From positions 868,001 to 932,000 of the forward strand of contig NZ_WQKZ01000001.1 in NCBI RefSeq assembly GCF_009755225.1: 64,000 nucleotides of DNA. The letters run 5' to 3'. Shown here piece after piece: positions 1 to 64,000 of this stretch (position 1 is the stretch's first letter; the number at the start of each line of letters is the position of its first letter). A program made the translations under genes and the position numbers. The DNA is from Hymenobacter ginkgonis (lineage in GTDB: Bacteria; Bacteroidota; Bacteroidia; Cytophagales; Hymenobacteraceae). The notes beneath the pieces are model-generated. The model worked only from the letters and a program-made list of their open reading frames with translations. It had not been told where the DNA came from and made no database searches.

Positions 1-30
1 GGCTGGCAGCAGCCGTGCCACAGCTACAGT

Positions 31-1488
31 ATGCTAAAAAAATCATTGGAACTCCTGCGGCAGGAAGCCGCCGAATCGGGCACCGGCACGCTCAAGCGCA
101 CGCTCAACGGCGTGAGCCTCATTGCGCTGGGTATTGGCGTCATTATCGGAGCGGGCTTGTTTTCGCTCACCGGCCTGGCGGCCGCCAACCACGCGGGGCC
201 GGCCGTCACGCTCTCGTTTGTGGTGGCGGCGGTGGGCTGTGCCTTTTCGGCGCTGTGCTACGCCGAGTTTGCGGCGCTGGTGCCGGTGGCGGGCTCGGCC
301 TATACCTACTCCTACGCTACCATGGGCGAATTATTCGCCTGGATTATCGGCTGGGACCTCGTGCTCGAATACTCGGTGGGCGCCGCCACGGTGGCCATCA
401 GCTGGTCGCAGTACCTGCTGAAGTTTTTGGAGAAGTACGGCCTGCACCTGCCCGCCCGGCTCGTGCTCTCGCCCTTCGAAACCGCCACCCTGCACGATGG
501 CTCGGTGGTGCACGGCTACCTCAACCTGCCGGCTATGCTGGTGGTGCTCGCCATCACGGCCATCATCATTCGGGGCACGTCGGGCTCGGCGTGGTTTAAT
601 GCGCTGGTGGTGGCCCTGAAGGTGGCCGTGGTGCTGGTATTCATTGCGTTGGGTTGGAAATACATCGACCCGGCCAACTACCACCCCTTCATTCCGGCGA
701 ACACCGGCAAGTTTGGCGAGTTTGGCTGGAGCGGCATTTTGCGCGGTGCGGGCGTTATTTTCTTCGTCTTTATTGGCTTCGACATCGTGGCCACCATGGC
801 CCAAGAAACCAAAAACCCGCAGCGCAACATGCCCATCGGCATTCTGGGCTCGCTCATCGTCTGCACCATTCTGTTCGTGCTGTTCGGCTACGTGCTCACG
901 GGCCTGGCCAACTATACCGAGTTTAAAAACAGCGCCGCGCCGGTGGCCATTGCCATCGAAAAAACGCCCTACGCCTGGCTCAGCGGCGCCATTATCCTGG
1001 CAATTATGGTGGGCTACACGTCCGTGATTCTGGTCGATTTGCTAGGGCAGTCGCGGGTATTTTTCTCGATGTCGAAAGACGGCCTCCTACCCCCCGCTTT
1101 CTCCCGCATCCACCCCAAGTTTCGCACGCCGGTGCAGTCCAACTTGCTGCTGGGCGCGTTCATCAGCCTGTTTGCGGGCTTCGTGCCCATCAACGTAGTG
1201 GGCGAAATGGTGAGCATCGGCACGCTACTGGCCTTCGTGATGGTGTGCCTGGGTATCCTCATCCTGCGCAAAACCGACCCCGACGCGCCGCGCAGCTTCC
1301 GCACGCCGTGGGTGCCGCTGGTGCCCATCCTGGGCATTCTCACCTGCCTGGTAATGATGCTGAGTTTACCCTGGGAAACCTGGCTGCGGCTGGCCGTGTG
1401 GCTGGCCATCGGCCTGGCTATTTACTACGGCTACGGTAAAAAACACAGCAAGCTGCGCCAAGCCGCCAAAGGAAAATTAGTGGAATAA
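31..1488 (+). CDS. APC-superfamily amino acid permease
   Basis: Inner-membrane amino acid transporter of the APC superfamily, most like the cationic amino acid (CAT/YfnA) group. The first membrane helix carries the glycine-rich stretch GVIIGAGLFSLTG at about residues 36-48, the usual unwound substrate site of the family. About twelve hydrophobic segments follow, and 485 residues is the normal length. The substrate cannot be read from sequence. I took the first ATG, but the frame stays open to the window edge, so a few more N-terminal residues are possible. A clear intrinsic terminator follows 55 bases after the stop, so the gene ends its transcript here. Confidence 0.9.
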   Translation: MLKKSLELLRQEAAESGTGTLKRTLNGVSLIALGIGVIIGAGLFSLTGLAAANHAGPAVTLSFVVAAVGCAFSALCYAEFAALVPVAGSAYTYSYATMGELFAWIIGWDLVLEYSVGAATVAISWSQYLLKFLEKYGLHLPARLVLSPFETATLHDGSVVHGYLNLPAMLVVLAITAIIIRGTSGSAWFNALVVALKVAVVLVFIALGWKYIDPANYHPFIPANTGKFGEFGWSGILRGAGVIFFVFIGFDIVATMAQETKNPQRNMPIGILGSLIVCTILFVLFGYVLTGLANYTEFKNSAAPVAIAIEKTPYAWLSGAIILAIMVGYTSVILVDLLGQSRVFFSMSKDGLLPPAFSRIHPKFRTPVQSNLLLGAFISLFAGFVPINVVGEMVSIGTLLAFVMVCLGILILRKTDPDAPRSFRTPWVPLVPILGILTCLVMMLSLPWETWLRLAVWLAIGLAIYYGYGKKHSKLRQAAKGKLVE

Positions 1489-1542
1489 AATAGCCGGTTA
1501 TTCGCCTTTCGGCGAACACTTACGCGCTGGATTACCTTGTAT

Positions 1543-1579
1543 AAAAGCCGCCTCGGTAGTTTGCCAGGGCGGCTTTTTT
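1543..1579 (+). terminator. Intrinsic terminator after the permease gene
   Basis: The arms AAAAGCCGCC and GGCGGCTTTTTT are separated by a loop of about 16 bases and end in a T-run. It ends only about nine bases before the start chosen for the next gene, so that gene either has its own very short leader or is read through. Confidence 0.8.
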
Positions 1580-1587
1580 GTGCAAGC

Positions 1588-1869
1588 ATGACCGAGCCCC
1601 TCACCGACCAGCAAACCGACCGCATCATCGAAATGGCCTGGGAAGACCGCACGCCCTTCGAGGCCATATTTGCTCAGTTTGGGCTAAAGGAAAACGACGT
1701 AATCCGGCTGATGCGCCGCGAAATGAAGCCTTCCTCCTGGCGCATGTGGCGCGCTCGCGTGCAAGGCCGCGCCACCAAGCATCAAGTAAAAAGCGCCGTT
1801 GACGACGCGCGGTTTAAGTCAAATTTGCAGCGCAGCATTACGCACAATAAGATTTCTAAAAGGGGGTAG
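1588..1869 (+). CDS. DUF2805 / TIGR03643 family small protein
   Basis: A 93-residue protein matching the small DUF2805 (TIGR03643) family of Bacteroidota and Proteobacteria: it has the typical core IIEMAWEDRTPFEAI, then GLKENDVIRLMRREMKPSSW, then a basic C-terminus (WRARVQGRATKHQ). The core looks like a helix-turn-helix-sized helical domain, but no function is established for the family. I start at the ATG at 1588. The longer frame opening at 1537 would translate through the terminator hairpin of the preceding gene and is unlikely. No partner gene is evident nearby. Confidence 0.8.
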   Translation: MTEPLTDQQTDRIIEMAWEDRTPFEAIFAQFGLKENDVIRLMRREMKPSSWRMWRARVQGRATKHQVKSAVDDARFKSNLQRSITHNKISKRG

Positions 1870-1910
1870 GAGCGGTAGCTATAAGCCTGTTTGGGGTTTA
1901 GCAAAAAACC

Positions 1911-1955
1911 AAAAAGAACGTCATGCTGAGCTTGTCGAAGCATGACGTTCTTTTT
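1911..1955. repeat. REP-like inverted repeat 1
   Basis: Perfect 17-bp arms (1911-1927 and 1939-1955, core GAACGTCATGCT) around an 11-base loop GAGCTTGTCGA. A-rich and T-rich ends make it a possible two-way terminator between the convergent DUF2805 and hexosaminidase genes. It shares core and loop words with the repeats at 3955, 20166, 24512 and 62843. Confidence 0.85.
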
Positions 1956-2021
1956 TGCGTTTTATTAAGTTTTCTCTACGTGCTTCTAGGTGAGACCCCG
2001 CCGCATCCCACCCCCTGCTTT

Positions 2022-3890
2022 TTACTTGACCACTAGCTCGGCGGGGGGGCTGTGGCGGCCGTTGGGGGCGATGGCCACGGCCCGCACGGTGAGGCGGCGG
2101 CCCAGCGGCACAGCTACCGGCTGGGTGTAGAGGTCGGTGGTTTCGTCGGGCAGCTTGCCATCCAGGGTGTAGTGAATTTGAGCGCCCGGCACCAGCGAGC
2201 GCAGCGTGAACACAGCCTTGCCGCCCTGCACTACCTGGCTGGCGCTGTCGAGGCCCAAGGGCTCGGGCACGCGGTAGTTGATTTTGTGGAGGTCGAGGTG
2301 GGCGTATTGCTGGCCCAGGCGCGGCAGGAAAGCGGCGTAACTCTTCTGGGCGGCGGGCGTCCAGGCCACTTCGGCCACGGCCAGCAGGCGCGGAAACAGC
2401 ATGTACTCGGCCTTGGCGGGGGTCGTGATGTACTCGGTCCAGAGGTTGGCCTGCACCCCCAAAATGTGCCGCTGCTGGGCCGGCGTCAGCTCGGCGGGCA
2501 GCGGGTTGTAGCTGTACACTTTTTCGAGGGGTAGGAAGCCGCCTATCATTTGGGGCTCGTAGGGGCTGAAAGGGTGGGGGTTCTGGCCGTAGTCGAGGTA
2601 CACGTGGGTGGTGGGCGTCATCACCACGTCGTGGTCGAGTTTAGCGGCTTCGATGCCGCCTTTTTCGCCGCGCCAACTCATGACGGTGGCGCGGGGCGAA
2701 ATGCCGCCCTCCAAAATTTCATCCCAGCCGATGAGCTTCTTGCCCTTGCTCGTCAAAAACTGCTCGATGCGGCGGTTGAACCAACCCTGCACCTGCTCCA
2801 CGTTGGTGTAGCCTTCCTTCTTCATAATATCCTGCACCAGCGCGCTTTCCTTCCAGCGCGTTTTGGGGGCCTCGTCGCCGCCAATGTGCACGTAGCGACC
2901 CGGAAAAAGCTGGCTCACTTCAGCCAGCACGTTCTCGAAAAACTGAATGGTGGCCTCGCTCGGGCACACGATGTCCTCGTTCACGCCCCACATCGGCCAG
3001 GGCGTGTAGGGGCCGGGCCGGCACGCCAGCTCGGGGTAGGCGGCCAAGATGGCCACCGAGTGGCCCGGCATCTCAATTTCGGGCACAATGGTGACGTAGC
3101 GCCGCTGGGCATACGCCACCACCTCCTTAATTTGGGCTTGGGTGTAGAACCCGCCGTAGGGCGTGCCGTCGTACTTAAAATCGGCGGGCGTTTTGAGCAG
3201 TGGCTGCGAGCCGATGAGGGTTTCCTGGCGGAAGGCGCTCACCTGCGTCAGCTTGGGGTATTTCTTAATCTCGATGCGCCAGCCCTGGTCGTCGGTCAGG
3301 TGCCAGTGGAAGGTATTGAGTTTATAAGCGGCTATAAAATCAATGTATTTCTTGACGAATGACACCGGGAAGAAGTGCCGGCTCACGTCGAGGTGCCCCC
3401 CGCGCCAGCCAAAGGCTGGCTGGTCCTGGATGCGCACAAATGGCACGCGCGCGGCGCCGGCCGCGGGCCGCGCCGGCAGCAGCTGCAATAGCGTTTGGGC
3501 GCCGTAGAACAAGCCCGCACCGCCCGCCGCCGCAATGCGCGCACCGCTCTTGTCCACCGTTAGCTGGTAGGCTTCGGAGTTAGCCCCGGCGGGCGTGCTC
3601 ACTAGCCGAATTTGCGCCGTGGCGGCGCTGGTAGTGAGGGTGGCCGTTTTGCCCAGCAGCGCCAGTTGCTCGCGCAGCAGGCCGGCCACGTTCAGCTCGT
3701 CCGGGCTTTGGGCATAGATGCGTAAGGTGGCGGGCAGTGCGTACGTGCCTGCCGAGGTCTGCACGCTGCGCGGCAGGGGCACCAGGCCCAAGGAGGGGGT
3801 AGGGGGCGCCTGAGCTAGTGCCGAGTAGGTAGCTAGGCTGGCAGCAAAAAGGACGAGGTACTTACCAAGCAAAGGAAATTTGGGGGGCAT
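2022..3890 (-). CDS. Family GH20 beta-N-acetylhexosaminidase, secreted
   Basis: Removes terminal beta-linked GlcNAc (or GalNAc) from glycans outside the cytoplasm. Residues 1-27 form a signal peptide ending ALAQA. A GH20 N-terminal alpha/beta domain (about 30-145) precedes the catalytic barrel (about 150-510), which holds FHWHLTDDQGWR and the catalytic pair Asp339-Glu340 in HIGGDEAPKTRW. The last 70 residues look like the C-terminal beta domain often attached to hexosaminidases (IHYTLDG, then VRAVAI). The length of 622 is normal. It is the third gene after susC and susD, 146 bases past susD with a REP-like hairpin in the gap, and is probably transcribed with them. Confidence 0.93.
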   Translation of the reverse strand: MPPKFPLLGKYLVLFAASLATYSALAQAPPTPSLGLVPLPRSVQTSAGTYALPATLRIYAQSPDELNVAGLLREQLALLGKTATLTTSAATAQIRLVSTPAGANSEAYQLTVDKSGARIAAAGGAGLFYGAQTLLQLLPARPAAGAARVPFVRIQDQPAFGWRGGHLDVSRHFFPVSFVKKYIDFIAAYKLNTFHWHLTDDQGWRIEIKKYPKLTQVSAFRQETLIGSQPLLKTPADFKYDGTPYGGFYTQAQIKEVVAYAQRRYVTIVPEIEMPGHSVAILAAYPELACRPGPYTPWPMWGVNEDIVCPSEATIQFFENVLAEVSQLFPGRYVHIGGDEAPKTRWKESALVQDIMKKEGYTNVEQVQGWFNRRIEQFLTSKGKKLIGWDEILEGGISPRATVMSWRGEKGGIEAAKLDHDVVMTPTTHVYLDYGQNPHPFSPYEPQMIGGFLPLEKVYSYNPLPAELTPAQQRHILGVQANLWTEYITTPAKAEYMLFPRLLAVAEVAWTPAAQKSYAAFLPRLGQQYAHLDLHKINYRVPEPLGLDSASQVVQGGKAVFTLRSLVPGAQIHYTLDGKLPDETTDLYTQPVAVPLGRRLTVRAVAIAPNGRHSPPAELVVK

Positions 3891-3954
3891 GAGGTGGGCG
3901 CTGGAAAAAAGCGCGGTTAAATGAACCGCAGCGAAGAAATGGCAATTTTAAAAA

Positions 3955-3995
3955 CAAGGACGTCATGCTGCGCTTGCCGCAGCATGACGTCCTTG
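3955..3995. repeat. REP-like inverted repeat 2
   Basis: Perfect 18-bp arms (3955-3972 and 3978-3995) around the five-base loop CTTGC; the core is GGACGTCATGCTGCG. It lies between the susD stop and the GH20 start. It could lower expression of the downstream gene or protect the 3' end of the susCD message. Confidence 0.85.
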
Positions 3996-4036
3996 GTAGT
4001 TAGCTAGTTGAAACTAGTCAATACTAAGCAAGCGCC

Positions 4037-5614
4037 TTACTTATCCCAGTACACGCGGCCCAGCAAGTTGTCGCCGCCCGTAACGGCAGTGCTGGCAGCT
4101 TTGTAATTAGTGGGGTTGCTCGTGATTTCGCCGGTGGGGTAGGGGAAGCGGCGCGGAATCTGGCCGTTGGTGGCGTTGTTGGGGTACACTACCGGCGTGA
4201 GGGTGGGGTAGCCGGTGCGCCGCCAGTTGCTCCACGCTTCGTAAAAATCAAGCATCGAGCAGGTGAGGGCCCAGTACTGCGTATTAATCTGCTCCAAGCC
4301 TTGGGCCGCCGTATAGGGGTGAGCCGCCAGGTAGGCGGTAATGTCGGCTGGGGCCACGGTCATCGTGGCGTCATACTGGCTGAGGTAGCTCATGGCCGAC
4401 GTGACGCCGGCCGTGTAGTGCTGGGCGGCGCTGCCCAGGTTGAAGCGCTGGGCAGCATCGGCCAGCAGCAGCTCCGACTCGGCATAGGTGAGAATGAACG
4501 CGGGGCCAGTCCGCTTAATCATGCCGGGGTTGGGCGAGGAGTAGTCGGGGAAGGTGGTATAGCCCGGCGCCGTCGAGATGTCGTAGGCGGCCCGGCCGCT
4601 CAGGTCGCGGCCGTTGGGCATGCCCTTTTGCGCGGCCGCAGTCGTGACGAAGTTGGCGTTCTGCGTTTTAGAACCGTCCGAGAGGTAAAGCTGCGTCACC
4701 GCGATTTTAGAAAGGCGCGGGTCGTTGTTGGTTTTCAAGTAGTTAATGAAAGTCTGCGACCACTTCACGTAGTAGTGCTCCTGGCCGCCATCGCCGAGCA
4801 GCACCTGGCTGTTGCGGTTTTGGGTGGCGCGGCCGCCGGCCACGTCGAAAAGAACGTAGGCATTGTCGGCGTCGCTAGTCATGGTTTTGCCCTGCACTTG
4901 GGTAGCAATGGCCTGCGCCTTAGCGGGGTCTACCTTCAGCAGGCGCATGCCCAGGCGCAGCAGCAGGGTGTTGCTGAAGCGCTGCCACTGCGCGATGTTG
5001 CCCTTGTAAAAAACGTCGCCCGAGGCAATGTCGGCGCCTGGGTCGAGGGCAGCCGAGGCCTCGGTCACTTCCTTAATCAGGTCGTTGTAGATGTCCTGCT
5101 GCTTGTCGTAAACGGGGGTAATAATGCCCTGGTAGTAGCCCTGGCCGGCCTGCGAGTACGGCGCGTCGCCGTACAGGTCCGTGATGCGCTCCATAATAAG
5201 TGCGCGCATGATGCGAGCTATCTGGTGCAGGTTTTTGTACTGCGGCTTGCCGTCGGTGGAAGCCACGAGGTCCGTCACCGATTTCACCTGCTCCGAGTAC
5301 GCCCGTTCCCAGTAGGCGGCGGTGTAGCCTTCGTTGAGCAGGTACTTATCGCCGGCCCAGTAGCTGATAACCGACGACATGCCCTGCATGAAGGTGGCGC
5401 AGTAAATGAGGTTGCCGCGCCAGGTTTCGTAGGCAAAGTCGGTGCTGCCGGTGTAGGTGAGCTGCGACTGCGTGAGCAGGTAGTTGGCATCGAACGAGGC
5501 CTGGCTGTAGGTCGTCGGGTTGGTGTTGATTTCCTTAAATCTATCGGTACAGCTGCTGGCCAGCAGCAGGGCCGCGCTGGCGAGCACAGTGGTCTTAGTG
5601 AACAGGCTTTTCAT
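4037..5614 (-). CDS. SusD/RagB-like nutrient-binding lipoprotein
   Basis: Surface glycan-binding lipoprotein that works as a lid on the SusC partner channel. It belongs to the SusD-like group with the N-terminal pattern DRFKEINTNPTTYSQ and an all-helical TPR-like fold. I start at MKSLFTKT (5614) because the lipoprotein signal then runs straight into the lipobox LLLASSC; an ATG four codons upstream is less likely. At 525 residues the length is usual. It lies 36 bases after susC and before the GH20 gene, so the three form a polysaccharide-utilisation unit. The glycan bound is inferred from the neighbours, not from this protein. Confidence 0.9.
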   Translation of the reverse strand: MKSLFTKTTVLASAALLLASSCTDRFKEINTNPTTYSQASFDANYLLTQSQLTYTGSTDFAYETWRGNLIYCATFMQGMSSVISYWAGDKYLLNEGYTAAYWERAYSEQVKSVTDLVASTDGKPQYKNLHQIARIMRALIMERITDLYGDAPYSQAGQGYYQGIITPVYDKQQDIYNDLIKEVTEASAALDPGADIASGDVFYKGNIAQWQRFSNTLLLRLGMRLLKVDPAKAQAIATQVQGKTMTSDADNAYVLFDVAGGRATQNRNSQVLLGDGGQEHYYVKWSQTFINYLKTNNDPRLSKIAVTQLYLSDGSKTQNANFVTTAAAQKGMPNGRDLSGRAAYDISTAPGYTTFPDYSSPNPGMIKRTGPAFILTYAESELLLADAAQRFNLGSAAQHYTAGVTSAMSYLSQYDATMTVAPADITAYLAAHPYTAAQGLEQINTQYWALTCSMLDFYEAWSNWRRTGYPTLTPVVYPNNATNGQIPRRFPYPTGEITSNPTNYKAASTAVTGGDNLLGRVYWDK

Positions 5615-5650
5615 ATAGCAAGGCATTGAAAATGAACGGAGTGGCAGGCG

Positions 5651-8600
5651 CTAGAATTTGGCGTTCAGGTTGAGGCCGAACGTGCGCGACGGCGGCACGC
5701 CGCCCAGTTCCAGGCCCTGCGTAAAGGCATTGTAGCTGCCCTCGGGGTCGATGTTGTCGGTGAGGCGCCGGAAGAAAAACAGGTTGCGGGCCACCAGGCT
5801 CAGCGTCAGCCGCTGAATTTTGTTGCCAAACAGCGCGCTCGGAAACGAGTAGCCCAGGGTGATTTGCCGCAGCTTGATAAAGCTGGCATCCTGCACAAAC
5901 TGGCTGCTCACGTTGTTGGCCAGCGTGCCGTAGTAGGTGGCGGCATCGAGCTTATCGGGGCCGAAAGTACCCTCGCGGTTGACCAGTGTTTCCTTGCGCA
6001 AGCCAAAAATGGTGGCGTAGTAGTCGGTGGCCGAGAAGATTTTGCCTCCAAACTTACCGTCAATCAGCACGCCCATGTTGAAGCGGCCCAGGGTAAAGTC
6101 GTTGCTCCAGCCCATCGTCCAGGGGTGGAAGGCGGTGCCGAAGGAAGTTAAGTTACCGCGCAGCGGCACGCCGTTGGTCGTTAGGGCAATCGAGCCGTCG
6201 GCGTTGCGGCTGTAGTCGTAGGCCAGCACCTGGCCAAACGGCTTGCCCACTTGCTGCCCCAAAAAGCCTACCCCCGAGCGGGAGGTGGCGTACACCGACT
6301 GCTGCTGGTCGGCGGCCAAGGACAGCACCGTGTTCTTGTTGTAGGCCGCGTTGAAGGAAGACGTCCAAGTGAAGGTGCTGGTTTTCACGGGTAAGATGGT
6401 CAGCAGCATCTCTACCCCCTTATTTTCCATCTCGCCGGCGTTCAGCACCGCGCCCGAGTAGCCGGAGGTGCCCGAGGCTGGGGTGTTCACGATTTCACCG
6501 GTCGATTTCTTTTTGTAGAACGTCAAATCCAGCCGCAAGCGGTTTTGGAGGAAGGCCAGCTCGGTGCCCACTTCCACTTCGCTGGCCCTAGAGGCGCGCA
6601 GGTTGCGGTTCGGAATGTTGGCATCAGAAGGCCCGCCGTAGGGTACGCCGTTGAGGGTAGTGGCCGACAGCGAGTAGTTGAGCTGGGTCTGGAAAGGCCC
6701 GGTAGCCTGGCCCACTTGCGAGTAGCCCGCCCGGATTTTACCAAACGACAGGATTTCCGGCTTCCACAGCTCCGAGAATACGAACGAGCCGCTCACGCCG
6801 GGGTAGGTGCTGCCCAGGTCATTGCTGACGCCTGGCGTGGCCAGCGACGAAAACCAGTCGCGCCGCACGGTACCCGTCAAATACAGAAATTCCTTGTAGG
6901 ATAAATCCAGCGAGCCGTACACCGACTGCACTTCGAGGTCGGTGAAAATGGGCGTCACGGTCCGCGTTTTGGTGTTGCCGAGCGTGTTGATGCCGGCCAC
7001 GGCAAAGTCGCTGCCCGAGTTAGAAAAACCGTCCTGCTTGGTGCGGCGGTAGCTAGCCCCCACGTTGGGCGTGAAGGTAAACGCCTCGCCCACGTGGAAC
7101 GCCTTGCCCACCAGCCCATCGACGTTGAGGTCCGTAAACTGCGAAGTGATTTCCGTAATGCTGCCCAGCGGGCGGTAGGCCGTGCCCGAGGGCGTCACGG
7201 TGGTGAGGCGGTCGTTGTAGCCATCGCGCCCTACCCGCCCCTGAAAGAACAAGCCGTTGTCGAGGGTGTAGCGAGCCGTGATGTTGGAGAGCAAGCGCTC
7301 GCGCTTGGTGTTGCTTACAAACTGATAGGCTGCAAAATAGGGATTGGTATTGTAGAGGTTGCCCGAGTTGAAGGTGAACTCGTTGCCGTTGGCCAGGGTA
7401 CCATTGCCGTTGGGGCCGCGCAGGTCGCGCACATCGAGGCTGGTAGGCAAAAAGGCCACGTTGAAGTTGGCATTGCCCGCACCGTCCGACAGGATGGGCC
7501 GGTTCCGGGCCTGCTCCAGAATGTAGTTGGCCCGCACGTCGATGGTCAGGTGCTTAAACGGGTCAAAAGTGCCCACCACGTTAAACGTCTGGCGGTCGAG
7601 GCGCGAGTTGGGTATCACGGCCTTATTGGCCAAGTCGCTGGCCGACAAGCGTACCGTGCCCCCCGTAAAGCTCTTGTTGAACGCAATAGTATTGGTGAGC
7701 GCCCCGCCCGTTTGGTAAAAGTTGCGCACGTTGTCGCGCTGCGCCGAGTAGGGCCGCAGGGTCCCGTCGAACTGCACCACTTGCGAGCCATCGAGCCGCC
7801 CGCCCCAACTAGAGTTGCCCGATTGGGCCGCGGCCGCCGCCGTGGTCGGCTTCGTGTTGTTGGCGCCCTGGCCGTAGTCGTACTGCCAATCGGTGAGGGT
7901 AAATACCCGCTGCACCACGTAGTTGCTGTTGAATTCGATGCCGTCGTTGCCCTTGGCGCTCTTGGTCGTTATCAAGATAACGCCGGCCTTGGCCCGGTAG
8001 CCGTACAGGGCCGAGGCGGCCGCACCCTTCAGCACCGAAATCGACTCAATGTCGTCGGGGTTGAGGTTGGAAATGGGGTCGCCGAAGTCGGGCGCGTTGT
8101 CGTACTGCCCGCCGCTGTTGCCAATGGTGGCCCCGGCGCCGCCGCTGGGCTGGCTTTCTACCGGCACCCCGTTGATGACGTAGAGCGGCTGGTTGGTTTG
8201 GTTGATGCTCGACACCCCCCGAATAATGACGTTGCTCGACGAGCCCGGCCCGCCGGCCGTGGAGTTCACGTTCAGGCCGGCCACCTTGCCCACCAAGGAG
8301 TTGGCGATGTTGGTTTCGCGGGCCACCGTGAGGCTGGGCCCCGCTATCTCCGTCACGGAGTAGCCGAGGGTTTTGCGCTCGCGCGAGATGTTCAGGGCCG
8401 TGACTACTACTTCGTCTAGCGCCTGGTTGCTCTCGCTCAAGGTTACGTTCACCACCGACCGGCCGCCTACCCGTACCCTTTGTGCATTGTAGCCAATCGA
8501 CGAGAATACCAGCGTGGCCGTGTCGCCCACCGCCACCGAGTACGTTCCCTCCGCTGTGGTGCTGACGCCCAGCGTAGTGCCCCGCACCACCACCGTAGTG

Positions 8601-8716
8601 CCCGGCAGGCCGCTGCCCCTCTCATCGGTTACCCTACCGGTTACGGTGTGGGTTTGGGCCACCACCAAGCCGGGCAGGCAGAGCAGGGGTAGCAAAAGCC
8701 AAGTAGATTTTTCCAT
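5651..8716 (-). CDS. SusC/RagA TonB-linked outer-membrane transporter
   Basis: Outer-membrane beta-barrel that imports oligosaccharides with energy from TonB, paired with the SusD-like lipoprotein downstream. After a signal peptide (MEKSTWLLLPLLCLPGLVVAQ) comes a carboxypeptidase-regulatory-like domain (about 24-105: VTGRVTDERGSGLPGTTVVV). Next is a plug with the usual QPLYVINGVPVE and LNPDDIESISVLKGAAASALYG, then a barrel ending in a terminal aromatic residue. I start at 8716, where the signal peptide begins; the frame runs 22 codons further up without looking like a signal. The protein has 1021 residues, normal for SusC. The promoter lies about 430 bases upstream. Confidence 0.93.
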   Translation of the reverse strand: MEKSTWLLLPLLCLPGLVVAQTHTVTGRVTDERGSGLPGTTVVVRGTTLGVSTTAEGTYSVAVGDTATLVFSSIGYNAQRVRVGGRSVVNVTLSESNQALDEVVVTALNISRERKTLGYSVTEIAGPSLTVARETNIANSLVGKVAGLNVNSTAGGPGSSSNVIIRGVSSINQTNQPLYVINGVPVESQPSGGAGATIGNSGGQYDNAPDFGDPISNLNPDDIESISVLKGAAASALYGYRAKAGVILITTKSAKGNDGIEFNSNYVVQRVFTLTDWQYDYGQGANNTKPTTAAAAAQSGNSSWGGRLDGSQVVQFDGTLRPYSAQRDNVRNFYQTGGALTNTIAFNKSFTGGTVRLSASDLANKAVIPNSRLDRQTFNVVGTFDPFKHLTIDVRANYILEQARNRPILSDGAGNANFNVAFLPTSLDVRDLRGPNGNGTLANGNEFTFNSGNLYNTNPYFAAYQFVSNTKRERLLSNITARYTLDNGLFFQGRVGRDGYNDRLTTVTPSGTAYRPLGSITEITSQFTDLNVDGLVGKAFHVGEAFTFTPNVGASYRRTKQDGFSNSGSDFAVAGINTLGNTKTRTVTPIFTDLEVQSVYGSLDLSYKEFLYLTGTVRRDWFSSLATPGVSNDLGSTYPGVSGSFVFSELWKPEILSFGKIRAGYSQVGQATGPFQTQLNYSLSATTLNGVPYGGPSDANIPNRNLRASRASEVEVGTELAFLQNRLRLDLTFYKKKSTGEIVNTPASGTSGYSGAVLNAGEMENKGVEMLLTILPVKTSTFTWTSSFNAAYNKNTVLSLAADQQQSVYATSRSGVGFLGQQVGKPFGQVLAYDYSRNADGSIALTTNGVPLRGNLTSFGTAFHPWTMGWSNDFTLGRFNMGVLIDGKFGGKIFSATDYYATIFGLRKETLVNREGTFGPDKLDAATYYGTLANNVSSQFVQDASFIKLRQITLGYSFPSALFGNKIQRLTLSLVARNLFFFRRLTDNIDPEGSYNAFTQGLELGGVPPSRTFGLNLNAKF

Positions 8717-9149
8717 AAGCTTGCAAGGGATTGAGCGTGAAAAGAAACCAGACAACACCAACCGCCAGGCCAGCCCCCGCATCGCCGCGGGGGTGCTGGT
8801 TGCTAGGCGGGTAAGTAAGCAATCGAGAAATAAAAGCTATTCAGACAAAGCCCGGCCTAGCAAGAGGGGGTAGCCGGCTTTAATGCTTGGCAAACTGGTA
8901 GCGCCTGGGCTGGCCAGGGGCTGCGGCGGGTACTTGGCAAGGAGGACGGAATCAGTCAGGGCGGAGCAGTTGCTTCAACGCCTTGGCTACTGAAGGGCCA
9001 CGCGCCCCGTTGGGGACGCGCTGGTTGGTAGGCCGGGTACTAGCCGGCGGCATTCGCTAGGCAGGCAGTCGAAAAGGGCCGGCTGCACCGGGTAGGGCAG
9101 GAGGGGTGTTTTGGCAATAACTGGTGCTCGTTCGCCACGCTACTGGGCT
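8717..9149 (-). other. Long untranslated leader of the susC operon
   Basis: About 430 bases lie between the predicted promoter and the susC start. I find no convincing reading frame, tRNA or known riboswitch fold in it; it is GC-rich with short imperfect inverted repeats only. It may hold post-transcriptional control, but nothing in the sequence proves it. Confidence 0.4.
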
Positions 9150-9180
9150 CAAACATACTGGTTTAACTGGTGTAAAACAA
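9150..9180 (-). promoter_or_regulatory. Predicted susC operon promoter
   Basis: On the minus strand, TTG (9178-9180) is followed after exactly 20 bases by TATGTTTG (9150-9157). This fits the Bacteroidota consensus TTTG, 19-21 bp, TAnnTTTG. The spacer shares TTAC-NN-CAGTTA with the nagB promoter at 13738. Confidence 0.7.
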
Positions 9181-9196
9181 GTTGATGAAATAAAAA

Positions 9197-9212
9197 TGTG
9201 TGCGCACACGCA
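9197..9212. promoter_or_regulatory. Predicted LacI-type operator, susC copy
   Basis: The 16-mer TGTGTGCGCACACGCA contains the perfect 12-bp palindrome GTGTGCGCACAC (9198-9209). Its centre is 50 bp from the centre of the susC -7 element, so it lies upstream of the -33 element, a position that suits activation more than blocking. The same 16-mer occurs before nagB, and the local regulator gene encodes a LacI-type protein. Confidence 0.7.
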
Positions 9213-9252
9213 AAAAAATACTAGTTGCCCACTACGGCCCTGCTTATCGAGG

Positions 9253-10182
9253 CTAGCGCACCGGCTGCCCGGCGCGGCCGTGCTGCGCTAGCACCCGGCC
9301 AATGGCGGCGAGCAGCGAGTTGGCGCCGGCAGCATCCTGCGTTAGTTCCCATATCATAATGCCACTGGCTTGGTCGAGTGCCAGCTGGGTTTTGCTGGCT
9401 ATGGTGGCCAAGCCGTTGTAGCCTACACCGTCGAAGAAGTCGGCTTGCGGGTCGGCGCCCCGCGCCAGTAGCGCGGCAAATGACTCCTGGCTGGGCCGGC
9501 CGTAGAAGGGCACGCCCAGCACCGTCTTGCTGGCCGGTAAGCCGCGGCCTTGCCAATAAGCCAGGGTTTGGGCCGCATCGGCGTAGGTGGAGTGGGCGGG
9601 CGGCGGTGCATCGTAGGCCATAATATTCAGGAAATCAACGCTCTCGAAGACGCTGGGCAAAATGCCCGGCCCCGCCCAGGTGCCCCCGGCCACCGCCGCT
9701 GTAAGCAGGTGCCCGCGGCGGTGCAGCCGGGTAGCCAGCCGCTGCATCAGGGCGGCGTAGCCGGCCGCCGTGCGGGCGTCGGGGTGCTCCCAATCCATGT
9801 CCAGGCCGTCGAGGTGGTACTGCCGTACCAGCCGCAGCAGGTGGCGCACCAGCGCCCGCGAGCGGCCCGCATCGGCCCCAATGGCGTCGAAGGCGCTGTG
9901 GTCGCCGTCGTGCCAGCCGCCTATCGACACCAGCACCTGCACCCGGGCGGCGTGGGCCGCCGCCACCAGGCGGCGCAGCTTGGCGGGGTTTTCGAGGGGT
10001 TCGAGGCCGCCGGTGGCCGTGGGCTGCACAAAGGCGTAGTTGACGTGGGTGAGCTGGGCAAACTGGGTGCTATCGACGTCGCCGCGCCAAGAGGGCACGT
10101 AGCCCACCACCCGAAATTGGGCCCGCGCCACCCCGGGTACCACAAACGCCAGCCAGGCCAGCAGAAAACAGGTTGCGTTCAT
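9253..10182 (-). CDS. Small GH18 glycosidase (chitinase or endo-beta-GlcNAcase type)
   Basis: Secreted GH18 enzyme cutting beta-1,4 links next to N-acetylglucosamine. A signal peptide (about 1-21, ending GVARA) precedes one catalytic barrel. The barrel holds the SxGG-type strand VLVSIGGWHDGD and the active-site motif DGLDMDWE, whose final Glu is the acid and whose Asp positions are all present. NIMAYD and GVPFYGRP are further barrel motifs. At 309 residues it has no binding module or insertion domain, a size also found among endo-beta-N-acetylglucosaminidases, so both activities stay open. It is the last gene of the nagB-permease-GH18 operon, 115 bases after the permease. Confidence 0.88.
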   Translation of the reverse strand: MNATCFLLAWLAFVVPGVARAQFRVVGYVPSWRGDVDSTQFAQLTHVNYAFVQPTATGGLEPLENPAKLRRLVAAAHAARVQVLVSIGGWHDGDHSAFDAIGADAGRSRALVRHLLRLVRQYHLDGLDMDWEHPDARTAAGYAALMQRLATRLHRRGHLLTAAVAGGTWAGPGILPSVFESVDFLNIMAYDAPPPAHSTYADAAQTLAYWQGRGLPASKTVLGVPFYGRPSQESFAALLARGADPQADFFDGVGYNGLATIASKTQLALDQASGIMIWELTQDAAGANSLLAAIGRVLAQHGRAGQPVR

Positions 10183-10297
10183 AGGTGGGGGTAGGAAGAG
10201 AGGTACCTAAAGCTGCGAGGGTATTACCAGTCGGCTGGCTCCCCTTTGCCAAAAGCGAGGGGGTAGGGCCCCACCTAGAGTAGCCAAAAACGGCCAC

Positions 10298-11584
10298 TCA
10301 GGAAACGGGCACGGCGTAGCTCACCCGTCTGTTAGCCTGGTAGGCGTGGCCTTTCAGGGCAAAAAAGAGGATGTATAAGTAGCACGGAATCAGCAGCAAG
10401 TAGGCTTGTTGAAGACCCAGCCACTCGCCCAGCCGGCCGTAGAGGTAGGGCAGCACGGCCCCGCCCCCGATGCCCATTATCAGCAGGGCCGAGCCTTGTT
10501 CCGTGAGCCCGCCCAGCCCCCGGATGCTCAGTGGAAAAATGGCCGGCCACAGCAGTGAGTTGGCCAGCCCCAGCAGCGCCACCAGCAGCACCGAGGGGTA
10601 GCCGTGCGTAAACAAAATGCCCAGGGTAAGCCCTACCCCCACCAGGGCGCACAAGCGCAAAGCGGCCGCCTGGCTCAGGTACTTAGGGATGGCCAGCAGC
10701 CCCACCAAATAGCCCACCAGCATGGCCACGAGCGTGGCCGAAGTAAGGTTTTTGGCTACGTCCAGGCTGATGCCCTGCGCCCGGCCGTACTGAATAATGG
10801 TATCGCCGGCAATCACCTCTACCCCCACGCAGCAGAAAATAGCCAGCACCCCCAACCACAAATGCGGAAACTGCCAAATGCTCGGGGCTGGCTCGTCGGC
10901 CGCGAGCTGGCTGGCGGGGCTATGCAGCTCGATTTCGGGCAAACTCGACCGCCGCACCAGCACTGCCAGCAGCACCAGTGCGCCCGCCATGGCCAGGTAC
11001 GGCACCACTACCCGGCCAGCCAGTTGCTGAAGCAGCGCCTCGCGCTGGGCGGGGGGTAGGGGGCTGGCCAGCTGGCTTTCGAGCGCGCTGGCGCCCCGCA
11101 GCACAATGGCCCCGATAATGAGTGGGCTCAGGGCGCCGGCCACCTTGTTGCAGATGCCCATGAGGCAGATGCGTCGGGCCGCACTCTCCAGCGGCCCCAA
11201 GATGCTGGCGTAGGGGTTAGAGGCCGTTTGCAGCAGCGCCAGCCCCGCGCCCTGCACAAATAGCCCCGCCAGAAACAGCCCAAACGAGCGCGCCTGCGCC
11301 GCTGGCACAAACACCAGGGCCCCCACGGCCATCACCACCAGCCCGAGCGCCATGCCGTTTTTGAAGCCCGTTTTTTGCAAAATCAGCGACGAAGGCAGGG
11401 CCAGCACCACGTAGGCAATGTAGAAGGCAAACGTCACCAGCAGCGCCTGCGAGTAGCGCAGCTCGCAGGCCAGCTTCAGGAAGGGAATCAGCGTGCCGTT
11501 GAGCCAAGTAATGAACCCAAAGATGAAGAACAGCGCCCCAATAATGACCAGGGGTGGGATGGGGGTGGGTCTGGGTTGGGTCAT
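10298..11584 (-). CDS. MFS sugar permease, FHS/NagP type
   Basis: Inner-membrane sugar:proton symporter of the FHS group (fucose-glucose-galactose permeases). This group includes the NagP transporters of GlcNAc clusters. The N-terminus has the group's pattern GALFFIFGFITWLNGTLIP with a following LKLACELRYSQALLVTFAFY, and about twelve membrane segments follow in 428 residues. The gene lies 21 bases after the nagB fusion and before GH18, so free GlcNAc or a small GlcNAc sugar is the likely substrate; this is inferred from context. The frame starts with ATG at 11584. Confidence 0.88.
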   Translation of the reverse strand: MTQPRPTPIPPLVIIGALFFIFGFITWLNGTLIPFLKLACELRYSQALLVTFAFYIAYVVLALPSSLILQKTGFKNGMALGLVVMAVGALVFVPAAQARSFGLFLAGLFVQGAGLALLQTASNPYASILGPLESAARRICLMGICNKVAGALSPLIIGAIVLRGASALESQLASPLPPAQREALLQQLAGRVVVPYLAMAGALVLLAVLVRRSSLPEIELHSPASQLAADEPAPSIWQFPHLWLGVLAIFCCVGVEVIAGDTIIQYGRAQGISLDVAKNLTSATLVAMLVGYLVGLLAIPKYLSQAAALRLCALVGVGLTLGILFTHGYPSVLLVALLGLANSLLWPAIFPLSIRGLGGLTEQGSALLIMGIGGGAVLPYLYGRLGEWLGLQQAYLLLIPCYLYILFFALKGHAYQANRRVSYAVPVS

Positions 11585-11605
11585 GGTCGTGCGCAGGGGG
11601 TAGGG

Positions 11606-13522
11606 TTAAAACCGGTAGCGCACAAACGCCTCAATCGCCTCGTATTCCACCAGGCCCAGCCGGTCGTAGAGCTTGGCCGTGGCGTGGTTGCGGTCTTCCG
11701 AGCGCTGCCAGAATTCGCGTTTGTCGTTGCCCGGAAACACGGCGCTATCCTTCTGGCTTTGGTGCTTAAAAATGGCCTTGCGCTTGCGCATCAGTTCCTC
11801 GGGGCTGATGGGCACGGCCATCTCGATATCCTCCACATCCCACTCCTGCCAGGCCCCGCGGTACAGCCACATGTAGCAGTCGTCTACCCATTCTTCGCGG
11901 CCCTTGAGGCGGGCCAGGGCCGCAAAAATGGCGTCCAGGCACACGCGGTGCGTGCCGTGGGGGTCGCGCAGGTCGCCGGCCGCAAAAATCTGGTGCGGCT
12001 TGATTTCCTGTAGAATAGCTATCGTTTCCTCAATGTCGGCCTCGCCCAGCGGCTTCTTTTTCACCTGCCCGGTTTCGTAAAACGGCATGTTCATAAAATG
12101 CACGTTGGCTTCCTGCACGCCGCAGTAGCGGCAGGCCGCCGCCGCCTCGCCCCGGCGAATAAGCGTCTTGATGTTTTGCACCAGCGCGCTGTCTTCTTCG
12201 CCCAGCTTTTTGTGGTGTAAAAACTCCACCACCTCGGCGTGCTCGCGGCGCATGTCGGCCACGCCTACCCCCGACTTTTCGGCAAAGCCCAGGGCGAAGT
12301 CCGCGAAGCGCCGCGCGTCGTCGTCAAACACGGCAATGTTGCCCGAGGTCTGGTAGGCCACGTGCACGTCGTGGCCCTGGTCTACGAGGCGCAGCAGTGT
12401 GCCGCCCATCGAAATCACGTCGTCGTCGGGGTGCGGCGAGAAAATGAGCACCCGCTTGTGGGCCGGCAGCGCCCGCTCGGGCCGCTGCGTGTCGTTCGAG
12501 TTGGGCTTGCCGCCCGGCCAGCCCGTAATGGTGCGCTGGATGAGGTTGAATATCCGCAGGTTAAGGTTGTAGGCATTGCCAGCCTGCACCAGCAAGTCGC
12601 TCAGGCCGCCATCCTTGTAGTCTTCGTCGGTGAGTTTGAGAATGGGCTTTTGCGTCTTCAAACTCAGCCAGAGCACCGCCCGCCGAATCAGGCTGTCGTC
12701 CCAGGTACACATGCCCACCAGCCAGGGCGTTTTGATGCGCGTCAGCTCCAGGGCCGCCCACTGGTCTACCACCACCTGCACCCGGGGGTGCAGCTGCAAA
12801 AACGTGGCTGGCACCTCGTCCGACACCCGGCCCTCCACGGTCTCGCGCAAGATTTTGGCCTTGCCCTCGCCCCAGGCCATCAGGATGATGCGCCGCGCCT
12901 TAAGAATGGTGCCCACGCCCATGGTTAGGGCCCGCAGCGGCACGTATTCTTCCTTGATAAAGTCCTTGGCCGCGTCCGTAATCGTCAAAGGGTCAAGCTT
13001 GACGAGGCGGGTAGGTGAACTGCTCGACGAGCCGGGCTCGTTGAAGCCAATGTGCCCCGTGCGGCCAATGCCCAGCAGCTGCAAATCGAGCCCGCCACAT
13101 TCGTCAATTTGCTTTTCGTAGTTGCGGCAGTACTCCTTTATCTGCTCAATGGGCAGCGTACCGTCCGGGATATGCACGTTTTCCGGCCGAATATCGACGT
13201 GGTCGAACAGCTGCTCGTGCATGAAGTAGACGTAGCTCTGGAGCTCGTCGGGCTGCATAGGGTAGTACTCATCGAGGTTGAACGTCACCACGTTCTGAAA
13301 GCTCAAGCCTTCCTCGCGGTGCAGGCGAATCAGCTCTTGGTACACGCCGATAGGCGACGAGCCGGTGGCCAGGCCCAGCACGGCCAGCTTGCCCTTGCGC
13401 TGCTTGCTGCGAATCAACTCGGCAATTTCGTGGGCGATGCCAATAGCCCCCTCCCGCGCCTCTGCCACAATCGTGACCGGCAGCTTTTCGAAGGCAGTTT
13501 CAGGGTAATGCAGTACTTCCAT
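11606..13522 (-). CDS. nagB: Glucosamine-6-phosphate deaminase fused to a PIG-L/LmbE deacetylase-like domain
   Basis: A 638-residue two-part cytoplasmic enzyme. Residues 1-270 are NagB, converting glucosamine-6-phosphate to fructose-6-phosphate and ammonia; FNLDEYYP (Asp84, Glu85) and GIGRTGHIGFNEPG (152-164) are the active-site motifs. Residues about 355-638 are a PIG-L/LmbE fold with the zinc motif SPHPDDD (362-368) and a second ligand region PHGTHR. This longer NagB form is known in Bacteroidota, but what its second half does is not settled; removing the acetyl group from GlcNAc-6-phosphate is a fair guess since no nagA lies in the window. It leads the operon, behind a promoter and operator at 13738-13801. 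Confidence 0.9.
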   Translation of the reverse strand: MEVLHYPETAFEKLPVTIVAEAREGAIGIAHEIAELIRSKQRKGKLAVLGLATGSSPIGVYQELIRLHREEGLSFQNVVTFNLDEYYPMQPDELQSYVYFMHEQLFDHVDIRPENVHIPDGTLPIEQIKEYCRNYEKQIDECGGLDLQLLGIGRTGHIGFNEPGSSSSSPTRLVKLDPLTITDAAKDFIKEEYVPLRALTMGVGTILKARRIILMAWGEGKAKILRETVEGRVSDEVPATFLQLHPRVQVVVDQWAALELTRIKTPWLVGMCTWDDSLIRRAVLWLSLKTQKPILKLTDEDYKDGGLSDLLVQAGNAYNLNLRIFNLIQRTITGWPGGKPNSNDTQRPERALPAHKRVLIFSPHPDDDVISMGGTLLRLVDQGHDVHVAYQTSGNIAVFDDDARRFADFALGFAEKSGVGVADMRREHAEVVEFLHHKKLGEEDSALVQNIKTLIRRGEAAAACRYCGVQEANVHFMNMPFYETGQVKKKPLGEADIEETIAILQEIKPHQIFAAGDLRDPHGTHRVCLDAIFAALARLKGREEWVDDCYMWLYRGAWQEWDVEDIEMAVPISPEELMRKRKAIFKHQSQKDSAVFPGNDKREFWQRSEDRNHATAKLYDRLGLVEYEAIEAFVRYRF

Positions 13523-13656
13523 AGCTGGCGTGTAGCGTGAAAGGTGGTAAAAGATTAAAAATCAGGTTGTAAAAACCGGGTGTAAATCTTCTGCTTTCTT
13601 GCCTGGGCATCGCACGCAGCTAGTAGCCTGCGGCAGATGCCGGCCCGTCGTATTCG

Positions 13657-13695
13657 ACCAGCCCCAAGCGGGCCGGTAGCCCGCTTGGGGCTGGT
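13657..13695 (-). other. Strong hairpin in the nagB leader
   Basis: Perfect 17-bp inverted repeat (13657-13673 and 13679-13695) with a five-base loop CGGTA, in the untranslated leader between the predicted start of transcription (near 13731) and the nagB ATG. It has no T-run on either side, so it is not a normal terminator. It may stabilise the message or take part in control. Confidence 0.6.
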
Positions 13696-13737
13696 GGTGC
13701 AATAGTATTTTTCTTATAAATTGCGCTTGTACTGCCT

Positions 13738-13768
13738 CAAACATAAGCAACTAACTGAGGTAAGTCAA
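13738..13768 (-). promoter_or_regulatory. Predicted nagB operon promoter
   Basis: On the minus strand TTG (13766-13768), exactly 20 bases, then TATGTTTG (13738-13745). The layout equals that of the susC promoter, including the shared words TTAC-NN-CAGTTA in the spacer and GAG directly after the -7 element. Confidence 0.72.
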
Positions 13769-13785
13769 GGGCCTTAATAAAAAAA

Positions 13786-13801
13786 TGTGTGCGCACACGC
13801 A
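13786..13801. promoter_or_regulatory. Predicted LacI-type operator, nagB copy
   Basis: An exact copy of the susC 16-mer TGTGTGCGCACACGCA (palindrome 13787-13798). Its centre is 51 bp from the nagB -7 centre, against 50 bp at susC. It also lies in the gap shared with the divergent regulator gene. Confidence 0.72.
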
Positions 13802-13815
13802 AAATATTCGCTTAG

Positions 13816-13831
13816 AGTGTGCGCGCACGCA
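13816..13831. promoter_or_regulatory. Second operator-like site, regulator side
   Basis: AGTGTGCGCGCACGCA agrees with the other two sites at 14 of 16 positions and holds a 10-bp palindrome GTGCGCGCAC (13819-13828). Its centre is 31 bp, about three helical turns, from the nagB copy and 42 bp from the -7 element assigned to the regulator gene. It could serve autoregulation or cooperative binding. Confidence 0.55.
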
Positions 13832-13861
13832 ATAAATTTTTTCTGCTAATTCTTCTATTCC

Positions 13862-13869
13862 TATCTTTG
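13862..13869 (+). promoter_or_regulatory. Candidate -7 element of the regulator gene
   Basis: TATCTTTG fits TAnnTTTG and faces the LacI-type gene 217 bases downstream. The -33 region is only a T-run, so the call is weak. The leader 13870-14085 shows nothing else I can name. Confidence 0.4.
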
Positions 13870-14085
13870 GCCCATAGGTAGCACTCAGGGAAGACGCACG
13901 CAGCCCAATCGTTTCCGAGGCCGGCTGCTGCTAGCTGGTTGCTCCGGGCGTAGGGCAGCTACCTGTAGGTAGTAGGCCGGGGTAGGCGGTCCCAACACTC
14001 GCTGCACTGGGGGGGCTGGTTTATCCCGGCTTCTTTCCGTAATACATTTGGCAAACTTTCACGGCAACGAGCACGGACGACACTC

Positions 14086-15186
14086 ATGGGAAAAATTGCG
14101 GTGCGCATCAAGGATATAGCGGCCAAGGCCAACGTGTCGGTCGGCACCGTCGACCGGGTGCTGCACAACCGGGGGCGGGTGTCGGAGGAGGTGCGGCAGA
14201 AGGTGCTGCTCATGATGAAAGAGCTTGATTACGAGCCTAATATGATAGCCCGTACCCTGGGCTCGAACCGCACCTACCACCTGGCGGCCATCCAGCCCGA
14301 CCACACCCTCGACCCCTACTGGCACGCCCCCTGGGAGGGCATCGAGAAGGCCGCCCGCGAGCTAAAGCAGTACGGCATCACGCTCACCGTTTATTCCTAC
14401 GAGCTCACGCAGGTCGGCTCTTTTCGGGCGCAGGCCGAGGCCGCTACCCAGTCGCAGCCCGATGGCATCCTGATTGCACCGCTATTTTACCGCGAGTCGC
14501 TGGAGTTTTTTGAGCGGTGGCAGCAGCTAGACATTCCTTACGTGCTGTTCAATACCTACATCGCGGAGGTGCCGGCGCTCAGCTACGTGGGGCAGGACTC
14601 GTACCAGAGCGGCTTTTTGGCGGGTAAGCTAGTGCAGGTGGGGCAGGCGGGGCCGGGTACCTTCGTTATCGCGCACGTGGCCGAAGACATTGCCAACTCG
14701 GTGCACATCACCCAAAAAGAGCGAGGCTTCCGCGACTACTTCGCGCAGCTGGCCACCGCGCCAGAAAGCCTTGGGCTCGAGGCAGCCCCGCACCAAAGCC
14801 AGTACACCATCCTGAGCGTTGATTTGCCGCAGCCCGCCGACCCTTTATTTGCCCGGCAGCTGAGCCGGCTGCTCGATGAGGAGGCGACCGAGCTGAAAGG
14901 CATCTTCGTGAGCACTTCCAAGGCGTTTGAAATCGCGCCCTATCTACAGGCCTATCGCCGGGAAGATATCCGCTTGGTAGGCTACGACTTACTAGAAAAA
15001 AACCTGCACTTCCTCAACGAGGGCATCATTGATTTTTTAATCAACCAAAACCCTAAGAAGCAGGGCTACCGCGGGCTCTATGCCCTGGCCGACCTGCTGG
15101 TTTTTAAGAAGGAAGTGGCGCTGGTAAAGTATCTGCCGCTCGATATCATCACCAAGGAAAATCTACAGTACTACATCGCCAAGTAG
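14086..15186 (+). CDS. LacI-family transcription regulator
   Basis: DNA-binding sugar sensor of 366 residues. The first 60 residues hold the LacI helix-turn-helix and hinge (IRIKDIAAKANVSVGTVDRVLHN, then ELDYEPNMIARTLGSN). The rest is a periplasmic-binding-protein-like ligand domain of the type common in Bacteroidota, with a clear second lobe (SVDLPQPADPLFARQLSRLL, FVSTSKAFEIAP). It is transcribed away from nagB across a gap that holds two operator-like palindromes; a third lies before susC. The simplest reading is that it controls both operons and itself. The operator position argues for activation. The effector is likely a GlcNAc-related sugar or phosphate, by inference only. Confidence 0.9.
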   Translation: MGKIAVRIKDIAAKANVSVGTVDRVLHNRGRVSEEVRQKVLLMMKELDYEPNMIARTLGSNRTYHLAAIQPDHTLDPYWHAPWEGIEKAARELKQYGITLTVYSYELTQVGSFRAQAEAATQSQPDGILIAPLFYRESLEFFERWQQLDIPYVLFNTYIAEVPALSYVGQDSYQSGFLAGKLVQVGQAGPGTFVIAHVAEDIANSVHITQKERGFRDYFAQLATAPESLGLEAAPHQSQYTILSVDLPQPADPLFARQLSRLLDEEATELKGIFVSTSKAFEIAPYLQAYRREDIRLVGYDLLEKNLHFLNEGIIDFLINQNPKKQGYRGLYALADLLVFKKEVALVKYLPLDIITKENLQYYIAK

Positions 15187-15265
15187 GGGGTAGCTGTTAT
15201 GGCCGCCGCCTACTTGACCGCTTGCTGCTTGCGACGCTCGCACCCGTTCTGGCGAGCACCTTATG

Positions 15266-15297
15266 CCTACCCCCCTCCGAATGGGAGAGGGGGTAGG
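15266..15297. repeat. Hairpin built from two opposed GGGGTAGG words
   Basis: CCTACCCCCCTCC pairs with GGAG-A-GGGGGTAGG, giving 13 pairs with one bulged A and a five-base loop. It lies in the 184-base gap between the regulator and the GH92 gene. It is one of two places where the window-wide word GGGGTAGGG meets its own complement; the other is 63685-63719. Confidence 0.65.
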
Positions 15298-15370
15298 GGT
15301 AGCAAATTTGGCTGCCTATGAATGGCTGATACGCTTTGCAATCTTCCTACCCCACCCTTGCTTGCTCGCT

Positions 15371-17641
15371 ATGGTTACACAACTTCCGCCCGTGCTGCGC
15401 CGGGGCAACCTGCTGCTAGGTCTGGCCGCTGGCCTACTGCTGGTGCACGCCGCCGCCGCTCAAGAGCTTACTTCCTACGTCGACCCGCTGATTGGTACCG
15501 GCGGGCACGGGCACGTATTTGTGGGGGCCAATGTGCCCTTTGGCGCGGTGCAGTTGGGGCCGCAGAATATTTTTAAGGGCTGGGACTGGTGCTCGGGCTA
15601 CCACTATTCCGATAGCCTGCTGACGGGTTTTTCGCACACCCACCTGAGTGGCACCGGCGCCTCCGACCTGGGCGATGTGCTAATTATGCCCTATACCGGC
15701 CCCCTCAAAACCGATAAGGGCCAGCAAAAAGCGCCCCACCAGGGCTACCTCTCGCGCTACTCGCACCAGCGCGAAACAGCCCAGCCCGGCTACTACGCCG
15801 TGACGCTTGACGACTACGGCATTCGGGCCGAGCTCACCAGTACCGAGCGCGTGGGCATGCACCGCTATACCTTTCCTAAAGAGGGCAAGCCCGCGCACGT
15901 CATCATCGACCTCAAGGAAGGCATCGACGACAAGGCTACCGATACGTACCTAGAGCAGGTTGATGCCCAGACGTTTATCGGCTACCGTTTCTCGCACGGC
16001 TGGGCCGACCACCAGCGGCTGTACTTCGCCATCAAGACTTCGGCACCGGTGCCGGCTTTCGCTCTCTACAACGAGGCGCAGGTGCTACCCGGCAAGTCGG
16101 GCAAGGGCGTGGCCATCAAGGGCGTGTTCACGTTTGCCAAGTCGCCGGGCACGCTGCAGCTGAAAGTCGGCATTTCGCCGGTTAGCGCGCAGAATGCGCT
16201 GGCGAACATTCGGGCCGAAATTCCGGGCTGGGACTTTGCGCAAGTGCAGCAAGCCGCCACGCAAAAGTGGAACCAGGAGCTGGGCAAGGTCACCATCGAA
16301 ACGCCCGACCCGGCGGTGCGGCGCACCTTCTACACGGCGCTCTACCACGCGTGGTTTGCCCCGGCCTTATTCAACGACGCCAACCGCGACTACCGCGGCA
16401 CCGATGGGCAAGTGTACCCTAAGGCGCCCTTCGCCAACTACACCACCTTCTCGCTCTGGGACACCTATCGCACCGAACATTCGCTCTTTACCCTGGCCCA
16501 GCCCGAGCGGGTGGGCGACATGATGCAGTCGATGCTGGCCATTGGCCGGCAGCAGGGCAAGCTGCCCATCTGGCACCTGATGGGCAACGAAACCAACACC
16601 ATGGTGGGCTACAGCGCCGTGCCGGCCCTGGCCGAAGCCTACCTCAAAGGCACGCCCGGCCTCGATGGCCGCCAGGTGCTGGCCGCCATGAAAGCCGCCA
16701 GCACCCGCGACGACCAGGGGGTAGGGTACCTCAAAACCCTGGGGTTCATTCCAGCCGATAAGGAGGGCGAATCAGTGGCCAAGGCCATGGAATACGCCAT
16801 CGACGACTGGAGCATTGCGCAGGTAGCTAAGAAGTTGGGCGAGCAGGCCGATTATAAAATGTATAGCGAGCGGGCCCGGTATTATCAGAAATACTTCGAC
16901 CCGCACACGCGCTTTATGCGCGGCCTCACCTCAGACGGCAAGTTTCAGCTGCCCTTCGACCCCATCCAATCCATTCACCGCCAGAATAATTACACCGAGG
17001 GCAACGCCTGGCAGTACACTTGGCTGGTGCCGCACGACGTGCCGGGGCTGATAAAATTGTTTGGCAGCGACGCGGCTTTCGTTCAAAAGCTGGATAGCTT
17101 GTTTATTGTGCAGGGCAGCCTGGGCGAAAGCGCCTCGCCCGACATTTCGGGCCTCATCGGCATGTACGCCCACGGCAACGAGCCCAGCCACGCCACTACC
17201 TACCTCTACGCCTACGCCGGCCAGCAGTGGAAAACCGCCGAAAAGGTGCGCCAAGTACTGCGCGAGATGTACCGCGACCAGCCCGACGGCATCAGCGGCA
17301 ACGAGGATTGCGGGCAGATGTCGGCCTGGTACATCCTCTCGGCGCTGGGTTTTTATCCGGTTAGCCCCAGCAGCGGCGCCTACGTGCTGGGCAGCCCGCT
17401 GGTAGACAAGGCTACTATTCGGCTGCCGCAGGGCAAGTCGTTTGTGATTGATGTGCAGCACAATAGCCCGCAAAACCTGTATATTCAGTCGGTCACCCTC
17501 AACGGCCAGCCCTACCCCAATAGCTACCTGTTGCACCGCGACATCGTGGCCGGCGGCACGCTGCAACTCACGATGGGCCCGCAGCCCAACCGGGCCTTCG
17601 GCGCGGCGCCAGCCAACCGGCCGCGCGAGGTCTACCCTTAG
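15371..17641 (+). CDS. Family GH92 alpha-mannosidase, secreted
   Basis: Exo-acting, calcium-dependent alpha-mannosidase of family GH92, which trims mannose from high-mannose N-glycans and yeast mannan. A signal peptide (LLLGLAAGLLLVHAAAAQE) leads to the N-terminal beta domain starting YVDPLIGTGGHGHVFVGANVPFG. Then comes the helical barrel with GNETNTMVGYSAVPALAEAY and the C-terminal GNEDCGQMSAWYILSALGFYPV, both family hallmarks. I start at 15371 because the signal peptide begins there; the frame opens 36 codons earlier at 15263 across the hairpin. Length 756 is typical. It follows the LacI gene on the same strand; no operator copy lies directly before it. Confidence 0.9.
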   Translation: MVTQLPPVLRRGNLLLGLAAGLLLVHAAAAQELTSYVDPLIGTGGHGHVFVGANVPFGAVQLGPQNIFKGWDWCSGYHYSDSLLTGFSHTHLSGTGASDLGDVLIMPYTGPLKTDKGQQKAPHQGYLSRYSHQRETAQPGYYAVTLDDYGIRAELTSTERVGMHRYTFPKEGKPAHVIIDLKEGIDDKATDTYLEQVDAQTFIGYRFSHGWADHQRLYFAIKTSAPVPAFALYNEAQVLPGKSGKGVAIKGVFTFAKSPGTLQLKVGISPVSAQNALANIRAEIPGWDFAQVQQAATQKWNQELGKVTIETPDPAVRRTFYTALYHAWFAPALFNDANRDYRGTDGQVYPKAPFANYTTFSLWDTYRTEHSLFTLAQPERVGDMMQSMLAIGRQQGKLPIWHLMGNETNTMVGYSAVPALAEAYLKGTPGLDGRQVLAAMKAASTRDDQGVGYLKTLGFIPADKEGESVAKAMEYAIDDWSIAQVAKKLGEQADYKMYSERARYYQKYFDPHTRFMRGLTSDGKFQLPFDPIQSIHRQNNYTEGNAWQYTWLVPHDVPGLIKLFGSDAAFVQKLDSLFIVQGSLGESASPDISGLIGMYAHGNEPSHATTYLYAYAGQQWKTAEKVRQVLREMYRDQPDGISGNEDCGQMSAWYILSALGFYPVSPSSGAYVLGSPLVDKATIRLPQGKSFVIDVQHNSPQNLYIQSVTLNGQPYPNSYLLHRDIVAGGTLQLTMGPQPNRAFGAAPANRPREVYP

Positions 17642-17718
17642 CAGGGGGGTAGGGAAAACTACTGCATGGCGGCCCCGCTTGCAACTGCCATTATATAAGG
17701 GGGCCTTAAAGCCTTTCA

Positions 17719-17835
17719 AACGTCCTGCTCATCTGGCGTCCGCTTGTCGAAGCAGCTCGTTCGCATCAGAAGAGTAGTAGTCCAACGAGGCGAGCGAGTT
17801 GCTTCGACAAGCGAACACCAGATAAGCAGGACGTT
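17719..17835. repeat. REP-like long inverted repeat 3
   Basis: Imperfect arms of about 46 bases (17719-17764 and 17790-17835) surround a 25-base loop, in the gap between GH92 and the CBM9-like gene. The outer ends read AACGTCCTGCT and AGCAGGACGTT, and the inner arms contain GCTTGTCGAAGCA, the word shared with the other repeats. Confidence 0.8.
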
Positions 17836-17870
17836 CTAATGAGTTTTGATAAAATTTCTCTACACTGTTT

Positions 17871-19013
17871 ATGAGAAACTCAGTCGGCTTTTGGCAACTA
17901 TTCCAGGCGAGCTTTTCGTGGGTGGGCGTCGCTAAAAGCGGTGTGGGCGCGGGGTGTCTGTTACTAGCGGCTCCGGTGCACGCGCAAGGCCTGTTTCGGG
18001 GGTTGGAAACGCTGTTCACGCCACCCAAGGGCTACGTGGTGCCGCATACTACCCAGGCCCTAACCCTAGACGGCAACCTCCAGGAACGCGATTGGCAGCA
18101 AGCCGCCTGGACCACCGACTTCGTTGATATTGAGGGCGCTGGCAAACCGCTCCCTACCCTGCGCACGCGCGCCAAGCTGCTGTGGAATGACTCTACCCTG
18201 TTCATTGCCGCCACCTTGCAGGAGCCGCAGCTCTGGGCCACCCAAACGCACCACGACGCTATTATCTTCAAAGACAATGATTTTGAGGTATTTATTGACC
18301 CCGATAACAATACGCACCAGTACTTCGAAATCGAGTTTAACCAGCTGAACCAGACGTTTGAGTTGTTTTTGCCCAAGCCCTACCGCAACGGCGGCGACGC
18401 GCTGGTGAGTTGGGACGCGGCGGGCCTGCGCGCGGGTATTAAGCTGGAAGGCACCCTCAACCACCCGCAGGACACCGACCAGGGCTGGACCTTGGAAATG
18501 GCCATTCCGCTGAAATCGCTGCGCATCGGCTACCCGTTTCGGGCGCCCACCGAGGGCACGTTGTGGCGCCTCAACTTTTCGCGGGTAGAGTGGGATACGG
18601 ACGTTGTTAATGGCCAGATTAGCAAGCGAAAAGATGCTGCTGGCAAGGACTTACCCGAGCATAATTGGGTATGGTCGCCGCAGGGCGTTATCGACATGCA
18701 CTACCCCGAGCGCTGGGGCTACTTGCAGTTTGCCCGCCAGGCGGGCACCCCCTTTCGGCTGCCGTATGCCGAGGCGCAGAAGCGCTATTTGTGGCTGGTG
18801 TACTACCGCCAGCAGCAGCACCGCGCCCGGGCTGGCCACTACGCCGCCACGCTGGCCGAGCTGGGCCTGCCGGCGCAGGTGCCCATCGAAAACTGCCCCA
18901 ACCAACTGCTTCTGGAGGCCACGCCCAGCCAGTTTAGCGCTACTATTGCCGCGGCGGGCGGTCCCGTCATCCGCCTCAACCACGAAGGATTACTCGACTA
19001 TCCCCAGCCATGA
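17871..19013 (+). CDS. CBM9-like carbohydrate-binding domain protein
   Basis: A 380-residue exported protein with a signal-like stretch (about 20-42, ending APVHAQ) and a domain at about 60-265 of the carbohydrate-binding family 9-like type. Characteristic strands are LTLDGNLQERDWQQAAWT, LLWNDSTLFIAATLQEPQLWAT, and the conserved DNDFEVFIDPDNNTHQYFEIEFN. The last 110 residues form a separate region without a match I know. The stop overlaps the start of the next gene by four bases (ATGA), so the two are translated together. Its role in the glycan locus is unknown; binding of a sugar or a cell-wall polymer is the natural guess. No catalytic residue can be named. Confidence 0.78.
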   Translation: MRNSVGFWQLFQASFSWVGVAKSGVGAGCLLLAAPVHAQGLFRGLETLFTPPKGYVVPHTTQALTLDGNLQERDWQQAAWTTDFVDIEGAGKPLPTLRTRAKLLWNDSTLFIAATLQEPQLWATQTHHDAIIFKDNDFEVFIDPDNNTHQYFEIEFNQLNQTFELFLPKPYRNGGDALVSWDAAGLRAGIKLEGTLNHPQDTDQGWTLEMAIPLKSLRIGYPFRAPTEGTLWRLNFSRVEWDTDVVNGQISKRKDAAGKDLPEHNWVWSPQGVIDMHYPERWGYLQFARQAGTPFRLPYAEAQKRYLWLVYYRQQQHRARAGHYAATLAELGLPAQVPIENCPNQLLLEATPSQFSATIAAAGGPVIRLNHEGLLDYPQP

Positions 19014-20101
19014 CTAGTCGCCGACAATTCGTAAAAAACAGCGCCGTGGCGGGCTTATCTGCCGCCGTGCTGCCCCTGGGGGCGGCAGCGCCGGCCCCCG
19101 CCCGCCCTGCCCAGTGGAAGCATTGGGTGTGGACCAACCCCGACCCCCAGGACACCGACCAGCAGCTGGCCGAACGCTACCGCCAGTACTACGCGGCGGG
19201 CATCCGGGGGGTGTTTTTTGAGCGTGACAGCGAGCGCCACTGCCGCGCGGCCAAAGCCCAAAAGCTGGAAGCCCACCGCTGGATTTGGACCATGAACCGC
19301 GGCGAGAAAGCCCTGCTGGCCGCCCACCCCGAGTGGTACGCCGTGAGCCGCAAAGGCGAGTCGTGCGCTACCCACCCGCCCTACGTGGACTACTACCGCT
19401 GGCTGTGCCCTTCGCGCGAAGAAGTGCGGCAGTACCTAGAGCAGGACTACGCGGCGGCCCTGCAAAAGGACTACGTCGATGGTGCTCATCTAGACTACGT
19501 GCGGTTTTGCGACGTGATGCTGCCCGTCAACCTCTGGGATAAATACCACCTGGTGCAAACCAGCGAACTACCCGAGTATGACTTTTGCTACTGCGCGGTG
19601 TGCAAGGCCGCCTACCGCGCTGAGCACGGGGTAGACATCGACACCGTGCAGTTTCCGGAGGCTAGTCCTTCGTGGCGGCTATTTCGCTACCAGCGCGTCA
19701 ACCAAGTGGTGGAGCGCCTGATGAAAGTGGCCCAGGCCCACCGCAAACCCCTGACTGCCGCCGTGTTTCCTACCCCCGATATGGCCCGCCGCAACGTGCG
19801 GCAAGACTGGGTAAACTGGTCCATCAGCGGCGTGTGCCCCATGATTTACCACGGCTTCTACCGCGAAAACATTGCCTGGATTGGCCAAGCCGTGGCCGAG
19901 GGTGTGCAAGCCCTGCACGGCAAATTTCCCCTGTACGCCGGCTTGTATTTGCCTGATTTTAAAGATGAAGCCGAAGTGCAGCAGGGTATTGAGCAGGCGC
20001 TGCGGCACGGAGCGGCGGGCGTGTCGCTGTTCGGCCAAGTCACCGATAGTACGCTCCAAGCTCTGCAACGCGCCACTGCCAACGTGCAGCGCACCGGTTG
20101 A
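19010..20101 (+). CDS. Putative TIM-barrel glycoside hydrolase (GHL10-like), Tat-exported
   Basis: The 363-residue product begins with a twin-arginine signal (SRRQFVKNSAVAGLSAAVLP). The rest reads as a beta/alpha barrel similar in style to the GHL10/COG1649 hydrolase-like families: AAGIRGVFFERDSE, HRWIWTMNRGE, then the acidic strand YVDGAHLDYVRFCDVM, and later SGVCPMIYHGFY and GVSLFGQVTD. Asp and Glu on these strands are candidates for catalysis but I cannot assign them. A Cys pair in FCYCAVCKAAYR is unusual for an exported enzyme. It overlaps the CBM9-like gene by four bases, and the two are probably a functional pair on the same glycan. Confidence 0.6.
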   Translation: MTSRRQFVKNSAVAGLSAAVLPLGAAAPAPARPAQWKHWVWTNPDPQDTDQQLAERYRQYYAAGIRGVFFERDSERHCRAAKAQKLEAHRWIWTMNRGEKALLAAHPEWYAVSRKGESCATHPPYVDYYRWLCPSREEVRQYLEQDYAAALQKDYVDGAHLDYVRFCDVMLPVNLWDKYHLVQTSELPEYDFCYCAVCKAAYRAEHGVDIDTVQFPEASPSWRLFRYQRVNQVVERLMKVAQAHRKPLTAAVFPTPDMARRNVRQDWVNWSISGVCPMIYHGFYRENIAWIGQAVAEGVQALHGKFPLYAGLYLPDFKDEAEVQQGIEQALRHGAAGVSLFGQVTDSTLQALQRATANVQRTG

Positions 20102-20165
20102 GGGTAATTTGGGGGGTAGGCGCACCTTAACCGTAAACTTATTGCAGGCCCCTCATTTGGAGTCT

Positions 20166-20216
20166 AAAAGAACATCCGGCTGAGCTTGCCGAAGCAGCTC
20201 AGCCGGATGTTCTTTT
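20166..20216. repeat. REP-like inverted repeat 4 / two-way terminator
   Basis: Perfect 21-bp arms (20166-20186 and 20196-20216, core AGAACATCCGGCTGAGCT) around the nine-base loop TGCCGAAGC, with A-tract and T-tract ends. It sits between the convergent TIM-barrel and flippase genes and would stop transcription from both sides. Confidence 0.85.
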
Positions 20217-20268
20217 TAAGCTTTTACTAGAATTCAAACACACGCGCAGCCCTTAGTAGCACCCAAAA

Positions 20269-21744
20269 TTACGGCTTCCCTACCCCCAGCTTGCGCGCCA
20301 GCTGCGACACCTCCGGCACTAGCCCCGTGGCTAGCAGCCCAACCCCGTACAGCAGCGTGAGCACGCCACCGCGTAGCAGCAGCGTCAGCCAGATGCTGGC
20401 GAAGGGGGGTAGGGCCCACGCCACGGCCGCCGCCCCGCCGGCCAGCAGCAGTATGTAGGCAATGCGCCTGTCAAACGGCTGCCAGCCGTAGCTGTGCCAC
20501 ACAAACCACGTGCGCGCTAGGTTGATGCTGGCCAGCGCCAGCGCATTGGAAAGCGCCGCCCCGGTGAGGCCTAAGCGCGGGATAAGCAAGTAATTGAGCC
20601 CGATAATAAGGCTGGCCAGGCCCGCATTAAAGAGCAAATCGTAGCGGTAGCGCGGCGACGTGACCACGATGAGGCCGTTCACGCCCGAGATGCCGTCGGT
20701 GAGGCGCCCGGCCAGCAGTAGCAGCACCGCCACGGTGCCTGCCGCGTAGGCCGGCCGGTGAATGAGGGCGTAGATAAACGGCAAATTCAGCCCAATACCC
20801 AGCGCCAAGTAGCTGCCCAGCGCCGTATTGAGGCGCGTGGTGCGGCGGTAAAAATCGAGCATCTTATCGGTCGCGCCTTCCTTCCAGTATTCGGCAATAA
20901 GCGGGTGCGCCGTTTTGTACAAGGCCCGAAAAGGCACCGCCAGCGCCGTGCTGATATTGAGCGCAATACCATAAATGCCGGCATCGGCAAAGCTGTGCGA
21001 GCCCAGCATCAGCGAGTCGATGGTGACCAGCAGCGTGCCCGAAATATTGCCCAGCAGCGCAAAGCCGCCGAAACGTACCAATTCACCCATCGGCCGCACC
21101 CTTAGCACGGCCCGCGTGGGCCGCAAATGCAACTCACCAATGCTGGCCAGGTAGCCCAGCAGCAGCGCCGCAATGGCCGCGTAGCTCCCCAAGTAAGCCA
21201 GCACAAACCCGTCAAACGATAGGTAGCCCGTGCCATACAACAGCGCCGAGCCCACAATCAGCAGCCGCTGCAAAATATCGGTCAGAAACGACGAGAACGA
21301 CGTGTGAAACAGCGACTTGGTATACGCCTCTAGTAGGTTATATAGCAAGATGCACAGCGCTAGCCCCAGCATGGCGCCGTAGTGCGGCCCCAGCAGCGCG
21401 GCGTCGTGGGCGTACCAGCGCAGCGCCAGCGGCCGGCCCAGCCACAGCACGCCCGCTACCACGCCAAACAGCGCCAGCGGCAGCCCCAGCAGCAGCGGCA
21501 AATACCCCGAATGCCCCGCCTCGCGGTTGCGGAAATACGGAAAATACCGCAGCGTCGTGTTCGTAAAGCCCAGCGCCGACACTAGCGCGCCCATCGTAGC
21601 CAGCGACACCAGCACCGATATCAGCCCGAGTTGCGCCGGCACCAGCAGCCGCGGCAGCACCAGCGTCGTATTCACGAAGCCAATACCTAACCCGACGTAC
21701 GAAATAAATGTGTTGCGCAGCCCCTGCCGCCGAACGATACCCAA
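20269..21744 (-). CDS. Polysaccharide flippase (Wzx-like, MOP superfamily)
   Basis: Inner-membrane exporter that flips lipid-linked oligosaccharides to the periplasm. The 491-residue protein is almost wholly hydrophobic, with about 12-14 membrane segments. It starts with the usual QGLRNTFISYVGLGIGFVNTTLVLPRLL and contains VRFGGFALLGNISGTLLVTIDSLMLG, the typical second-half start of the family. It is the last gene of the minus-strand surface-glycan cluster, 24 bases after the deacetylase gene. The likely cargo is the pseudaminic-acid-type glycan whose genes lie upstream, but this is inferred. Confidence 0.85.
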   Translation of the reverse strand: MGIVRRQGLRNTFISYVGLGIGFVNTTLVLPRLLVPAQLGLISVLVSLATMGALVSALGFTNTTLRYFPYFRNREAGHSGYLPLLLGLPLALFGVVAGVLWLGRPLALRWYAHDAALLGPHYGAMLGLALCILLYNLLEAYTKSLFHTSFSSFLTDILQRLLIVGSALLYGTGYLSFDGFVLAYLGSYAAIAALLLGYLASIGELHLRPTRAVLRVRPMGELVRFGGFALLGNISGTLLVTIDSLMLGSHSFADAGIYGIALNISTALAVPFRALYKTAHPLIAEYWKEGATDKMLDFYRRTTRLNTALGSYLALGIGLNLPFIYALIHRPAYAAGTVAVLLLLAGRLTDGISGVNGLIVVTSPRYRYDLLFNAGLASLIIGLNYLLIPRLGLTGAALSNALALASINLARTWFVWHSYGWQPFDRRIAYILLLAGGAAAVAWALPPFASIWLTLLLRGGVLTLLYGVGLLATGLVPEVSQLARKLGVGKP

Positions 21745-21768
21745 TTCTTTAACTATAAAATTTGTGAA

Positions 21769-23157
21769 TTAGGAATTAGCGATTGTCTCTTCGCTCGTGA
21801 ACTCTTGCCAAATTTTTCGACCGGTACAAAAAGCCGCGCCTTGCTGCTGAAGGTGCGTCATTATTTCATGAAATTGCTGCGGGCCATTTTGGGTATTAGC
21901 CGGGTCAAAATTCTCATTGTGCCACAATACGGAAGCCACGCCACCAAACTTTTTTATCTCGGCAAAAACGGGTTGAAGCGCGGGTAGTATTTCGTTAGAT
22001 TTTAATTGCAAATACTGCGGGTGGTGCAGCGTAGCATCCATAATTGCGAGTGGTATTTCTAAAAAACCTGCTTCCTTACCCGTCGCAAAATCGAAAAGGT
22101 AAAAGGGCTGGCAATACGAATGGCGAAAGCCAAAATGCTCGGCAAAACCAAGCGTGGAATCGTAGTCAAGACCTACAGCATCAAGCAAGGCGGGTGTTTG
22201 AGTAGGGTCCCAACTTAAGTAGTGAAAGCGGATGCCGGAGCCTTCGTATGGAATGTCGTCAAGCTCGTGTTCTAATTGGCTAGAACTGAGCGCAGTGCCA
22301 ATACTGCCGTGCAAACCCAGTTCATAGCCTTGCTCATCAAGCTGGCGAAGGCGCTGCCAGAGGCGATGGTTTAGCCGATAATCTGCGTTTGGCGTGCCAT
22401 TAGCAGCTTTGGCATTGTTGGGCAGGAGGAAAAATGTGGACTTCGCGCCGTAGCGCGTCATAGCCGCGGCTACTTCTTCTAGGTTGTCCCAGGCGTCAGG
22501 CTGCGTAAAGTGCTGCCACAATAATTTGCCAAATTCGCCGTAGTTGTGTTGGCGCAATGCGGCCTTAGTAGGCGCTTTCCAAGCGCTACGCAAATTGTCA
22601 ATATCGTGCGAAATAAAGGCTGCAAATCCGGCGACTTGCCTACCCCAGCGGCGCGGTAATAATGTTTGGCCGCTCACGTGCTCGACGGCTGTTTTCAGCA
22701 CATCGAAATAATAATTAACTGCTGGCAGCGTCACAAAATTATAACGCTTTTGCACGCTGGCGGCGTAGGGAAAACGGCCGTGCTGGTCGCGCTCGCCGGC
22801 GAAATATTCCTGCCAGCCGCTTAATAAATAAAACGCGGCCGAAATAATATCAGCCGAAATAAATACCCTGTTTTCCTGTAAAATCAGCAGCGGTTTCTCG
22901 GGTGAATTATCAAAGAAAAATGGCACGCGCTGGCCTTGCCAATCGCGCCAGTTCGGTGCCGGGGGATAAGGAGTAATTTCTGTGAAAAAAGTATCGCTGC
23001 AATCGGCAATTTCTACTTGCGCCTGGTAGCCGGCATAATCCACCGCCACGGCCGGCGCACCGGGGTAGGCCAGCTTAAAATGGCGCAGCACATACGTTAG
23101 GCGCACCTCAGCCGAAATGGACGCGGGCGCGAGCGATGACAAAGTAGGTGGCAGCAT
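21769..23157 (-). CDS. Polysaccharide deacetylase-like protein (DUF7033 type)
   Basis: A 462-residue protein found in surface-glycan clusters of Bacteroidota. The N-terminal third (PVAVDYAGYQAQVEIAD, then VPFFFDNSPEKPLLILQENRVFISADIISAAFYLLSGWQEYF) is the DUF7033-like region. The rest is a NodB-like polysaccharide deacetylase fold with SHDIDNLRSAW as the metal-binding start and ELGLHGSIGTA, then VLWHNENFD as later motifs. No signal peptide is visible. Its base composition is visibly lower in GC than its neighbours, with many A- and T-ending codons, which may point to separate acquisition. It lies between the flippase and a glycosyltransferase with tight spacing. The substrate is unknown. Confidence 0.8.
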   Translation of the reverse strand: MLPPTLSSLAPASISAEVRLTYVLRHFKLAYPGAPAVAVDYAGYQAQVEIADCSDTFFTEITPYPPAPNWRDWQGQRVPFFFDNSPEKPLLILQENRVFISADIISAAFYLLSGWQEYFAGERDQHGRFPYAASVQKRYNFVTLPAVNYYFDVLKTAVEHVSGQTLLPRRWGRQVAGFAAFISHDIDNLRSAWKAPTKAALRQHNYGEFGKLLWQHFTQPDAWDNLEEVAAAMTRYGAKSTFFLLPNNAKAANGTPNADYRLNHRLWQRLRQLDEQGYELGLHGSIGTALSSSQLEHELDDIPYEGSGIRFHYLSWDPTQTPALLDAVGLDYDSTLGFAEHFGFRHSYCQPFYLFDFATGKEAGFLEIPLAIMDATLHHPQYLQLKSNEILPALQPVFAEIKKFGGVASVLWHNENFDPANTQNGPQQFHEIMTHLQQQGAAFCTGRKIWQEFTSEETIANS

Positions 23158-23169
23158 ATACCGGCGAAA

Positions 23170-24477
23170 TTACGCCGCCGGAGCGGTGGCCGCCAGCCAC
23201 TCACCCAAGCGGCGCAGGGCCAGCGCGCGGCTGTGGCCTTCGTTGGGGGTGCCGAGGGTAGCATTGTAGTAGGCGGCGCGGCGGTACAGGTCGAGCGGCT
23301 TGTGCTGAGCCAGGCGAGCCAAGGCGGCCGCCAATTCGGGCAGCGCGGGCGCCCACTCGCTGAGGCCATGGGCGGCGTAGCCGTAGTAGTCGGCCAGGGT
23401 GGGCGTGGGCGAAAAGCGGTAGTACACGCTAGCCACGTTGAGCAGCGTGGCTTCGAGGTGAGTACTGGTATCGGCGGCCACCAGCGCATCGTGCTGCTGC
23501 AAAAACTCAAACACGTTTTCCTGCTGCGGGTCCGACCAGTGCAGGGGGGGTAGGGCCTGGCGCAGCGCCGTGAAATCGCGCCGGTCGCCGGGGTGCGGGC
23601 GCAACGTAAAAACCAAATCGGGCAGCTCGCGCAGCAGGTAAGCAAGGGTATCGGCCAGCGCGGGTAGTTCGTCGAGCAGGTTGCAGGCCACGGCCACGCG
23701 GCGCACCCGCGGCGCCGTATTGCGCTGGCTCAGAAAGGCGTCGGCTTTGGGCATGCCCACCAACTCGACGCGCCCACGCACGGGGCCACAAAGGCGGTAT
23801 TTATCCAGCGCGTCCTGGCCTTCAAGCAGACTTAAGTCAAAGCCCAGGGGCGGAAAATTAGTGCTTACACTGGCGTGCTGCACGTAGGCAGTAGGCACGC
23901 CCTCGGCGCGGCAAGCTAGCAGCAGGGCGCGGGCGTCGTCGTTGTGGTCGTTGGCGAAAATAACGGCTTGCGGCCGGTAGTGGCGCAGCGCCCGCCGGTA
24001 CACTTCGTAGTATCCAATGGCGTAAAAAACCAGGTCAAAAAACCGCAGGGCCCTACCCCCCACCTGGCGATACAAACCCACTAAAGCCGCTGGATATTGC
24101 CAGTAATACAGGATTTTGCGGCGCAATGACAGCCGGTTTACTACCCCCCCGTAGCGCCCAATCTGCTTGCCTTGGCCGGCCAGCAGCACCGCATCGGGCC
24201 GGGCATCTTTGACGAATTTTAACGCCTCGTAATTGTTGGCGCTCACCACATAAAGCCATACCGCACCGCGCAGCTGCTCGGGGTTGCGAATGGGTTGAAA
24301 CACGTGCCCCCCCAGCCGCAGCACCGCGTAGCCCGCCACCCGCGCCAGCCGCCGCAGCGGGTTGGCGGGCGAAATACCAGCCAGCACCGCCGCCGGAAAA
24401 TTGGCGAAGTGGTCGCTGAGGCGCACGTACAGAATATCCCGCAGCCGGGCCACGAGCGGGGGGGTAGGGCGGGGCAT
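23170..24477 (-). CDS. Putative GT-B glycosyltransferase of capsule/surface-glycan type
   Basis: A 435-residue cytoplasmic protein whose layout resembles GT-B enzymes of capsule synthesis. It has an N-terminal half with PQAVIFANDHNDDARALLLACRAEG and AYVQHASVSTNFP. The C-terminal half has LVFTLRPHPGDRRDF and ALVAADTSTHLEATLLN, which matches the nucleotide-sugar side of such folds and of CDP-glycerol or polysialyl-type transferases. I start at MPRPTPPLV (24477); the frame runs on for 75 codons, but only through the 36-bp inverted repeat and across the preceding gene's end. It is 12 bases from the deacetylase. The family is not certain. Confidence 0.6.
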   Translation of the reverse strand: MPRPTPPLVARLRDILYVRLSDHFANFPAAVLAGISPANPLRRLARVAGYAVLRLGGHVFQPIRNPEQLRGAVWLYVVSANNYEALKFVKDARPDAVLLAGQGKQIGRYGGVVNRLSLRRKILYYWQYPAALVGLYRQVGGRALRFFDLVFYAIGYYEVYRRALRHYRPQAVIFANDHNDDARALLLACRAEGVPTAYVQHASVSTNFPPLGFDLSLLEGQDALDKYRLCGPVRGRVELVGMPKADAFLSQRNTAPRVRRVAVACNLLDELPALADTLAYLLRELPDLVFTLRPHPGDRRDFTALRQALPPLHWSDPQQENVFEFLQQHDALVAADTSTHLEATLLNVASVYYRFSPTPTLADYYGYAAHGLSEWAPALPELAAALARLAQHKPLDLYRRAAYYNATLGTPNEGHSRALALRRLGEWLAATAPAA

Positions 24478-24511
24478 TAAGGCGTTTTTATCGTTATTAA
24501 AAATTAAAAAG

Positions 24512-24609
24512 AACGTCTTGCTGAGCTGGTCGAAGCATCTCGCTCGCCTCGTTGGATTTCTATCCCCAACCGCGCGAGCGAGATGCTTCGACCAGCTCAG
24601 CAAGACGTT
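24512..24609. repeat. REP-like perfect 36-bp inverted repeat 5
   Basis: Two perfect 36-bp arms (24512-24547 and 24574-24609) enclose a 26-base loop in the gap between the PIG-L gene and the glycosyltransferase gene. The arms contain CTGAGCTGGTCGAAGCA and end in AACGTC, linking it to the other repeats. The loop word GCCTCGTTG recurs in the loop of the repeat at 45881. Confidence 0.85.
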
Positions 24610-24638
24610 TTCTGAAGTAATCTGCTGATGAACAATCC

Positions 24639-25349
24639 TTACCCGATGTGCCGCACCAGCATAAAAGCCTCGGCCAGCAGCTGGCCCGTTACCACGCCCC
24701 AACGCTGGGCCAGCAGGCGCAGGGCCTCGGGCGAGCGGGGGTGGGGGTAGGCGCGTTTCTCAAACTCGTAGGCTTCCATGCCCGCAATTTTGGCGGCCAC
24801 ATCTTCTTCATTCACCGCGAGAAAAAAATTGGGCAGAAACGGCTGCGGGTAGCTAGCCGCCTGCCACTCGGTAGACGAGGGCGTTTCGCAGGCCAAAATG
24901 GTGCGCATGGGCTCGCCGGGCAACGGGCGGCAGGCCGTGACTACCGCCTCGAAGGTGCGACGGTGGTCGATGTTGGTGTCGCCACCGTGGTGCGTAAAAA
25001 TGAGGTTGGGCTGAAACGACTCTTTTTCCTGCTCCACAACTTTGATAATATCCAGCAAGTCAACCGAATCGAAGCGATTGTCGGCAAAGTCGTAGATGCC
25101 CGTCGAGGCGTAGCCGATGGCCGCCGCCGCCCGCCCGATGTTGGCGCGGTGGGTGGCCAGGTCGGTGGCCCACCGCGCGGCATCACGGGTAGCCGAGCGC
25201 GAGGTCAGCCCTTCACCCAGAATGACGGCTCGCGCCTCGCAGCCGTGCCGCTGCACCAGCCGGTGGATGCTGGCGCCGAGGCCCAGCAACTCATCGTCGG
25301 GGTGCGCCACCACGACCAGAATACGCTGGTTTTCCAGGCTAAAAGTCAT
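24639..25349 (-). CDS. PIG-L/LmbE family deacetylase
   Basis: Zinc-dependent N-deacetylase of the PIG-L fold, 236 residues. VVAHPDDELLGLG near residue 14 gives the HPDD ligands, and HHGGDTNIDHRRTFEAV gives the distal His motif. The start at 25349 places MTFSLENQRILVVVAHPDDE at the N-terminus as usual; the frame runs 16 codons further up inside the preceding gene. It overlaps the acyltransferase stop by 11 bases, so the two are co-translated. In a pseudaminic-type cluster it probably removes an N-acyl group from a sugar so that another acyl group can be added; this is inferred from the adjacent acyltransferase. Confidence 0.87.
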   Translation of the reverse strand: MTFSLENQRILVVVAHPDDELLGLGASIHRLVQRHGCEARAVILGEGLTSRSATRDAARWATDLATHRANIGRAAAAIGYASTGIYDFADNRFDSVDLLDIIKVVEQEKESFQPNLIFTHHGGDTNIDHRRTFEAVVTACRPLPGEPMRTILACETPSSTEWQAASYPQPFLPNFFLAVNEEDVAAKIAGMEAYEFEKRAYPHPRSPEALRLLAQRWGVVTGQLLAEAFMLVRHIG

Positions 25350-26274
25350 CAGGCGTGTACAGCAGGTGAGTGTATTCCTGCGGCAGCACCGACGCAAAAG
25401 GCTTGCCGGTGTAGAACTTGATGCCCCGGCGGCGCATGTAGTCGCGGAAGTCTTCCTCAGTGCGCGTGAAGGTACCCTGGGTCTTCATCGTATTTAAGTC
25501 GAATACCACCGCATTGCAGGTGATGGTGTGCCGGGTTTCGTTGTAGCTCAATTCAGCGTGCAAATCTTTGTAAACCGCCATTTCGGTGTATTCGGCCAGC
25601 ACCTGCTGCACCAGCTGCGAGTTGCGGGCGGGGTTGGCCTGCGGATACACGTTTTCGCGCAGTACTTTTACGGGCACACCGCCCGCCAGGCACCCATCTG
25701 GCAAGTCTTTGTTGATGAGCGAATTAGTGCCCACAACAACGTTGTTGCCAATGCGTCGATTGGGTAAGATAGTGGTGCGCGCCGGCAGCCACACGTGGTG
25801 GCCGATGCTAACGGGCCCAAAATCGGCTGGGAAGCCTTCCAGGATGGGCAAAAACGAGCCGTGCGTCCAGATGGCCACATCTTCGCCGATACCCACGTAC
25901 TCGCCGATGTCGATGCGGTGGTTGGTATTCAGCGTAATACGGGCGCAAATCATCGAGTAGGAGCCCACTGTGAGGTGCGCGCCGGGGCTAAACTTGCCGC
26001 CGTGGCCCACCGTCACATGCGAATCCCAGAACACGTACTCGCCCAGCTTTATCGTGCGGGCCGTCAGGGTGTTGTGGTTGCCGATAGAGGTAAGCGCCCC
26101 AATTTCGAGGCGCTGCCCCACCAAAAAGGTATTGTGCGCGCCAATGGTCACATCATCGCCGATAACGCACTCGGTAGCCCGAATAGTCGTGTGGGGTCCA
26201 ACGTGCACGTTATGACCTAGCTTGAGTGTTTCGGCAATGATATAGCTGCCGTTTTCAAAGCGGTGAATCTGCAT
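25339..26274 (-). CDS. Hexapeptide-repeat (left-handed beta-helix) acyltransferase
   Basis: A 311-residue protein. Residues 1-215 are built from hexapeptide repeats (LGHNVHVGPHTTI, VIGDDVTIGAHN, IGNHNTLTA, and so on) and end in the family motif IGNNVVVGTNSLINKDLPDGCLAGGVPVKVL. This is the fold of acetyl- and formyl-type transferases that act on nucleotide sugars. Residues 216-311 form an extra C-terminal part (MKTQGTFTRTEEDFRDYMRRRGIKFY) of unknown role. It stands between PseI and the PIG-L deacetylase, which suggests tailoring of the amino group of a pseudaminic- or legionaminic-type sugar. The donor cannot be read. Confidence 0.83.
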   Translation of the reverse strand: MQIHRFENGSYIIAETLKLGHNVHVGPHTTIRATECVIGDDVTIGAHNTFLVGQRLEIGALTSIGNHNTLTARTIKLGEYVFWDSHVTVGHGGKFSPGAHLTVGSYSMICARITLNTNHRIDIGEYVGIGEDVAIWTHGSFLPILEGFPADFGPVSIGHHVWLPARTTILPNRRIGNNVVVGTNSLINKDLPDGCLAGGVPVKVLRENVYPQANPARNSQLVQQVLAEYTEMAVYKDLHAELSYNETRHTITCNAVVFDLNTMKTQGTFTRTEEDFRDYMRRRGIKFYTGKPFASVLPQEYTHLLYTPDDF

Positions 26275-26337
26275 TTTTTAGGTGAGAAGTTTAGCCAATA
26301 GGATACGTAAAAAGCGGCAGGAAGGGCGGCCAACCGC

Positions 26338-27387
26338 CTACAGCATTTCCCAGGTTAGGGCCATGCCGCGCCGCAGCGCGCGGCGGGCCGGGCGGCCCAG
26401 TACCTGCGGCAGCAGGTGGGGGGGTAGGCCATAACCTGGTCGGATAACCCGCACGTTTTCAAGTGTTAATACTTCTCCTATCGCCACATCTTGCACCACA
26501 TAAATTGAGCGCCGGAAGGCCAGCGACTTGCGCTCGGCGGCCGTGGGCCCGTAGTACACGGCGCCCAGCGCTTGCTGCGCTTGCCGGCATTCGTGCACGA
26601 GGTGGGCCATCTCGGCCGGCTCCATCGAGAACGAGCCATCGGGGCCGCCATCGGCGCGGCTGAGGGTGAGGTGTTTCTCGATAACGCTGGCCCCGAGCAC
26701 GGTAGCAGCCACGCTAACGCCAGTACCCATGGTGTGGTCCGACAGACCGACTTGGCAATCAAAGAGTTCGCGGAGGTGCGGAATCGTGCGCAGATTGGTG
26801 TTATGCGGCTCGGCGGGGTAGGTGCTGGTGCATTTGAGCAGTACCAGCTGCTCATTGCCCTCGCCGCGCACAATGTTGACCATGCGCTCCAAATCGGCCA
26901 AATCGGCCATGCCAGTCGAGATGATGACGGGCTTGCCCGTTTGGGCGGCGCGCCGAATCAAATCCGGCCAGTTATTCTCAAACGACGCAATTTTATAGGC
27001 CGGGCAGCCCACGCTTTCCAAAAACTCGATGGCTTCGATGCCAAACGGCGAACTAAAGCCCACCATGCCGCGCTCGCGGGCCCGCTCAAAAATGGCGGCG
27101 TGCCACTCAAAGGGCGTAAAGTTGGTGGTATACAGCTCGTACAGCGATTGGCCCTCCCAGTCTTGGTTAGCCCCGCGCACCACAAAATCGGGCTCGCGGC
27201 TGTCGAGGGTGAGCATGTCGGGGGTGCTGGTTTGAATCTTCAGGCCTTGACAGCCCGCGTCGGCTGCGGCATCGACGATGGCTAAGGCGCGCTCCAGCGA
27301 CTGGCCGTGGTTGCCCGACATTTCGGCGATGATAAACGGCGGCTGGCTGGCCCCGATGCGGTGGCCTCCCAACAGAATGTCTTGCAT
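26338..27387 (-). CDS. pseI: Pseudaminic acid synthase (NeuB family)
   Basis: Condenses a 6-deoxy-hexose derivative with phosphoenolpyruvate to make the nine-carbon acid. The N-terminal barrel shows PFIIAEMSGNHGQSLERAL, FSSPFGIEAIEFLESVGCPAYKIAS, IISTGMA, CTSTYPAEP and GLSDHTMG, with EKHLTL and GGPDGSFSMEP at its end. The last 60 residues are the SAF antifreeze-like domain (RRSIYVVQDVAIGEVLTLEN). NHGQ and SSPFG favour PseI over the sialic acid synthase NeuB. It is nine bases from the PseG-PseH gene. Length 349 is normal. Confidence 0.9.
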   Translation of the reverse strand: MQDILLGGHRIGASQPPFIIAEMSGNHGQSLERALAIVDAAADAGCQGLKIQTSTPDMLTLDSREPDFVVRGANQDWEGQSLYELYTTNFTPFEWHAAIFERARERGMVGFSSPFGIEAIEFLESVGCPAYKIASFENNWPDLIRRAAQTGKPVIISTGMADLADLERMVNIVRGEGNEQLVLLKCTSTYPAEPHNTNLRTIPHLRELFDCQVGLSDHTMGTGVSVAATVLGASVIEKHLTLSRADGGPDGSFSMEPAEMAHLVHECRQAQQALGAVYYGPTAAERKSLAFRRSIYVVQDVAIGEVLTLENVRVIRPGYGLPPHLLPQVLGRPARRALRRGMALTWEML

Positions 27388-27396
27388 AGCAATAAG

Positions 27397-28908
27397 TTAA
27401 GAATCAAGCGGAAAGTGGAGGCGAAAAACCTCGTACGCTTCGCCGTGCAAAGTAACGGCCGCCTGCCGCATAAACCGCAGCCGCTCGAATACCCGCGCCG
27501 AGGCCACGTTGCCAGCTTTCACCTGGCCCAGCACGGCCCCGCCCGCCAGTTCAGGCCGGTCATGGCGCAGCCGCTGCAAGGCGCGCCGCAGCAGCAGCGT
27601 CCCTACCCCCTGCCCCCGGTGCGAGGGCGCCACCGAGTAGTCGATAAGGCCCGGTTGGCCCGGCTCATCGAACTCAACGCGCACTTGGCCAATGGGTTCG
27701 CCACCTGCGCTACTCAGCAGATACAGGTAAGAATCCGCGTCCTGCAAGCGCCGCGCAAACCAGGCCACGTGCGTTTCCCAGGTGATGGGCGCCGCGTAAA
27801 TCGCGTTTTGACGCACGGCGGGGTCGTTGGCCCAGGCAAAGTACAGCGCGGCATCGGCGGCCGTAGCGCGACGCAGCTGGTAGCGATGGGCGGTAGCCAG
27901 CTCTGCAAAAACGGCTTGCAGCCGCTGGCCCGCCAGTCCATCGAACAGCGCCTGCTGGCGCGGCTGCTGCCGGGCGGCCAGTGCGGGCAAGTCGCTTTCG
28001 GCCCAGGTAAGGCCTTCAGCGAGGGGTAGGGCCAAGCCTTCTCCTATTAAGAAGGTAAACATGGCCTGCTGATTATCAGCTGTTTGGTGCAGCAACACAG
28101 CGCCGCCGGCCGCGCAGCACTCGTAGGCCACGCCGCTAGGCGGGCACACAAATACCTGGCAAGTGCGCAGCAACGCAGCCAGCGCGGTGGCCGTGAGGTC
28201 GTGGTGCAGCACTATGGGCGGGCCCAGTTGCTCAGCAACTGCCTGCAAAGCTGCTTGATGCGGATAAGCTGCGCCCGTTACCACCGCTAGTTCGTAGCTC
28301 GGAAACTGCCGCCGCAGTTGCGGCAGCAGCGCCGCCGTTTGGTTGCCAGGGTCGGCCCCGCCCATGTTGAGAAACAGGCGGAGCGGCGTCGTAACTAGTT
28401 GTTTTTCAACTGAATTTTGCCAAAACGGGGGGCGCAATAGCGCAAAAGCCGGCCCCAGGTACAGGCGCGCCAGCGGCACCTGCGCATACGCCGCCGGCCC
28501 TACCCCCCCCGCCTGGTTTAGCACCACCTCGGCCCAAAAGGGAGGCGTAATAAGGTCATCGAGGCAGACTAACGCGGCGCCAGTTGCCGCCAGCAGTCGT
28601 TGGTAAGCCGGCCCAAACTGGTAGCCGTCCAGGATTAGAATATCGGTGGCTGCCAGCTGGCTGGCCAGCCACCCGGCTTCCGGCAGGCCCGCGGGCACTT
28701 CGGTGGGTATCGCTTGCACCGTGAGAGTGGCAGCGGCCAGCTGCTGTGCAATTGGCGGAGCTACTTCACGCAGCATAAAAGTGGCTTTAAAAGCCGGCTG
28801 CAGTGCTTGGGCCAGCGCCTGGCACCGGATGAGATGCCCCAGGCCAGTAGTAGTGGAGCCATCTGCCCTGAAAAAAAGGCGGCAAGAAGAAAGAAACGCA
28901 GCGAGCAT
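27397..28908 (-). CDS. pseG/pseH: PseG-PseH fusion: UDP-sugar hydrolase with C-terminal N-acetyltransferase
   Basis: Two pseudaminic-acid steps in one 503-residue chain. Residues 1-335 are PseG, which removes UDP from the amino-sugar nucleotide: FRADGSTTTGLGHLIRCQALAQAL is the diagnostic start, followed by LILDGYQFGPAYQRLL and the GT-B-like LFLNMGGADPGN. Residues about 345-503 are a GNAT acetyltransferase of the PseH type: YQLRRATAADAALYFAWANDPAVR, GVGTLLLRRAL, GNVASARVFERLRF. The start at 28908 leaves ten residues before FRADGS; an ATG eight codons earlier adds only hydrophobic residues. It is divergent from the secretion cargo gene. Confidence 0.86.
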   Translation of the reverse strand: MLAAFLSSCRLFFRADGSTTTGLGHLIRCQALAQALQPAFKATFMLREVAPPIAQQLAAATLTVQAIPTEVPAGLPEAGWLASQLAATDILILDGYQFGPAYQRLLAATGAALVCLDDLITPPFWAEVVLNQAGGVGPAAYAQVPLARLYLGPAFALLRPPFWQNSVEKQLVTTPLRLFLNMGGADPGNQTAALLPQLRRQFPSYELAVVTGAAYPHQAALQAVAEQLGPPIVLHHDLTATALAALLRTCQVFVCPPSGVAYECCAAGGAVLLHQTADNQQAMFTFLIGEGLALPLAEGLTWAESDLPALAARQQPRQQALFDGLAGQRLQAVFAELATAHRYQLRRATAADAALYFAWANDPAVRQNAIYAAPITWETHVAWFARRLQDADSYLYLLSSAGGEPIGQVRVEFDEPGQPGLIDYSVAPSHRGQGVGTLLLRRALQRLRHDRPELAGGAVLGQVKAGNVASARVFERLRFMRQAAVTLHGEAYEVFRLHFPLDS

Positions 28909-29034
28909 AAGCAGCAAAAGTAGGACCTCCAATTAAAACCCGCGCAGTATTCATAAGAATAGTACTATTTAGCAAAAGCATTACCTCTACTGCGCCTGAT
29001 AGCTATCTAGTAAGAAAGCTCAGCTATTTTTGCT

Positions 29035-29042
29035 GACCTAAT
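29035..29042 (+). promoter_or_regulatory. Candidate -7 element of the type IX cargo gene
   Basis: TATTTTTG fits TAnnTTTG, 24 bases before the start codon. No clear -33 TTG stands 20 bases upstream. The whole gap 28909-29066 is AT-rich compared with its surroundings. Confidence 0.4.
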
Positions 29043-29066
29043 TATCCTCCCGATTAAAGGCAATAG

Positions 29067-30953
29067 ATGAAGAACAAGTACTTTTTTACGCTGGCGCTAC
29101 TGCTCTACTTGCTTAGCGGATTTAACCTGCCTAACCTGCGGGCACAGAACCAGAACTGGTACTTTGGCGACCACGCGGGCCTTACGTTCACCGGCAGCGG
29201 CCCCATGGCGGCTACCAACAGCGCCATGCTGACCTATGAAGGCTGCTCCGCGTTATCAGATGCCAACGGCCAATTATTGGCCTATAGTAATGGCGAAGTT
29301 GTGTGGGATAGCCAGCACCAGCCAATGCCAAATGGTCGCGCGGGCTTAGGCGGAGATAATTCTACTTCCCAAGGAGCTTTGTTCCTGCCTCTGCCAGGCA
29401 CTGCCAATACTAAAGTATACCTCTTTTGCCTCGATGCCATTGAAAATAATTTAGTAGGTGGCCTGCGCTACTCCATCCTGGATTTCGACTTGCGCGGGGG
29501 GCTGGGCGACGTTACGGCTACCAAAGGGGTCGTGCTGCCGACGCCCATAGTCGGCGGCAAGGTAACGGAAAAGCTGACGGCCGTGCGCCACGCCAACGGC
29601 CGCGACTACTGGATTGTGGTGCATGGTTGGCAGTCTAATGCCTTCTACAGCTTTCTACTTTCACCCGCCGGAATCAGTACGGTGCCCGTGGTGAGTAATG
29701 TAGGGGTTATTCACCAGGGAGGCGGCAGTTTTTTTGGCGCAGCTAACGCGGTGGGCTGTATGCGGGCCTCACCCGATGGCCGGCATCTGGCACTGGCTCA
29801 GCGCGATTTGCAGTGCGAGCTGTACGATTTTAATAATGCTACGGGCGGCGTTTCAAATTATTTGCTGCTGGCTTCGCATGATTATACCTACGGCGTAGAG
29901 TTCTCACCAGATAATAGTAAGCTGTACACCACCTACTCGCTGGCTGGCGAGATTACGCAGTACAACCTGCTGGCCGGGTCGCCAGCGGCGATTGTGAACT
30001 CTGCCACGCGCATTATCAGCGCTGAGCGCTTGGGCAATCTGGTTTTAGGGCCGGACAATAAAATTTATGTCGTGTCTTACGGCAACTCCTTCCTAAACGT
30101 GATTCAGAATCCGAATGCCGCGGGCGCTGCCTGCGACTACAAACGACAAGCGGTATCCTTGGCCGGCAAGCTAGGGCTGAATGGCCTGCCAAATTTTGCG
30201 AATAGTTACGCCCCGGTATACACAGCCGCTTTCACCGGTGGCACGGGCTGTGCTGGCACCGCCATCGCATTTGCCGGCGCCGTGCAACCGGCTGCGAGCA
30301 GCGCGGTAGCCACCTGGAACTTTGGCGACCCGGCCAGCGGCAGCGCCAACGTGGCGACTGGCTTGGCGCCCACGCATACCTATGCCACTGCCGGCACCTA
30401 CCAGGTGACGCTGACGGTAGCTATTCCGAGTCTGACGACGCCCCTTACTACTACGCAGGCGGTGATAGTGGCCCCGGTTCCGCGCGTGAGCCTGGGCACT
30501 GATACCCTCGTGTGCCCCAATGCCGTGTGGACGCTGCGCGTTAGTACGCAGCCGGCCGGCTCGCTTTACCGGTGGCAGGATGGCTCTACCGCGCCTACTT
30601 ACCTGGCCCACGGCCCCGGCCAGTACTCGGTGGAGGTGCGGGCCACGGCCACCGGCTGCCCGGCCACGGCTACCCGTCTGGCCACGGCGGCTAGCTGCCC
30701 CGTCTTTATCCCCAATATCATTACGCCTAATGGGGACCTGGAAAACGAATTTTTCAAGCTTAAAGGACTAACCGCCAGCGAGTGGCACCTGAGTATTTTC
30801 GACCGTTGGGGCCGGCAAGTATATGACCAGGCGCGCTACGACAACCAGTGGAACGCCACGGGCCAGGCGAGCGGCATGTATTACTACATGCTCAGCAACG
30901 CGGCTACCGGCGAGCGCTACCGGGGCTGGGTGGAGGTGCAGCGCGGCAGCTAG
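29067..30953 (+). CDS. Type IX secretion cargo with PKD domain and gliding-motility-type C-terminus
   Basis: A 628-residue exported protein. A signal peptide (MKNKYFFTLALLLYLLSG, ending LRAQ) precedes a beta-propeller-like part (about 30-380; FSPDNSKLYTTYS is a typical blade strand) that begins NWYFGDHAGLTF. A PKD domain follows at about 390-475 (WNFGDPASGSANVATG, HTYATAGTYQVTLTV). The last 85 residues are the gliding-motility-associated (type B) sorting signal: VFIPNIITPNGDLENEFFKL, WHLSIFDRWGRQVYDQ, YYYML. Such cargo crosses the outer membrane by the type IX system. It lies on the plus strand inside the minus-strand glycan cluster and overlaps the PseF gene end by four bases. The role is unknown. 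Confidence 0.88.
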   Translation: MKNKYFFTLALLLYLLSGFNLPNLRAQNQNWYFGDHAGLTFTGSGPMAATNSAMLTYEGCSALSDANGQLLAYSNGEVVWDSQHQPMPNGRAGLGGDNSTSQGALFLPLPGTANTKVYLFCLDAIENNLVGGLRYSILDFDLRGGLGDVTATKGVVLPTPIVGGKVTEKLTAVRHANGRDYWIVVHGWQSNAFYSFLLSPAGISTVPVVSNVGVIHQGGGSFFGAANAVGCMRASPDGRHLALAQRDLQCELYDFNNATGGVSNYLLLASHDYTYGVEFSPDNSKLYTTYSLAGEITQYNLLAGSPAAIVNSATRIISAERLGNLVLGPDNKIYVVSYGNSFLNVIQNPNAAGAACDYKRQAVSLAGKLGLNGLPNFANSYAPVYTAAFTGGTGCAGTAIAFAGAVQPAASSAVATWNFGDPASGSANVATGLAPTHTYATAGTYQVTLTVAIPSLTTPLTTTQAVIVAPVPRVSLGTDTLVCPNAVWTLRVSTQPAGSLYRWQDGSTAPTYLAHGPGQYSVEVRATATGCPATATRLATAASCPVFIPNIITPNGDLENEFFKLKGLTASEWHLSIFDRWGRQVYDQARYDNQWNATGQASGMYYYMLSNAATGERYRGWVEVQRGS

Positions 30954-31705
30954 CGCTGCACGTTGGCCGCGTTGATGGCCGCTAGCCAGGGGTAGCAGGC
31001 CAGCAGCGCGGGCAGGCCGGCGGGGTCGGTGAGGGAAAAATCGGGTCCCAATTCCGAAAAAAGCAGGCTCAGCAGTGCATAATCGCTGGGGTAGTCGAGG
31101 GTGAGGCGCAGGCCCGCCACGGCCGGCGGCACCACCAGAGGCAGCGTTTCGAGTCGAAACCGCTCGGGGTGGCGGCGCAGGTAGGGCGTCACGTGCTCGC
31201 GCTCGTCGGGCTGCCGGGCCTCGCGGTGCGCCTGGCTTAGCGCCTGGGCGCTAATTACTTCGATATTAGTGCCTAAGGGCAAGCCGCTGGTGTAGGTGTA
31301 GTCGGCCCCGGTAGCGTGGTGCTGGGCCACGGCAGCGTCGATAAAATCGGGGTCGATGGCCGGGTTATCTGCCGTGAGGCGCACTACCGTATCGGCTGGG
31401 CCAGTGGCCTGGGTGAGTGCACCCGCGAAGCGGCCCAGCACGTCCTGCTCATCGCCCCGGAACACGCCTACCCCCAGCCGGGCGGCCAGGGCGGCCAGCG
31501 GGTCGTCGAGCGGCTGCGTGGTAGTAGCCACCACAATCTCGTTTACCGAAGTCGCCCGGCGGGCACGGTTAACCACGTGGCCCAGAATAGTTTGCTCGTC
31601 GCCTGCTGCGGAGAGGGGTAGGGGCAGCTGCGACTTGCCCGGTAACCGCGACGACCCCAGCCGGGCCTGGATGAGGGCTACTACGCGGGGGGGGGAAGTA
31701 GGCAT
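30950..31705 (-). CDS. pseF: PseF/SpsF-like cytidylyltransferase family protein
   Basis: A 251-residue nucleotidyltransferase of the CMP-sugar family. The N-terminus VVALIQARLGSSRLPGK is the CTP-binding signature of the SpsF/PseF group; VRLTADNPAIDPDFID and HVTPYLRRHPERF follow. In the pseudaminic pathway the last step activates the nine-carbon acid with CTP, and this is the only candidate in the cluster. SpsF-like proteins are not all proven to do this, so the symbol is from context. It starts 12 bases after the SDR gene and ends convergently with the type IX cargo gene, overlapping it by four bases. Confidence 0.75.
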   Translation of the reverse strand: MPTSPPRVVALIQARLGSSRLPGKSQLPLPLSAAGDEQTILGHVVNRARRATSVNEIVVATTTQPLDDPLAALAARLGVGVFRGDEQDVLGRFAGALTQATGPADTVVRLTADNPAIDPDFIDAAVAQHHATGADYTYTSGLPLGTNIEVISAQALSQAHREARQPDEREHVTPYLRRHPERFRLETLPLVVPPAVAGLRLTLDYPSDYALLSLLFSELGPDFSLTDPAGLPALLACYPWLAAINAANVQR

Positions 31706-31717
31706 AAGTGGAAATAA

Positions 31718-32539
31718 TTACCGAATAGTCCAGCCGCCATCCACCACCAGATTGTGGCCCGTGACGAAATTGGCCGCGGCCGAACTCAGAAACACAAACG
31801 CCCCGGCTAGGTCCTGCGGTTCGCCCACCCGCTCGAGTGGAATACGCTGCCGCAGCTCGCCTTCGAAAGCCGTGTCTTCGCGCACTTTATCGGAGGGAAA
31901 TGCGCCCGGCGACACGCAGTTAACTTGAATATTCTCCGGCCCCAGGTACGAAGCGAAGTACTTGGTTAGCTGAATCATGGCTGCCTTGCCAGCGCCGTAG
32001 TGCGGCGGATTCAGAAACTGCGGGTGCGCATCGTAGGCGGCAAAATCGGGCGCTACCACGCCGTACATGGAAGCCACGTTGATGATTTTGCCGGCGCCGC
32101 GCTCGCGTAGGTAGGGCAGCACTTCGCGCAGGCAGCGGTAGGCAGTACCGACCGAGCCATCGAGGCCTAGCGCGAAATCGGCGTCGGGCAGGGCATCAGG
32201 TTGCTGGCCGCGGCTATAGAACGCATTATTAATGAGCACGCTAGGCAAACCATATAATTCGCGGCTGCGTCGAAATGCTGCCTGCACGGCCGCTGTGTCG
32301 GCCACATCGCACGCCAGAAAATGCAGGGCTGCCCCCATTGGCAGCGGCCCCGTTTCAGCGAAAGCCGCTGCAAAGGCGGCTTCGCTGCGGCCCAGCACGA
32401 CCACTTGGGCCCCGTGGGCTACTAAGCCCGCCGCAATGGCCCGCCCGAGGTGCCCATAGCCGCCCGTGAGCAACACTATCTGCCCGCGCAGGTCGAACAT
32501 AGTGCGGTAAAAATCGTCGGTTAGGGGCGCGGCGGCCAT
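31718..32539 (-). CDS. Short-chain dehydrogenase/reductase (PtmA-like)
   Basis: NAD(P)-dependent oxidoreductase with a Rossmann core: nucleotide site LLTGGYGHLG, NNAFYS, catalytic Ser in INVASMYG and Tyr-Lys in YGAGK, and VDGGW at the C-terminus. SDRs of this kind accompany pseudaminic and legionaminic acid genes (PtmA of Campylobacter is one). The start at 32539 overlaps the aldo-keto reductase stop by 19 bases; a second ATG 13 codons later at 32500 places the glycine motif nearer the N-terminus and is equally possible. The substrate is probably a cluster sugar intermediate. Confidence 0.8.
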   Translation of the reverse strand: MAAAPLTDDFYRTMFDLRGQIVLLTGGYGHLGRAIAAGLVAHGAQVVVLGRSEAAFAAAFAETGPLPMGAALHFLACDVADTAAVQAAFRRSRELYGLPSVLINNAFYSRGQQPDALPDADFALGLDGSVGTAYRCLREVLPYLRERGAGKIINVASMYGVVAPDFAAYDAHPQFLNPPHYGAGKAAMIQLTKYFASYLGPENIQVNCVSPGAFPSDKVREDTAFEGELRQRIPLERVGEPQDLAGAFVFLSSAAANFVTGHNLVVDGGWTIR

Positions 32540-33429
32540 GCGTAGGGAAGGATGAAGGTATCGGTAGTTTCGGCCAGCGCCGTGAGGGTGGGACGCAGCG
32601 TCTCGGCGGCCGCTGCGTAAGCCGCCGCCGCCAGGTTTTCGTGCAAATTAGCCACCGAATCGACGCCAATAACTGCGCGCGCTACACCCGGCGCGCCGGC
32701 TGCAAATAGCAGCAGCGCGGCCGGCAACGGGATATTGGCCGCCGCAGCTAAGGCGCGCAACTGCGTCAGCTTCGGGGCGAGGGGTAGGAAAAACTCAGGC
32801 AGTGTAGCGGGCTCGCGCAGTAGCAACCCTTGCAAAAAAGCCGACCGCACGTGCACCTCTACGCCGCGCGCTGCCAGCCGGGGTAGCACGGCCGCAAAGC
32901 GCTGGTCGAGTACACTATACGGCACCTGTACCAAGTCAATATCCCAGTTCTGGGCCAGCAGCCACTCGGCCTCGTGCGGATGGTAGAGCGACACGCCAAT
33001 GCGCTGCACTTGCCCGCTCGCCCGGGCGGCTTGCAGGGCCTGCCAGGCAGCAGGCGCGGCTTGCAACGGCCCAAATGCGTGAAAGAGTACCCCATATACC
33101 CGCGGCCGCCGCAGCCGCGCCAGCGACTCGGCCAAGTGCTGCGTTACCTGCGCCGGTGGCCCGGCTGCCACTTTAGTAATGAGGTCGAAAGCTGAGTTTT
33201 TACCTGCTAGTTCGCCGAGCCGCGTCTCGCTGTCGCCGTAAGCGGCGGCCGTATCGAGTAGCGTCAGGCCGGCAGCTTGGGCCGCGGCCAGCACCTCGGC
33301 CACGGCGGCGGGGGTAGGCTGTCCGGCGTGGTTATTCAGGCCATAAGCCAAGCCAAACTGCGCGGTGCCCAAGGCTAGCCGCTGGGTGAGCGCGCGGACT
33401 TCGGCGGCAGTGGCGGGGGTAGGGCTCAC
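32521..33429 (-). CDS. Aldo-keto reductase
   Basis: A 302-residue oxidoreductase with the aldo-keto reductase barrel: LALGTAQFGLAYG, LLDTAAAYGDSE (catalytic Asp and Tyr), LITKV (Lys) and VLFHAFGPL (His), so the tetrad is complete. The C-terminal GVARAVIGVDSVANLHENLA is the usual cofactor-binding end. It overlaps PseC by four bases and the SDR by up to 19 bases, so it is translated within the sugar cluster. It is not one of the six core Pse enzymes; with the SDR it may change or reduce a side product or build a variant of the sugar. Confidence 0.85.
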   Translation of the reverse strand: MSPTPATAAEVRALTQRLALGTAQFGLAYGLNNHAGQPTPAAVAEVLAAAQAAGLTLLDTAAAYGDSETRLGELAGKNSAFDLITKVAAGPPAQVTQHLAESLARLRRPRVYGVLFHAFGPLQAAPAAWQALQAARASGQVQRIGVSLYHPHEAEWLLAQNWDIDLVQVPYSVLDQRFAAVLPRLAARGVEVHVRSAFLQGLLLREPATLPEFFLPLAPKLTQLRALAAAANIPLPAALLLFAAGAPGVARAVIGVDSVANLHENLAAAAYAAAAETLRPTLTALAETTDTFILPYAWPPRP

Positions 33430-34607
33430 GCGGCGTCTGGCGCTAAAAACTCCCGCACGCAGTCAATAACGTAGGCCTGCTCTTCGTCGGTGAGGGTAGG
33501 GTAGAGGGGTAGGCTGAGGCAGCGCGCGTAGTAGGCTTCGGCGTGCGGAAAATCGCCGGCCCGCCAGCCCAGCTTTTCGTAGTATGGCATGCGGTGCACG
33601 GGCACGTAATGTACCTGAGCTAGAATGTTTTTAGTGCGCAAAAACTCATACAACTCCCGCCGGTTTTCCACCAGCACCACGTACAAATGGTAGGCGTGGC
33701 CCGGCTGGCCCGGCGCCAAAATCCCTACCCCCGGCAGGGAGGCAAAGGCCGCATCGTAGGCGGCGGCCAGGGCCCGGCGGCGGGCCAGGCCTTCGTCGGC
33801 GCGGGCCAGCTGGCTGCTGCCTAAGGCACAGAGAATGTCGGAGATGCGGTAATTATAGCCCAGTTCCTGCATTTCCATGTACCAGCCGCCTTCATCCTGG
33901 CGCAGCAGGCCGGTGGCATCGCGCTCGATGCCGTGGGTACGCAGGCGGCGCAAGTGGCGGGCCAGTTGCGCGTCGTTGGTGGTTATCATGCCGCCCTCGC
34001 CGGTGGCGATGTGCTTGACGGGGTGGAAGCTGAAGATGGCTAGCTCGGCCAACTGGCCGCTGCCGCAGTAGCGCTGCTGGCCCTGGCTATCCACAAAAAA
34101 GCCGCCCGGCGCGTGGCAGGCATCCTCGATTATCCAGAGGCCAAACTCGTCGGCTAGGGCCCGCGCGGCTTCCATATCCACCGCCAAGCCAGCAAAATCA
34201 ACGGGAATCAGCCCCGTGAAATAGCCTTTGGGATGCGCTTCGAGCAGCTTTCTAACCTGCTGCAAATCAAGCAAGCCCGTAGCCGGGTCGATGTCGGCGA
34301 AGTGCACCTCGCCGCCGCAATAGCGCACGCAGTTGGCTGAGGCCGCAAACGTAATGGGCGTCGTAATAACGCGCTGCCCCGGCTGCACGCCCAGCGCCAG
34401 CGCGCACAGGTGCAGCGCGGCCGTACCGTTGCTGACGGCCACGGCGTGGCGAGCGCCCACGTAGGCGGCAAATTTCTCCTCAAACTCCGTAACGCGCGGG
34501 CCCTGGGTAAGAAAATCGGAGCGGAGCGTTTCGACCACTGCGGCCACGTCGGCATCGGTAATATGCTGTCGGCCGTAGGGCAGGGGGTAGGGGGGCGGGG
34601 TTTTCAA
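33426..34607 (-). CDS. pseC: UDP-4-amino-4,6-dideoxy-N-acetyl-beta-L-altrosamine transaminase
   Basis: PLP-dependent aminotransferase of the DegT family, 393 residues, acting second in the pseudaminic pathway. YGRQHITDADVAAVVETLRSD is the PseC-type start. SNGTAALHL and IEDACHAPGG bind PLP, and the Schiff-base Lys sits in SFHPVKHIATGEGG; VHYVPVHRMPYY is the C-terminal substrate part. It lies 40 bases after pseB and overlaps the aldo-keto reductase by four bases. Length and motifs are normal. Confidence 0.9.
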   Translation of the reverse strand: MKTPPPYPLPYGRQHITDADVAAVVETLRSDFLTQGPRVTEFEEKFAAYVGARHAVAVSNGTAALHLCALALGVQPGQRVITTPITFAASANCVRYCGGEVHFADIDPATGLLDLQQVRKLLEAHPKGYFTGLIPVDFAGLAVDMEAARALADEFGLWIIEDACHAPGGFFVDSQGQQRYCGSGQLAELAIFSFHPVKHIATGEGGMITTNDAQLARHLRRLRTHGIERDATGLLRQDEGGWYMEMQELGYNYRISDILCALGSSQLARADEGLARRRALAAAYDAAFASLPGVGILAPGQPGHAYHLYVVLVENRRELYEFLRTKNILAQVHYVPVHRMPYYEKLGWRAGDFPHAEAYYARCLSLPLYPTLTDEEQAYVIDCVREFLAPDAA

Positions 34608-34647
34608 GCTGGCAAAAAATTAAAAACGGCAAATGATACCCGAAAAC

Positions 34648-35670
34648 TTACACCTCAAAGGAGGCATCGACGTGCAGCCGGATTTCCTCCCGAATCTGCT
34701 CAGCCGACAGCCACTGGTCGTTATTAGCCGAGTCGTAGTGGAAATCGGTGGCTACGCGCCGCCCCTTAAAGTGCCGAATAAAATCCTCCTCGCGCCAGCC
34801 CGGCGAAGTGGTGGGCAAGATGACGTAGTAACGGTCGAGCTCCACGGTGCTCAGCGCGTCGGTTTGGGTTATCATTTCCTCGTGCAGCTTCTCGCCCGGC
34901 CGGATGCCCACGATGTGCTGCTCGCAATTGGGCCCAATGGCGCGGGCTACTTCCGTAATTTTGTAAGACGGGATTTTGGGCACGAAAATCTCGCCGCCCC
35001 ACGAGTGTTCTAGTGCGTAGAGCACCAAGTCTACCCCCTCTTCGAGCGAGATGTTGAAGCGCGTCATATCGGGGTGCGTGATGGGCAGCACGCCCGTGTG
35101 CCGCTGCTGCATGAAGAACGGCACTACCGAGCCGCGCGAGCCGATTACGTTGCCGTAGCGTACTACCGAGAGGCGCAAGTCTCTGCTACCCTTCATGTTA
35201 TTAGCGGCCACAAAAAGCTTGTCTGAGCACAGCTTGGTGGCCCCGTAGAGGTTGATAGGCGCGGCCGCCTTGTCAGTGCTCAGCGCCACTACATCCTTCA
35301 CGCCGCAGTCGAGGGCGGCGTTCACCACGTTTTCGGCTCCGAAGATGTTGGTTTTGATGCACTCCATCGGGTTGTACTCGGCAGCGGGCACTTGCTTGAG
35401 GGCCGCGGCGTGCACAATAATATCCACGCCCTCGCAGGCGCGGTGCAGGCGCTCGGCGTCGCGCACATCGCCGATGAAAAACCGAATGGCCGGGTACTGG
35501 CTGTGCGGAAATTCCTGGCTCATCTCGTACTGCTTCAGCTCGTCGCGCGAAAACACAATCAGCCGCCGCACCTCGGGGTACAGCTTAAAAATGGTGCGCA
35601 CAAACTGTTTGCCAAACGAGCCGGTGCCGCCGGTAATGAGCAAAGACTTGCCGTTGAGGTCGAGAGCCAT
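34648..35670 (-). CDS. pseB: UDP-N-acetylglucosamine 4,6-dehydratase (inverting)
   Basis: First enzyme of the pseudaminic acid pathway, an extended SDR of 340 residues. KSLLITGGTGSFGKQFVRTI binds NADP, VDIIVHAAALKQVPAAEYNP and VALSTDKAAAPINLYGATK carry the active site with the Met/Lys replacement typical of PseB, and NVIGSRGSVVPFF closes the core. I start at MALDLNGKS (35670); eight further codons upstream are open but unusual. It heads the minus-strand run pseB-pseC-AKR-SDR-pseF. Confidence 0.9.
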   Translation of the reverse strand: MALDLNGKSLLITGGTGSFGKQFVRTIFKLYPEVRRLIVFSRDELKQYEMSQEFPHSQYPAIRFFIGDVRDAERLHRACEGVDIIVHAAALKQVPAAEYNPMECIKTNIFGAENVVNAALDCGVKDVVALSTDKAAAPINLYGATKLCSDKLFVAANNMKGSRDLRLSVVRYGNVIGSRGSVVPFFMQQRHTGVLPITHPDMTRFNISLEEGVDLVLYALEHSWGGEIFVPKIPSYKITEVARAIGPNCEQHIVGIRPGEKLHEEMITQTDALSTVELDRYYVILPTTSPGWREEDFIRHFKGRRVATDFHYDSANNDQWLSAEQIREEIRLHVDASFEV

Positions 35671-35737
35671 GAAACTACTTGAATTGAGAACCACAAAAAT
35701 ACGCCCCGCCGCGTTGGCGAGGAGTAGGGCCGCCGGC

Positions 35738-37072
35738 TTAGCCGGCCGGCTGGGCGCGGCTGGCCCGTACCAATTCGGCTAGGCGCGCCGCCTGGGCCTG
35801 CCGCGAGTAGCGCGCCACCGCCGGGTTGGCCGGCAGGTCGAGGCTGGGCTGCTGCTGCCATTGCTGCACTAGTTTTTCTAAGGTGCTGCGCATCAATGGA
35901 TAGTCATCGTAGGGTAGGGCCTGGCCCGTGTGGGTAGCGCGTAAAATATGGTCGGCATCCGAGTCGGCCGGGCCTACGCACAGCACGGGCTTGCGGGTAG
36001 CTAAGTACTCGAAAATCTTCCCCGGCAAAATCCCCTTGTTCAAAGCCACATCAGGAATCGCCATAAGCAATGCACTACTTTTCAAGAGATAAGCTACTGA
36101 TTCGTCATGCGGCACGAAGGGCAGAAACTCGGTAGCTTCAGCTAATCTGGCCGCTGCCACCTGCTCGCGAATGCCCGCATCGACCTGCCCCACAAAGCGC
36201 AGCCGCAGCGGCACAGTGGGGTAGGCGGCGGCGCAGTCGGCCACCGCCCGCAGTAAGTTCTCGATGCGGTAGCGCGCCGTGATGGTACCCGTGTGCGTGA
36301 TGCGCAGGCAGTCGGCCGGCGGCGCCGATTGTCCCTGGAAATCAGCCTCATCGTAGCCATTAGGCAGCACCACGATTTTACCCTTGGCTAAGTCCGGCAG
36401 CTTGCGCCGAAACAGGCGCTCCGTTTCGGGCGAAGTCACGAGTACGGCATCGGCGGCGCGCAATACCTGCTGCTCGTAGTGCGCATCGAGCCAGGCCGCG
36501 GCCGCCGTGCGGTGCAGGTCCTTGGTATAGTAAATATCCGTCCAAGGGTCGCGCAAGTCGGCCAGCCAAACCAGGCCGTGTTTCTTCTTGAGCGCTAAGC
36601 CAATAAGTTGGGTGGAGTGCGGGGGCGAGGAGGTAAGCACCGCGTCAAATTTTTCGCCCTGCGCCAGCAGCTTTTCTACCGCCGCCAGGGCGTAGGCATT
36701 CCAGCCCCGGCGTGGGTCTGGGATAAACAGGTTGCCCCGTACAAAGCGCATGACCTGCTGCGTAAAACCCGGCTTGCCCTCGTTAGCAAAGCCGCCGTGC
36801 GGCACGGCCCTACCCGTCAGTTTTTGGTACGAGCCAAACGGCTCCAGCGTGGCTGTGCGGATAACGCGCACCTCGGCCGGCACTTCGCGCAGCAGGCTTT
36901 CGTCGCGCACGGGGTAGGTCGCCTGGTCGGGGTCAACAGTGAGAACGGTTGTTTCCACACCCAAGCCCGGCAAATACTTTACCCATTTCAGGCAGCGCTG
37001 CACGCCAGCCCCACCCGAAGGCGGCCAATAGTAGGTGATGACGAGCAGGCGAAGGGGGGTAGGACGGGGCAC
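35738..37072 (-). CDS. Family 4-like glycosyltransferase
   Basis: A 444-residue GT-B transferase. The N-terminal Rossmann half begins LLVITYYWPPSGGAGVQRCLKW, typical of GT4-like enzymes of surface-glycan clusters. Then come AVLTSSPPHSTQLIG and LADLRDPWTDIYY, the nucleotide-sugar half with VTSPETERLFRRK and VVLPNGYDEADF, and a late EYLATRKPVLCVGP in place of the usual E-x7-E region. It starts the glycan cluster on its right side and is divergent from ffh. Donor and acceptor are unknown. Confidence 0.87.
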   Translation of the reverse strand: MPRPTPLRLLVITYYWPPSGGAGVQRCLKWVKYLPGLGVETTVLTVDPDQATYPVRDESLLREVPAEVRVIRTATLEPFGSYQKLTGRAVPHGGFANEGKPGFTQQVMRFVRGNLFIPDPRRGWNAYALAAVEKLLAQGEKFDAVLTSSPPHSTQLIGLALKKKHGLVWLADLRDPWTDIYYTKDLHRTAAAAWLDAHYEQQVLRAADAVLVTSPETERLFRRKLPDLAKGKIVVLPNGYDEADFQGQSAPPADCLRITHTGTITARYRIENLLRAVADCAAAYPTVPLRLRFVGQVDAGIREQVAAARLAEATEFLPFVPHDESVAYLLKSSALLMAIPDVALNKGILPGKIFEYLATRKPVLCVGPADSDADHILRATHTGQALPYDDYPLMRSTLEKLVQQWQQQPSLDLPANPAVARYSRQAQAARLAELVRASRAQPAG

Positions 37073-37094
37073 GACGAAAAAAGAATTGCGCCAG

Positions 37095-37136
37095 CAAAGC
37101 TACGGGTACGGCACAACCGCCCCGGTTGTAACTTTG
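37095..37136. promoter_or_regulatory. Divergent candidate -7 elements for the GT4 gene and ffh
   Basis: TAACTTTG at 37129-37136 faces ffh, and TAGCTTTG (37095-37102, minus strand) faces the glycosyltransferase gene. Both fit TAnnTTTG. Neither has a good -33 element at the expected distance, so these are suggestions only. Confidence 0.35.
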
Positions 37137-37228
37137 GGAAATTCAAAGGGGGCGGTTGGTGTTTACCAAGAAACCCCCTGGCCGCCGGCATTCGCGGCCG
37201 CCACCCAATCTGCAACATCTGCGATTTT

Positions 37229-38596
37229 ATGTTTGATAACCTCTCCACTAAGCTCGACCGGGCCATCAAGACCCTCAAGGGCCAGGGCAGCATCTCCGAA
37301 ATCAACGTCGCGGCTACCATCAAGGAAATCCGCCGGGCGCTGGTCGATGCCGACGTTAACTATAAGGTTGCCAAAGAAGTAACCGATAAGATTAAGGACG
37401 AGGCCATGGGCCGCGACGTGCTCACGGCCGTGTCGCCGGGCCAGCTCATGGTCAAAATCGTCTACGATGAGCTCACCCTGCTCATGGGCGGCGAAAAGCA
37501 GGACATCGTCATCAAAGGCGACCCGGCTGTGGTGCTGCTCTCGGGCCTGCAAGGCTCGGGCAAAACGACCTTCGCCGGCAAGCTCGCCAGCTTTATCAAG
37601 AAGCAGAACCGCAATGTGTTGCTGGTGGCTTGCGACGTGTACCGCCCGGCCGCTATCGAGCAACTTAAGGTGCTCGGCGAGCAAATTGGCGTAGAAGTGT
37701 ACTCGGAGCTGGAGAATAAAAATCCGGTCGAGATTTCACAAAACGCCATTGCCTACGCCAAGAAAAACAACAAGAAAGTAGTCATCATCGACACCGCCGG
37801 CCGCCTAGCCGTGGATGAGCAAATGATGCGCGAAATCGAAGCGGTGAAGCGCGCCATCAACCCCAGCGAAACGCTGTTTGTGGTGGACTCGATGACCGGC
37901 CAGGACGCCGTAAATACGGCCAAAACCTTCAACGACCGCCTCAATTTTGATGGAGTAGTCCTCACCAAACTTGACGGCGACAGCCGCGGCGGCGCGGCGC
38001 TCTCAATTCGGGCGGTGGTCGAAAAGCCCATCAAGTTCATCTCGACGGGCGAGAAAATGGAGGCGCTTGACCTCTTCTATCCCGACCGCATGGCCCAGCG
38101 CATTTTGGGCATGGGCGACGTGATTTCGCTGGTAGAGCGTGCTCAGCAGCAGTTCGACGAGGATGAAGCCAAGCGCATCAACGCCAAGATTCGCAAAAAC
38201 CAGTTTGACTTCAACGACTTCCTCGGCCAGCTCGAGCAAATCAAGAAGATGGGCAACCTGAAGGACTTGGTGGGCATGATTCCGGGCGCGTCGAAGATGA
38301 TGAAGGACGTCGAAATCGACGACGACGCCTTCAAGCCCGTGGAAAGCATTATCAAAAGCATGACCAAGCAGGAGCGCGCCCAGCCCGACCTCATCAACGG
38401 CTCGCGCCGCCGCCGCCTCGCGGCTGGGTCGGGCACCGACATTCAGCAGGTAAATGCCCTCATGAAGCAGTTTGAGGACATGCGCAAAATGATGCGCACC
38501 ATGAACAAGATGAGCCAGACCAAAGGCGGCATGGCCCAAATGGCCAAAATGATGGGCGGCATGAAAGGCGGTATGCCCGGCATGGGCCGCCGCTAG
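37229..38596 (+). CDS. ffh: Signal recognition particle protein Ffh
   Basis: GTPase that binds signal sequences of nascent membrane proteins together with the 4.5S RNA. From the N-terminus it has the N domain (MFDNLSTKLDRAIKTLKGQG), the G domain with GLQGSGKTT (P-loop), DVYRPAAIEQL, DTAGRL, TKLDGD, and a methionine-rich M domain (MKQFEDMRKMMRTMNKMSQ and a Met/Gly-rich tail MGGMKGGMPGMGRR). I start at 37229, the exact family start, giving 455 residues. The frame is open for a further 620 bases upstream, but that part is only the antisense of the glycosyltransferase gene. A strong terminator follows. Confidence 0.96.
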   Translation: MFDNLSTKLDRAIKTLKGQGSISEINVAATIKEIRRALVDADVNYKVAKEVTDKIKDEAMGRDVLTAVSPGQLMVKIVYDELTLLMGGEKQDIVIKGDPAVVLLSGLQGSGKTTFAGKLASFIKKQNRNVLLVACDVYRPAAIEQLKVLGEQIGVEVYSELENKNPVEISQNAIAYAKKNNKKVVIIDTAGRLAVDEQMMREIEAVKRAINPSETLFVVDSMTGQDAVNTAKTFNDRLNFDGVVLTKLDGDSRGGAALSIRAVVEKPIKFISTGEKMEALDLFYPDRMAQRILGMGDVISLVERAQQQFDEDEAKRINAKIRKNQFDFNDFLGQLEQIKKMGNLKDLVGMIPGASKMMKDVEIDDDAFKPVESIIKSMTKQERAQPDLINGSRRRRLAAGSGTDIQQVNALMKQFEDMRKMMRTMNKMSQTKGGMAQMAKMMGGMKGGMPGMGRR

Positions 38597-38617
38597 CCGC
38601 CCTACCCCCCTAATAAC

Positions 38618-38650
38618 AAAAAAGCCCGGCTGTATCAGCTGGGCTTTTTT
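38618..38650. terminator. Two-way terminator after ffh
   Basis: AAAAAAGCCC and GGGCTTTTTT form ten pairs, extended by GGCT/AGCT with one G-U pair, around GTATC. It ends one base before the stop of the convergent lipoprotein gene, so it serves both. Confidence 0.85.
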
Positions 38651-38651
38651 G

Positions 38652-39002
38652 TTACTTAGTAATGGCGATTCGGGGAATGTCTTTTTCGCGCAAATCAATA
38701 TCCACTGGTAGGGGCTGCTTTGTGAATTCATCAAAGCAAACCGTGCGCTGGCCTTTGAACTTCATTTGCGGGTCATTGATAATGATGACGTGCGGAAACG
38801 TACCGTACTCCTTATCATCCCGCATTAGGGTTTGCTGGCTGCCGAGGCTGGGATCATTCACTACGTTGGCGTACACCAATTGGCCTTGGGGCGCTTGTTT
38901 GAAATAAAGCACTTTGCTCTCAATGTGCCCATTACAAGGCGCCGAGCAGCTGCCGAGCAACCCGAGGCTTACGCCAGCTAGCACTACCAAAATATATTTC
39001 AT
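38652..39002 (-). CDS. Small hypothetical lipoprotein
   Basis: A 116-residue protein of unknown family. The lipoprotein signal LVVLAGVSLGLLGSCSAPC has a lipobox ending LGSC. The mature part is mostly beta-like with VYANVVNDPSLGSQQTLM, HVIIINDPQMKFKGQRTVCFD. I start at MKYILVVL (39002), the natural start of the signal; three more codons are open upstream. It lies 29 bases from accC on the same strand and may be read from the accBC operon. Confidence 0.6.
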   Translation of the reverse strand: MKYILVVLAGVSLGLLGSCSAPCNGHIESKVLYFKQAPQGQLVYANVVNDPSLGSQQTLMRDDKEYGTFPHVIIINDPQMKFKGQRTVCFDEFTKQPLPVDIDLREKDIPRIAITK

Positions 39003-39031
39003 ACGCACCAAAAAAGGGTGGTTGCCGCAGC

Positions 39032-40375
39032 TTACACGGCCGAAAAGTCGAACGACTCCAGGAATTTAGTCGTGAAATTGCCAGCCTGAAAATCCTCGCT
39101 GTCCATGAGCGCCAAGTGGAAGGGAATAGTCGTTTTCACGCCCTCTACCACAAATTCGCTAAGTGCGCGTTTCATTTTCACGATGCACTCCTCGCGGGTT
39201 TGGGCCACGGTGATGAGTTTGGCAATCATCGAGTCGTAGTTGGGCGGAATCTGGTAGCCAGCATATACGTGGGTATCCACGCGCACGCCGTGGCCGCCCG
39301 GAATGTGCAACGTGGTAATGCGGCCCGGCGCGGGCCGGAAGCCGTTGCGCGGGTCTTCCGCATTGATGCGGCACTCCATGGCGTGCATCTTAGGGAAGTA
39401 GTTTTTACCCGAAATCGGGATGCCCGCCGCTACCTTAATTTGCTCCTTAATGAGGTCATAGTTAATGATTTCCTCGGTTACCGGGTGCTCCACCTGGATG
39501 CGGGTATTCATTTCCATGAAATAGAAATCGCGGTTGGCATCCACCAGAAACTCGATAGTTCCTACCCCCTCGTAGCCGATAGCCGACGCGCCGGCGATGG
39601 CGGCAGCGCCCATGCGCTCGCGCAAGTCGTCGGTCATAAACGGCGAGGGCGCTTCTTCCACCAGCTTTTGGTGGCGGCGCTGGATGGAGCAGTCGCGCTC
39701 CGAGAGGTGGCACACGTGGCCAAACTGGTCGCCCACAATCTGCACCTCGATGTGGCGCGGCTCGACCACAAACTTTTCCAGGTACATGCCGTCGTTGCCG
39801 AAAGCCGCCTTAGACTCTGTGCGTGCATCGTCCCAGGCCTTCTGGAAATCATCGTCGTTGTTGATGATGCGCATGCCGCGCCCGCCGCCGCCCGCCGTGG
39901 CCTTGAGGATGACGGGGTATTTGATTTCGTTGGCAATTTTCTTGCCCTGCTCCACCGACTCTAGCAAGCCTACCGAACCCGGCACCACCGGCACACCGGC
40001 CTTAATCATGGTTGCTTTGGCAGTCGCCTTGTCGCCCATCTGGTTTATCATCTCGGGCGTGGCGCCGATAAACTTGATGCCGTTTTCCTGGCAAATACGC
40101 GAGAACTCCGCGTTTTCGCTCAAAAAACCGTAGCCGGGATGAATAGCATCGGCATTGGTAATCTCGGCCGCCGCAATGAGGGTAGGGATATTGAGGTAGC
40201 TCTGGCTGCTGGCGGGAGGCCCGATGCACACGGCTTCGTCGGCGAAACGCACGTGCAGGCTTTCCTTGTCGGCGGTCGAGTATACGGCTACCGTTTTGAT
40301 GCCCATTTCGCGGCAAGTACGAATAACGCGCAGGGCAATTTCGCCCCGGTTGGCAATCAGAATTTTATTGAACAC
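39032..40375 (-). CDS. accC: Acetyl-CoA carboxylase, biotin carboxylase subunit
   Basis: Carboxylates biotin on the carrier protein AccB with ATP and bicarbonate, first step of fatty acid synthesis. The N-terminus [24 protein letters not shown] is diagnostic. The ATP-grasp part shows [49 protein letters not shown], and [15 protein letters not shown] with the catalytic Glu and Arg. Length 447 is normal. It is the last core gene of the yceD-rpmF-plsX-fabH-efp-accB-accC run and is separated from accB by an AT-rich hairpin. Confidence 0.96.
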
Positions 40376-40407
40376 AGGTTCTCGGAATTATGAGGTATGA
40401 GTTAAAA

Positions 40408-40466
40408 ATTATGAGTTATGAAGCATGAATTGTCACGTGGTCAACTCATATTTCATAACTCATAAT
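40408..40466. repeat. AT-rich inverted repeat between accB and accC
   Basis: Perfect 15-bp arms ATTATGAGTTATGAA (40408-40422) and its complement (40452-40466), with further partial pairing inside (ATGAATTG against CAACTCAT). It stands out in this GC-rich window and uses the same ATTATGA word as the island before efp. Confidence 0.75.
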
Positions 40467-40483
40467 CCATAATGCCAAAGAGA

Positions 40484-41014
40484 CTACTCAATCAGAAATA
40501 ACGGCTGGTCGTACTCGACGGGAGTAGCGTTTTCTACCAGCACTTTCACAATGCGCCCGCTCTGCTCAGCTTCAATCTCGTTGAAGAGCTTCATGGCCTC
40601 GATGATACAGATAACCTGGCCTTTTTCCACCGTGTCGCCGACTTGCACAAACACGGGCGCGTCGGGGCCGCTGCTGCGGTAGAACGTGCCAATCATCGGC
40701 GACTTGAGGGGGGTGTAGTTGGCACTGGCGGCGGCAGCTTCGCCCGCCGGGGCCAGGGGCGCAATGGGGGGTAGGGCTGGTGTAGCGGGTGCGGCGGCCG
40801 CAACTGGCTGGGGCGCTGCCGCGGCCGGGGCCGCCCCCATGCTCACAATTTGCTTGGTGTTGGGCTCGCGCTGCACCGAGATTTTGAACTCCTCGGTTTC
40901 GATATTGACTTTGTTGAGTCCCGACTTGGCGATGAAGTCGAGCAGCTCCTGGAGTTCTTTGGCTTTCATGGCAGCGTCTTTTTTAGGCGGATTTTTAGGG
41001 GATTCTTTCGACAT
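40484..41014 (-). CDS. accB: Acetyl-CoA carboxylase, biotin carboxyl carrier protein
   Basis: Carries biotin between the carboxylase and transferase sites. An N-terminal helix ([24 protein letters not shown]) is followed by an Ala/Pro-rich linker (about 62-98) and the biotinyl domain, whose Lys lies in [15 protein letters not shown] start at MSKESPKN (41014, 176 residues); an internal ATG at 40969 (MKAKEL) is also usual for the family, and the frame opens further upstream without support. It lies between efp and accC in the same direction. Confidence 0.94.
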
Positions 41015-41097
41015 CGGAGAAATAGTAGTAGGGACTCGGCGAGTCCGGGGGTAGGTAAACCGGGCAACGCGCGGACTCGCAAAGCCCACGATACTAC

Positions 41098-41661
41098 TTA
41101 CTTAACGCGCTCTACGTAGGAGTAGTCGCTAGTTTTGATGCGAATTTTGGTGTCTGTATCAATAAACAACGGCACCTGAATGCGGGCTCCGGTTTCGACG
41201 GTCGCAGGCTTCAGGGTGTTGGTAGCGGTGTCGCCGCGCAGGCCGGGCTCGGTATAGGTCACCACGAGGTCGACGGTGGTGGGTAGTTCGGCGGTGAGGG
41301 GCTGCTCGGTTTCGGCGTGCATAAGGATGGTTACCTGCTGGCCTTCCTTCATGAGGTCGGCGAAGGGCACCATTGCTTCGGGCAGGACAATCTGCTCGAA
41401 GGTGTCATTATCCATGAACGTGTAGCCGTAGTCGTCTTTGAACAGGTACTGGTGCGGGCGCTGCTCTACGCGGGCCGTTTCAATTTTTACCCCAGCATTA
41501 AAGGTGTTGTCCAACACCTTGCCCGTCTTGATATTACGCATCTTGGTGCGCACAAAAGCGGGGCCCTTACCGGGCTTTACGTGCTGAAATTCGGTGATAA
41601 CGTGCAGGTCGTTGTTGTACATCAGCACAAGACCGTTGCGGAAGTCGGCGGTGGTTGCCAT
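41098..41661 (-). CDS. efp: Translation elongation factor P
   Basis: Relieves ribosome stalling at proline runs. The 187-residue product has the KOW-like domain 1 with the tip loop [17 protein letters not shown], whose Lys is the modified residue in the Lys-type proteins. Two OB domains follow, ending [27 protein letters not shown]. The start codon at 41661 lies just after an AT-rich island. It is a member of the conserved operon around plsX and accBC. Confidence 0.95.
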
Positions 41662-41670
41662 TTCTTTTTT

Positions 41671-41700
41671 AATTAGGAATTATGAGTGAGGAATTATGAA
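41671..41700. repeat. AT-rich direct repeat before efp
   Basis: GGAATTATGA occurs twice, 14 bases apart (41676-41685 and 41690-41699), preceded by AATTA. A related GAATTAGGAAT stretch stands before rpmF (near 44130-44150) and one at the flippase-deacetylase junction (near 21760-21778). Confidence 0.6.
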
Positions 41701-41761
41701 TGGAGTGGCTGCACGGGGAGTTGCCAGCGTGGCGATTCATGCAGTTCCGTTCATACTTACC

Positions 41762-42754
41762 CTAAGCGTTGTACGCCCATTTTACGTGGATGGCGCCCCA
41801 AGTGAAGCCGCCGCCGAAAGCCGCGAATATCAGGTTGTCGCCTTTGTGCAGCTGCTTTTCGTAGTCCCAGAGGCAGAGCGGAATGGTGCCGTTGGTGGTG
41901 TTGCCGTAGCGCTGGATGTTGAGCATCACTTTTTCGGGCCCTACCCCCATGCGGTGGGCCGTCGCGTCGATGATGCGCTTGTTGGCTTGGTGAGGTACCA
42001 GCCAGGCAATGTCGTCGTGGGCAAGCCCTTGGCGGGCCATTACCTGGGCGGCTACGTCAGCCATGCTCTTCACGGCAAACTTAAATACCGTGGCGCCCTC
42101 CTGGTAAATGTAGTGCTCTTTGTTGGCCACGGTCTCGGCCGTAGGCGGGCGTCGGCTACCCCCCGCTTTTTGGTTGAGGTACTGCTCGCCGCTGCCATCG
42201 GTGCACAGCACTTGGTCGAGAATGCCGTAGCCTTCGGTGCTGGGTTCCAGCATCACGGCCCCCGAGCCGTCGCCAAACAGGATGCAGTTGGCGCGGTCAG
42301 AATAATCAACGATAGCCGACATTTTATCGGCCCCGACTACTACTACTTTCTTATAGGTTCCGCTTTGAATAAACTGAGCCCCCGTGATTAAGGCATACAA
42401 AAAGCCCGAACACGCGGCGTTCATGTCGTAGCTGAACGCATTTTTGATGCCTACACCGTTAGAAATGATGTTGGCTGTGGCCGGAAACAGCATATCGGGC
42501 GTCACGGTGGCGCAAATAAGCAAGTCTACCTCCTCGGGCCGGGTGTTGGTTTTTTCCAGCAACTGCTGCACCGCCTTGATGCCCATCACGGAACTACCCT
42601 GGTCTTTGCCCTTCAGAATACGGCGCTCCTTAATGCCGGTGCGCGAGGTAATCCATTCGTCGGTAGTATCGACCAGTTGCTCCAGCTCCTGGTTAGTGAG
42701 CACGTAGTCGGGCACGTAGCCTCCGACTCCGGTGATGGCGGCGGTAATCTTCAT
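41762..42754 (-). CDS. fabH: 3-oxoacyl-[acyl-carrier-protein] synthase III
   Basis: Starts fatty acid chains from acyl-CoA and malonyl-ACP. The triad is visible: Cys in [11 protein letters not shown], His in [12 protein letters not shown], Asn in [11 protein letters not shown]. The N-terminal [11 protein letters not shown] and the C-terminal [13 protein letters not shown] fit the family. I start at MKITAAITG (42754, 330 residues); thirteen codons further upstream are open but run into the hairpin after plsX. It lies 56 bases after plsX. Confidence 0.95.
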
Positions 42755-42780
42755 GAGCGCAATGGGCGGCCCGAACGCAA

Positions 42781-42805
42781 AGAGTCTGGCCACCGGCCAG
42801 ACTCT
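42781..42805. other. Hairpin between plsX and fabH
   Basis: Perfect 11-bp arms AGAGTCTGGCC and GGCCAGACTCT around the loop ACC. There is no T-run toward fabH, so it is unlikely to be a full terminator. It may set the ratio of the two genes or protect the plsX end. Confidence 0.6.
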
Positions 42806-42810
42806 GAGAG

Positions 42811-43752
42811 CTAGGATTTGAAAGAGTCTTTGATGTGGTCTACGATGCCCGACTGCGCCATTTGGTAGCCTTGCATCAGCATATTACAGATAGCCAGCGG
42901 CGTGCTAACGCCGTGGCCGATAATGGCATTGTCGTTGATACCCAAAATGGGCGAACCGCCAATGGTTTGGTAGTTTACTTTCTCAAAAAAATCGTCGTTA
43001 AGGTTGCGCGTTACCATGATATCGTACATCGACTCAGCCATTTTGAGCATCACGTTGCCCACGTAACCGTCGCACACGATAACGTCGGCCTTGTCGTTAA
43101 ACAAATCGCGCCCCTCAATATTACCAATAAAATGCACGTGCGGGTTTACCTTAAATAGCTGGTGCGCGGCCTGCGTGATAACCGTGCCTTTGCCTTCTTC
43201 CTCACCTAAGCTCATGAGCCCCACTTTGGGGTGGGCAATACCCAGCACATACTGCGCGTAGAGCGAGCCGAGCTCGCCAAATTGCTCCAGCATTTCGGGC
43301 TTGCAGTCGGCATTGGCGCCCACATCTACCAGAATGCCGTAGCCACCGGCCAGCTTAGGCACAAAGTTGGCGATGGCCGGGCGCAATACGCCCGGCACCG
43401 CTTTCACCGTAAACATGGCGCCCACGAGCATCGCCCCCGTGTTGCCCGCCGAGCAAAACGCATCGACCTCGCCGCTGTGCAGCAAGCGGTAGCCCACGGC
43501 AATGCTGCTGTCTTGCTTTTGCTGAAACGCTTTGGTAGGGTGCTCGCCCATGTCGATAACCTGGGAGGCGTGCACCACCTCCAGTGCTGCCGCGCTGGGG
43601 CCGTGTTGTTGTAAAAGGGGCCGCACTTCGGCTTCGGAGCCAATAAGTACCACCTGGGCTTTGCCGGCTAGGCGCTGGGCAGCCAGCACGGCACCGGCCA
43701 CGGCAGCTTGGGGGGCGAAGTCGCCACCCATAGCGTCGAGGGCAATTTTCAT
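42811..43752 (-). CDS. plsX: Phosphate acyltransferase PlsX
   Basis: Makes acyl-phosphate from acyl-ACP for phospholipid synthesis. The N-terminus [14 protein letters not shown] is diagnostic, followed by [50 protein letters not shown] and [28 protein letters not shown]. The length of 313 is normal. It follows rpmF by 122 bases and precedes fabH, the order seen in most Bacteroidota. Confidence 0.95.
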
Positions 43753-43874
43753 GAACGCGGGAATAGTAGAAGGTCAGCCATAGAGCGCAAAGGCGCGAAA
43801 CCAAACCGGGCCGAACTGCCAATCTCAAAAGAGCAGTCCGGCCCGATGGTACCGCGAAATAACAACGCTTTCGG

Positions 43875-44108
43875 CTATTCTTCGTCCGAGCCCGTGTCGC
43901 CAGCGGCGGCGGGAGCAGCTACCGAGGTGTAATTTTTGATAGCCAGCTGGCCATTGTGGTACAGGTCACCGTCTACCACGTAGGCTTTGTGGCGCAGGTG
44001 CAATTCACCCGTGTTCGGGCAGATAGTCACCGCCTTAGGGGTAAGTTTGTGGTGGCTACGGCGTTTGTCGCGGGTGGCGGAGGAGGTCCGGCGCTTAGGA
44101 TGGGCCAT
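43875..44108 (-). CDS. rpmF: 50S ribosomal protein L32
   Basis: A 77-residue ribosomal protein starting MAHPKRRTSSATRDKRRSHHKL, with VTICPNTGELHLRHKAY as the conserved middle. The C-terminus (APAAAGDTGSDEE) is an acidic tail longer than in many bacteria. Only one Cys of the zinc site seen in some L32 proteins is present. It lies between the yceD-like gene and plsX. Confidence 0.95.
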   Translation of the reverse strand: MAHPKRRTSSATRDKRRSHHKLTPKAVTICPNTGELHLRHKAYVVDGDLYHNGQLAIKNYTSVAAPAAAGDTGSDEE

Positions 44109-44163
44109 GTTCTTAAAAGAAAATTGGGTGTTGAATTAGGAATGTTGAATTAGAGCCAGGGTC

Positions 44164-44703
44164 CTAATTCAGGTTTTTGAGGGCCGCCCAACGCGGGTCG
44201 GCTGGCTCGTCATCATCTGGATTGTCGCTTTTAGGGCGGGTTGAGAAGATGAGTTTGGTTTCGGCATCGGGGTCGTCATCGGCTTCGTTTTGGAAGCGTG
44301 GATGCAGCTTTTTCATGGGCAAAGCCAAGCCAATATAATCGTACAGGTGCTGGGCAATGTTAAGCGCCAGCGTGTCGGGCGTTACTTGCAGCACGTCGTC
44401 GTCGAGCTCCTTGGGCTCGTCGCCGTAGCGCACAAGTAGCTGGTTGTCAACGTCAACCGGGTGGTCAAATTCATCGAGGCTCCGGTCGCAGGTGAGGCGT
44501 ACGGTGCCCGTGATGTGCGAGTCGATGGTGATAACGCGCTCCGTTTTGGTGAGCGTCACGTCGGCGTGCAGGTTGCCATCGGCGATGAACTCCCCTTTAG
44601 GGTCGAACTCCTCGAAAAAAGCACGGCCGAGCTCAAACGCAAACTGGTGCGTCTTAAGCGAAAGCCTGGCGATAGGCAAATCAAATTGCGAGTCCTTTTT
44701 CAC
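44164..44703 (-). CDS. yceD: YceD/DUF177 family protein
   Basis: A 179-residue protein of the DUF177 family, which is linked to 23S rRNA accumulation in other bacteria and is nearly always next to rpmF. Conserved parts are FDPKGEFIADGNLHADVTLTKTE, GTVRLTCDRSLDEFDHPV and the late PRWAALKNL. I choose the GTG at 44703 (then KKDSQFDLPIARLSLK) because the open frame's earlier TTG start at 44727 lies inside the predicted -7 promoter element. This leaves a leader of about 15 bases. It heads the seven-gene operon. Confidence 0.82.
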   Translation of the reverse strand: MKKDSQFDLPIARLSLKTHQFAFELGRAFFEEFDPKGEFIADGNLHADVTLTKTERVITIDSHITGTVRLTCDRSLDEFDHPVDVDNQLLVRYGDEPKELDDDVLQVTPDTLALNIAQHLYDYIGLALPMKKLHPRFQNEADDDPDAETKLIFSTRPKSDNPDDDEPADPRWAALKNLN

Positions 44704-44724
44704 AGTAAGCCGAATAACGGGGTG

Positions 44725-44755
44725 CAAAGGTAAGAGTTTTAATTGGCTTTATCAA
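44725..44755 (-). promoter_or_regulatory. Predicted promoter of the yceD-rpmF-plsX-fabH-efp-accBC operon
   Basis: On the minus strand TTG (44753-44755), exactly 20 bases, then TACCTTTG (44725-44732), a full match to the Bacteroidota pattern. It fixes the yceD start downstream of 44725. Confidence 0.7.
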
Positions 44756-44821
44756 GCCTGCCAGAAGCTAGTGGGCCAGCAGCAAGTCCTTTTTGGAAGC
44801 GGGCCGGCGGCGCCTACCCCC

Positions 44822-45850
44822 CTACACTCGCACGATGGCGGCAGCCTGCCGGGCGCGTACCACATCGCAAGCTAGGTACACGGCCGACCGAAACGAGGAA
44901 GCATCGGCAGCAAACTTGCCAGCCAAGCCGTAGGCTGTGCCGTGGTCGGGAGAGGTACGGACTACCGGCAGGCCCGCCGTGAAATTGACTCCCTGCTCAA
45001 ATGCCATCAGCTTGAACGGAATCAGGCCTTGGTCGTGGTAAATGGAGAGGGTAGCGTCGAACTGCCGAAACTGCCCAGTGCCGAAGTAGCCATCGGCGGG
45101 GTAGGGGCCAAATACGAGGTGGCCATCGTGCTCAAACTGCCGGATAACCGGCGCGATGACATCGGCTTCTTCGCGGCCAATGAGGCCGTTTTCGCCGGCG
45201 TGGGGGTTGAGGCCGAGCACGGCTACTTTGGGCTTGAGAATGCCAAAGTCATGTTGCAGTGACTTGAGCAGCAGGCGAATTTTGGTGCGTAGCAAGTCAG
45301 CGTTGAGGCGAGTCGAGACATCTTTAAGGGCGATGTGGCCAGTGGCAGTAGCCACGCGCAAGCTTTGGCTCTCATCTACCAAAAACATGAGGCTGTCGCC
45401 GGCGCCGAAATAGCTGGTCAGGAATTCGGTGTGGCCGGGGTAGCGAAAGTCGTCAGCTTGCGTGTTTTCCTTGCTGATGGGCGCCGTAACGATGGCATCG
45501 AGCAAGCCCGCTTTGAGGTCGCGGCTGGCGGCAAGCAGGCTTTCGCGGGCGGCCTGGCCACTGGCCGGCGAGGGCTGACCGGGGGTGAGCACAAAATCAT
45601 CGTCCCAGCACGTGACGGCGTTGAGGCGGCCGGGCGCAATGTCGGCTGCGTCGCGCAGCTGGCGGAAAGTGAGCGGTTCGGTATGTGGCTCGACTGGGAA
45701 ATCGTCGAAAAGCGACGTGGCCGTGCCGTACACCACCGGCGTGCACTGCTGAAGTAGGCGCTCGTCGCGCAGCGTTTTATAAATAACTTCGGGGCCGATG
45801 CCGGCGAGGTCGCCCACGGAAAAACCGAGGCGGGGAAGGGTCTTGGACAT
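44822..45850 (-). CDS. pdxA: 4-hydroxythreonine-4-phosphate dehydrogenase
   Basis: NAD-dependent, metal-dependent enzyme of pyridoxal phosphate synthesis, 342 residues. GFSVGDLAGIGPEVIYKTL is the N-terminal signature; the metal His ligands lie in YPGHTEFL, LNPHAGENGLIG and YHDQGLIPFKLMAF; PVVRTSPDHGTAYG ends the active site. It starts at ATG 45850, next to a degenerate REP-like repeat. It is 95 bases upstream of the yceD operon promoter on the same strand. Confidence 0.95.
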   Translation of the reverse strand: MSKTLPRLGFSVGDLAGIGPEVIYKTLRDERLLQQCTPVVYGTATSLFDDFPVEPHTEPLTFRQLRDAADIAPGRLNAVTCWDDDFVLTPGQPSPASGQAARESLLAASRDLKAGLLDAIVTAPISKENTQADDFRYPGHTEFLTSYFGAGDSLMFLVDESQSLRVATATGHIALKDVSTRLNADLLRTKIRLLLKSLQHDFGILKPKVAVLGLNPHAGENGLIGREEADVIAPVIRQFEHDGHLVFGPYPADGYFGTGQFRQFDATLSIYHDQGLIPFKLMAFEQGVNFTAGLPVVRTSPDHGTAYGLAGKFAADASSFRSAVYLACDVVRARQAAAIVRV

Positions 45851-45880
45851 AAAGTAGGCTGTGGCAGAACTAGCCTGTGG

Positions 45881-45941
45881 AGCTTGCCGAGGCCTCGCTG
45901 TCGCCTCGTTGAAAGAAGTGGTAGCGAGGTTTCGGCAAGCT
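45881..45941. repeat. Degenerate REP-like inverted repeat 6
   Basis: Arms AGCTTGCCGAGGCCTCGCT (45881-45899) and the matching 45923-45941 with two mismatches. The loop contains CGCCTCGTTG, also found in the loop of the 24512 repeat. It lies between the pepA stop and the pdxA start. Confidence 0.7.
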
Positions 45942-45965
45942 CAGCAGGACAGACGTAGTGGGAAT

Positions 45966-47423
45966 TTAAGCCAACTGCTTAGTTAAGAACTCGTACAACA
46001 AGCGCACGCCGGTGCCCGTGCCGCCCTTGCCGCGGTACGAATCGGGCGCCGTGAGGTAGGCAGGGCCGGCAATGTCGAGGTGAAACCAAGGCGTGCCCTC
46101 AATAAAACGCTCCAAAAACTTAGCCGCCGAAATGTGACCGGCTTCGGCCTTGCCCAGGTTAGAGAGGTCCGCAATATCAGACTTCATATGGTCGGCGTAG
46201 TCGTCCCAGAGCGGAAACTCGACTAAGCGCTCGTGCACACGGTGGGCGGCGGCGAGCAGCTGCGCCGTGGCATCGGCATCGGCGGTGCCCATCACGGCGG
46301 CAGCTTCGGTGCCTACGGCGCGCACGGCGGCCCCAGTGAGGGTAGCCAAGTCAATAACCAGCTCGGGGTGGTATTTTCTGGCAAAACTGAGCGCATCGGC
46401 GAGCAGCAGGCGGCCTTCGGCGTCGGTGTTTTTAACTTCGACCGTGAGGCCCGAGTGCATCGTGAGCACGTCGCCGGGCACGTAAGCCAGGCCGCCGGGC
46501 CGGTTGTCGGTGGCGGGCACCAGGCCGATGACGTGCAGTGGCACGTTGTTCTTGGCCAGCGCGTAGAGCACGCCACCCACGGCGGCCCCGCCGGCCATGT
46601 CGCACTTCATCATGTCCATGCTGCCGGGCGTGGGCTTAAGGCTGAGGCCGCCCGTGTCGTACACCACGCCCTTGCCCACCAGCACGTAGGGTTTCTCATT
46701 TTGGGCGCCCGCGGGCTTCCACTCCAAAATGCTGAAGGTAGGCGGCTCGGGCGAGCCAAGGTTCACGGCAAGCAGGCCGCCCATGCGCAGGCTCTCGATT
46801 TTGGCCATGTCGAGAATATCGGTGGTGTAGCCGGCGGCATCACCGGCTTCGGCCAGGCGGTCAGCAAACTGCTGAGCATTAAGCTTATTGAGGGGCGCAT
46901 TGACGAGGTCGCGGGCGAAAAGTACGCCTTCGAGCAGGTGTTGCAGCTCGGTAACCTGGACTTCGGTGGCGGCAGCGCCAACCAGCGTGATGCGGGTAAG
47001 CGGGGCTCCTTGGCGCGACTTCTCATCCGTCTTATAGCCGGCAAACTCGTAGGCTGAGAGGAACAAGCCCTCGGCCAATGCGAGCGCGGCGTCGGTGTTT
47101 TCGCTAAGATTTTGAATAAAAACCTCGGCGGTTTTTTCTTTTTTCAGCAAGCCTTGCAGTTGGTGGCCAGCTTTGCGCAGGGCCTCGAGCTGTAGGGCGG
47201 GGGTAGGCTTTTTTTCGAGCACCACAAAATAGTGCTGGTGCGAAAAGTGGTTGAGGGTGACGAATTTCTGTTCGTCGGCCAGGGCACTTTCGACGTAGCC
47301 ACGGGCTTCGGTGGGGAGGTCGCCGGCGGCGGAGGGGGGTAGGGCGGTAGTGCCGAGGGGCAGCAGAAATACCTGGGTAGTGTGGGCCGGCGCGGTGGCG
47401 GCGTGGGCGAGCGTGAGCGACAT
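45966..47423 (-). CDS. pepA: M17 leucyl aminopeptidase
   Basis: Two-metal exopeptidase of 485 residues that removes N-terminal residues in the cytoplasm. VLVGKGVVYDTGGLSLKPTPGSMDMMKCDMAGG carries the first metal ligands (Lys, Asp), and the signature NTDAEGRLLLADAL carries the others; VIDLATLTGAAV follows. The N-terminal domain (1-165) is poorly conserved as usual. Starts at ATG 47423. It has no partner gene in an operon beyond pdxA 115 bases away. Confidence 0.94.
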   Translation of the reverse strand: MSLTLAHAATAPAHTTQVFLLPLGTTALPPSAAGDLPTEARGYVESALADEQKFVTLNHFSHQHYFVVLEKKPTPALQLEALRKAGHQLQGLLKKEKTAEVFIQNLSENTDAALALAEGLFLSAYEFAGYKTDEKSRQGAPLTRITLVGAAATEVQVTELQHLLEGVLFARDLVNAPLNKLNAQQFADRLAEAGDAAGYTTDILDMAKIESLRMGGLLAVNLGSPEPPTFSILEWKPAGAQNEKPYVLVGKGVVYDTGGLSLKPTPGSMDMMKCDMAGGAAVGGVLYALAKNNVPLHVIGLVPATDNRPGGLAYVPGDVLTMHSGLTVEVKNTDAEGRLLLADALSFARKYHPELVIDLATLTGAAVRAVGTEAAAVMGTADADATAQLLAAAHRVHERLVEFPLWDDYADHMKSDIADLSNLGKAEAGHISAAKFLERFIEGTPWFHLDIAGPAYLTAPDSYRGKGGTGTGVRLLYEFLTKQLA

Positions 47424-47477
47424 AAGGCAGGGTATAGAAGCGTAACTTTGGCGTGAAGGTAGCAGCGCAGGTTGTAG

Positions 47478-47540
47478 AACGGAGTGGCACTCCGTTCCCG
47501 CCCGGGAGCTAACGCTAGCTACCAGAAACGGAGTGCCACT
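47478..47540. repeat. Inverted repeat in the leader of the M1 peptidase gene
   Basis: AGTGGCACTCCGTT (47483-47496) and AACGGAGTGCCACT (47527-47540) are perfect 14-bp arms around 30 bases. The left arm also pairs with AACGGAGTG at 47478-47486, so two alternative hairpins are possible. It resembles the REP-like elements in place but not in sequence. Confidence 0.65.
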
Positions 47541-47578
47541 GGCTGCGCCGACCTCCGGTTTCGTTTTACTCGTATTTT

Positions 47579-49240
47579 ATGCTTGTTCGAAAATCGCTGC
47601 AGCTCGTGCTGCCCCTGCTGTGTTCGTCGCTGCTGGCTTCGGCGCAGCTATTACAGCCCAAAACTGCCTTCACCCGTGCCGACTCACTGCGCGGTGGGCA
47701 GCCGCCTGCCCGCACCTGCTACGACATCAAGTATTATCACCTCGACGTGAAGCTTGACCCGGCGCGCAAGTTTATCAGCGGTTCCAATTTGTTTCGCTTT
47801 GTGGCCACCCGCGATTTTACGCGGCTGCAATTTGACCTGTTTGCCAACCTGGAGGTGGGCAAGGTGCTCTACCACGGCCGGCCCGTGCCCTTCACCCGCG
47901 AGGCCAACGCGGTATTTATGACCTTTCCTACCCCTCTCAAACAAGGCAGCCAGGACGAGTTTACGGTGGAGTATTCGGGCCAGCCGACCATCGCCAAAAA
48001 GGCGCCCTGGGACGGTGGCTTCGTTTTCGCGCAAGATGCCAAGGGCCAGCCTTGGGTGGCTACTGCCTGCCAGGGGGTAGGGGCCAGCATTTGGTGGCCC
48101 ACCAAAGACCAGCAGGCCGACGAGGTAGACAGCATGCTCATCAGTATTGCCGTGCCCAAGGGCTTGCAGGATGTGTCGAACGGCCGCCTGCGCGGCACGG
48201 CGAAGCTACCCGGTGGCTACACCCGCTACGACTGGGCCGTGGCCAACCCCATCAACAACTACGACGTGGCCCTGAACGTGGGCAATTTCACGCACTTCAG
48301 CGATGTGTACCAAGGCGAGGCGGGCCCACTGACCCTCGACTATTGGGTGCTGCCCGAAAACCTGGACAAGGCCAAAAAGCAGTTTGGCGCCAACGTAAAG
48401 CCCATGCTCAAGAGCATGGAAGCGTGGTTTGGGCCGTATCCTTTTTATAAGGATGGCTACAAACTGATTGAGGCGCCCCACCTGGGCATGGAGCACCAGA
48501 GCGCCGTAGCCTATGGCAACAAATACTTGAATGGCTACTCGGGCCGCGACCGCTCGGCCACTGGCTGGGGCGATAAGTTCGACTTTATCATCATCCACGA
48601 GAGTGGCCACGAGTGGTTTGGCAACAACATCACCAGCAAAGACATTGCTGATATGTGGGTGCACGAAAGTTTTACTACGTACTCGGAGGCGCTGTTTATC
48701 GAAACGCAGTTTGGCAAGCAGGCGGGGCAAGAGTACCTGCACGGCCAGCGCCGCAACATCTCGAACGACGCCCCCATTATTGGGCCCTACGGCGTGAATA
48801 AAGAGGGCTCGGGCGACATGTATGACAAGGGCAGCAACCTGCTCAACATGGTGCGCACCGCCCTCAACGACGATGCCAAGTGGCGGCAAATTTTGCGGGG
48901 CCTCTCGCGCACTTTTTATCACCAAACTGTCACGGGCCAGCAAGTTATCGAGTACATCAACCGCGAGGCCGGCCACGATTTCACCCGCGTATTTGCCCAG
49001 TACCAACAGCACGCCGCCCTACCCACCCTCGAAATGCGGGTCGAAAACGGCCAGCTGCTGGGCCGCTGGGTGGCCGACGTAGCGGGCTTCGACCTGCCCG
49101 TGCGCCTACGCCTGAAGGGTGGCGACTATAAGCTGCTGACGCCCAGCACCAAGTGGCAACCGCTCGACCTGCCCGGCGCCACCAAAGACAATGTGGAAGT
49201 CGATACTTTCAACTATTACATAGGCGTATTGATGGACTAG
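47579..49240 (+). CDS. M1 family metallopeptidase, secreted
   Basis: Zinc aminopeptidase-like protein of 553 residues. After a signal peptide (LQLVLPLLCSSLLASAQ) comes the N-terminal beta domain and then the catalytic domain. The zinc site is complete: IIHESGHEWFGNN and, 18 residues on, the Glu of WVHESFTTYSEA. The substrate motif GAMEN is replaced by GMEHQ, which fits the shorter M1 proteins of Bacteroidota and may change specificity. It lacks the long C-terminal ERAP-type domain. A candidate -7 element TAACTTTG stands at 47443-47450. Confidence 0.9.
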   Translation: MLVRKSLQLVLPLLCSSLLASAQLLQPKTAFTRADSLRGGQPPARTCYDIKYYHLDVKLDPARKFISGSNLFRFVATRDFTRLQFDLFANLEVGKVLYHGRPVPFTREANAVFMTFPTPLKQGSQDEFTVEYSGQPTIAKKAPWDGGFVFAQDAKGQPWVATACQGVGASIWWPTKDQQADEVDSMLISIAVPKGLQDVSNGRLRGTAKLPGGYTRYDWAVANPINNYDVALNVGNFTHFSDVYQGEAGPLTLDYWVLPENLDKAKKQFGANVKPMLKSMEAWFGPYPFYKDGYKLIEAPHLGMEHQSAVAYGNKYLNGYSGRDRSATGWGDKFDFIIIHESGHEWFGNNITSKDIADMWVHESFTTYSEALFIETQFGKQAGQEYLHGQRRNISNDAPIIGPYGVNKEGSGDMYDKGSNLLNMVRTALNDDAKWRQILRGLSRTFYHQTVTGQQVIEYINREAGHDFTRVFAQYQQHAALPTLEMRVENGQLLGRWVADVAGFDLPVRLRLKGGDYKLLTPSTKWQPLDLPGATKDNVEVDTFNYYIGVLMD

Positions 49241-49274
49241 GGCAGTTTTAGGGCCGGTATGCCGGTCCTAAAAC

Positions 49275-49997
49275 TTAAGCCGGCGGCGGAAGATGCTGCT
49301 GGGTATGGGCCAATAACTGAGCACAATGGCTCGCTCCATCGTGGAGGTGGCCAAAGGCAAGGGCCTGCTGCCGACCGTTGGCAAAGTGTAGCTGCACCGC
49401 AGTGGGGCTGGTAGCCTCCACGCTGGCCAGGTCGGGCCACTGCACGGCCTGCGCCGGCCCCAGCAGGCGGGTACGCATCCCGAAGCCGCCGGGGTGCAGG
49501 TGCAGGTAGCGCCGCGCACCTAAGCGCGCCAGCCCAAAGGCCAGGCTCACATAAACCACTGCTAGCCCAGCATATAGCCACGGCAGCACATGCAGCCGGT
49601 GCGCCGCTCCCGCCAGTTCGGCTGCGTGGTGGCGATGCCAGATGTGGTAGCCCTCCAGGCCCAGAATACCGGCCGCGGCCAGCTCTAGCCACGCTACCTG
49701 CTCGTGGTGTGGGTGGGCATGGCGCAGGTGGCGCAGCTCGCGGGCCATCAGCAGCAAGTAGCTGGCGCCCACCCCAAACTCCAGGCCCAGCAGGGGGGTC
49801 AACGGCTCCCTACCCCCCAGTACGGCCATGCCCCCCGTCAGGAGCACTAGCGCCGGCACCAAGTGGCTCAGCGCTTTTGCTCGTTGCTGCTGGGCGTAGC
49901 GGCGGGGGTAAAGCCTGATGAGCGCCTCGGGAGCCGCACCAACCGGCGGCTGGGCGGCGGCTACCAACTCGGGCAGATTTGGCGAAGCTTCGGGCAT
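49275..49997 (-). CDS. Hypothetical membrane protein
   Basis: A 240-residue protein I cannot assign. It has four hydrophobic segments (about 45-65, 66-85, 100-118 and 135-157) and a soluble C-terminal half (LHPGGFGMRTRLLGPAQAVQWPDLASVEATSPTAVQLHFAN) that looks like a PH-type bacterial domain. I start at MPEASPNLPEL (49997). The frame is open much further upstream, but that part is the antisense of rsmA. It is convergent with the M1 peptidase gene. Confidence 0.55.
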   Translation of the reverse strand: MPEASPNLPELVAAAQPPVGAAPEALIRLYPRRYAQQQRAKALSHLVPALVLLTGGMAVLGGREPLTPLLGLEFGVGASYLLLMARELRHLRHAHPHHEQVAWLELAAAGILGLEGYHIWHRHHAAELAGAAHRLHVLPWLYAGLAVVYVSLAFGLARLGARRYLHLHPGGFGMRTRLLGPAQAVQWPDLASVEATSPTAVQLHFANGRQQALAFGHLHDGASHCAQLLAHTQQHLPPPA

Positions 49998-50243
49998 GGC
50001 GCAGGGGTAAGAAAGCAAGGGGCAACTGCCTCTCGTAGCGCTGCAAGCTACTGAGTATAAGGCCGATTTTGCAAGTCGCTGAAGCTGCCCGGCAGGCTGA
50101 TAGCGCCTCAATACCGCCGGAGTGCCGATATTTGGGCTGCCTTCCGCCATTTGGCCGGAGGTAGCCAACTTGGCGGTTGGCCGGAGCAGGGGTAGGGGCC
50201 GGACCCTTGGCCACCGCGCCCGCCGCCGCAGCCCCCTGTCTCC

Positions 50244-51029
50244 GTGGCCCAATACACCGTTCGCCCCAAAAAACACCTTGGCCAACATTTCCTGGCCGAC
50301 CCCAATATTGCCCGCCGCATTGTGGAGAGCTTGCGCCTGCCCGAGGGGGTAGGGGAAGTGCTCGAAATTGGCCCTGGCATGGGCGTGCTCACGCAGTATT
50401 TGCTCGAAAACCCGGCTTATCAAACCAGCGTCGTCGAGATTGATACCGAGTCGGTAGCTTACCTCACTGCGCACTATCCGGCGCTGGCGCCGCGCATCTA
50501 CGCCACCGATTTCCTGCGCCAAGACCTGGAAACGATGTTTCCGGGCGCGCCGCTGGCCATTATCGGCAACTTCCCCTACAACATCAGCACCCAGATATTC
50601 TTTCAGGTGCTGGCCAGCCGCCAGCAGGTGCGCGAGGTGGTAGGGATGTTGCAAAAAGAAGTGGCCGAGCGCCTGGCCGAGCCGCCTGGCTCGAAAACCT
50701 ACGGTATTCTGAGCGTGCTTTTGCAAGCCTACTACGACATCGAATACCTGTTTACGGTGCCGCCGCACGTGTTTGTGCCGCCGCCCAAAGTAGAGTCGGC
50801 CGTGGTGCGGCTTACGCGCAACAAAGTCGAAAAGCTAGACTGCGACGAGAAGCTGTTTTTCCGCGTGGTGAAGCAGGCGTTTTCGACGCGCCGCAAAACG
50901 CTGCGCAACGCCTTGAAGCCGCTCGGCATGTCTACGGAAACGATGGCCGCCGACATTTTCGACAAGCGTGCTGAGCAGCTGGGGGTAGCAGATTTTGTGC
51001 TGCTAACCAACCTGGTAGCCCAGGCATGA
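50244..51029 (+). CDS. rsmA: 16S rRNA (adenine1518/1519-N6)-dimethyltransferase
   Basis: Dimethylates two adjacent adenines in the 3' hairpin of 16S rRNA. VRPKKHLGQHFLADPNIARRIV is the family start; VLEIGPGMGVLTQYLLE binds S-adenosylmethionine, and IIGNFPYNISTQIFFQ is the NxPY catalytic motif; PPKVESAVVRL and FSTRRKTLRNAL complete it. The start codon is GTG at 50244, since no ATG fits the family N-terminus. The 261-residue length is normal. It shares ATGA with the next gene. Confidence 0.95.
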   Translation: MAQYTVRPKKHLGQHFLADPNIARRIVESLRLPEGVGEVLEIGPGMGVLTQYLLENPAYQTSVVEIDTESVAYLTAHYPALAPRIYATDFLRQDLETMFPGAPLAIIGNFPYNISTQIFFQVLASRQQVREVVGMLQKEVAERLAEPPGSKTYGILSVLLQAYYDIEYLFTVPPHVFVPPPKVESAVVRLTRNKVEKLDCDEKLFFRVVKQAFSTRRKTLRNALKPLGMSTETMAADIFDKRAEQLGVADFVLLTNLVAQA

Positions 51030-51418
51030 GCAAACGTAAGGCAGGCTGCCGTGTGTTGCTGACTGTAGGCCTAATGGGCAGTTTAAGTAGTTGCTTTTGG
51101 GGTGATGAAGATAGCACTATTCGTTTAGGTGATAACTACTATATACTAACCACAACCGAAGGCGATGCTTCTCTCTACTTTTCTGATTCGCAAGCAGTTG
51201 TGACGGAGCCATTGCTAGGTGAGGTTAGTTCGATTGGCACCGTTGGCAAGTACTTAGCTGTTTGCCATTATCCACATTATTATTTGTTTTCATTAGCCTC
51301 AACTACCGACGAGGCAGCCCGCAAGACCCGTATTGGTCCTTTAGCTGAAAAAGCCTTCCGGCTGCAACTCTACCAAGTAACTGGCGATTCTGCGCTTCAG
51401 CTTATGCCTGTTCTGTAA
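51026..51418 (+). CDS. Hypothetical lipoprotein, AT-richer than its neighbours
   Basis: A 130-residue protein with a lipoprotein signal (VLLTVGLMGSLSSC, lipobox LSSC) after a basic start. The mature part has RLGDNYYILTTTEGDASLYFSDS and no family I recognise. It overlaps rsmA by four bases and stops four bases before the dehydrogenase gene, so it is expressed with them. Its codons are clearly less GC-rich (for example TTT, TTA, TAT), which suggests recent acquisition or low constraint. Confidence 0.65.
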   Translation: MSKRKAGCRVLLTVGLMGSLSSCFWGDEDSTIRLGDNYYILTTTEGDASLYFSDSQAVVTEPLLGEVSSIGTVGKYLAVCHYPHYYLFSLASTTDEAARKTRIGPLAEKAFRLQLYQVTGDSALQLMPVL

Positions 51419-51422
51419 CTTC

Positions 51423-52373
51423 ATGTCCCTCTGCCTGATAATTGACGATATGCACCCCTCGCTCTTGCCGATGCTGCGCAGCATTGGTGTCGAGGGCGAC
51501 TACCAGCCCAAGCTACTGGCCGCCGATGTGCCGGCTGCGCTCGCTGCCCGCCCCTACATAGGCCTGATGGTGCGTAGCAAAATGCGCATCACGGCCGCGC
51601 TGCTGGCCCACGGCCCACAGCTGCGCTACGTAGCCCGGGCCGGTGCCGGCGTCGATAACATTGACGAAGAAGCGCTGGCTGCGGCCGGCGTAGTGCTGGT
51701 GAATGCGCCCGAAGGCAACCGCGACGCGGTGGGCGAGTTTGCCACTGGCCAGCTGCTGGCCTTGCTGCGCCACACCGTGCGGGCCGATGCAGAAGTGCGC
51801 CGCGGCGAGTGGCACCGCGAAGCTAACCGCGGCGAGGAACTGGGCACCAAAACCGTGGGCCTGCTCGGCTACGGGCACATGGGTAGGGCATTTGCCCAGC
51901 GCCTGCGCGGCTTTGGCTGCATGGTGCTGGCCCACGACCACGACCCGGCCGTGGCCACCGACGGCAATGCCGAGCTGGTGCCGCTGGCCGAGCTGCAAGC
52001 CCGCGCCGAGGTGCTGAGCCTTCACATTCCGTACTCGGCCAGCAACCACCAGTTTGTGAACGAGGAGTTTCTGGCGGCATTTGCGCACCGTATTTGGCTG
52101 GTGAATACGGCCCGCGGTGAAGTGGTGGAACAGGCGGCGCTGGTGGCGCGGCTGCAAAGCGGGCAGGTGCGCGGCGCAGCGCTCGATGTACTCGAAAACG
52201 AAAAACTCGCCACCCTTACCCCCGCCCAGCAGGCCAGCTACAACTACCTGCGCACGGCGCCTCACGTGCTGCTCTCGCCCCACATCGGCGGCTGGACGCA
52301 CCAGAGCTACCAGCGCATCAACGAGGTGCTCGTAGCTAAGATTGCAGCCTTGGGATTACTAGTCAGTGCGTAA
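51423..52373 (+). CDS. D-isomer-specific 2-hydroxyacid dehydrogenase
   Basis: NAD-dependent oxidoreductase of the SerA/PdxB group, 316 residues. VARAGAGVDNIDEEAL, the Rossmann motif VGLLGYGHMGRAFAQRL, and the catalytic Arg (VNTARGEVV), Glu (LDVLENEKL region) and His (LSPHIGGWT) are present. The C-terminal regulatory ACT domain of SerA is missing, so D-3-phosphoglycerate is possible but not certain; other 2-hydroxyacids fit as well. It follows the lipoprotein gene by four bases. Confidence 0.87.
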   Translation: MSLCLIIDDMHPSLLPMLRSIGVEGDYQPKLLAADVPAALAARPYIGLMVRSKMRITAALLAHGPQLRYVARAGAGVDNIDEEALAAAGVVLVNAPEGNRDAVGEFATGQLLALLRHTVRADAEVRRGEWHREANRGEELGTKTVGLLGYGHMGRAFAQRLRGFGCMVLAHDHDPAVATDGNAELVPLAELQARAEVLSLHIPYSASNHQFVNEEFLAAFAHRIWLVNTARGEVVEQAALVARLQSGQVRGAALDVLENEKLATLTPAQQASYNYLRTAPHVLLSPHIGGWTHQSYQRINEVLVAKIAALGLLVSA

Positions 52374-52414
52374 CGGTCAGCAGGCTTCTGCTGGCCGCCA
52401 TTAATGCTGGACTA

Positions 52415-52446
52415 TTTATCATTCAGCATTATTTAGCGTATCTTTG
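52415..52446 (+). promoter_or_regulatory. Predicted greA promoter
   Basis: TATCTTTG at 52439-52446 fits the -7 pattern, with TTTA at 52415-52418 about 20 bases upstream as a weak -33 element. Transcription would start near 52453, just before the hairpin at 52460. Confidence 0.55.
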
Positions 52447-52459
52447 CTAAACCAATGGG

Positions 52460-52500
52460 GAGAACGGCTGGCCAGTGTGCCAGCCGTTCTCTTTATTTTT
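52460..52500 (+). terminator. Terminator-like hairpin in the greA leader
   Basis: Perfect 13-bp arms GAGAACGGCTGGC (52460-52472) and GCCAGCCGTTCTC (52479-52491) around CAGTGT, followed by TTTATTTTTT. It lies downstream of the predicted promoter and 43 bases before the greA start, so it could act as an attenuator. It could also be the end of the dehydrogenase transcript. Confidence 0.75.
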
Positions 52501-52542
52501 TACCTGACCCACCTGCTACGCGAAAACTCAGTCCTGAACTTT

Positions 52543-53016
52543 ATGGCTACCATCAATTATTACACCGCCGAGGGCCTGCAAAAGCTGAAAGACGAACTCC
52601 AGGAACTCAAAGTCCGGGGTCGGGCGAAGGCGGCCGAAGACCTGCGCGAGGCCCGCGACAAAGGCGACCTGAGCGAAAACGCCGAGTACGATGCCGCCAA
52701 GGATGCCCAAGGCCTGCTCGAACTCAAAATAGCGAAACTCGAGGAAGTACTGGGCAACGCCCGCCTCATCGACGAAACGAATATGGACTTCACCAAAGTG
52801 CTCATTATGAGCAAGGTGAAGCTGAAAAACTTGAAAAACAATATGGTGCTCGACTACCTGCTGGTGGCCGAAGAAGAAGCCAACCTGGCCGCCGGCAAAA
52901 TCTCGGTAAAGTCGCCCATTGGCAAAGGCTTGCTGGGCAAGTCGGCCGGCGACACCGCCGAAATCATTGTGCCCGCGGGCAAGCTCCAATTCGAGATTCT
53001 GGAAATCAGCCGGTAG
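52543..53016 (+). CDS. greA: Transcription elongation factor GreA
   Basis: Rescues stalled RNA polymerase by stimulating transcript cleavage. The 157-residue product has the N-terminal coiled coil (GLQKLKDELQELKVRGR) with the acidic tip RDKGDLSENAEYDAAKD, and the C-terminal FKBP-like domain (ISVKSPIGKGLLGKSAGDTAEI). I start at MATINYYT (52543), the usual start; an upstream opening at 52444 would read through the leader hairpin. Terminator-like hairpins stand on both sides. Confidence 0.95.
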   Translation: MATINYYTAEGLQKLKDELQELKVRGRAKAAEDLREARDKGDLSENAEYDAAKDAQGLLELKIAKLEEVLGNARLIDETNMDFTKVLIMSKVKLKNLKNNMVLDYLLVAEEEANLAAGKISVKSPIGKGLLGKSAGDTAEIIVPAGKLQFEILEISR

Positions 53017-53045
53017 CTTTTCTTCGCTACTAGCTTTCTTGAAGG

Positions 53046-53079
53046 AAAAGGCCACTGGCGAAAGTCAGTGGCCTTTTGT
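53046..53079 (+). terminator. Terminator after greA
   Basis: Perfect 12-bp arms AAAAGGCCACTG (53046-53057) and CAGTGGCCTTTT (53066-53077) around an eight-base loop, ending in a short T-run. Confidence 0.8.
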
Positions 53080-53147
53080 CGTTATTCGCAGCATCATTCA
53101 CTGGCTCGAAGCTACCCGTTAGCAGCCACCCGCTAATAGCTACCCCA

Positions 53148-54005
53148 ATGCCTTCTATATTTTCCCGCATCGTTTCGGGCGAGCTGCCCGCCTATAAGGT
53201 GGCCGAAGATGCTGACCACCTGGCCTTTCTCGACATCACGCCGCTAGTGGAAGGCCACGCCTTGGTGATTCCGAAAAAGGAAATTGACTACATATTCGAC
53301 CTAACGCCGCAAGCCCTGGCCGCGCTGCACGTGTTTGCGCAGCGCGTGGCCAAGGCCGTGCAGGCCGTGGTGCCGTGCCGCCGCATTGGCGTAGCCGTGA
53401 TTGGGCTGGAAGTGCCGCACGCGCACATCCACCTCATCCCGATGAATAAGGTGGCGGATATGAATTTTGCTAACCCCAAAATTACCGTGCCCGCCGAACG
53501 CATGCAGGAGCTAGCCACGGCCATTGCCGCCCAGGTGCCGGGAGGTAGCGGCCTGCCCGCCGCCCCGGCTGCCCCAGCGGCCAAGATGGTAGCGGCCGCC
53601 GCGCCCGCGGTCGCCGATGCTACCCTGGCCCAACTGCAAAAGCTAACGCAGGGCCTGAATTTGGTGAGCGATGCGGAGGAGCCGCTGGAAGCCGTGAGCT
53701 ATGCCGCGCCGGTCGGCGACCTCCCCGATGCTGCCCTGCTGCAACTACTTGGCGAGCCAGCCCAAGCCAAAGTAGAAAAAGTGGAGCTAACGCTTTTCTT
53801 GCGCGACTATACCGCCGATAATGGGGTGCTCGGCGACCCGAAACTGGCTAACCGCTACAAGGCTTTGCAACTCTACATGAAGCAGGAGCTGGATGGCGCC
53901 CAGGTGTACCGTATCGGTAGCGCGCCGCAGGTGCACGTCTATGCGCTGGGCCGCGATGCGGCCGGCAAACTGGCCGGCTTCAAAGCAGTGCTGAGCGAAA
54001 CCTAA
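53148..54005 (+). CDS. HIT-family protein fused to a NuiA-like nuclease inhibitor domain
   Basis: A 285-residue two-domain cytoplasmic protein. Residues 1-130 are a HIT nucleotide hydrolase (IFSRIVSGELPAYKVAED, and His91, 93 and 95 in VPHAHIHLIP). An Ala/Pro-rich linker spans about 131-158. Residues 160-285 match the cyanobacterial nuclease A inhibitor NuiA: LTQGLNLVSDAEEPLEAVSY at its start and AQVYRIGSAPQVHVYALGRD, AGKLAGFKAVLSET at its end. The C-terminal Glu-Thr is the end that, in the Anabaena NuiA-NucA complex, reaches the nuclease metal site. A NucA-type nuclease gene lies 2.8 kb away. I start at 53148; 24 open codons upstream lie in the greA terminator. Confidence 0.85.
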   Translation: MPSIFSRIVSGELPAYKVAEDADHLAFLDITPLVEGHALVIPKKEIDYIFDLTPQALAALHVFAQRVAKAVQAVVPCRRIGVAVIGLEVPHAHIHLIPMNKVADMNFANPKITVPAERMQELATAIAAQVPGGSGLPAAPAAPAAKMVAAAAPAVADATLAQLQKLTQGLNLVSDAEEPLEAVSYAAPVGDLPDAALLQLLGEPAQAKVEKVELTLFLRDYTADNGVLGDPKLANRYKALQLYMKQELDGAQVYRIGSAPQVHVYALGRDAAGKLAGFKAVLSET

Positions 54006-54038
54006 TAACGAAGTAAGGCGCGGGGCTTGCCCCCGTCC

Positions 54039-54074
54039 GTCGTTGAACAAGGTTATTAGCACTTGTTCAGCGAC
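54039..54074. other. Hairpin after the HIT-NuiA gene
   Basis: GTCGTTGAACAAG (54039-54051) pairs with CTTGTTCAGCGAC (54062-54074) over 13 positions with one G-T pair. There is no T-run, so it is a weak terminator at best. Confidence 0.55.
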
Positions 54075-54133
54075 GGGCGAGAGTGAGTTGTGTGTCCTGC
54101 CCCCCCCTTATAAACAGGAGTAAACTACGAAAG

Positions 54134-55783
54134 ATGAAATTGTTAACTAGACTAGTGGTGGCCACCAGCCTGTTGGCTACCCACGCGGCCACTGCCCAAA
54201 CCCTGGCCCTACCCCCGCCCGTGGCCGCGGCGCTAGCCACCGTGCGTCCCGCCGACCTCGAAGCCCACGTGCGCTACCTGGCCGACGACCGCCTGCGGGG
54301 TCGCCTGCCCGGCACGCCCGGCTACCAGCTAGCGGTTGACTATGTGACGAGCCAATTCAAAAAGAATGGGGTGGCCCCGGCCGGGGACCAGGGCACTTAT
54401 ACCCAAAAAGTGCGGCTGCGCCGCGCCTTCGTAGAGCCGGGCCCCGTGGCCAGCTACCAGCCGGCCACGGGACCAGCCCAGCCGCTGGCTTATGGCTCGG
54501 CCATCACGGTGTACCCCAACCCTGGCCAGGCGGAAGTAGCCGTAGCCAATGCCTCGCTGGTATTTGCCGGCTACGGCATTTCGGCCCCCGAACTCAAGTA
54601 CGACGACTACGCCGGGCTCGATGCGCGGGGCAAAGTGGTGGTAATAACCCGCCAAGTACCGCGCCAGTTTGCGGATAACGAGCGGCAGTACTTTACCGAC
54701 CTGCGCACGGTGCTCGAAACCGCTGCACGCCACGGTGCGGTAGGCGTGCTGCTGGCCGCGGCCCACGCCGATGCGCACCTGTTGGAGTTTCCGAAGGGGG
54801 TAGTGAGCGCCCTCGGGCCCGATGGCCAGGTAGGCGTGTCGCGCAGCTACGCGCCGGGTTCGGCGCAGCTGGTGGCGCCCATCAGTGCGGCCACGTTGCA
54901 GCAGCTTTTTGCCGGGGCGGGTAGCGACACCGCGCAGGCCCTTCGCGCATTGCGCGGGGGTAGGGCGGCGTCGCAGCCGCTGGTGGGCCGCTTTAGCGCC
55001 CGCTACCGTAGCCGCTACCAAGACGTGGATAGCTACAACGTGGTGGGTAAAATAACGGGCTCGGACCCCAAACTGCGGGCCGAATACGTGGTGCACAGCG
55101 CCCACCTCGACCACCTGGGGGTAGGGCCGGCTATCAACGGCGATTCGATTTTCAACGGGGCGCACGACAATGCTACGGGCGTGGCCAGCGTGCTCGAAAT
55201 CAGCAAGCTCTACGCTGGCCTTCAACAGAAGCCCAAGCGCTCGGTGCTGTTTGTGCTGGTCACGGGGGAGGAAATGGGCCTGCTGGGCTCGGCGTATTTC
55301 GCCAAATTTCCGACGGTGCCCAAGGCGGCACTCGTGGCCGACATCAACACCGACATGCCCACGATTATCGCGCCGCTACTGGCCGTGGTACCGCTCGGGG
55401 CCGACCATTCTTCTTTGCTCAATGAAGTAAAGCTGGCCGCTGATTACCTCAAGCTGAGCATCGAGCCCGACCCCGAACCGACCCAGAATCGCTTTATTCG
55501 CAGCGACCAGTACAGCTTCGTGGTGCAGGGCGTGCCGGCGTTGCACATCAAGTATGGCAACAAAACTGCCGATGGCAAAAACAACCTCAGCGAAACGGTG
55601 CAGCAGTGGCGCGCCGTTACCTACCACAAGCAGCAGGATAATTTTGTGGGCGGCACCTTCGACTGGGCAGCGGGTGCACAATACGCCCGGCTCAACTTCC
55701 TCATCGGCTACCAGGTGGCGCAGGGGGTAGGGCGGCCTACTTGGAACAAAGGCGATTTTTTTGGGACGCGCTTTGGCAAGTAA
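54134..55783 (+). CDS. M28 family metallopeptidase with PA domain, secreted
   Basis: Secreted aminopeptidase-type enzyme of 549 residues. The signal peptide (TRLVVATSLLATHAATAQ) and a start MKLLTR at 54134 with AGGAG-like bases nearby agree. A protease-associated (PA) insert is at about 115-285 (YGISAPELKYDDYAGLDARGKVVVI). The zinc site is complete: HLDHLGV, GAHDNATGVA, TGEEMGLLG, DINTDM in the Asp position and YHKQQDNF (His). Length and order are usual for Bacteroidota M28 enzymes. Confidence 0.9.
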   Translation: MKLLTRLVVATSLLATHAATAQTLALPPPVAAALATVRPADLEAHVRYLADDRLRGRLPGTPGYQLAVDYVTSQFKKNGVAPAGDQGTYTQKVRLRRAFVEPGPVASYQPATGPAQPLAYGSAITVYPNPGQAEVAVANASLVFAGYGISAPELKYDDYAGLDARGKVVVITRQVPRQFADNERQYFTDLRTVLETAARHGAVGVLLAAAHADAHLLEFPKGVVSALGPDGQVGVSRSYAPGSAQLVAPISAATLQQLFAGAGSDTAQALRALRGGRAASQPLVGRFSARYRSRYQDVDSYNVVGKITGSDPKLRAEYVVHSAHLDHLGVGPAINGDSIFNGAHDNATGVASVLEISKLYAGLQQKPKRSVLFVLVTGEEMGLLGSAYFAKFPTVPKAALVADINTDMPTIIAPLLAVVPLGADHSSLLNEVKLAADYLKLSIEPDPEPTQNRFIRSDQYSFVVQGVPALHIKYGNKTADGKNNLSETVQQWRAVTYHKQQDNFVGGTFDWAAGAQYARLNFLIGYQVAQGVGRPTWNKGDFFGTRFGK

Positions 55784-55883
55784 AAGCTTGCGCTAGCCAA
55801 CTATCTAGATTATCCGCAATACAGGGGGTAGGGCCGGCCAGCGGCAAAGCTAGTGCAACGGAATACGAAGAGGACGGTCTATA

Positions 55884-55920
55884 GTAAAGCCAGGGCATAA
55901 GGTCCTGGCTTTACGCTTTT
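55884..55920 (+). terminator. Terminator after the M28 gene
   Basis: GTAAAGCCAGG (55884-55894) and CCTGGCTTTAC (55904-55914) form 11 pairs around nine bases and are followed by GCTTTT. The stem lies 100 bases past the stop. Confidence 0.75.
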
Positions 55921-55935
55921 AACCCCCCTCTACTT

Positions 55936-56787
55936 ATGGTGCGATTCGGTGTGCTCTTGCTGCTTTTACTGTTGCAAACTGCTTCAGCCTGGGCCCTCAA
56001 ACCCGTGGCCAAGTGGTGGGCCAAGCCCGACACCCTGGGGCTAAAATACCAGGACCTGACCCTTACCACCCCCGACCACGTGCACCTAGCAGCCTGGTTA
56101 ATAGCGCCGGCAGCTACCGCGCCAACTCAGCACACCACGATAGTAATGGCCGGGGGCGACTCGGGAAACATGGCCTCCCTTATTTACCCGGCGGCGGCGC
56201 TGGCGGCGGCCGGCTACCAGGTGCTGCTATTCGACTACCGCGGCTTTGGGCACAGCGACGCCTTTGCCATCAACCAAGATTACCTATATTACCCCGAGTT
56301 TACGACCGACCTGCGCACGGCGCTGGCGGAGGCCCGGCGGCGCGCCCCTCGGCAGCGGGTGGGCGTGCTGGGCTTTTCTATGGGCACCATTGCGGGCTCG
56401 GAGGCGGCGGCTACCACCCAGTGCGATTTCCTGCTAACCGTGGGCTACGTGGCTAGCCCTCAAAAGGTAGTGGCCTACTACCAGCGCACGCGGCCCGAGC
56501 GCCCAGTGCTCTTGCCCGCCGACGCCGCGACCTACAGCCAGGTAGCGCCCCAGGTACAATGCCCTTGGCTGTTCATCGCCGGTACGGAAGATAAAGTCAC
56601 GACCCTAGCCGACTCGATGGCCGTGGCGCGGGCTGCTCGCCGCCGGCAGCGCCGCGAGGTGCTTCCTATCAAAGGCGACCACATGGGCTCGATGATGGTA
56701 TTTTCGGACGACGAGGCTACCACCGCGGCCAACGTGCAGGCCGTGGGCCGCTTTTTGGCTGGGCAGCTGGCCGCGGGTAAGGGCTAG
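55936..56787 (+). CDS. Alpha/beta hydrolase, exported
   Basis: A 283-residue hydrolase. A signal peptide (LLLLLLLQTASAWA) leads to the alpha/beta fold with VLLFDYRGFGHSD, the nucleophile elbow GFSMGTIAG (Ser), FIAGTEDKV (Asp region) and KGDHMGSMM (His). The substrate cannot be told; lipase/esterase or peptidase activity is possible. It follows the M28 terminator closely and ends convergently with the nuclease gene, overlapping it by four bases. Confidence 0.85.
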   Translation: MVRFGVLLLLLLLQTASAWALKPVAKWWAKPDTLGLKYQDLTLTTPDHVHLAAWLIAPAATAPTQHTTIVMAGGDSGNMASLIYPAAALAAAGYQVLLFDYRGFGHSDAFAINQDYLYYPEFTTDLRTALAEARRRAPRQRVGVLGFSMGTIAGSEAAATTQCDFLLTVGYVASPQKVVAYYQRTRPERPVLLPADAATYSQVAPQVQCPWLFIAGTEDKVTTLADSMAVARAARRRQRREVLPIKGDHMGSMMVFSDDEATTAANVQAVGRFLAGQLAAGKG

Positions 56788-58214
56788 CGCGCCCGGCCGC
56801 TATCGACGCCGCTTTGCAGCTGGGCCTGCGTGGCGGGGGGTAGGGCGCTGAGAATATCGAGGCCTGAGGCGGCTTCTATTTTATCCACCGAGGTCAGGTA
56901 CTGGTTCCACTCGGGGCTGATGCTGTTGTCGTTGGGCGTGTCGATGGCCACCACGCGGCCTTGGCCGGCGGCAATGCGCTGAAGGTCGTTGGTGCCCTCG
57001 GGCAAGAACACAATAACTTTCCAGATGTGGGCGGGCACCGTTACGCGGCCCTGGTCGATGGTTTGGGCGGGGCCGTTTTTGCCGGTGCCGCCGCGGCCGT
57101 AGCTGCCCATGACCACGTAGGCTTCCTGGCCGCGCTCAACCTGGGCGCGGGTGTATTCTTCGAGGTGCGCCCAGGTTTGCTGGTTGTTTTGCGGCGCCTG
57201 GGGCACCATATTGCTCATCAAGAAAGTGGCCGAGTTATCGTCGAGCGATGCCGTGCGGTCGCCGCTGGGGCAGTTGTGGCCTTTGTCGAAGCCCGAGCCC
57301 GAATAGCTCGGCGGTGCCACTGGGTAAAATTGGCGAGGGAGGGCCGGGTCGGCCCGAAAATCATCTTGCCGCGGCGCGGCCTTGGTGAGGTCGGTGCGGC
57401 CCACGTGCCAGCTCGTCCAAATCGGAATCCCACGCTGGGCATTGTAGCCCGTGGCGTACTGCGGATGAAGGAGCAGGTAGTTGGTCGCGCTGCTGGGGTC
57501 CGAAATAGCGCCGCTGGGGTTGCCCAATAGCAGGTTGTCGTTGTCGGCCAGCTGCGCAACGCTGCGCGGCGGCAGGGGGGTAGGCGTGGTGCGTGGTGAG
57601 GCCGGCGAGGGGGTAGGGCTCGGGGCAGAAACCGCGGCCTTTACCGCGGCGCCACTGCTGGTAATGAGCGTAATATCATCTACGTTGAGCCGGGTTTTCT
57701 CGCCACTGGTTTTGCGAATTTCAAGGCGCAGCGGGCCATTCGAAACCCCGGCGAACGTGCTCACCCGCAAGCGCGGGCCACTGGCCGTCAGGGGCTGGCC
57801 GTTGCGCTGGAAGTTGCGGCCACCGTCGCGGCTCAGCCACAACTCCCAGGTGCTGGGCGCGTCGTCGCCGTAGGCCGCCGCGCTAATTTGGATTTGCCGC
57901 ACCCCGGCCGGCGCGTCAAACAGCATCGTTAGGCGGGCGTGGCTGCCACGCAGGCGGGCCGCGCGCTGGCCATCCTTATGGTCCTGGTCCGAGCTGCCAA
58001 TAAGGGCATCGGTGAAGTGCCAGGCGCCGGTGCCGAGCGCTTCATCACCGTCGCTGTAAGCCCCTTTGCTCCCCGCCTCGAAGGTTTCGGGGAAGGCGCC
58101 GGCTGCCTGGGTCGGGGCTGGAACGGTGGCGGTGGCCGCCGTAGAGGTTTCGGTAGAAGGCGCCGAGCAGGCAAGTAGAAAAGTGGCGGCGAAGAAGGCG
58201 ACGGGCAATTGCAT
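56784..58214 (-). CDS. Secreted NucA-type DNA/RNA non-specific endonuclease (lipoprotein)
   Basis: Cuts DNA and RNA without sequence preference outside the cell. The N-terminus is a lipoprotein signal with lipobox LLAC. Residues 40-190 form a beta-rich domain of unknown role, then a Pro/Thr-rich linker (about 195-215), then the nuclease domain. SGFDKGHNCPSGDRT contains the active His313; the usual Arg of the DRGH motif is Lys here. SATFLMSNMVPQAPQNNQQTW brings the metal-binding Asn. The pattern is closest to Anabaena NucA, whose inhibitor is NuiA. Length is 476. Confidence 0.88.
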   Translation of the reverse strand: MQLPVAFFAATFLLACSAPSTETSTAATATVPAPTQAAGAFPETFEAGSKGAYSDGDEALGTGAWHFTDALIGSSDQDHKDGQRAARLRGSHARLTMLFDAPAGVRQIQISAAAYGDDAPSTWELWLSRDGGRNFQRNGQPLTASGPRLRVSTFAGVSNGPLRLEIRKTSGEKTRLNVDDITLITSSGAAVKAAVSAPSPTPSPASPRTTPTPLPPRSVAQLADNDNLLLGNPSGAISDPSSATNYLLLHPQYATGYNAQRGIPIWTSWHVGRTDLTKAAPRQDDFRADPALPRQFYPVAPPSYSGSGFDKGHNCPSGDRTASLDDNSATFLMSNMVPQAPQNNQQTWAHLEEYTRAQVERGQEAYVVMGSYGRGGTGKNGPAQTIDQGRVTVPAHIWKVIVFLPEGTNDLQRIAAGQGRVVAIDTPNDNSISPEWNQYLTSVDKIEAASGLDILSALPPATQAQLQSGVDSGRAR

Positions 58215-58630
58215 GGCGCGAAACTACGGCCCGCGCTAAGCTTGCGCCTCAGCACAGGGATAGGACGGCCCCCTTAACATTGCGTGAGCAGCTGCCGATG
58301 CGGCTGCAGGGTGGGGTAGGGGCTCCAGCCAAAACCGTTGCGGGTAGGAAGCACTCATCCCACAACGGCAGGCAAGTAGGTAAACCCGTCAAAAACGTGT
58401 CAAATTCGGGCTATTCTGCTTTTGCGACACTTTTTTGTCGAGCTTAAACGTTAGGAGAGCCAAGAAACACTGGTTTCGCTGCGCGGATGCTCGTCCTTTG
58501 CAGCTGCATTTCACAAATGCGAAGTGGCTTGTGCAAGGTGCAGAAGCCAGCTGTGGTTGCCGTAGGGTAAGATGCGGCACGGCCCCGACGCCTTTTTGGC
58601 GCGGCAAGCCAACAGGTGGTTTTTCTCTTT
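58215..58630. other. Gap between the nuclease and the desaturase
   Basis: 416 bases with no frame I accept. It contains one GGGGTAGGG copy near 58313, a small hairpin (CGCC-TTTTT-GGCG near 58590-58605) about 30 bases before the desaturase start, and no clear TAnnTTTG promoter. A long leader for the desaturase is possible. Confidence 0.4.
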
Positions 58631-59698
58631 ATGTCGCTTCCCAAATTCGCTCCTCCGCGCACGTTCTACGCCGAGCTGCGCCGCCGCACGGCTCTGCACT
58701 TTCAAACGGCCGGCACGGCTCAAACGGGTAATACCCAGCTACTCAGCAAGGCTGTGGTGCTGGTGCTAAGCCTGGTGGCACTGTACGTGCACCTGGTGTT
58801 TTTTACGCCGCCCACGGCCCTGGCCCTGCTCGAGTGCGTGCTCACGGGCATGGTTATCGCCTTCATTGGCTTCAACGTGATGCACGACGGGGCACACGGC
58901 AGTTTTAGCCGCCATCCGTGGCTCAATCAATTTGCCGCTTATACTCTTAATGTGTTGGGTGGTAGCAGCTTTATGTGGGATTTCAAGCACAACCACGTGC
59001 ACCACATGTACACCAATATTGAGGGGGTAGACGACGACCTCGACATTCAGCCCTGGATGCGCATGACGCCCGACCAGAAGCGCTACCGGGCCCACCGCTT
59101 TCAGCACCTGTACTTCTGGTTTTTGTACTCGATGCTGTACATCTCCTGGATTTTTGTGATGGACTACCAGAAGTACTTCACCCGCAAAGTAGGTTCGGTG
59201 GCCCTCAAACCGATGACGCGCCACGACCACCTCACTTTTTGGGGCTTTAAGGCGCTGAACTTAATTATTTACATCGCGCTGCCCATTTACACGGTTGGCT
59301 TCACGGGTTGGCTAGTCGGCTTTCTGGTTAGTGCCAGCGTGGCGGGCTTCGTGCTGAGCATTGTGTTTCAGCTGGCGCATACCGTGGAGCAAACGGCCTT
59401 TCCAGTACCCCACGAAGTCACCAACAAGTTGGAGGACGAGTGGGCCATTCACCAACTGCGCACCACGGCCAACTTCGCCACCGACAACCGCGTGATTAGC
59501 TGGCTGGTAGGCGGCCTCAATTTTCAGGTGGAGCATCACCTTTTCCCTAAAATCTCGCACGTGCACTACCCTGTGCTCAGCAAGATTATTCGCCAAACCT
59601 GCGAGGAATTTGGCCTGCCTTACCAAGAATACCCCAAAATGCGCTACGCCGTAGCCTCGCACGTTGCCTTCTTGCGGCAGATGGGCCGGGCGGCGTAG
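58631..59698 (+). CDS. Membrane fatty acid desaturase
   Basis: Diiron membrane desaturase of 355 residues that puts double bonds in membrane lipids. All three histidine boxes are present: HDGAH, HNHVHH and, near the end, QVEHHLF; the last is the QxxHH form of the front-end and linoleoyl-type group. About four membrane segments are visible (VVLVLSLVALYVHLVFF is the first). I start at MSLPKFAPP (58631); five open codons upstream are unusual. The exact bond position is unknown. Confidence 0.88.
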   Translation: MSLPKFAPPRTFYAELRRRTALHFQTAGTAQTGNTQLLSKAVVLVLSLVALYVHLVFFTPPTALALLECVLTGMVIAFIGFNVMHDGAHGSFSRHPWLNQFAAYTLNVLGGSSFMWDFKHNHVHHMYTNIEGVDDDLDIQPWMRMTPDQKRYRAHRFQHLYFWFLYSMLYISWIFVMDYQKYFTRKVGSVALKPMTRHDHLTFWGFKALNLIIYIALPIYTVGFTGWLVGFLVSASVAGFVLSIVFQLAHTVEQTAFPVPHEVTNKLEDEWAIHQLRTTANFATDNRVISWLVGGLNFQVEHHLFPKISHVHYPVLSKIIRQTCEEFGLPYQEYPKMRYAVASHVAFLRQMGRAA

Positions 59699-59725
59699 TG
59701 AGGGGGGTAGGGCACTTTAATGCAG

Positions 59726-59757
59726 AGGGCTGTCAACGCTAGTTGATGGCCCTTTTG
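59726..59757 (+). terminator. Terminator after the desaturase
   Basis: AGGGCTGTCAAC (59726-59737) pairs with GTTGATGGCCCT (59742-59753) over 12 positions with two G-T pairs, loop GCTA, then a short T-run. Confidence 0.7.
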
Positions 59758-59893
59758 TGCTGCTGCCCCAGGCCAGCTAAGCCAGCTGACGCGGAGAACG
59801 CAGGTTGAGGCTGCATCTCGGGCCAAACTCCTAAAGCAAGGGCGCCGGAAGTTGGGAAAACCAAGCCGGTGGGCCTAATCAGAATAATTCAGT

Positions 59894-60511
59894 ATGCACA
59901 ATCCCCTAGGCCAGTTGCTCGACACGGCGGCCATTTTTCGCTACCACCGGCGGCGCATTCAAAAATATGGGTCCGGTGGCCCCGGTGCCCTAGGCTGGGC
60001 CGGCGCCGAAGGCCAGCAAGCGCGTTTCCAGGTTCTGACTCAAATCGGCGACTTGGCGCACCACTCGGTGCTCGATGCCGGCTGCGGCTACGCCGACCTG
60101 TATCCCTTTTTGCAGCAGCGCTACGCCGGCGTGCGCTACCACGGCATCGAGCAGATGCCCGAACTGCTCGCGGTAGCGCGGGCCCGCTACCGCGATGCAG
60201 CTGGCATCACCCTCAGTAGTAGCGATTTTCTGCGCACGCCCCTGCCCCCAGCCGACTACGTGCTGGCGAGCGGCGCGCTCAACTACCGCCACCGCGACCC
60301 GCAGTTCATTTACCAAGCCATCGAAAAGCTGTTTGGCGGCTGCCAGCTGGGCCTGGGGTTCAACCTGCTTAGCTGGGAGCCGGCCGGCGGTGGGCCACTG
60401 GCGGCCTACGACCCCGCCGGTATTCTGGCTTTTTGCCAAACGCTGGCCTCGCGCGCCGAACTGCTGGAAGGGTATTGGGAGGGCGACTTTACGGTGTTTA
60501 TGTACCGTTGA
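59894..60511 (+). CDS. SAM-dependent methyltransferase, class I
   Basis: A 205-residue cytoplasmic methyltransferase-like protein. SVLDAGCGYADLYPFL is the S-adenosylmethionine motif I, GIEQMPELLAVARARY is motif II, and YVLASGALNYRHRD is near motif IV. The acceptor is unknown and there is no clear partner. The ATG at 59894 is well placed; the region before it (59758-59893) holds nothing I can name. Confidence 0.8.
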   Translation: MHNPLGQLLDTAAIFRYHRRRIQKYGSGGPGALGWAGAEGQQARFQVLTQIGDLAHHSVLDAGCGYADLYPFLQQRYAGVRYHGIEQMPELLAVARARYRDAAGITLSSSDFLRTPLPPADYVLASGALNYRHRDPQFIYQAIEKLFGGCQLGLGFNLLSWEPAGGGPLAAYDPAGILAFCQTLASRAELLEGYWEGDFTVFMYR

Positions 60512-60623
60512 AACTAGGCGCCGCCGAGCGCAGGCGGCGCTAGGCGACCACGGACGCGAGTTGCTTGGCACGCTCGTGCGTATAGTAGGGAAGCTTGGTA
60601 AGCCCCACCCCTATTTTTGTTGA

Positions 60624-62390
60624 ATGAAGCTTCGCTACCTCCCCTTGCTGGCGCTGGCCCTACCCGCCTGTACTAGCAACCCCCCTGAAACCACCGCTGC
60701 CCAGGCAGCCGCCACGCCCGCCGATGCGCGGTTCGACCGCTTCAAAGACCGGTTTATTCTGGATTTGTGGAAGCAGAACCCGGACTATGCTTCGTCGCAG
60801 GGTTTTCATAAATACGACTCGCTGCTGGTGATACCCAACGAGCAGCAGCGCCGCAGCGATGCCGCTTTTATGGCCAAAAACCTGGGGGCGCTGGCCGGCT
60901 TCACCCTGGATAGCCTCTCGCCGGGCAACCAGATTGACTTGCGCCTGCTCGCCAACGAGCTGCGCTCGGCGCGCTGGTACGCCGACACGCTGCGCAACTG
61001 GCAGTGGAACCCGGCCAGCTACAACCTTGGCGCCAGCGTGGGCGACTTGCTTAATGGCCGCCACTACCCCCTCGACCGTCGCCTGCGCAACATCTCCGAC
61101 AAGATTGCCCAGGCCGGCGCCTATTATGCCGCGGCTCGCGCCAACATCAGCCACCCCACCCGTGAGCACGCCGCGCTGGGCGTGGCCCAGAACGAGGGCG
61201 GCCTGGCCGTGTTCGGCCCGGCTCTGGCCGACTCGGTGCGCAAATCGGGCCTGAGTGCCGCCGAAAAGCAGCTGCTGAGCCAGCGCATTGCGGGGGCGCA
61301 GCAAGCAGTGCAGGGCTACGTCGATTTTCTGAAACAAGAAGTGCTCACGCAGCAGAGCTTCCGCTCGTTTCGGCTGGGTAGGGCGCTGTTTGACCGCAAG
61401 TTTGCGCTCGACATTCAGTCGCGCTACTCGGCCGCGCAGGTGTTGGAGCTGGCCCAAAAGCACAAGGCCGACCTGCTGCACGACATGGGCCGGCGGGCGG
61501 CGCGGCTTTTCCCCAAGTATTGCGCCGGCCAGCCCCTGCCGAAGGATACGTTGCTGCTCATCCGCCAGGTCATTGACAAGCTGACGCTGAAGCACGCCCC
61601 GCGCGAGGGCTTCGTGGATGCGGTGAAACGCCAAATCCCGACCCTCACCAAATTCGTGAACGACCACCACTTGCTTACCCAGGACCCCAGCAAGCCGCTG
61701 GTGGTGCGCGAAACACCGCTCTACATGCGCGGCAGCGGGGCGGGCGCCAGCGTGAGCCCCCCCGGCCCCTACGACAAGCAGGCCAATACCTACTACAACG
61801 TGGAGCCCCTACCCCCCACCTGGACGGCCGCCCAGGCCGAGAGCTACCTGCGCGAGTACAACGACTACACCCTGCAAATTCTCAACATCCACGAGGCCAT
61901 TCCGGGGCACTACACGCAGCTCGTGTACGCCAACCGCTCGCCCTCGCTAGTGAAAAGCATCTTCGGCAACGGGGCGATGGTTGAGGGCTGGGCCGTGTAC
62001 TCGGAGCGCATGATGCTGGAAAGTGGCTACGGCAACAATTCGGATGAAATCTGGCTGCTGTGGGACAAGTGGAACATGCGCTCGACCCTGAACGCAGTGG
62101 TCGATAACCTCATTCAGACCCAGAATGCCAGCGAAAAAGATGTGGTAGCGCTGCTGACCGGCGCCGGCTTCCAAGAAGAGGCGGAGGCGCGCAACAAGTG
62201 GCACCGCGCCACGCTTAGCCAGGTGCAGCTTAGCTCGTACTTTACGGGCTACACCGAAATTGTGGCCCTACGCGACGAAGTGAAGGCGCGCGAAGGTGCG
62301 AAATTCAACCTGAAAAACTTCAACGAGCTATTTTTGAGCTACGGCAGCGCACCTGTCAAATATATCCGCGAACTGATGCTGCACCGTTAA
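60624..62390 (+). CDS. DUF885 family lipoprotein, metallopeptidase-like
   Basis: A 588-residue lipoprotein (LLALALPACTSN) of the DUF885 family, which has the zinc-hydrolase look of M32/M3-type peptidases. HEAIPGHYTQL is the family zinc motif and NGAMVEGWAVYSERMML supplies the downstream Glu. The rest is long helices. The biochemical role is not settled. A TATTTTTG word stands just four bases before the ATG, which would make the transcript leaderless; I do not rely on it. Confidence 0.85.
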   Translation: MKLRYLPLLALALPACTSNPPETTAAQAAATPADARFDRFKDRFILDLWKQNPDYASSQGFHKYDSLLVIPNEQQRRSDAAFMAKNLGALAGFTLDSLSPGNQIDLRLLANELRSARWYADTLRNWQWNPASYNLGASVGDLLNGRHYPLDRRLRNISDKIAQAGAYYAAARANISHPTREHAALGVAQNEGGLAVFGPALADSVRKSGLSAAEKQLLSQRIAGAQQAVQGYVDFLKQEVLTQQSFRSFRLGRALFDRKFALDIQSRYSAAQVLELAQKHKADLLHDMGRRAARLFPKYCAGQPLPKDTLLLIRQVIDKLTLKHAPREGFVDAVKRQIPTLTKFVNDHHLLTQDPSKPLVVRETPLYMRGSGAGASVSPPGPYDKQANTYYNVEPLPPTWTAAQAESYLREYNDYTLQILNIHEAIPGHYTQLVYANRSPSLVKSIFGNGAMVEGWAVYSERMMLESGYGNNSDEIWLLWDKWNMRSTLNAVVDNLIQTQNASEKDVVALLTGAGFQEEAEARNKWHRATLSQVQLSSYFTGYTEIVALRDEVKAREGAKFNLKNFNELFLSYGSAPVKYIRELMLHR

Positions 62391-62462
62391 AGCGCCCGCG
62401 GCCACCGGCCGAACCTTTGCCCCAGCCGGCTGGTTTCAGCCGCAATTCCCAACCTGTTCTCT

Positions 62463-62819
62463 ATGACCGAAGAAGCCCGCCAGCACGTAGTTGATACGGA
62501 CGACGACCACCTGCGCCGCCTCACCCACGAGCACCTAAAAGTATTTGCCAAGTTCACCTCCGAAAATTGTGCGGCGTGTGAGTTGCTTGCCCCGCCATTC
62601 GCCAAGTTTGTGGATGCGCCCGAAAACGTGGGTATTCTGTTTGTGCGTCTCAACTCGGACGAAAACCCGGTGGCCAAAAAAATGATGGCTGAAAAAATAG
62701 CCCCTTTTTTTGTGAGCTATTGCCAGGGCCGCCTACTCGAATGCGATGCCCTTACTACCGAGGCCGAAGTAGTGGCTCAGCTCGACCGCCTGCGCGCTTT
62801 CGTGCCCGTGGCAGGGTAG
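62463..62819 (+). CDS. Thioredoxin-like protein
   Basis: A 118-residue cytoplasmic thioredoxin fold with the redox pair CAAC in ENCAACELLAPPFAKF instead of the usual CGPC. ILFVRLNSDENPVAKKMMAEKIAPFFVSYCQGR gives the later strands, though the cis-Pro position is weakly kept. No signal peptide. It lies 72 bases after the DUF885 gene and before a REP-like repeat. Redox partner unknown. Confidence 0.8.
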   Translation: MTEEARQHVVDTDDDHLRRLTHEHLKVFAKFTSENCAACELLAPPFAKFVDAPENVGILFVRLNSDENPVAKKMMAEKIAPFFVSYCQGRLLECDALTTEAEVVAQLDRLRAFVPVAG

Positions 62820-62842
62820 GGCTGATTAAGCTGAAAAACTAT

Positions 62843-62881
62843 AGAACGTCATGCTGAGCGTAGCGAAGCATGACGTTCTTT
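62843..62881. repeat. REP-like inverted repeat 7
   Basis: AGAACGTCATGCT (62843-62855) and its complement (62867-62879) around GAGCGTAGCGA, followed by TT. The core equals that of the repeat at 1911, though the two are 61 kb apart. It lies between the thioredoxin and YdcF-like genes and may act as a terminator. Confidence 0.8.
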
Positions 62882-62910
62882 TGTGACCAGTACCCAATTC
62901 AGCGCAACAC

Positions 62911-63678
62911 TTGTTCTTTCTACTCTCCAAAACCCTCGATGTGGTGCTGCTGCCCGCCGTGTGGCTGGTGGCGCTGCTGCTAGCCGCCCTGGTGGCTAAG
63001 GGCGGCGGCCGCGCCCAGCGCAACTGGCTGCGTGCCGCCGCGCTGCTCACGCTGCTGGGCACCAACAACGCCTTGGTAAATGAGGCGCTGCTAGCCTGGG
63101 AAAAACCGCCCGTGCCGCTGCGCGCCATTGCCCCGGCCGATGCGGTGGTGCTGCTCACGGGCGTCACGAGCGGCCAAAAATCGCCCCACGACCGCGTGTA
63201 CCTGCACCGCGGCGGCGACCGCTTTACCTACACGCTGTGGCTGTACCGGGCGGGGCTGGTGCGGCACATCATCATCTCGGGCGGCTCGGGGGCGGTGCTG
63301 GCCACGGCTAGCACCGAGGCCGCCGACCTGGCCACGCTGCTGCTGCTGGCCAAGGTGCCCCGCCAGGCTATTCTGCTCGAAGAGCGCAGCCGCAACACCC
63401 GCGAGAACGCGCGCTATACCAAGCAGCTGCTTGCCCAACATCCCGATATCAAGTCGCTGGTGCTCATTACGTCGGCCTTTCACCAACGGCGGGCGCAGGG
63501 GTGCTTTGCGAAAGTAGGCTTGCAGGCGCAGGCCTTCCCCGGCGACTTTCGCACCACCGACCGCTACTGGACGCCCGACTACTGGCTCGTGCCCGACATC
63601 GACGCCCTCACCCGCTGGAGCTTGCTGCTGCACGAAATGGCTGGCTACTTGGTGTATAAAGCTGCGGGCTACTGCTAG
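62911..63678 (+). CDS. YdcF/ElyC-like DUF218 membrane protein
   Basis: A 255-residue inner-membrane protein of the DUF218 (SanA/ElyC/YdcF) family, which touches cell-envelope synthesis. Two hydrophobic segments at the start (TLDVVLLPAVWLVALLLAALVA and a second near 42-58) precede the soluble domain with ADAVVLLTG, IIISGGSG and LEERSRNTRENARYTKQLL. The start codon is TTG at 62911, because the frame has no ATG before a stop at 62884. Confidence 0.8.
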   Translation: MFFLLSKTLDVVLLPAVWLVALLLAALVAKGGGRAQRNWLRAAALLTLLGTNNALVNEALLAWEKPPVPLRAIAPADAVVLLTGVTSGQKSPHDRVYLHRGGDRFTYTLWLYRAGLVRHIIISGGSGAVLATASTEAADLATLLLLAKVPRQAILLEERSRNTRENARYTKQLLAQHPDIKSLVLITSAFHQRRAQGCFAKVGLQAQAFPGDFRTTDRYWTPDYWLVPDIDALTRWSLLLHEMAGYLVYKAAGYC

Positions 63679-63684
63679 CCAAAG

Positions 63685-63719
63685 GGGGTAGGGCTATACT
63701 GTCCGCAGGGCCCTACCCC
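63685..63719. repeat. Hairpin of two opposed GGGGTAGGG words
   Basis: GGGGTAGGGC (63685-63694) and GCCCTACCCC (63710-63719) are perfect 10-bp arms around 15 bases, just after the YdcF-like gene. It is the second hairpin made of the window-wide word. Confidence 0.65.
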
Positions 63720-63783
63720 TTCAGTTACGGTGAGCGTAGCGCGGCCACAACCGCTAGCAATGACTAAACAATCAGCTAGGGGC

Positions 63784-64000
63784 CTACTCCGTTTTTTCGT
63801 GGCTGGGCTGCGCTTCTTTGGCAATCCACACCGATTTCTGGTTGACAAACTCGCGGATGCCCAGCGCCGACAACTCGCGGCCGTAGCCCGATTTCTTGAC
63901 GCCGCCGAAGGGCAGCTCGTTCATCGATTTTACTAAGCCGTTGATGAAAACGGCCCCGCTTTCGAGCTGGCGGGCCAAGGCTTCGCCCTGGGCCACGTCG
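63784..64000 (-). CDS. Aldehyde dehydrogenase, C-terminal part (cut by window edge)
   Basis: The last 71 codons of an NAD(P)-dependent aldehyde dehydrogenase, read toward the window interior. LESGAVFINGLVKSMNELPFGGVKKSGYGREL and REFVNQKSVW are the usual C-terminal motifs and match the succinate-semialdehyde group best. The start lies beyond 64000, so the catalytic Cys and Glu are not visible. The frame ends in a normal stop at 63784. Confidence 0.85.
   Translation of the reverse strand, partial: DVAQGEALARQLESGAVFINGLVKSMNELPFGGVKKSGYGRELSALGIREFVNQKSVWIAKEAQPSHEKTE

Follow-up and report, generated by a model that had tools for sequence, protein, structure and literature searches.

A LacI-type regulator and a fixed upstream operator at two GlcNAc-type operons of Hymenobacter ginkgonis

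Two neighbouring operons of Hymenobacter ginkgonis, susC-susD-GH20 and nagB-MFS-GH18, share a promoter module in which a palindromic operator stands at a fixed distance upstream of the promoter. An earlier note on this DNA proposed that the module is controlled by the LacI-type protein encoded at 14086. This is strongly supported: the geometry recurs across families, regulator and site occur together, and the recognition helix covaries with the operator. The site, the promoter, their spacing and conservation, the co-occurrence and the covariation are read directly from the sequence; the further step, that the regulator activates both operons, is judged probable.

Gene content of the locus

Coordinates refer to the window, which is the whole 64-kb stretch of DNA that was analysed. 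Both operons are on the minus strand. The first encodes a SusC/RagA-family TonB-linked outer membrane transporter (5651-8782), a SusD-like lipoprotein (4037-5626) and a GH20 beta-N-acetylhexosaminidase (2022-3890). The second encodes a fusion of a nagB-type glucosamine-6-phosphate deaminase with a PIG-L domain (11606-13522), an MFS transporter whose top match, under the equivalog cut-off, is the GlcNAc transporter NagP (10298-11584), and a GH18 (chitinase-type) glycoside hydrolase (9253-10182). The operators of the two operons are 4.6 kb apart. The regulator gene (14086-15186, plus strand) is divergent from nagB; its product has 366 aa and consists of a LacI helix-turn-helix (ANVSVGTVDRVLHNRG) and a Peripla_BP_4 sensor domain. 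Judged by its gene content, the locus appears to be of the chitin or GlcNAc type.

Operators and promoters

The exact 16-mer TGTGTGCGCACACGCA is found at 9197-9212 (susC) and 13786-13801 (nagB), as the earlier note had it, and there is no other mismatch-free copy in the window. The susC operator comprises a 12-bp palindrome (9198-9209) and a promoter-distal GCA. The earlier note overlooked a second, imperfect operator upstream of nagB (GTGTGCGCGCACGCA, 13816-13831), which has two mismatches and is 30 bp further from the promoter than the proximal operator. The susC promoter of H. ginkgonis has no recognisable distal operator, and its site is single. Outside the 12-bp palindrome all three operators (9197-9212, 13786-13801 and 13816-13831) are asymmetric, with GCA on the promoter-distal side; the orientation of the operator relative to the promoter is thus almost fixed in Hymenobacter.

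Across the 5.67 Mb genome, exact matches to the 14-mer TGTGTGCGCACACG are found solely at the susC and nagB operators, and there is no additional exact site which would indicate a wider regulon. One site with a single mismatch (L003) is flanked by mob-type and par-type genes and sits inside another dyad. The sequence GTGTGCGAACACGCA is present in up to three copies in Hymenobacter genomes that lack the 14086-type regulator (L038; G001, G034, G050, G053, G062 and G110); these copies may be repeats or may belong to a different regulon.

On the minus strand, each copy of the 16-mer is followed by TTG (9178-9180 for susC, 13766-13768 for nagB), exactly 20 bases and TATGTTTG (9150-9157 and 13738-13745), and the operator and box centres are 50 bp (susC) and 51 bp (nagB) apart; these claims of the earlier note hold. 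Both promoters fit the sigma-ABfr (Bacteroidota housekeeping) class, the consensus of which is TTG or TTTG at -33 and TANNTTTG at -7 (PMC6847099). TTG-N20-TANGTTTG is found at 8 places in the genome, two of which are the susC and nagB promoters. In F. johnsoniae, the T of TA in the -7 box is position -12 (PMC6847099); by this numbering +1 falls on a conserved A, and the operator centre lies at -59.5 where the gap between operator and box is 41 (nagB) and at about -58.5 where it is 40 (susC), instead of near -57 as first stated. The starts, which had been placed at 9143 and 13731, are now predicted at 9144-9145 for susC and at 13733, in a conserved CA, for nagB. A T-tract immediately downstream of the susC operator (9192-9196, minus strand), which is conserved in 54 promoters of relatives, is a possible landing site for the alpha-CTD.

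The two window promoters do share TTAC-NN-CAGTTA in their spacers. The motif is not conserved in relatives and so is judged to be a chance or strain-specific match; it was rejected as a shared functional motif. Spacer identity among relatives is 0.36-0.37 within an operon and 0.30 between operons.

The probable promoter of the regulator gene itself, TACATTTG (14043-14050, plus strand), is 35 bp before the ATG and more than 200 bp away from the operators. Boxes resembling it are found near the start codon in relatives (for example L025 and L027-L029). Autoregulation from the twin sites by way of TATCTTTG at 13862, which in H. ginkgonis is at a plausible distance, was rejected because several relatives repeatedly show boxes close to the start codon.

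Conservation of the module

Relatives were gathered by protein similarity and by whole-genome search, and their promoters were aligned on TANNTTTG. Fifty-four promoters were chosen by an exact TANNTTTG at an operator gap of 39-42. They were split by position in the fetched stretch into 21 susC and 33 nagB promoters; a few susC-side promoters from loci with other layouts fall under the nagB count. The earlier note had suggested searching Hymenobacter genomes for the palindrome and its distance to the box, and in this search the module is conserved: the 54 promoters share the operator, the T-tract, TTG, TANGTTTG and a conserved CA at the expected start. In every one of them exactly 20 bp separate TTG from the -7 box. 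Operator and box are 41 bp apart in 37 promoters, 40 in 13, 42 in 3 and 39 in 1, and the location of the susC operator is conserved in the 21 susC promoters. Linkers and spacers are near background (identity 0.32-0.39 over the 54 promoters), and the nagB leader varies in length from 147 to 221 nt among relatives. For these reasons the fixed spacing between operator and box is taken to be under selection and not mere inherited sequence.

A second operator is found 30-33 bp (about 31) further upstream in 47 of the 54 promoters. Where a proximal operator did not pass the filter, the box at 41-42 differs from the consensus by one mismatch (TATGTTTA or TATATTTA) and is still preceded by TTG at 20 bp; in two loci (L064 and L081) the distal operator alone is intact. 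Between -40 and +150 there is no operator match in any of the 54 promoters, and the mean best score is below that of shuffled sequence. The operator in or downstream of the promoter, which is classical for repressors that act by overlap, is thus absent from all of them.

The geometry of 49-51 bp is repeated in homologous loci of other Cytophagales, of a Prolixibacteraceae species (Gaoshiqia) and of Flavobacteriaceae. In the loci outside Hymenobacter the distance is 49-52 for 12 operator/box pairs, where about 1.1 would be expected in a 4-bp window. Another cluster, at 79-82, consists of distal sites together with Flavobacteriaceae sites that face the regulator's own promoter. Six loci of Flavobacterium, one genus of the Flavobacteriaceae, have TAGTTTCG at 49 bp on the divergent side. 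Among the divergent genes of the loci outside Hymenobacter, which were named by inspecting sequences, are those for NagB (L093 and L104), a ROK sugar kinase (L095), SusC (L124) and a nucleotidyltransferase (L036, L122 and L132). Several more distant homologues have no consensus box at 49-51 bp. In Flavicella (L036/L037, 9880-9945), the stretch that separates the regulator gene from the nucleotidyltransferase gene has three CG-centred palindromes of the TGTGYTCGARCACA type in a row, spaced about 22-23 bp.

The regulator and its probable operator

The regulator has the features of the LacI/GalR family. Its helix-turn-helix matches PF00356 with 59.6 bits (cut-off 27), its sensor domain matches PF13407 (Peripla_BP_4) with 128 bits, and its probable operator is a CG-centred palindrome that varies with the residues of the recognition helix. 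Among solved structures, the top match of the sensor domain is PDB 3gbv, a putative LacI-family regulator (E 1.9e-48). Of 120 congeners, 35 have an orthologue. Thirty of these 35 also carry the exact 15-mer, whereas none of the 85 that lack the regulator does; this co-occurrence is partly linkage, as the sites adjoin the regulator gene. Over 46 homologues, the operator centre is TCGA in 14 of the 16 which have K or R at the recognition-helix position and in none of the 30 with other residues (Fisher p 5e-10; kinship is ignored, and independence is overstated as the promoters are related by descent). Because the helix residue covaries with the operator centre, the 14086 protein very probably binds the palindrome. 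If it reads the operator centre as proposed, a V-to-K change in the helix should swap its preference between GTGTGCGCACAC and TGTGCTCGAACACA.

The palindrome might belong to another regulator, the LacI-type gene being a mere neighbour; the genome does hold seven further LacI-type genes as well as other regulators. However, the recognition helices of those seven differ from that of the 14086 protein, exact sites are confined to genomes that bear the regulator, and the covariation over the 46 homologues speaks for this protein, so that ownership by another regulator is highly improbable. The other LacI genes were also considered as a control for the geometry and had too few clear operators. In one congener (G011), an 83%-identical nagB is found with neither regulator nor palindrome; the gene context is altered too, and this loss is weakly informative.

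Activation and repression

In the explanation which is preferred here, the 14086 protein would bind the GTGTGCGCACAC palindrome upstream of both operons, presumably in dimeric form, and at nagB another dimer would occupy the distal site. Positioned at about -59.5, always on one face of the helix and beside the T-tract, the protein would recruit or stabilise the Bacteroidota housekeeping RNA polymerase, probably through contacts with the alpha-CTD and/or sigma region 4. Its target promoters would have a good -33 TTG and an intrinsically poor -7 box, TANGTTTG. The regulator would thus be a class I-type activator, and its signal is probably a GlcNAc-derived compound. This explanation, taken as a whole from site to recruitment to weak box, is considered likely.

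The site lies upstream of -35 on a fixed face of the helix (centre -58.5 to -59.5, gap 39-42), which is the class I arrangement. cre boxes upstream of -35 are generally associated with activation by CcpA in a manner that depends on the face of the helix (PMC3463425), and PckR was predicted to be dual from the position of its site (PMC4052901). All 54 regulon boxes have a G at -9; among the remaining intergenic TANNTTTG boxes in the H. ginkgonis genome, 8 of 57 do. G at -10/-9 is described as 'virtually zero' among 241 F. johnsoniae promoters (PMC6847099). Activation is favoured because the upstream site keeps to one face, a T-tract is at the position which an alpha-CTD would occupy, the promoter is free of operators and the -7 box has G at -9. 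The earlier note had pointed to activation from the position of the site. We infer the same with the presumably weak -7 box and the operator-free promoter added, while allowing that contact repression of the GalR type is possible from -60.5.

LacI-family proteins mostly repress, and the 14086 protein could do so from the same sites if it held the polymerase in an unproductive state from -59.5 until a GlcNAc-derived inducer released it. GalR bound at OE (-60.5) represses galP1 in this way, by contact with the alpha-CTD on the same face, and such contact would likewise fix the helix phase (PMC4693257); lev offers a CcpA example of repression from upstream (PMC3463425). The invariant -33 TTG is also in keeping with a repressor, and together with a near-consensus box it could give some basal activity, which is counted against activation. 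However, every Hymenobacter promoter has a -7 box of the disfavoured type, which is odd where a repressor must silence; the box is sometimes presumably weaker still (TATGTTTA, TAGTTTCG), and no operator overlaps the promoter. Contact repression is therefore regarded as unlikely. Repression by looping, in which dimers at the twin sites would bridge to those of the other operon across 4.6 kb and close both promoters, could draw on the two to four operators per locus and on the helix phase that distal sites hold at about 31 bp. It is very unlikely, given that every site is upstream of its promoter with none in or downstream of it, that the susC site is single in this strain, and that loops would not call for so rigid a distance (41 bp) between operator and -7 box.

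Leader elements

The nagB leader has a conserved element at about +22 to +32 (13701-13711, minus strand), the register of which is kept in Hymenobacter and other Cytophagales. Its consensus, AAARTCYTATT, keeps a constant register relative to the start at susC as well as at nagB (about 54 promoters of relatives), and exact matches to box plus element across the genus are all regulon promoters. Forms such as AAAGTACAATTT in related families deviate from this register by no more than one base. The element may be the site of a second regulator or a linear RNA signal. An RNA hairpin was rejected: there is a neat stem in some relatives, yet stems are not enriched compared to other leader positions. 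The action of the LacI-type protein from -59.5 could be supplemented by a second regulator, or by control at the RNA level, acting on this element. Such dual control is suggested by the constant register, which the two operons share with related families, but no protein or RNA partner was found, the element has no Rfam match, and at the susC promoter of this strain it is weak or absent. This addition is possible but doubtful.

The predicted susC leader (8782-9144) is about 360 nt long, compared to an average of 33 nt reported for F. johnsoniae, and has no Rfam match. The nagB leader contains a strong inverted repeat (CCAGCCCCAAGCGGGC...GCCCGCTTGGGGCTGG, 13630-13700) without a T-run; its sequence is not conserved in relatives.

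Significance and comparison with known systems

It is about an even call whether proteins with the helix ..GTVDRVLHxRG.. form a phylum-wide LacI-type subfamily of Bacteroidota, mainly activators of sigma-ABfr promoters that act from a fixed -59 site on aminosugar and related genes and that are coupled with the +22 to +32 element in Cytophagales. To our knowledge, the ways in which activators engage the divergent RNA polymerase of Bacteroidota are little known. The module is simple, natural and highly constrained, with one or two palindromes, a fixed 41-bp gap and defined -33 and -7 boxes, and is testable in one strain. If the explanation is true, a local one-component LacI-type activator joins the known control modes of SusC/SusD operons, and the module could serve in Bacteroidota as a ready-made promoter part that responds to GlcNAc or chitin.

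No description of a regulator of the 14086 type or of its promoter geometry was found in the open-access literature searched. The earlier note held that LacI control of a SusC operon would be less usual. This fits the HTCS and SusR systems described in PMC3878776, and the two-component control in F. johnsoniae (PMC5127042). The ChiUL of F. johnsoniae resembles the locus in having GH18, GH20, NagB, SusC/D pairs and an inner-membrane transporter, but is controlled by the two-component system CusS/CusR and has no LacI-type control (PMC5127042). KdgR, UxaR, UxuR and UxmR of Bacteroides are likewise LacI-family regulators of sugar genes in Bacteroidota and were predicted by comparative genomics; they differ in controlling uronate pathways, and neither promoter geometry nor activation was found described for them (PMC3878776).

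Two further parallels are CcpA and GalR. CcpA of Bacillus subtilis (ackA, pta, ilvB) is a LacI-family protein that uses a CG-centred palindrome upstream of the promoter, with dependence on the face of the helix, and its upstream site predicts activation (PMC3463425). It is, however, a global regulator with HPr as partner, whereas the protein described here would be a local regulator of a GlcNAc-type locus, with sigma-ABfr promoters and a spacing of about 31 bp between twin sites. GalR at OE in the gal operon of E. coli is a LacI-family dimer at a nearly equal distance from the start which contacts RNA polymerase (PMC4693257). It represses P1 and activates P2 from OE and uses an internal operator too, whereas none was found here.
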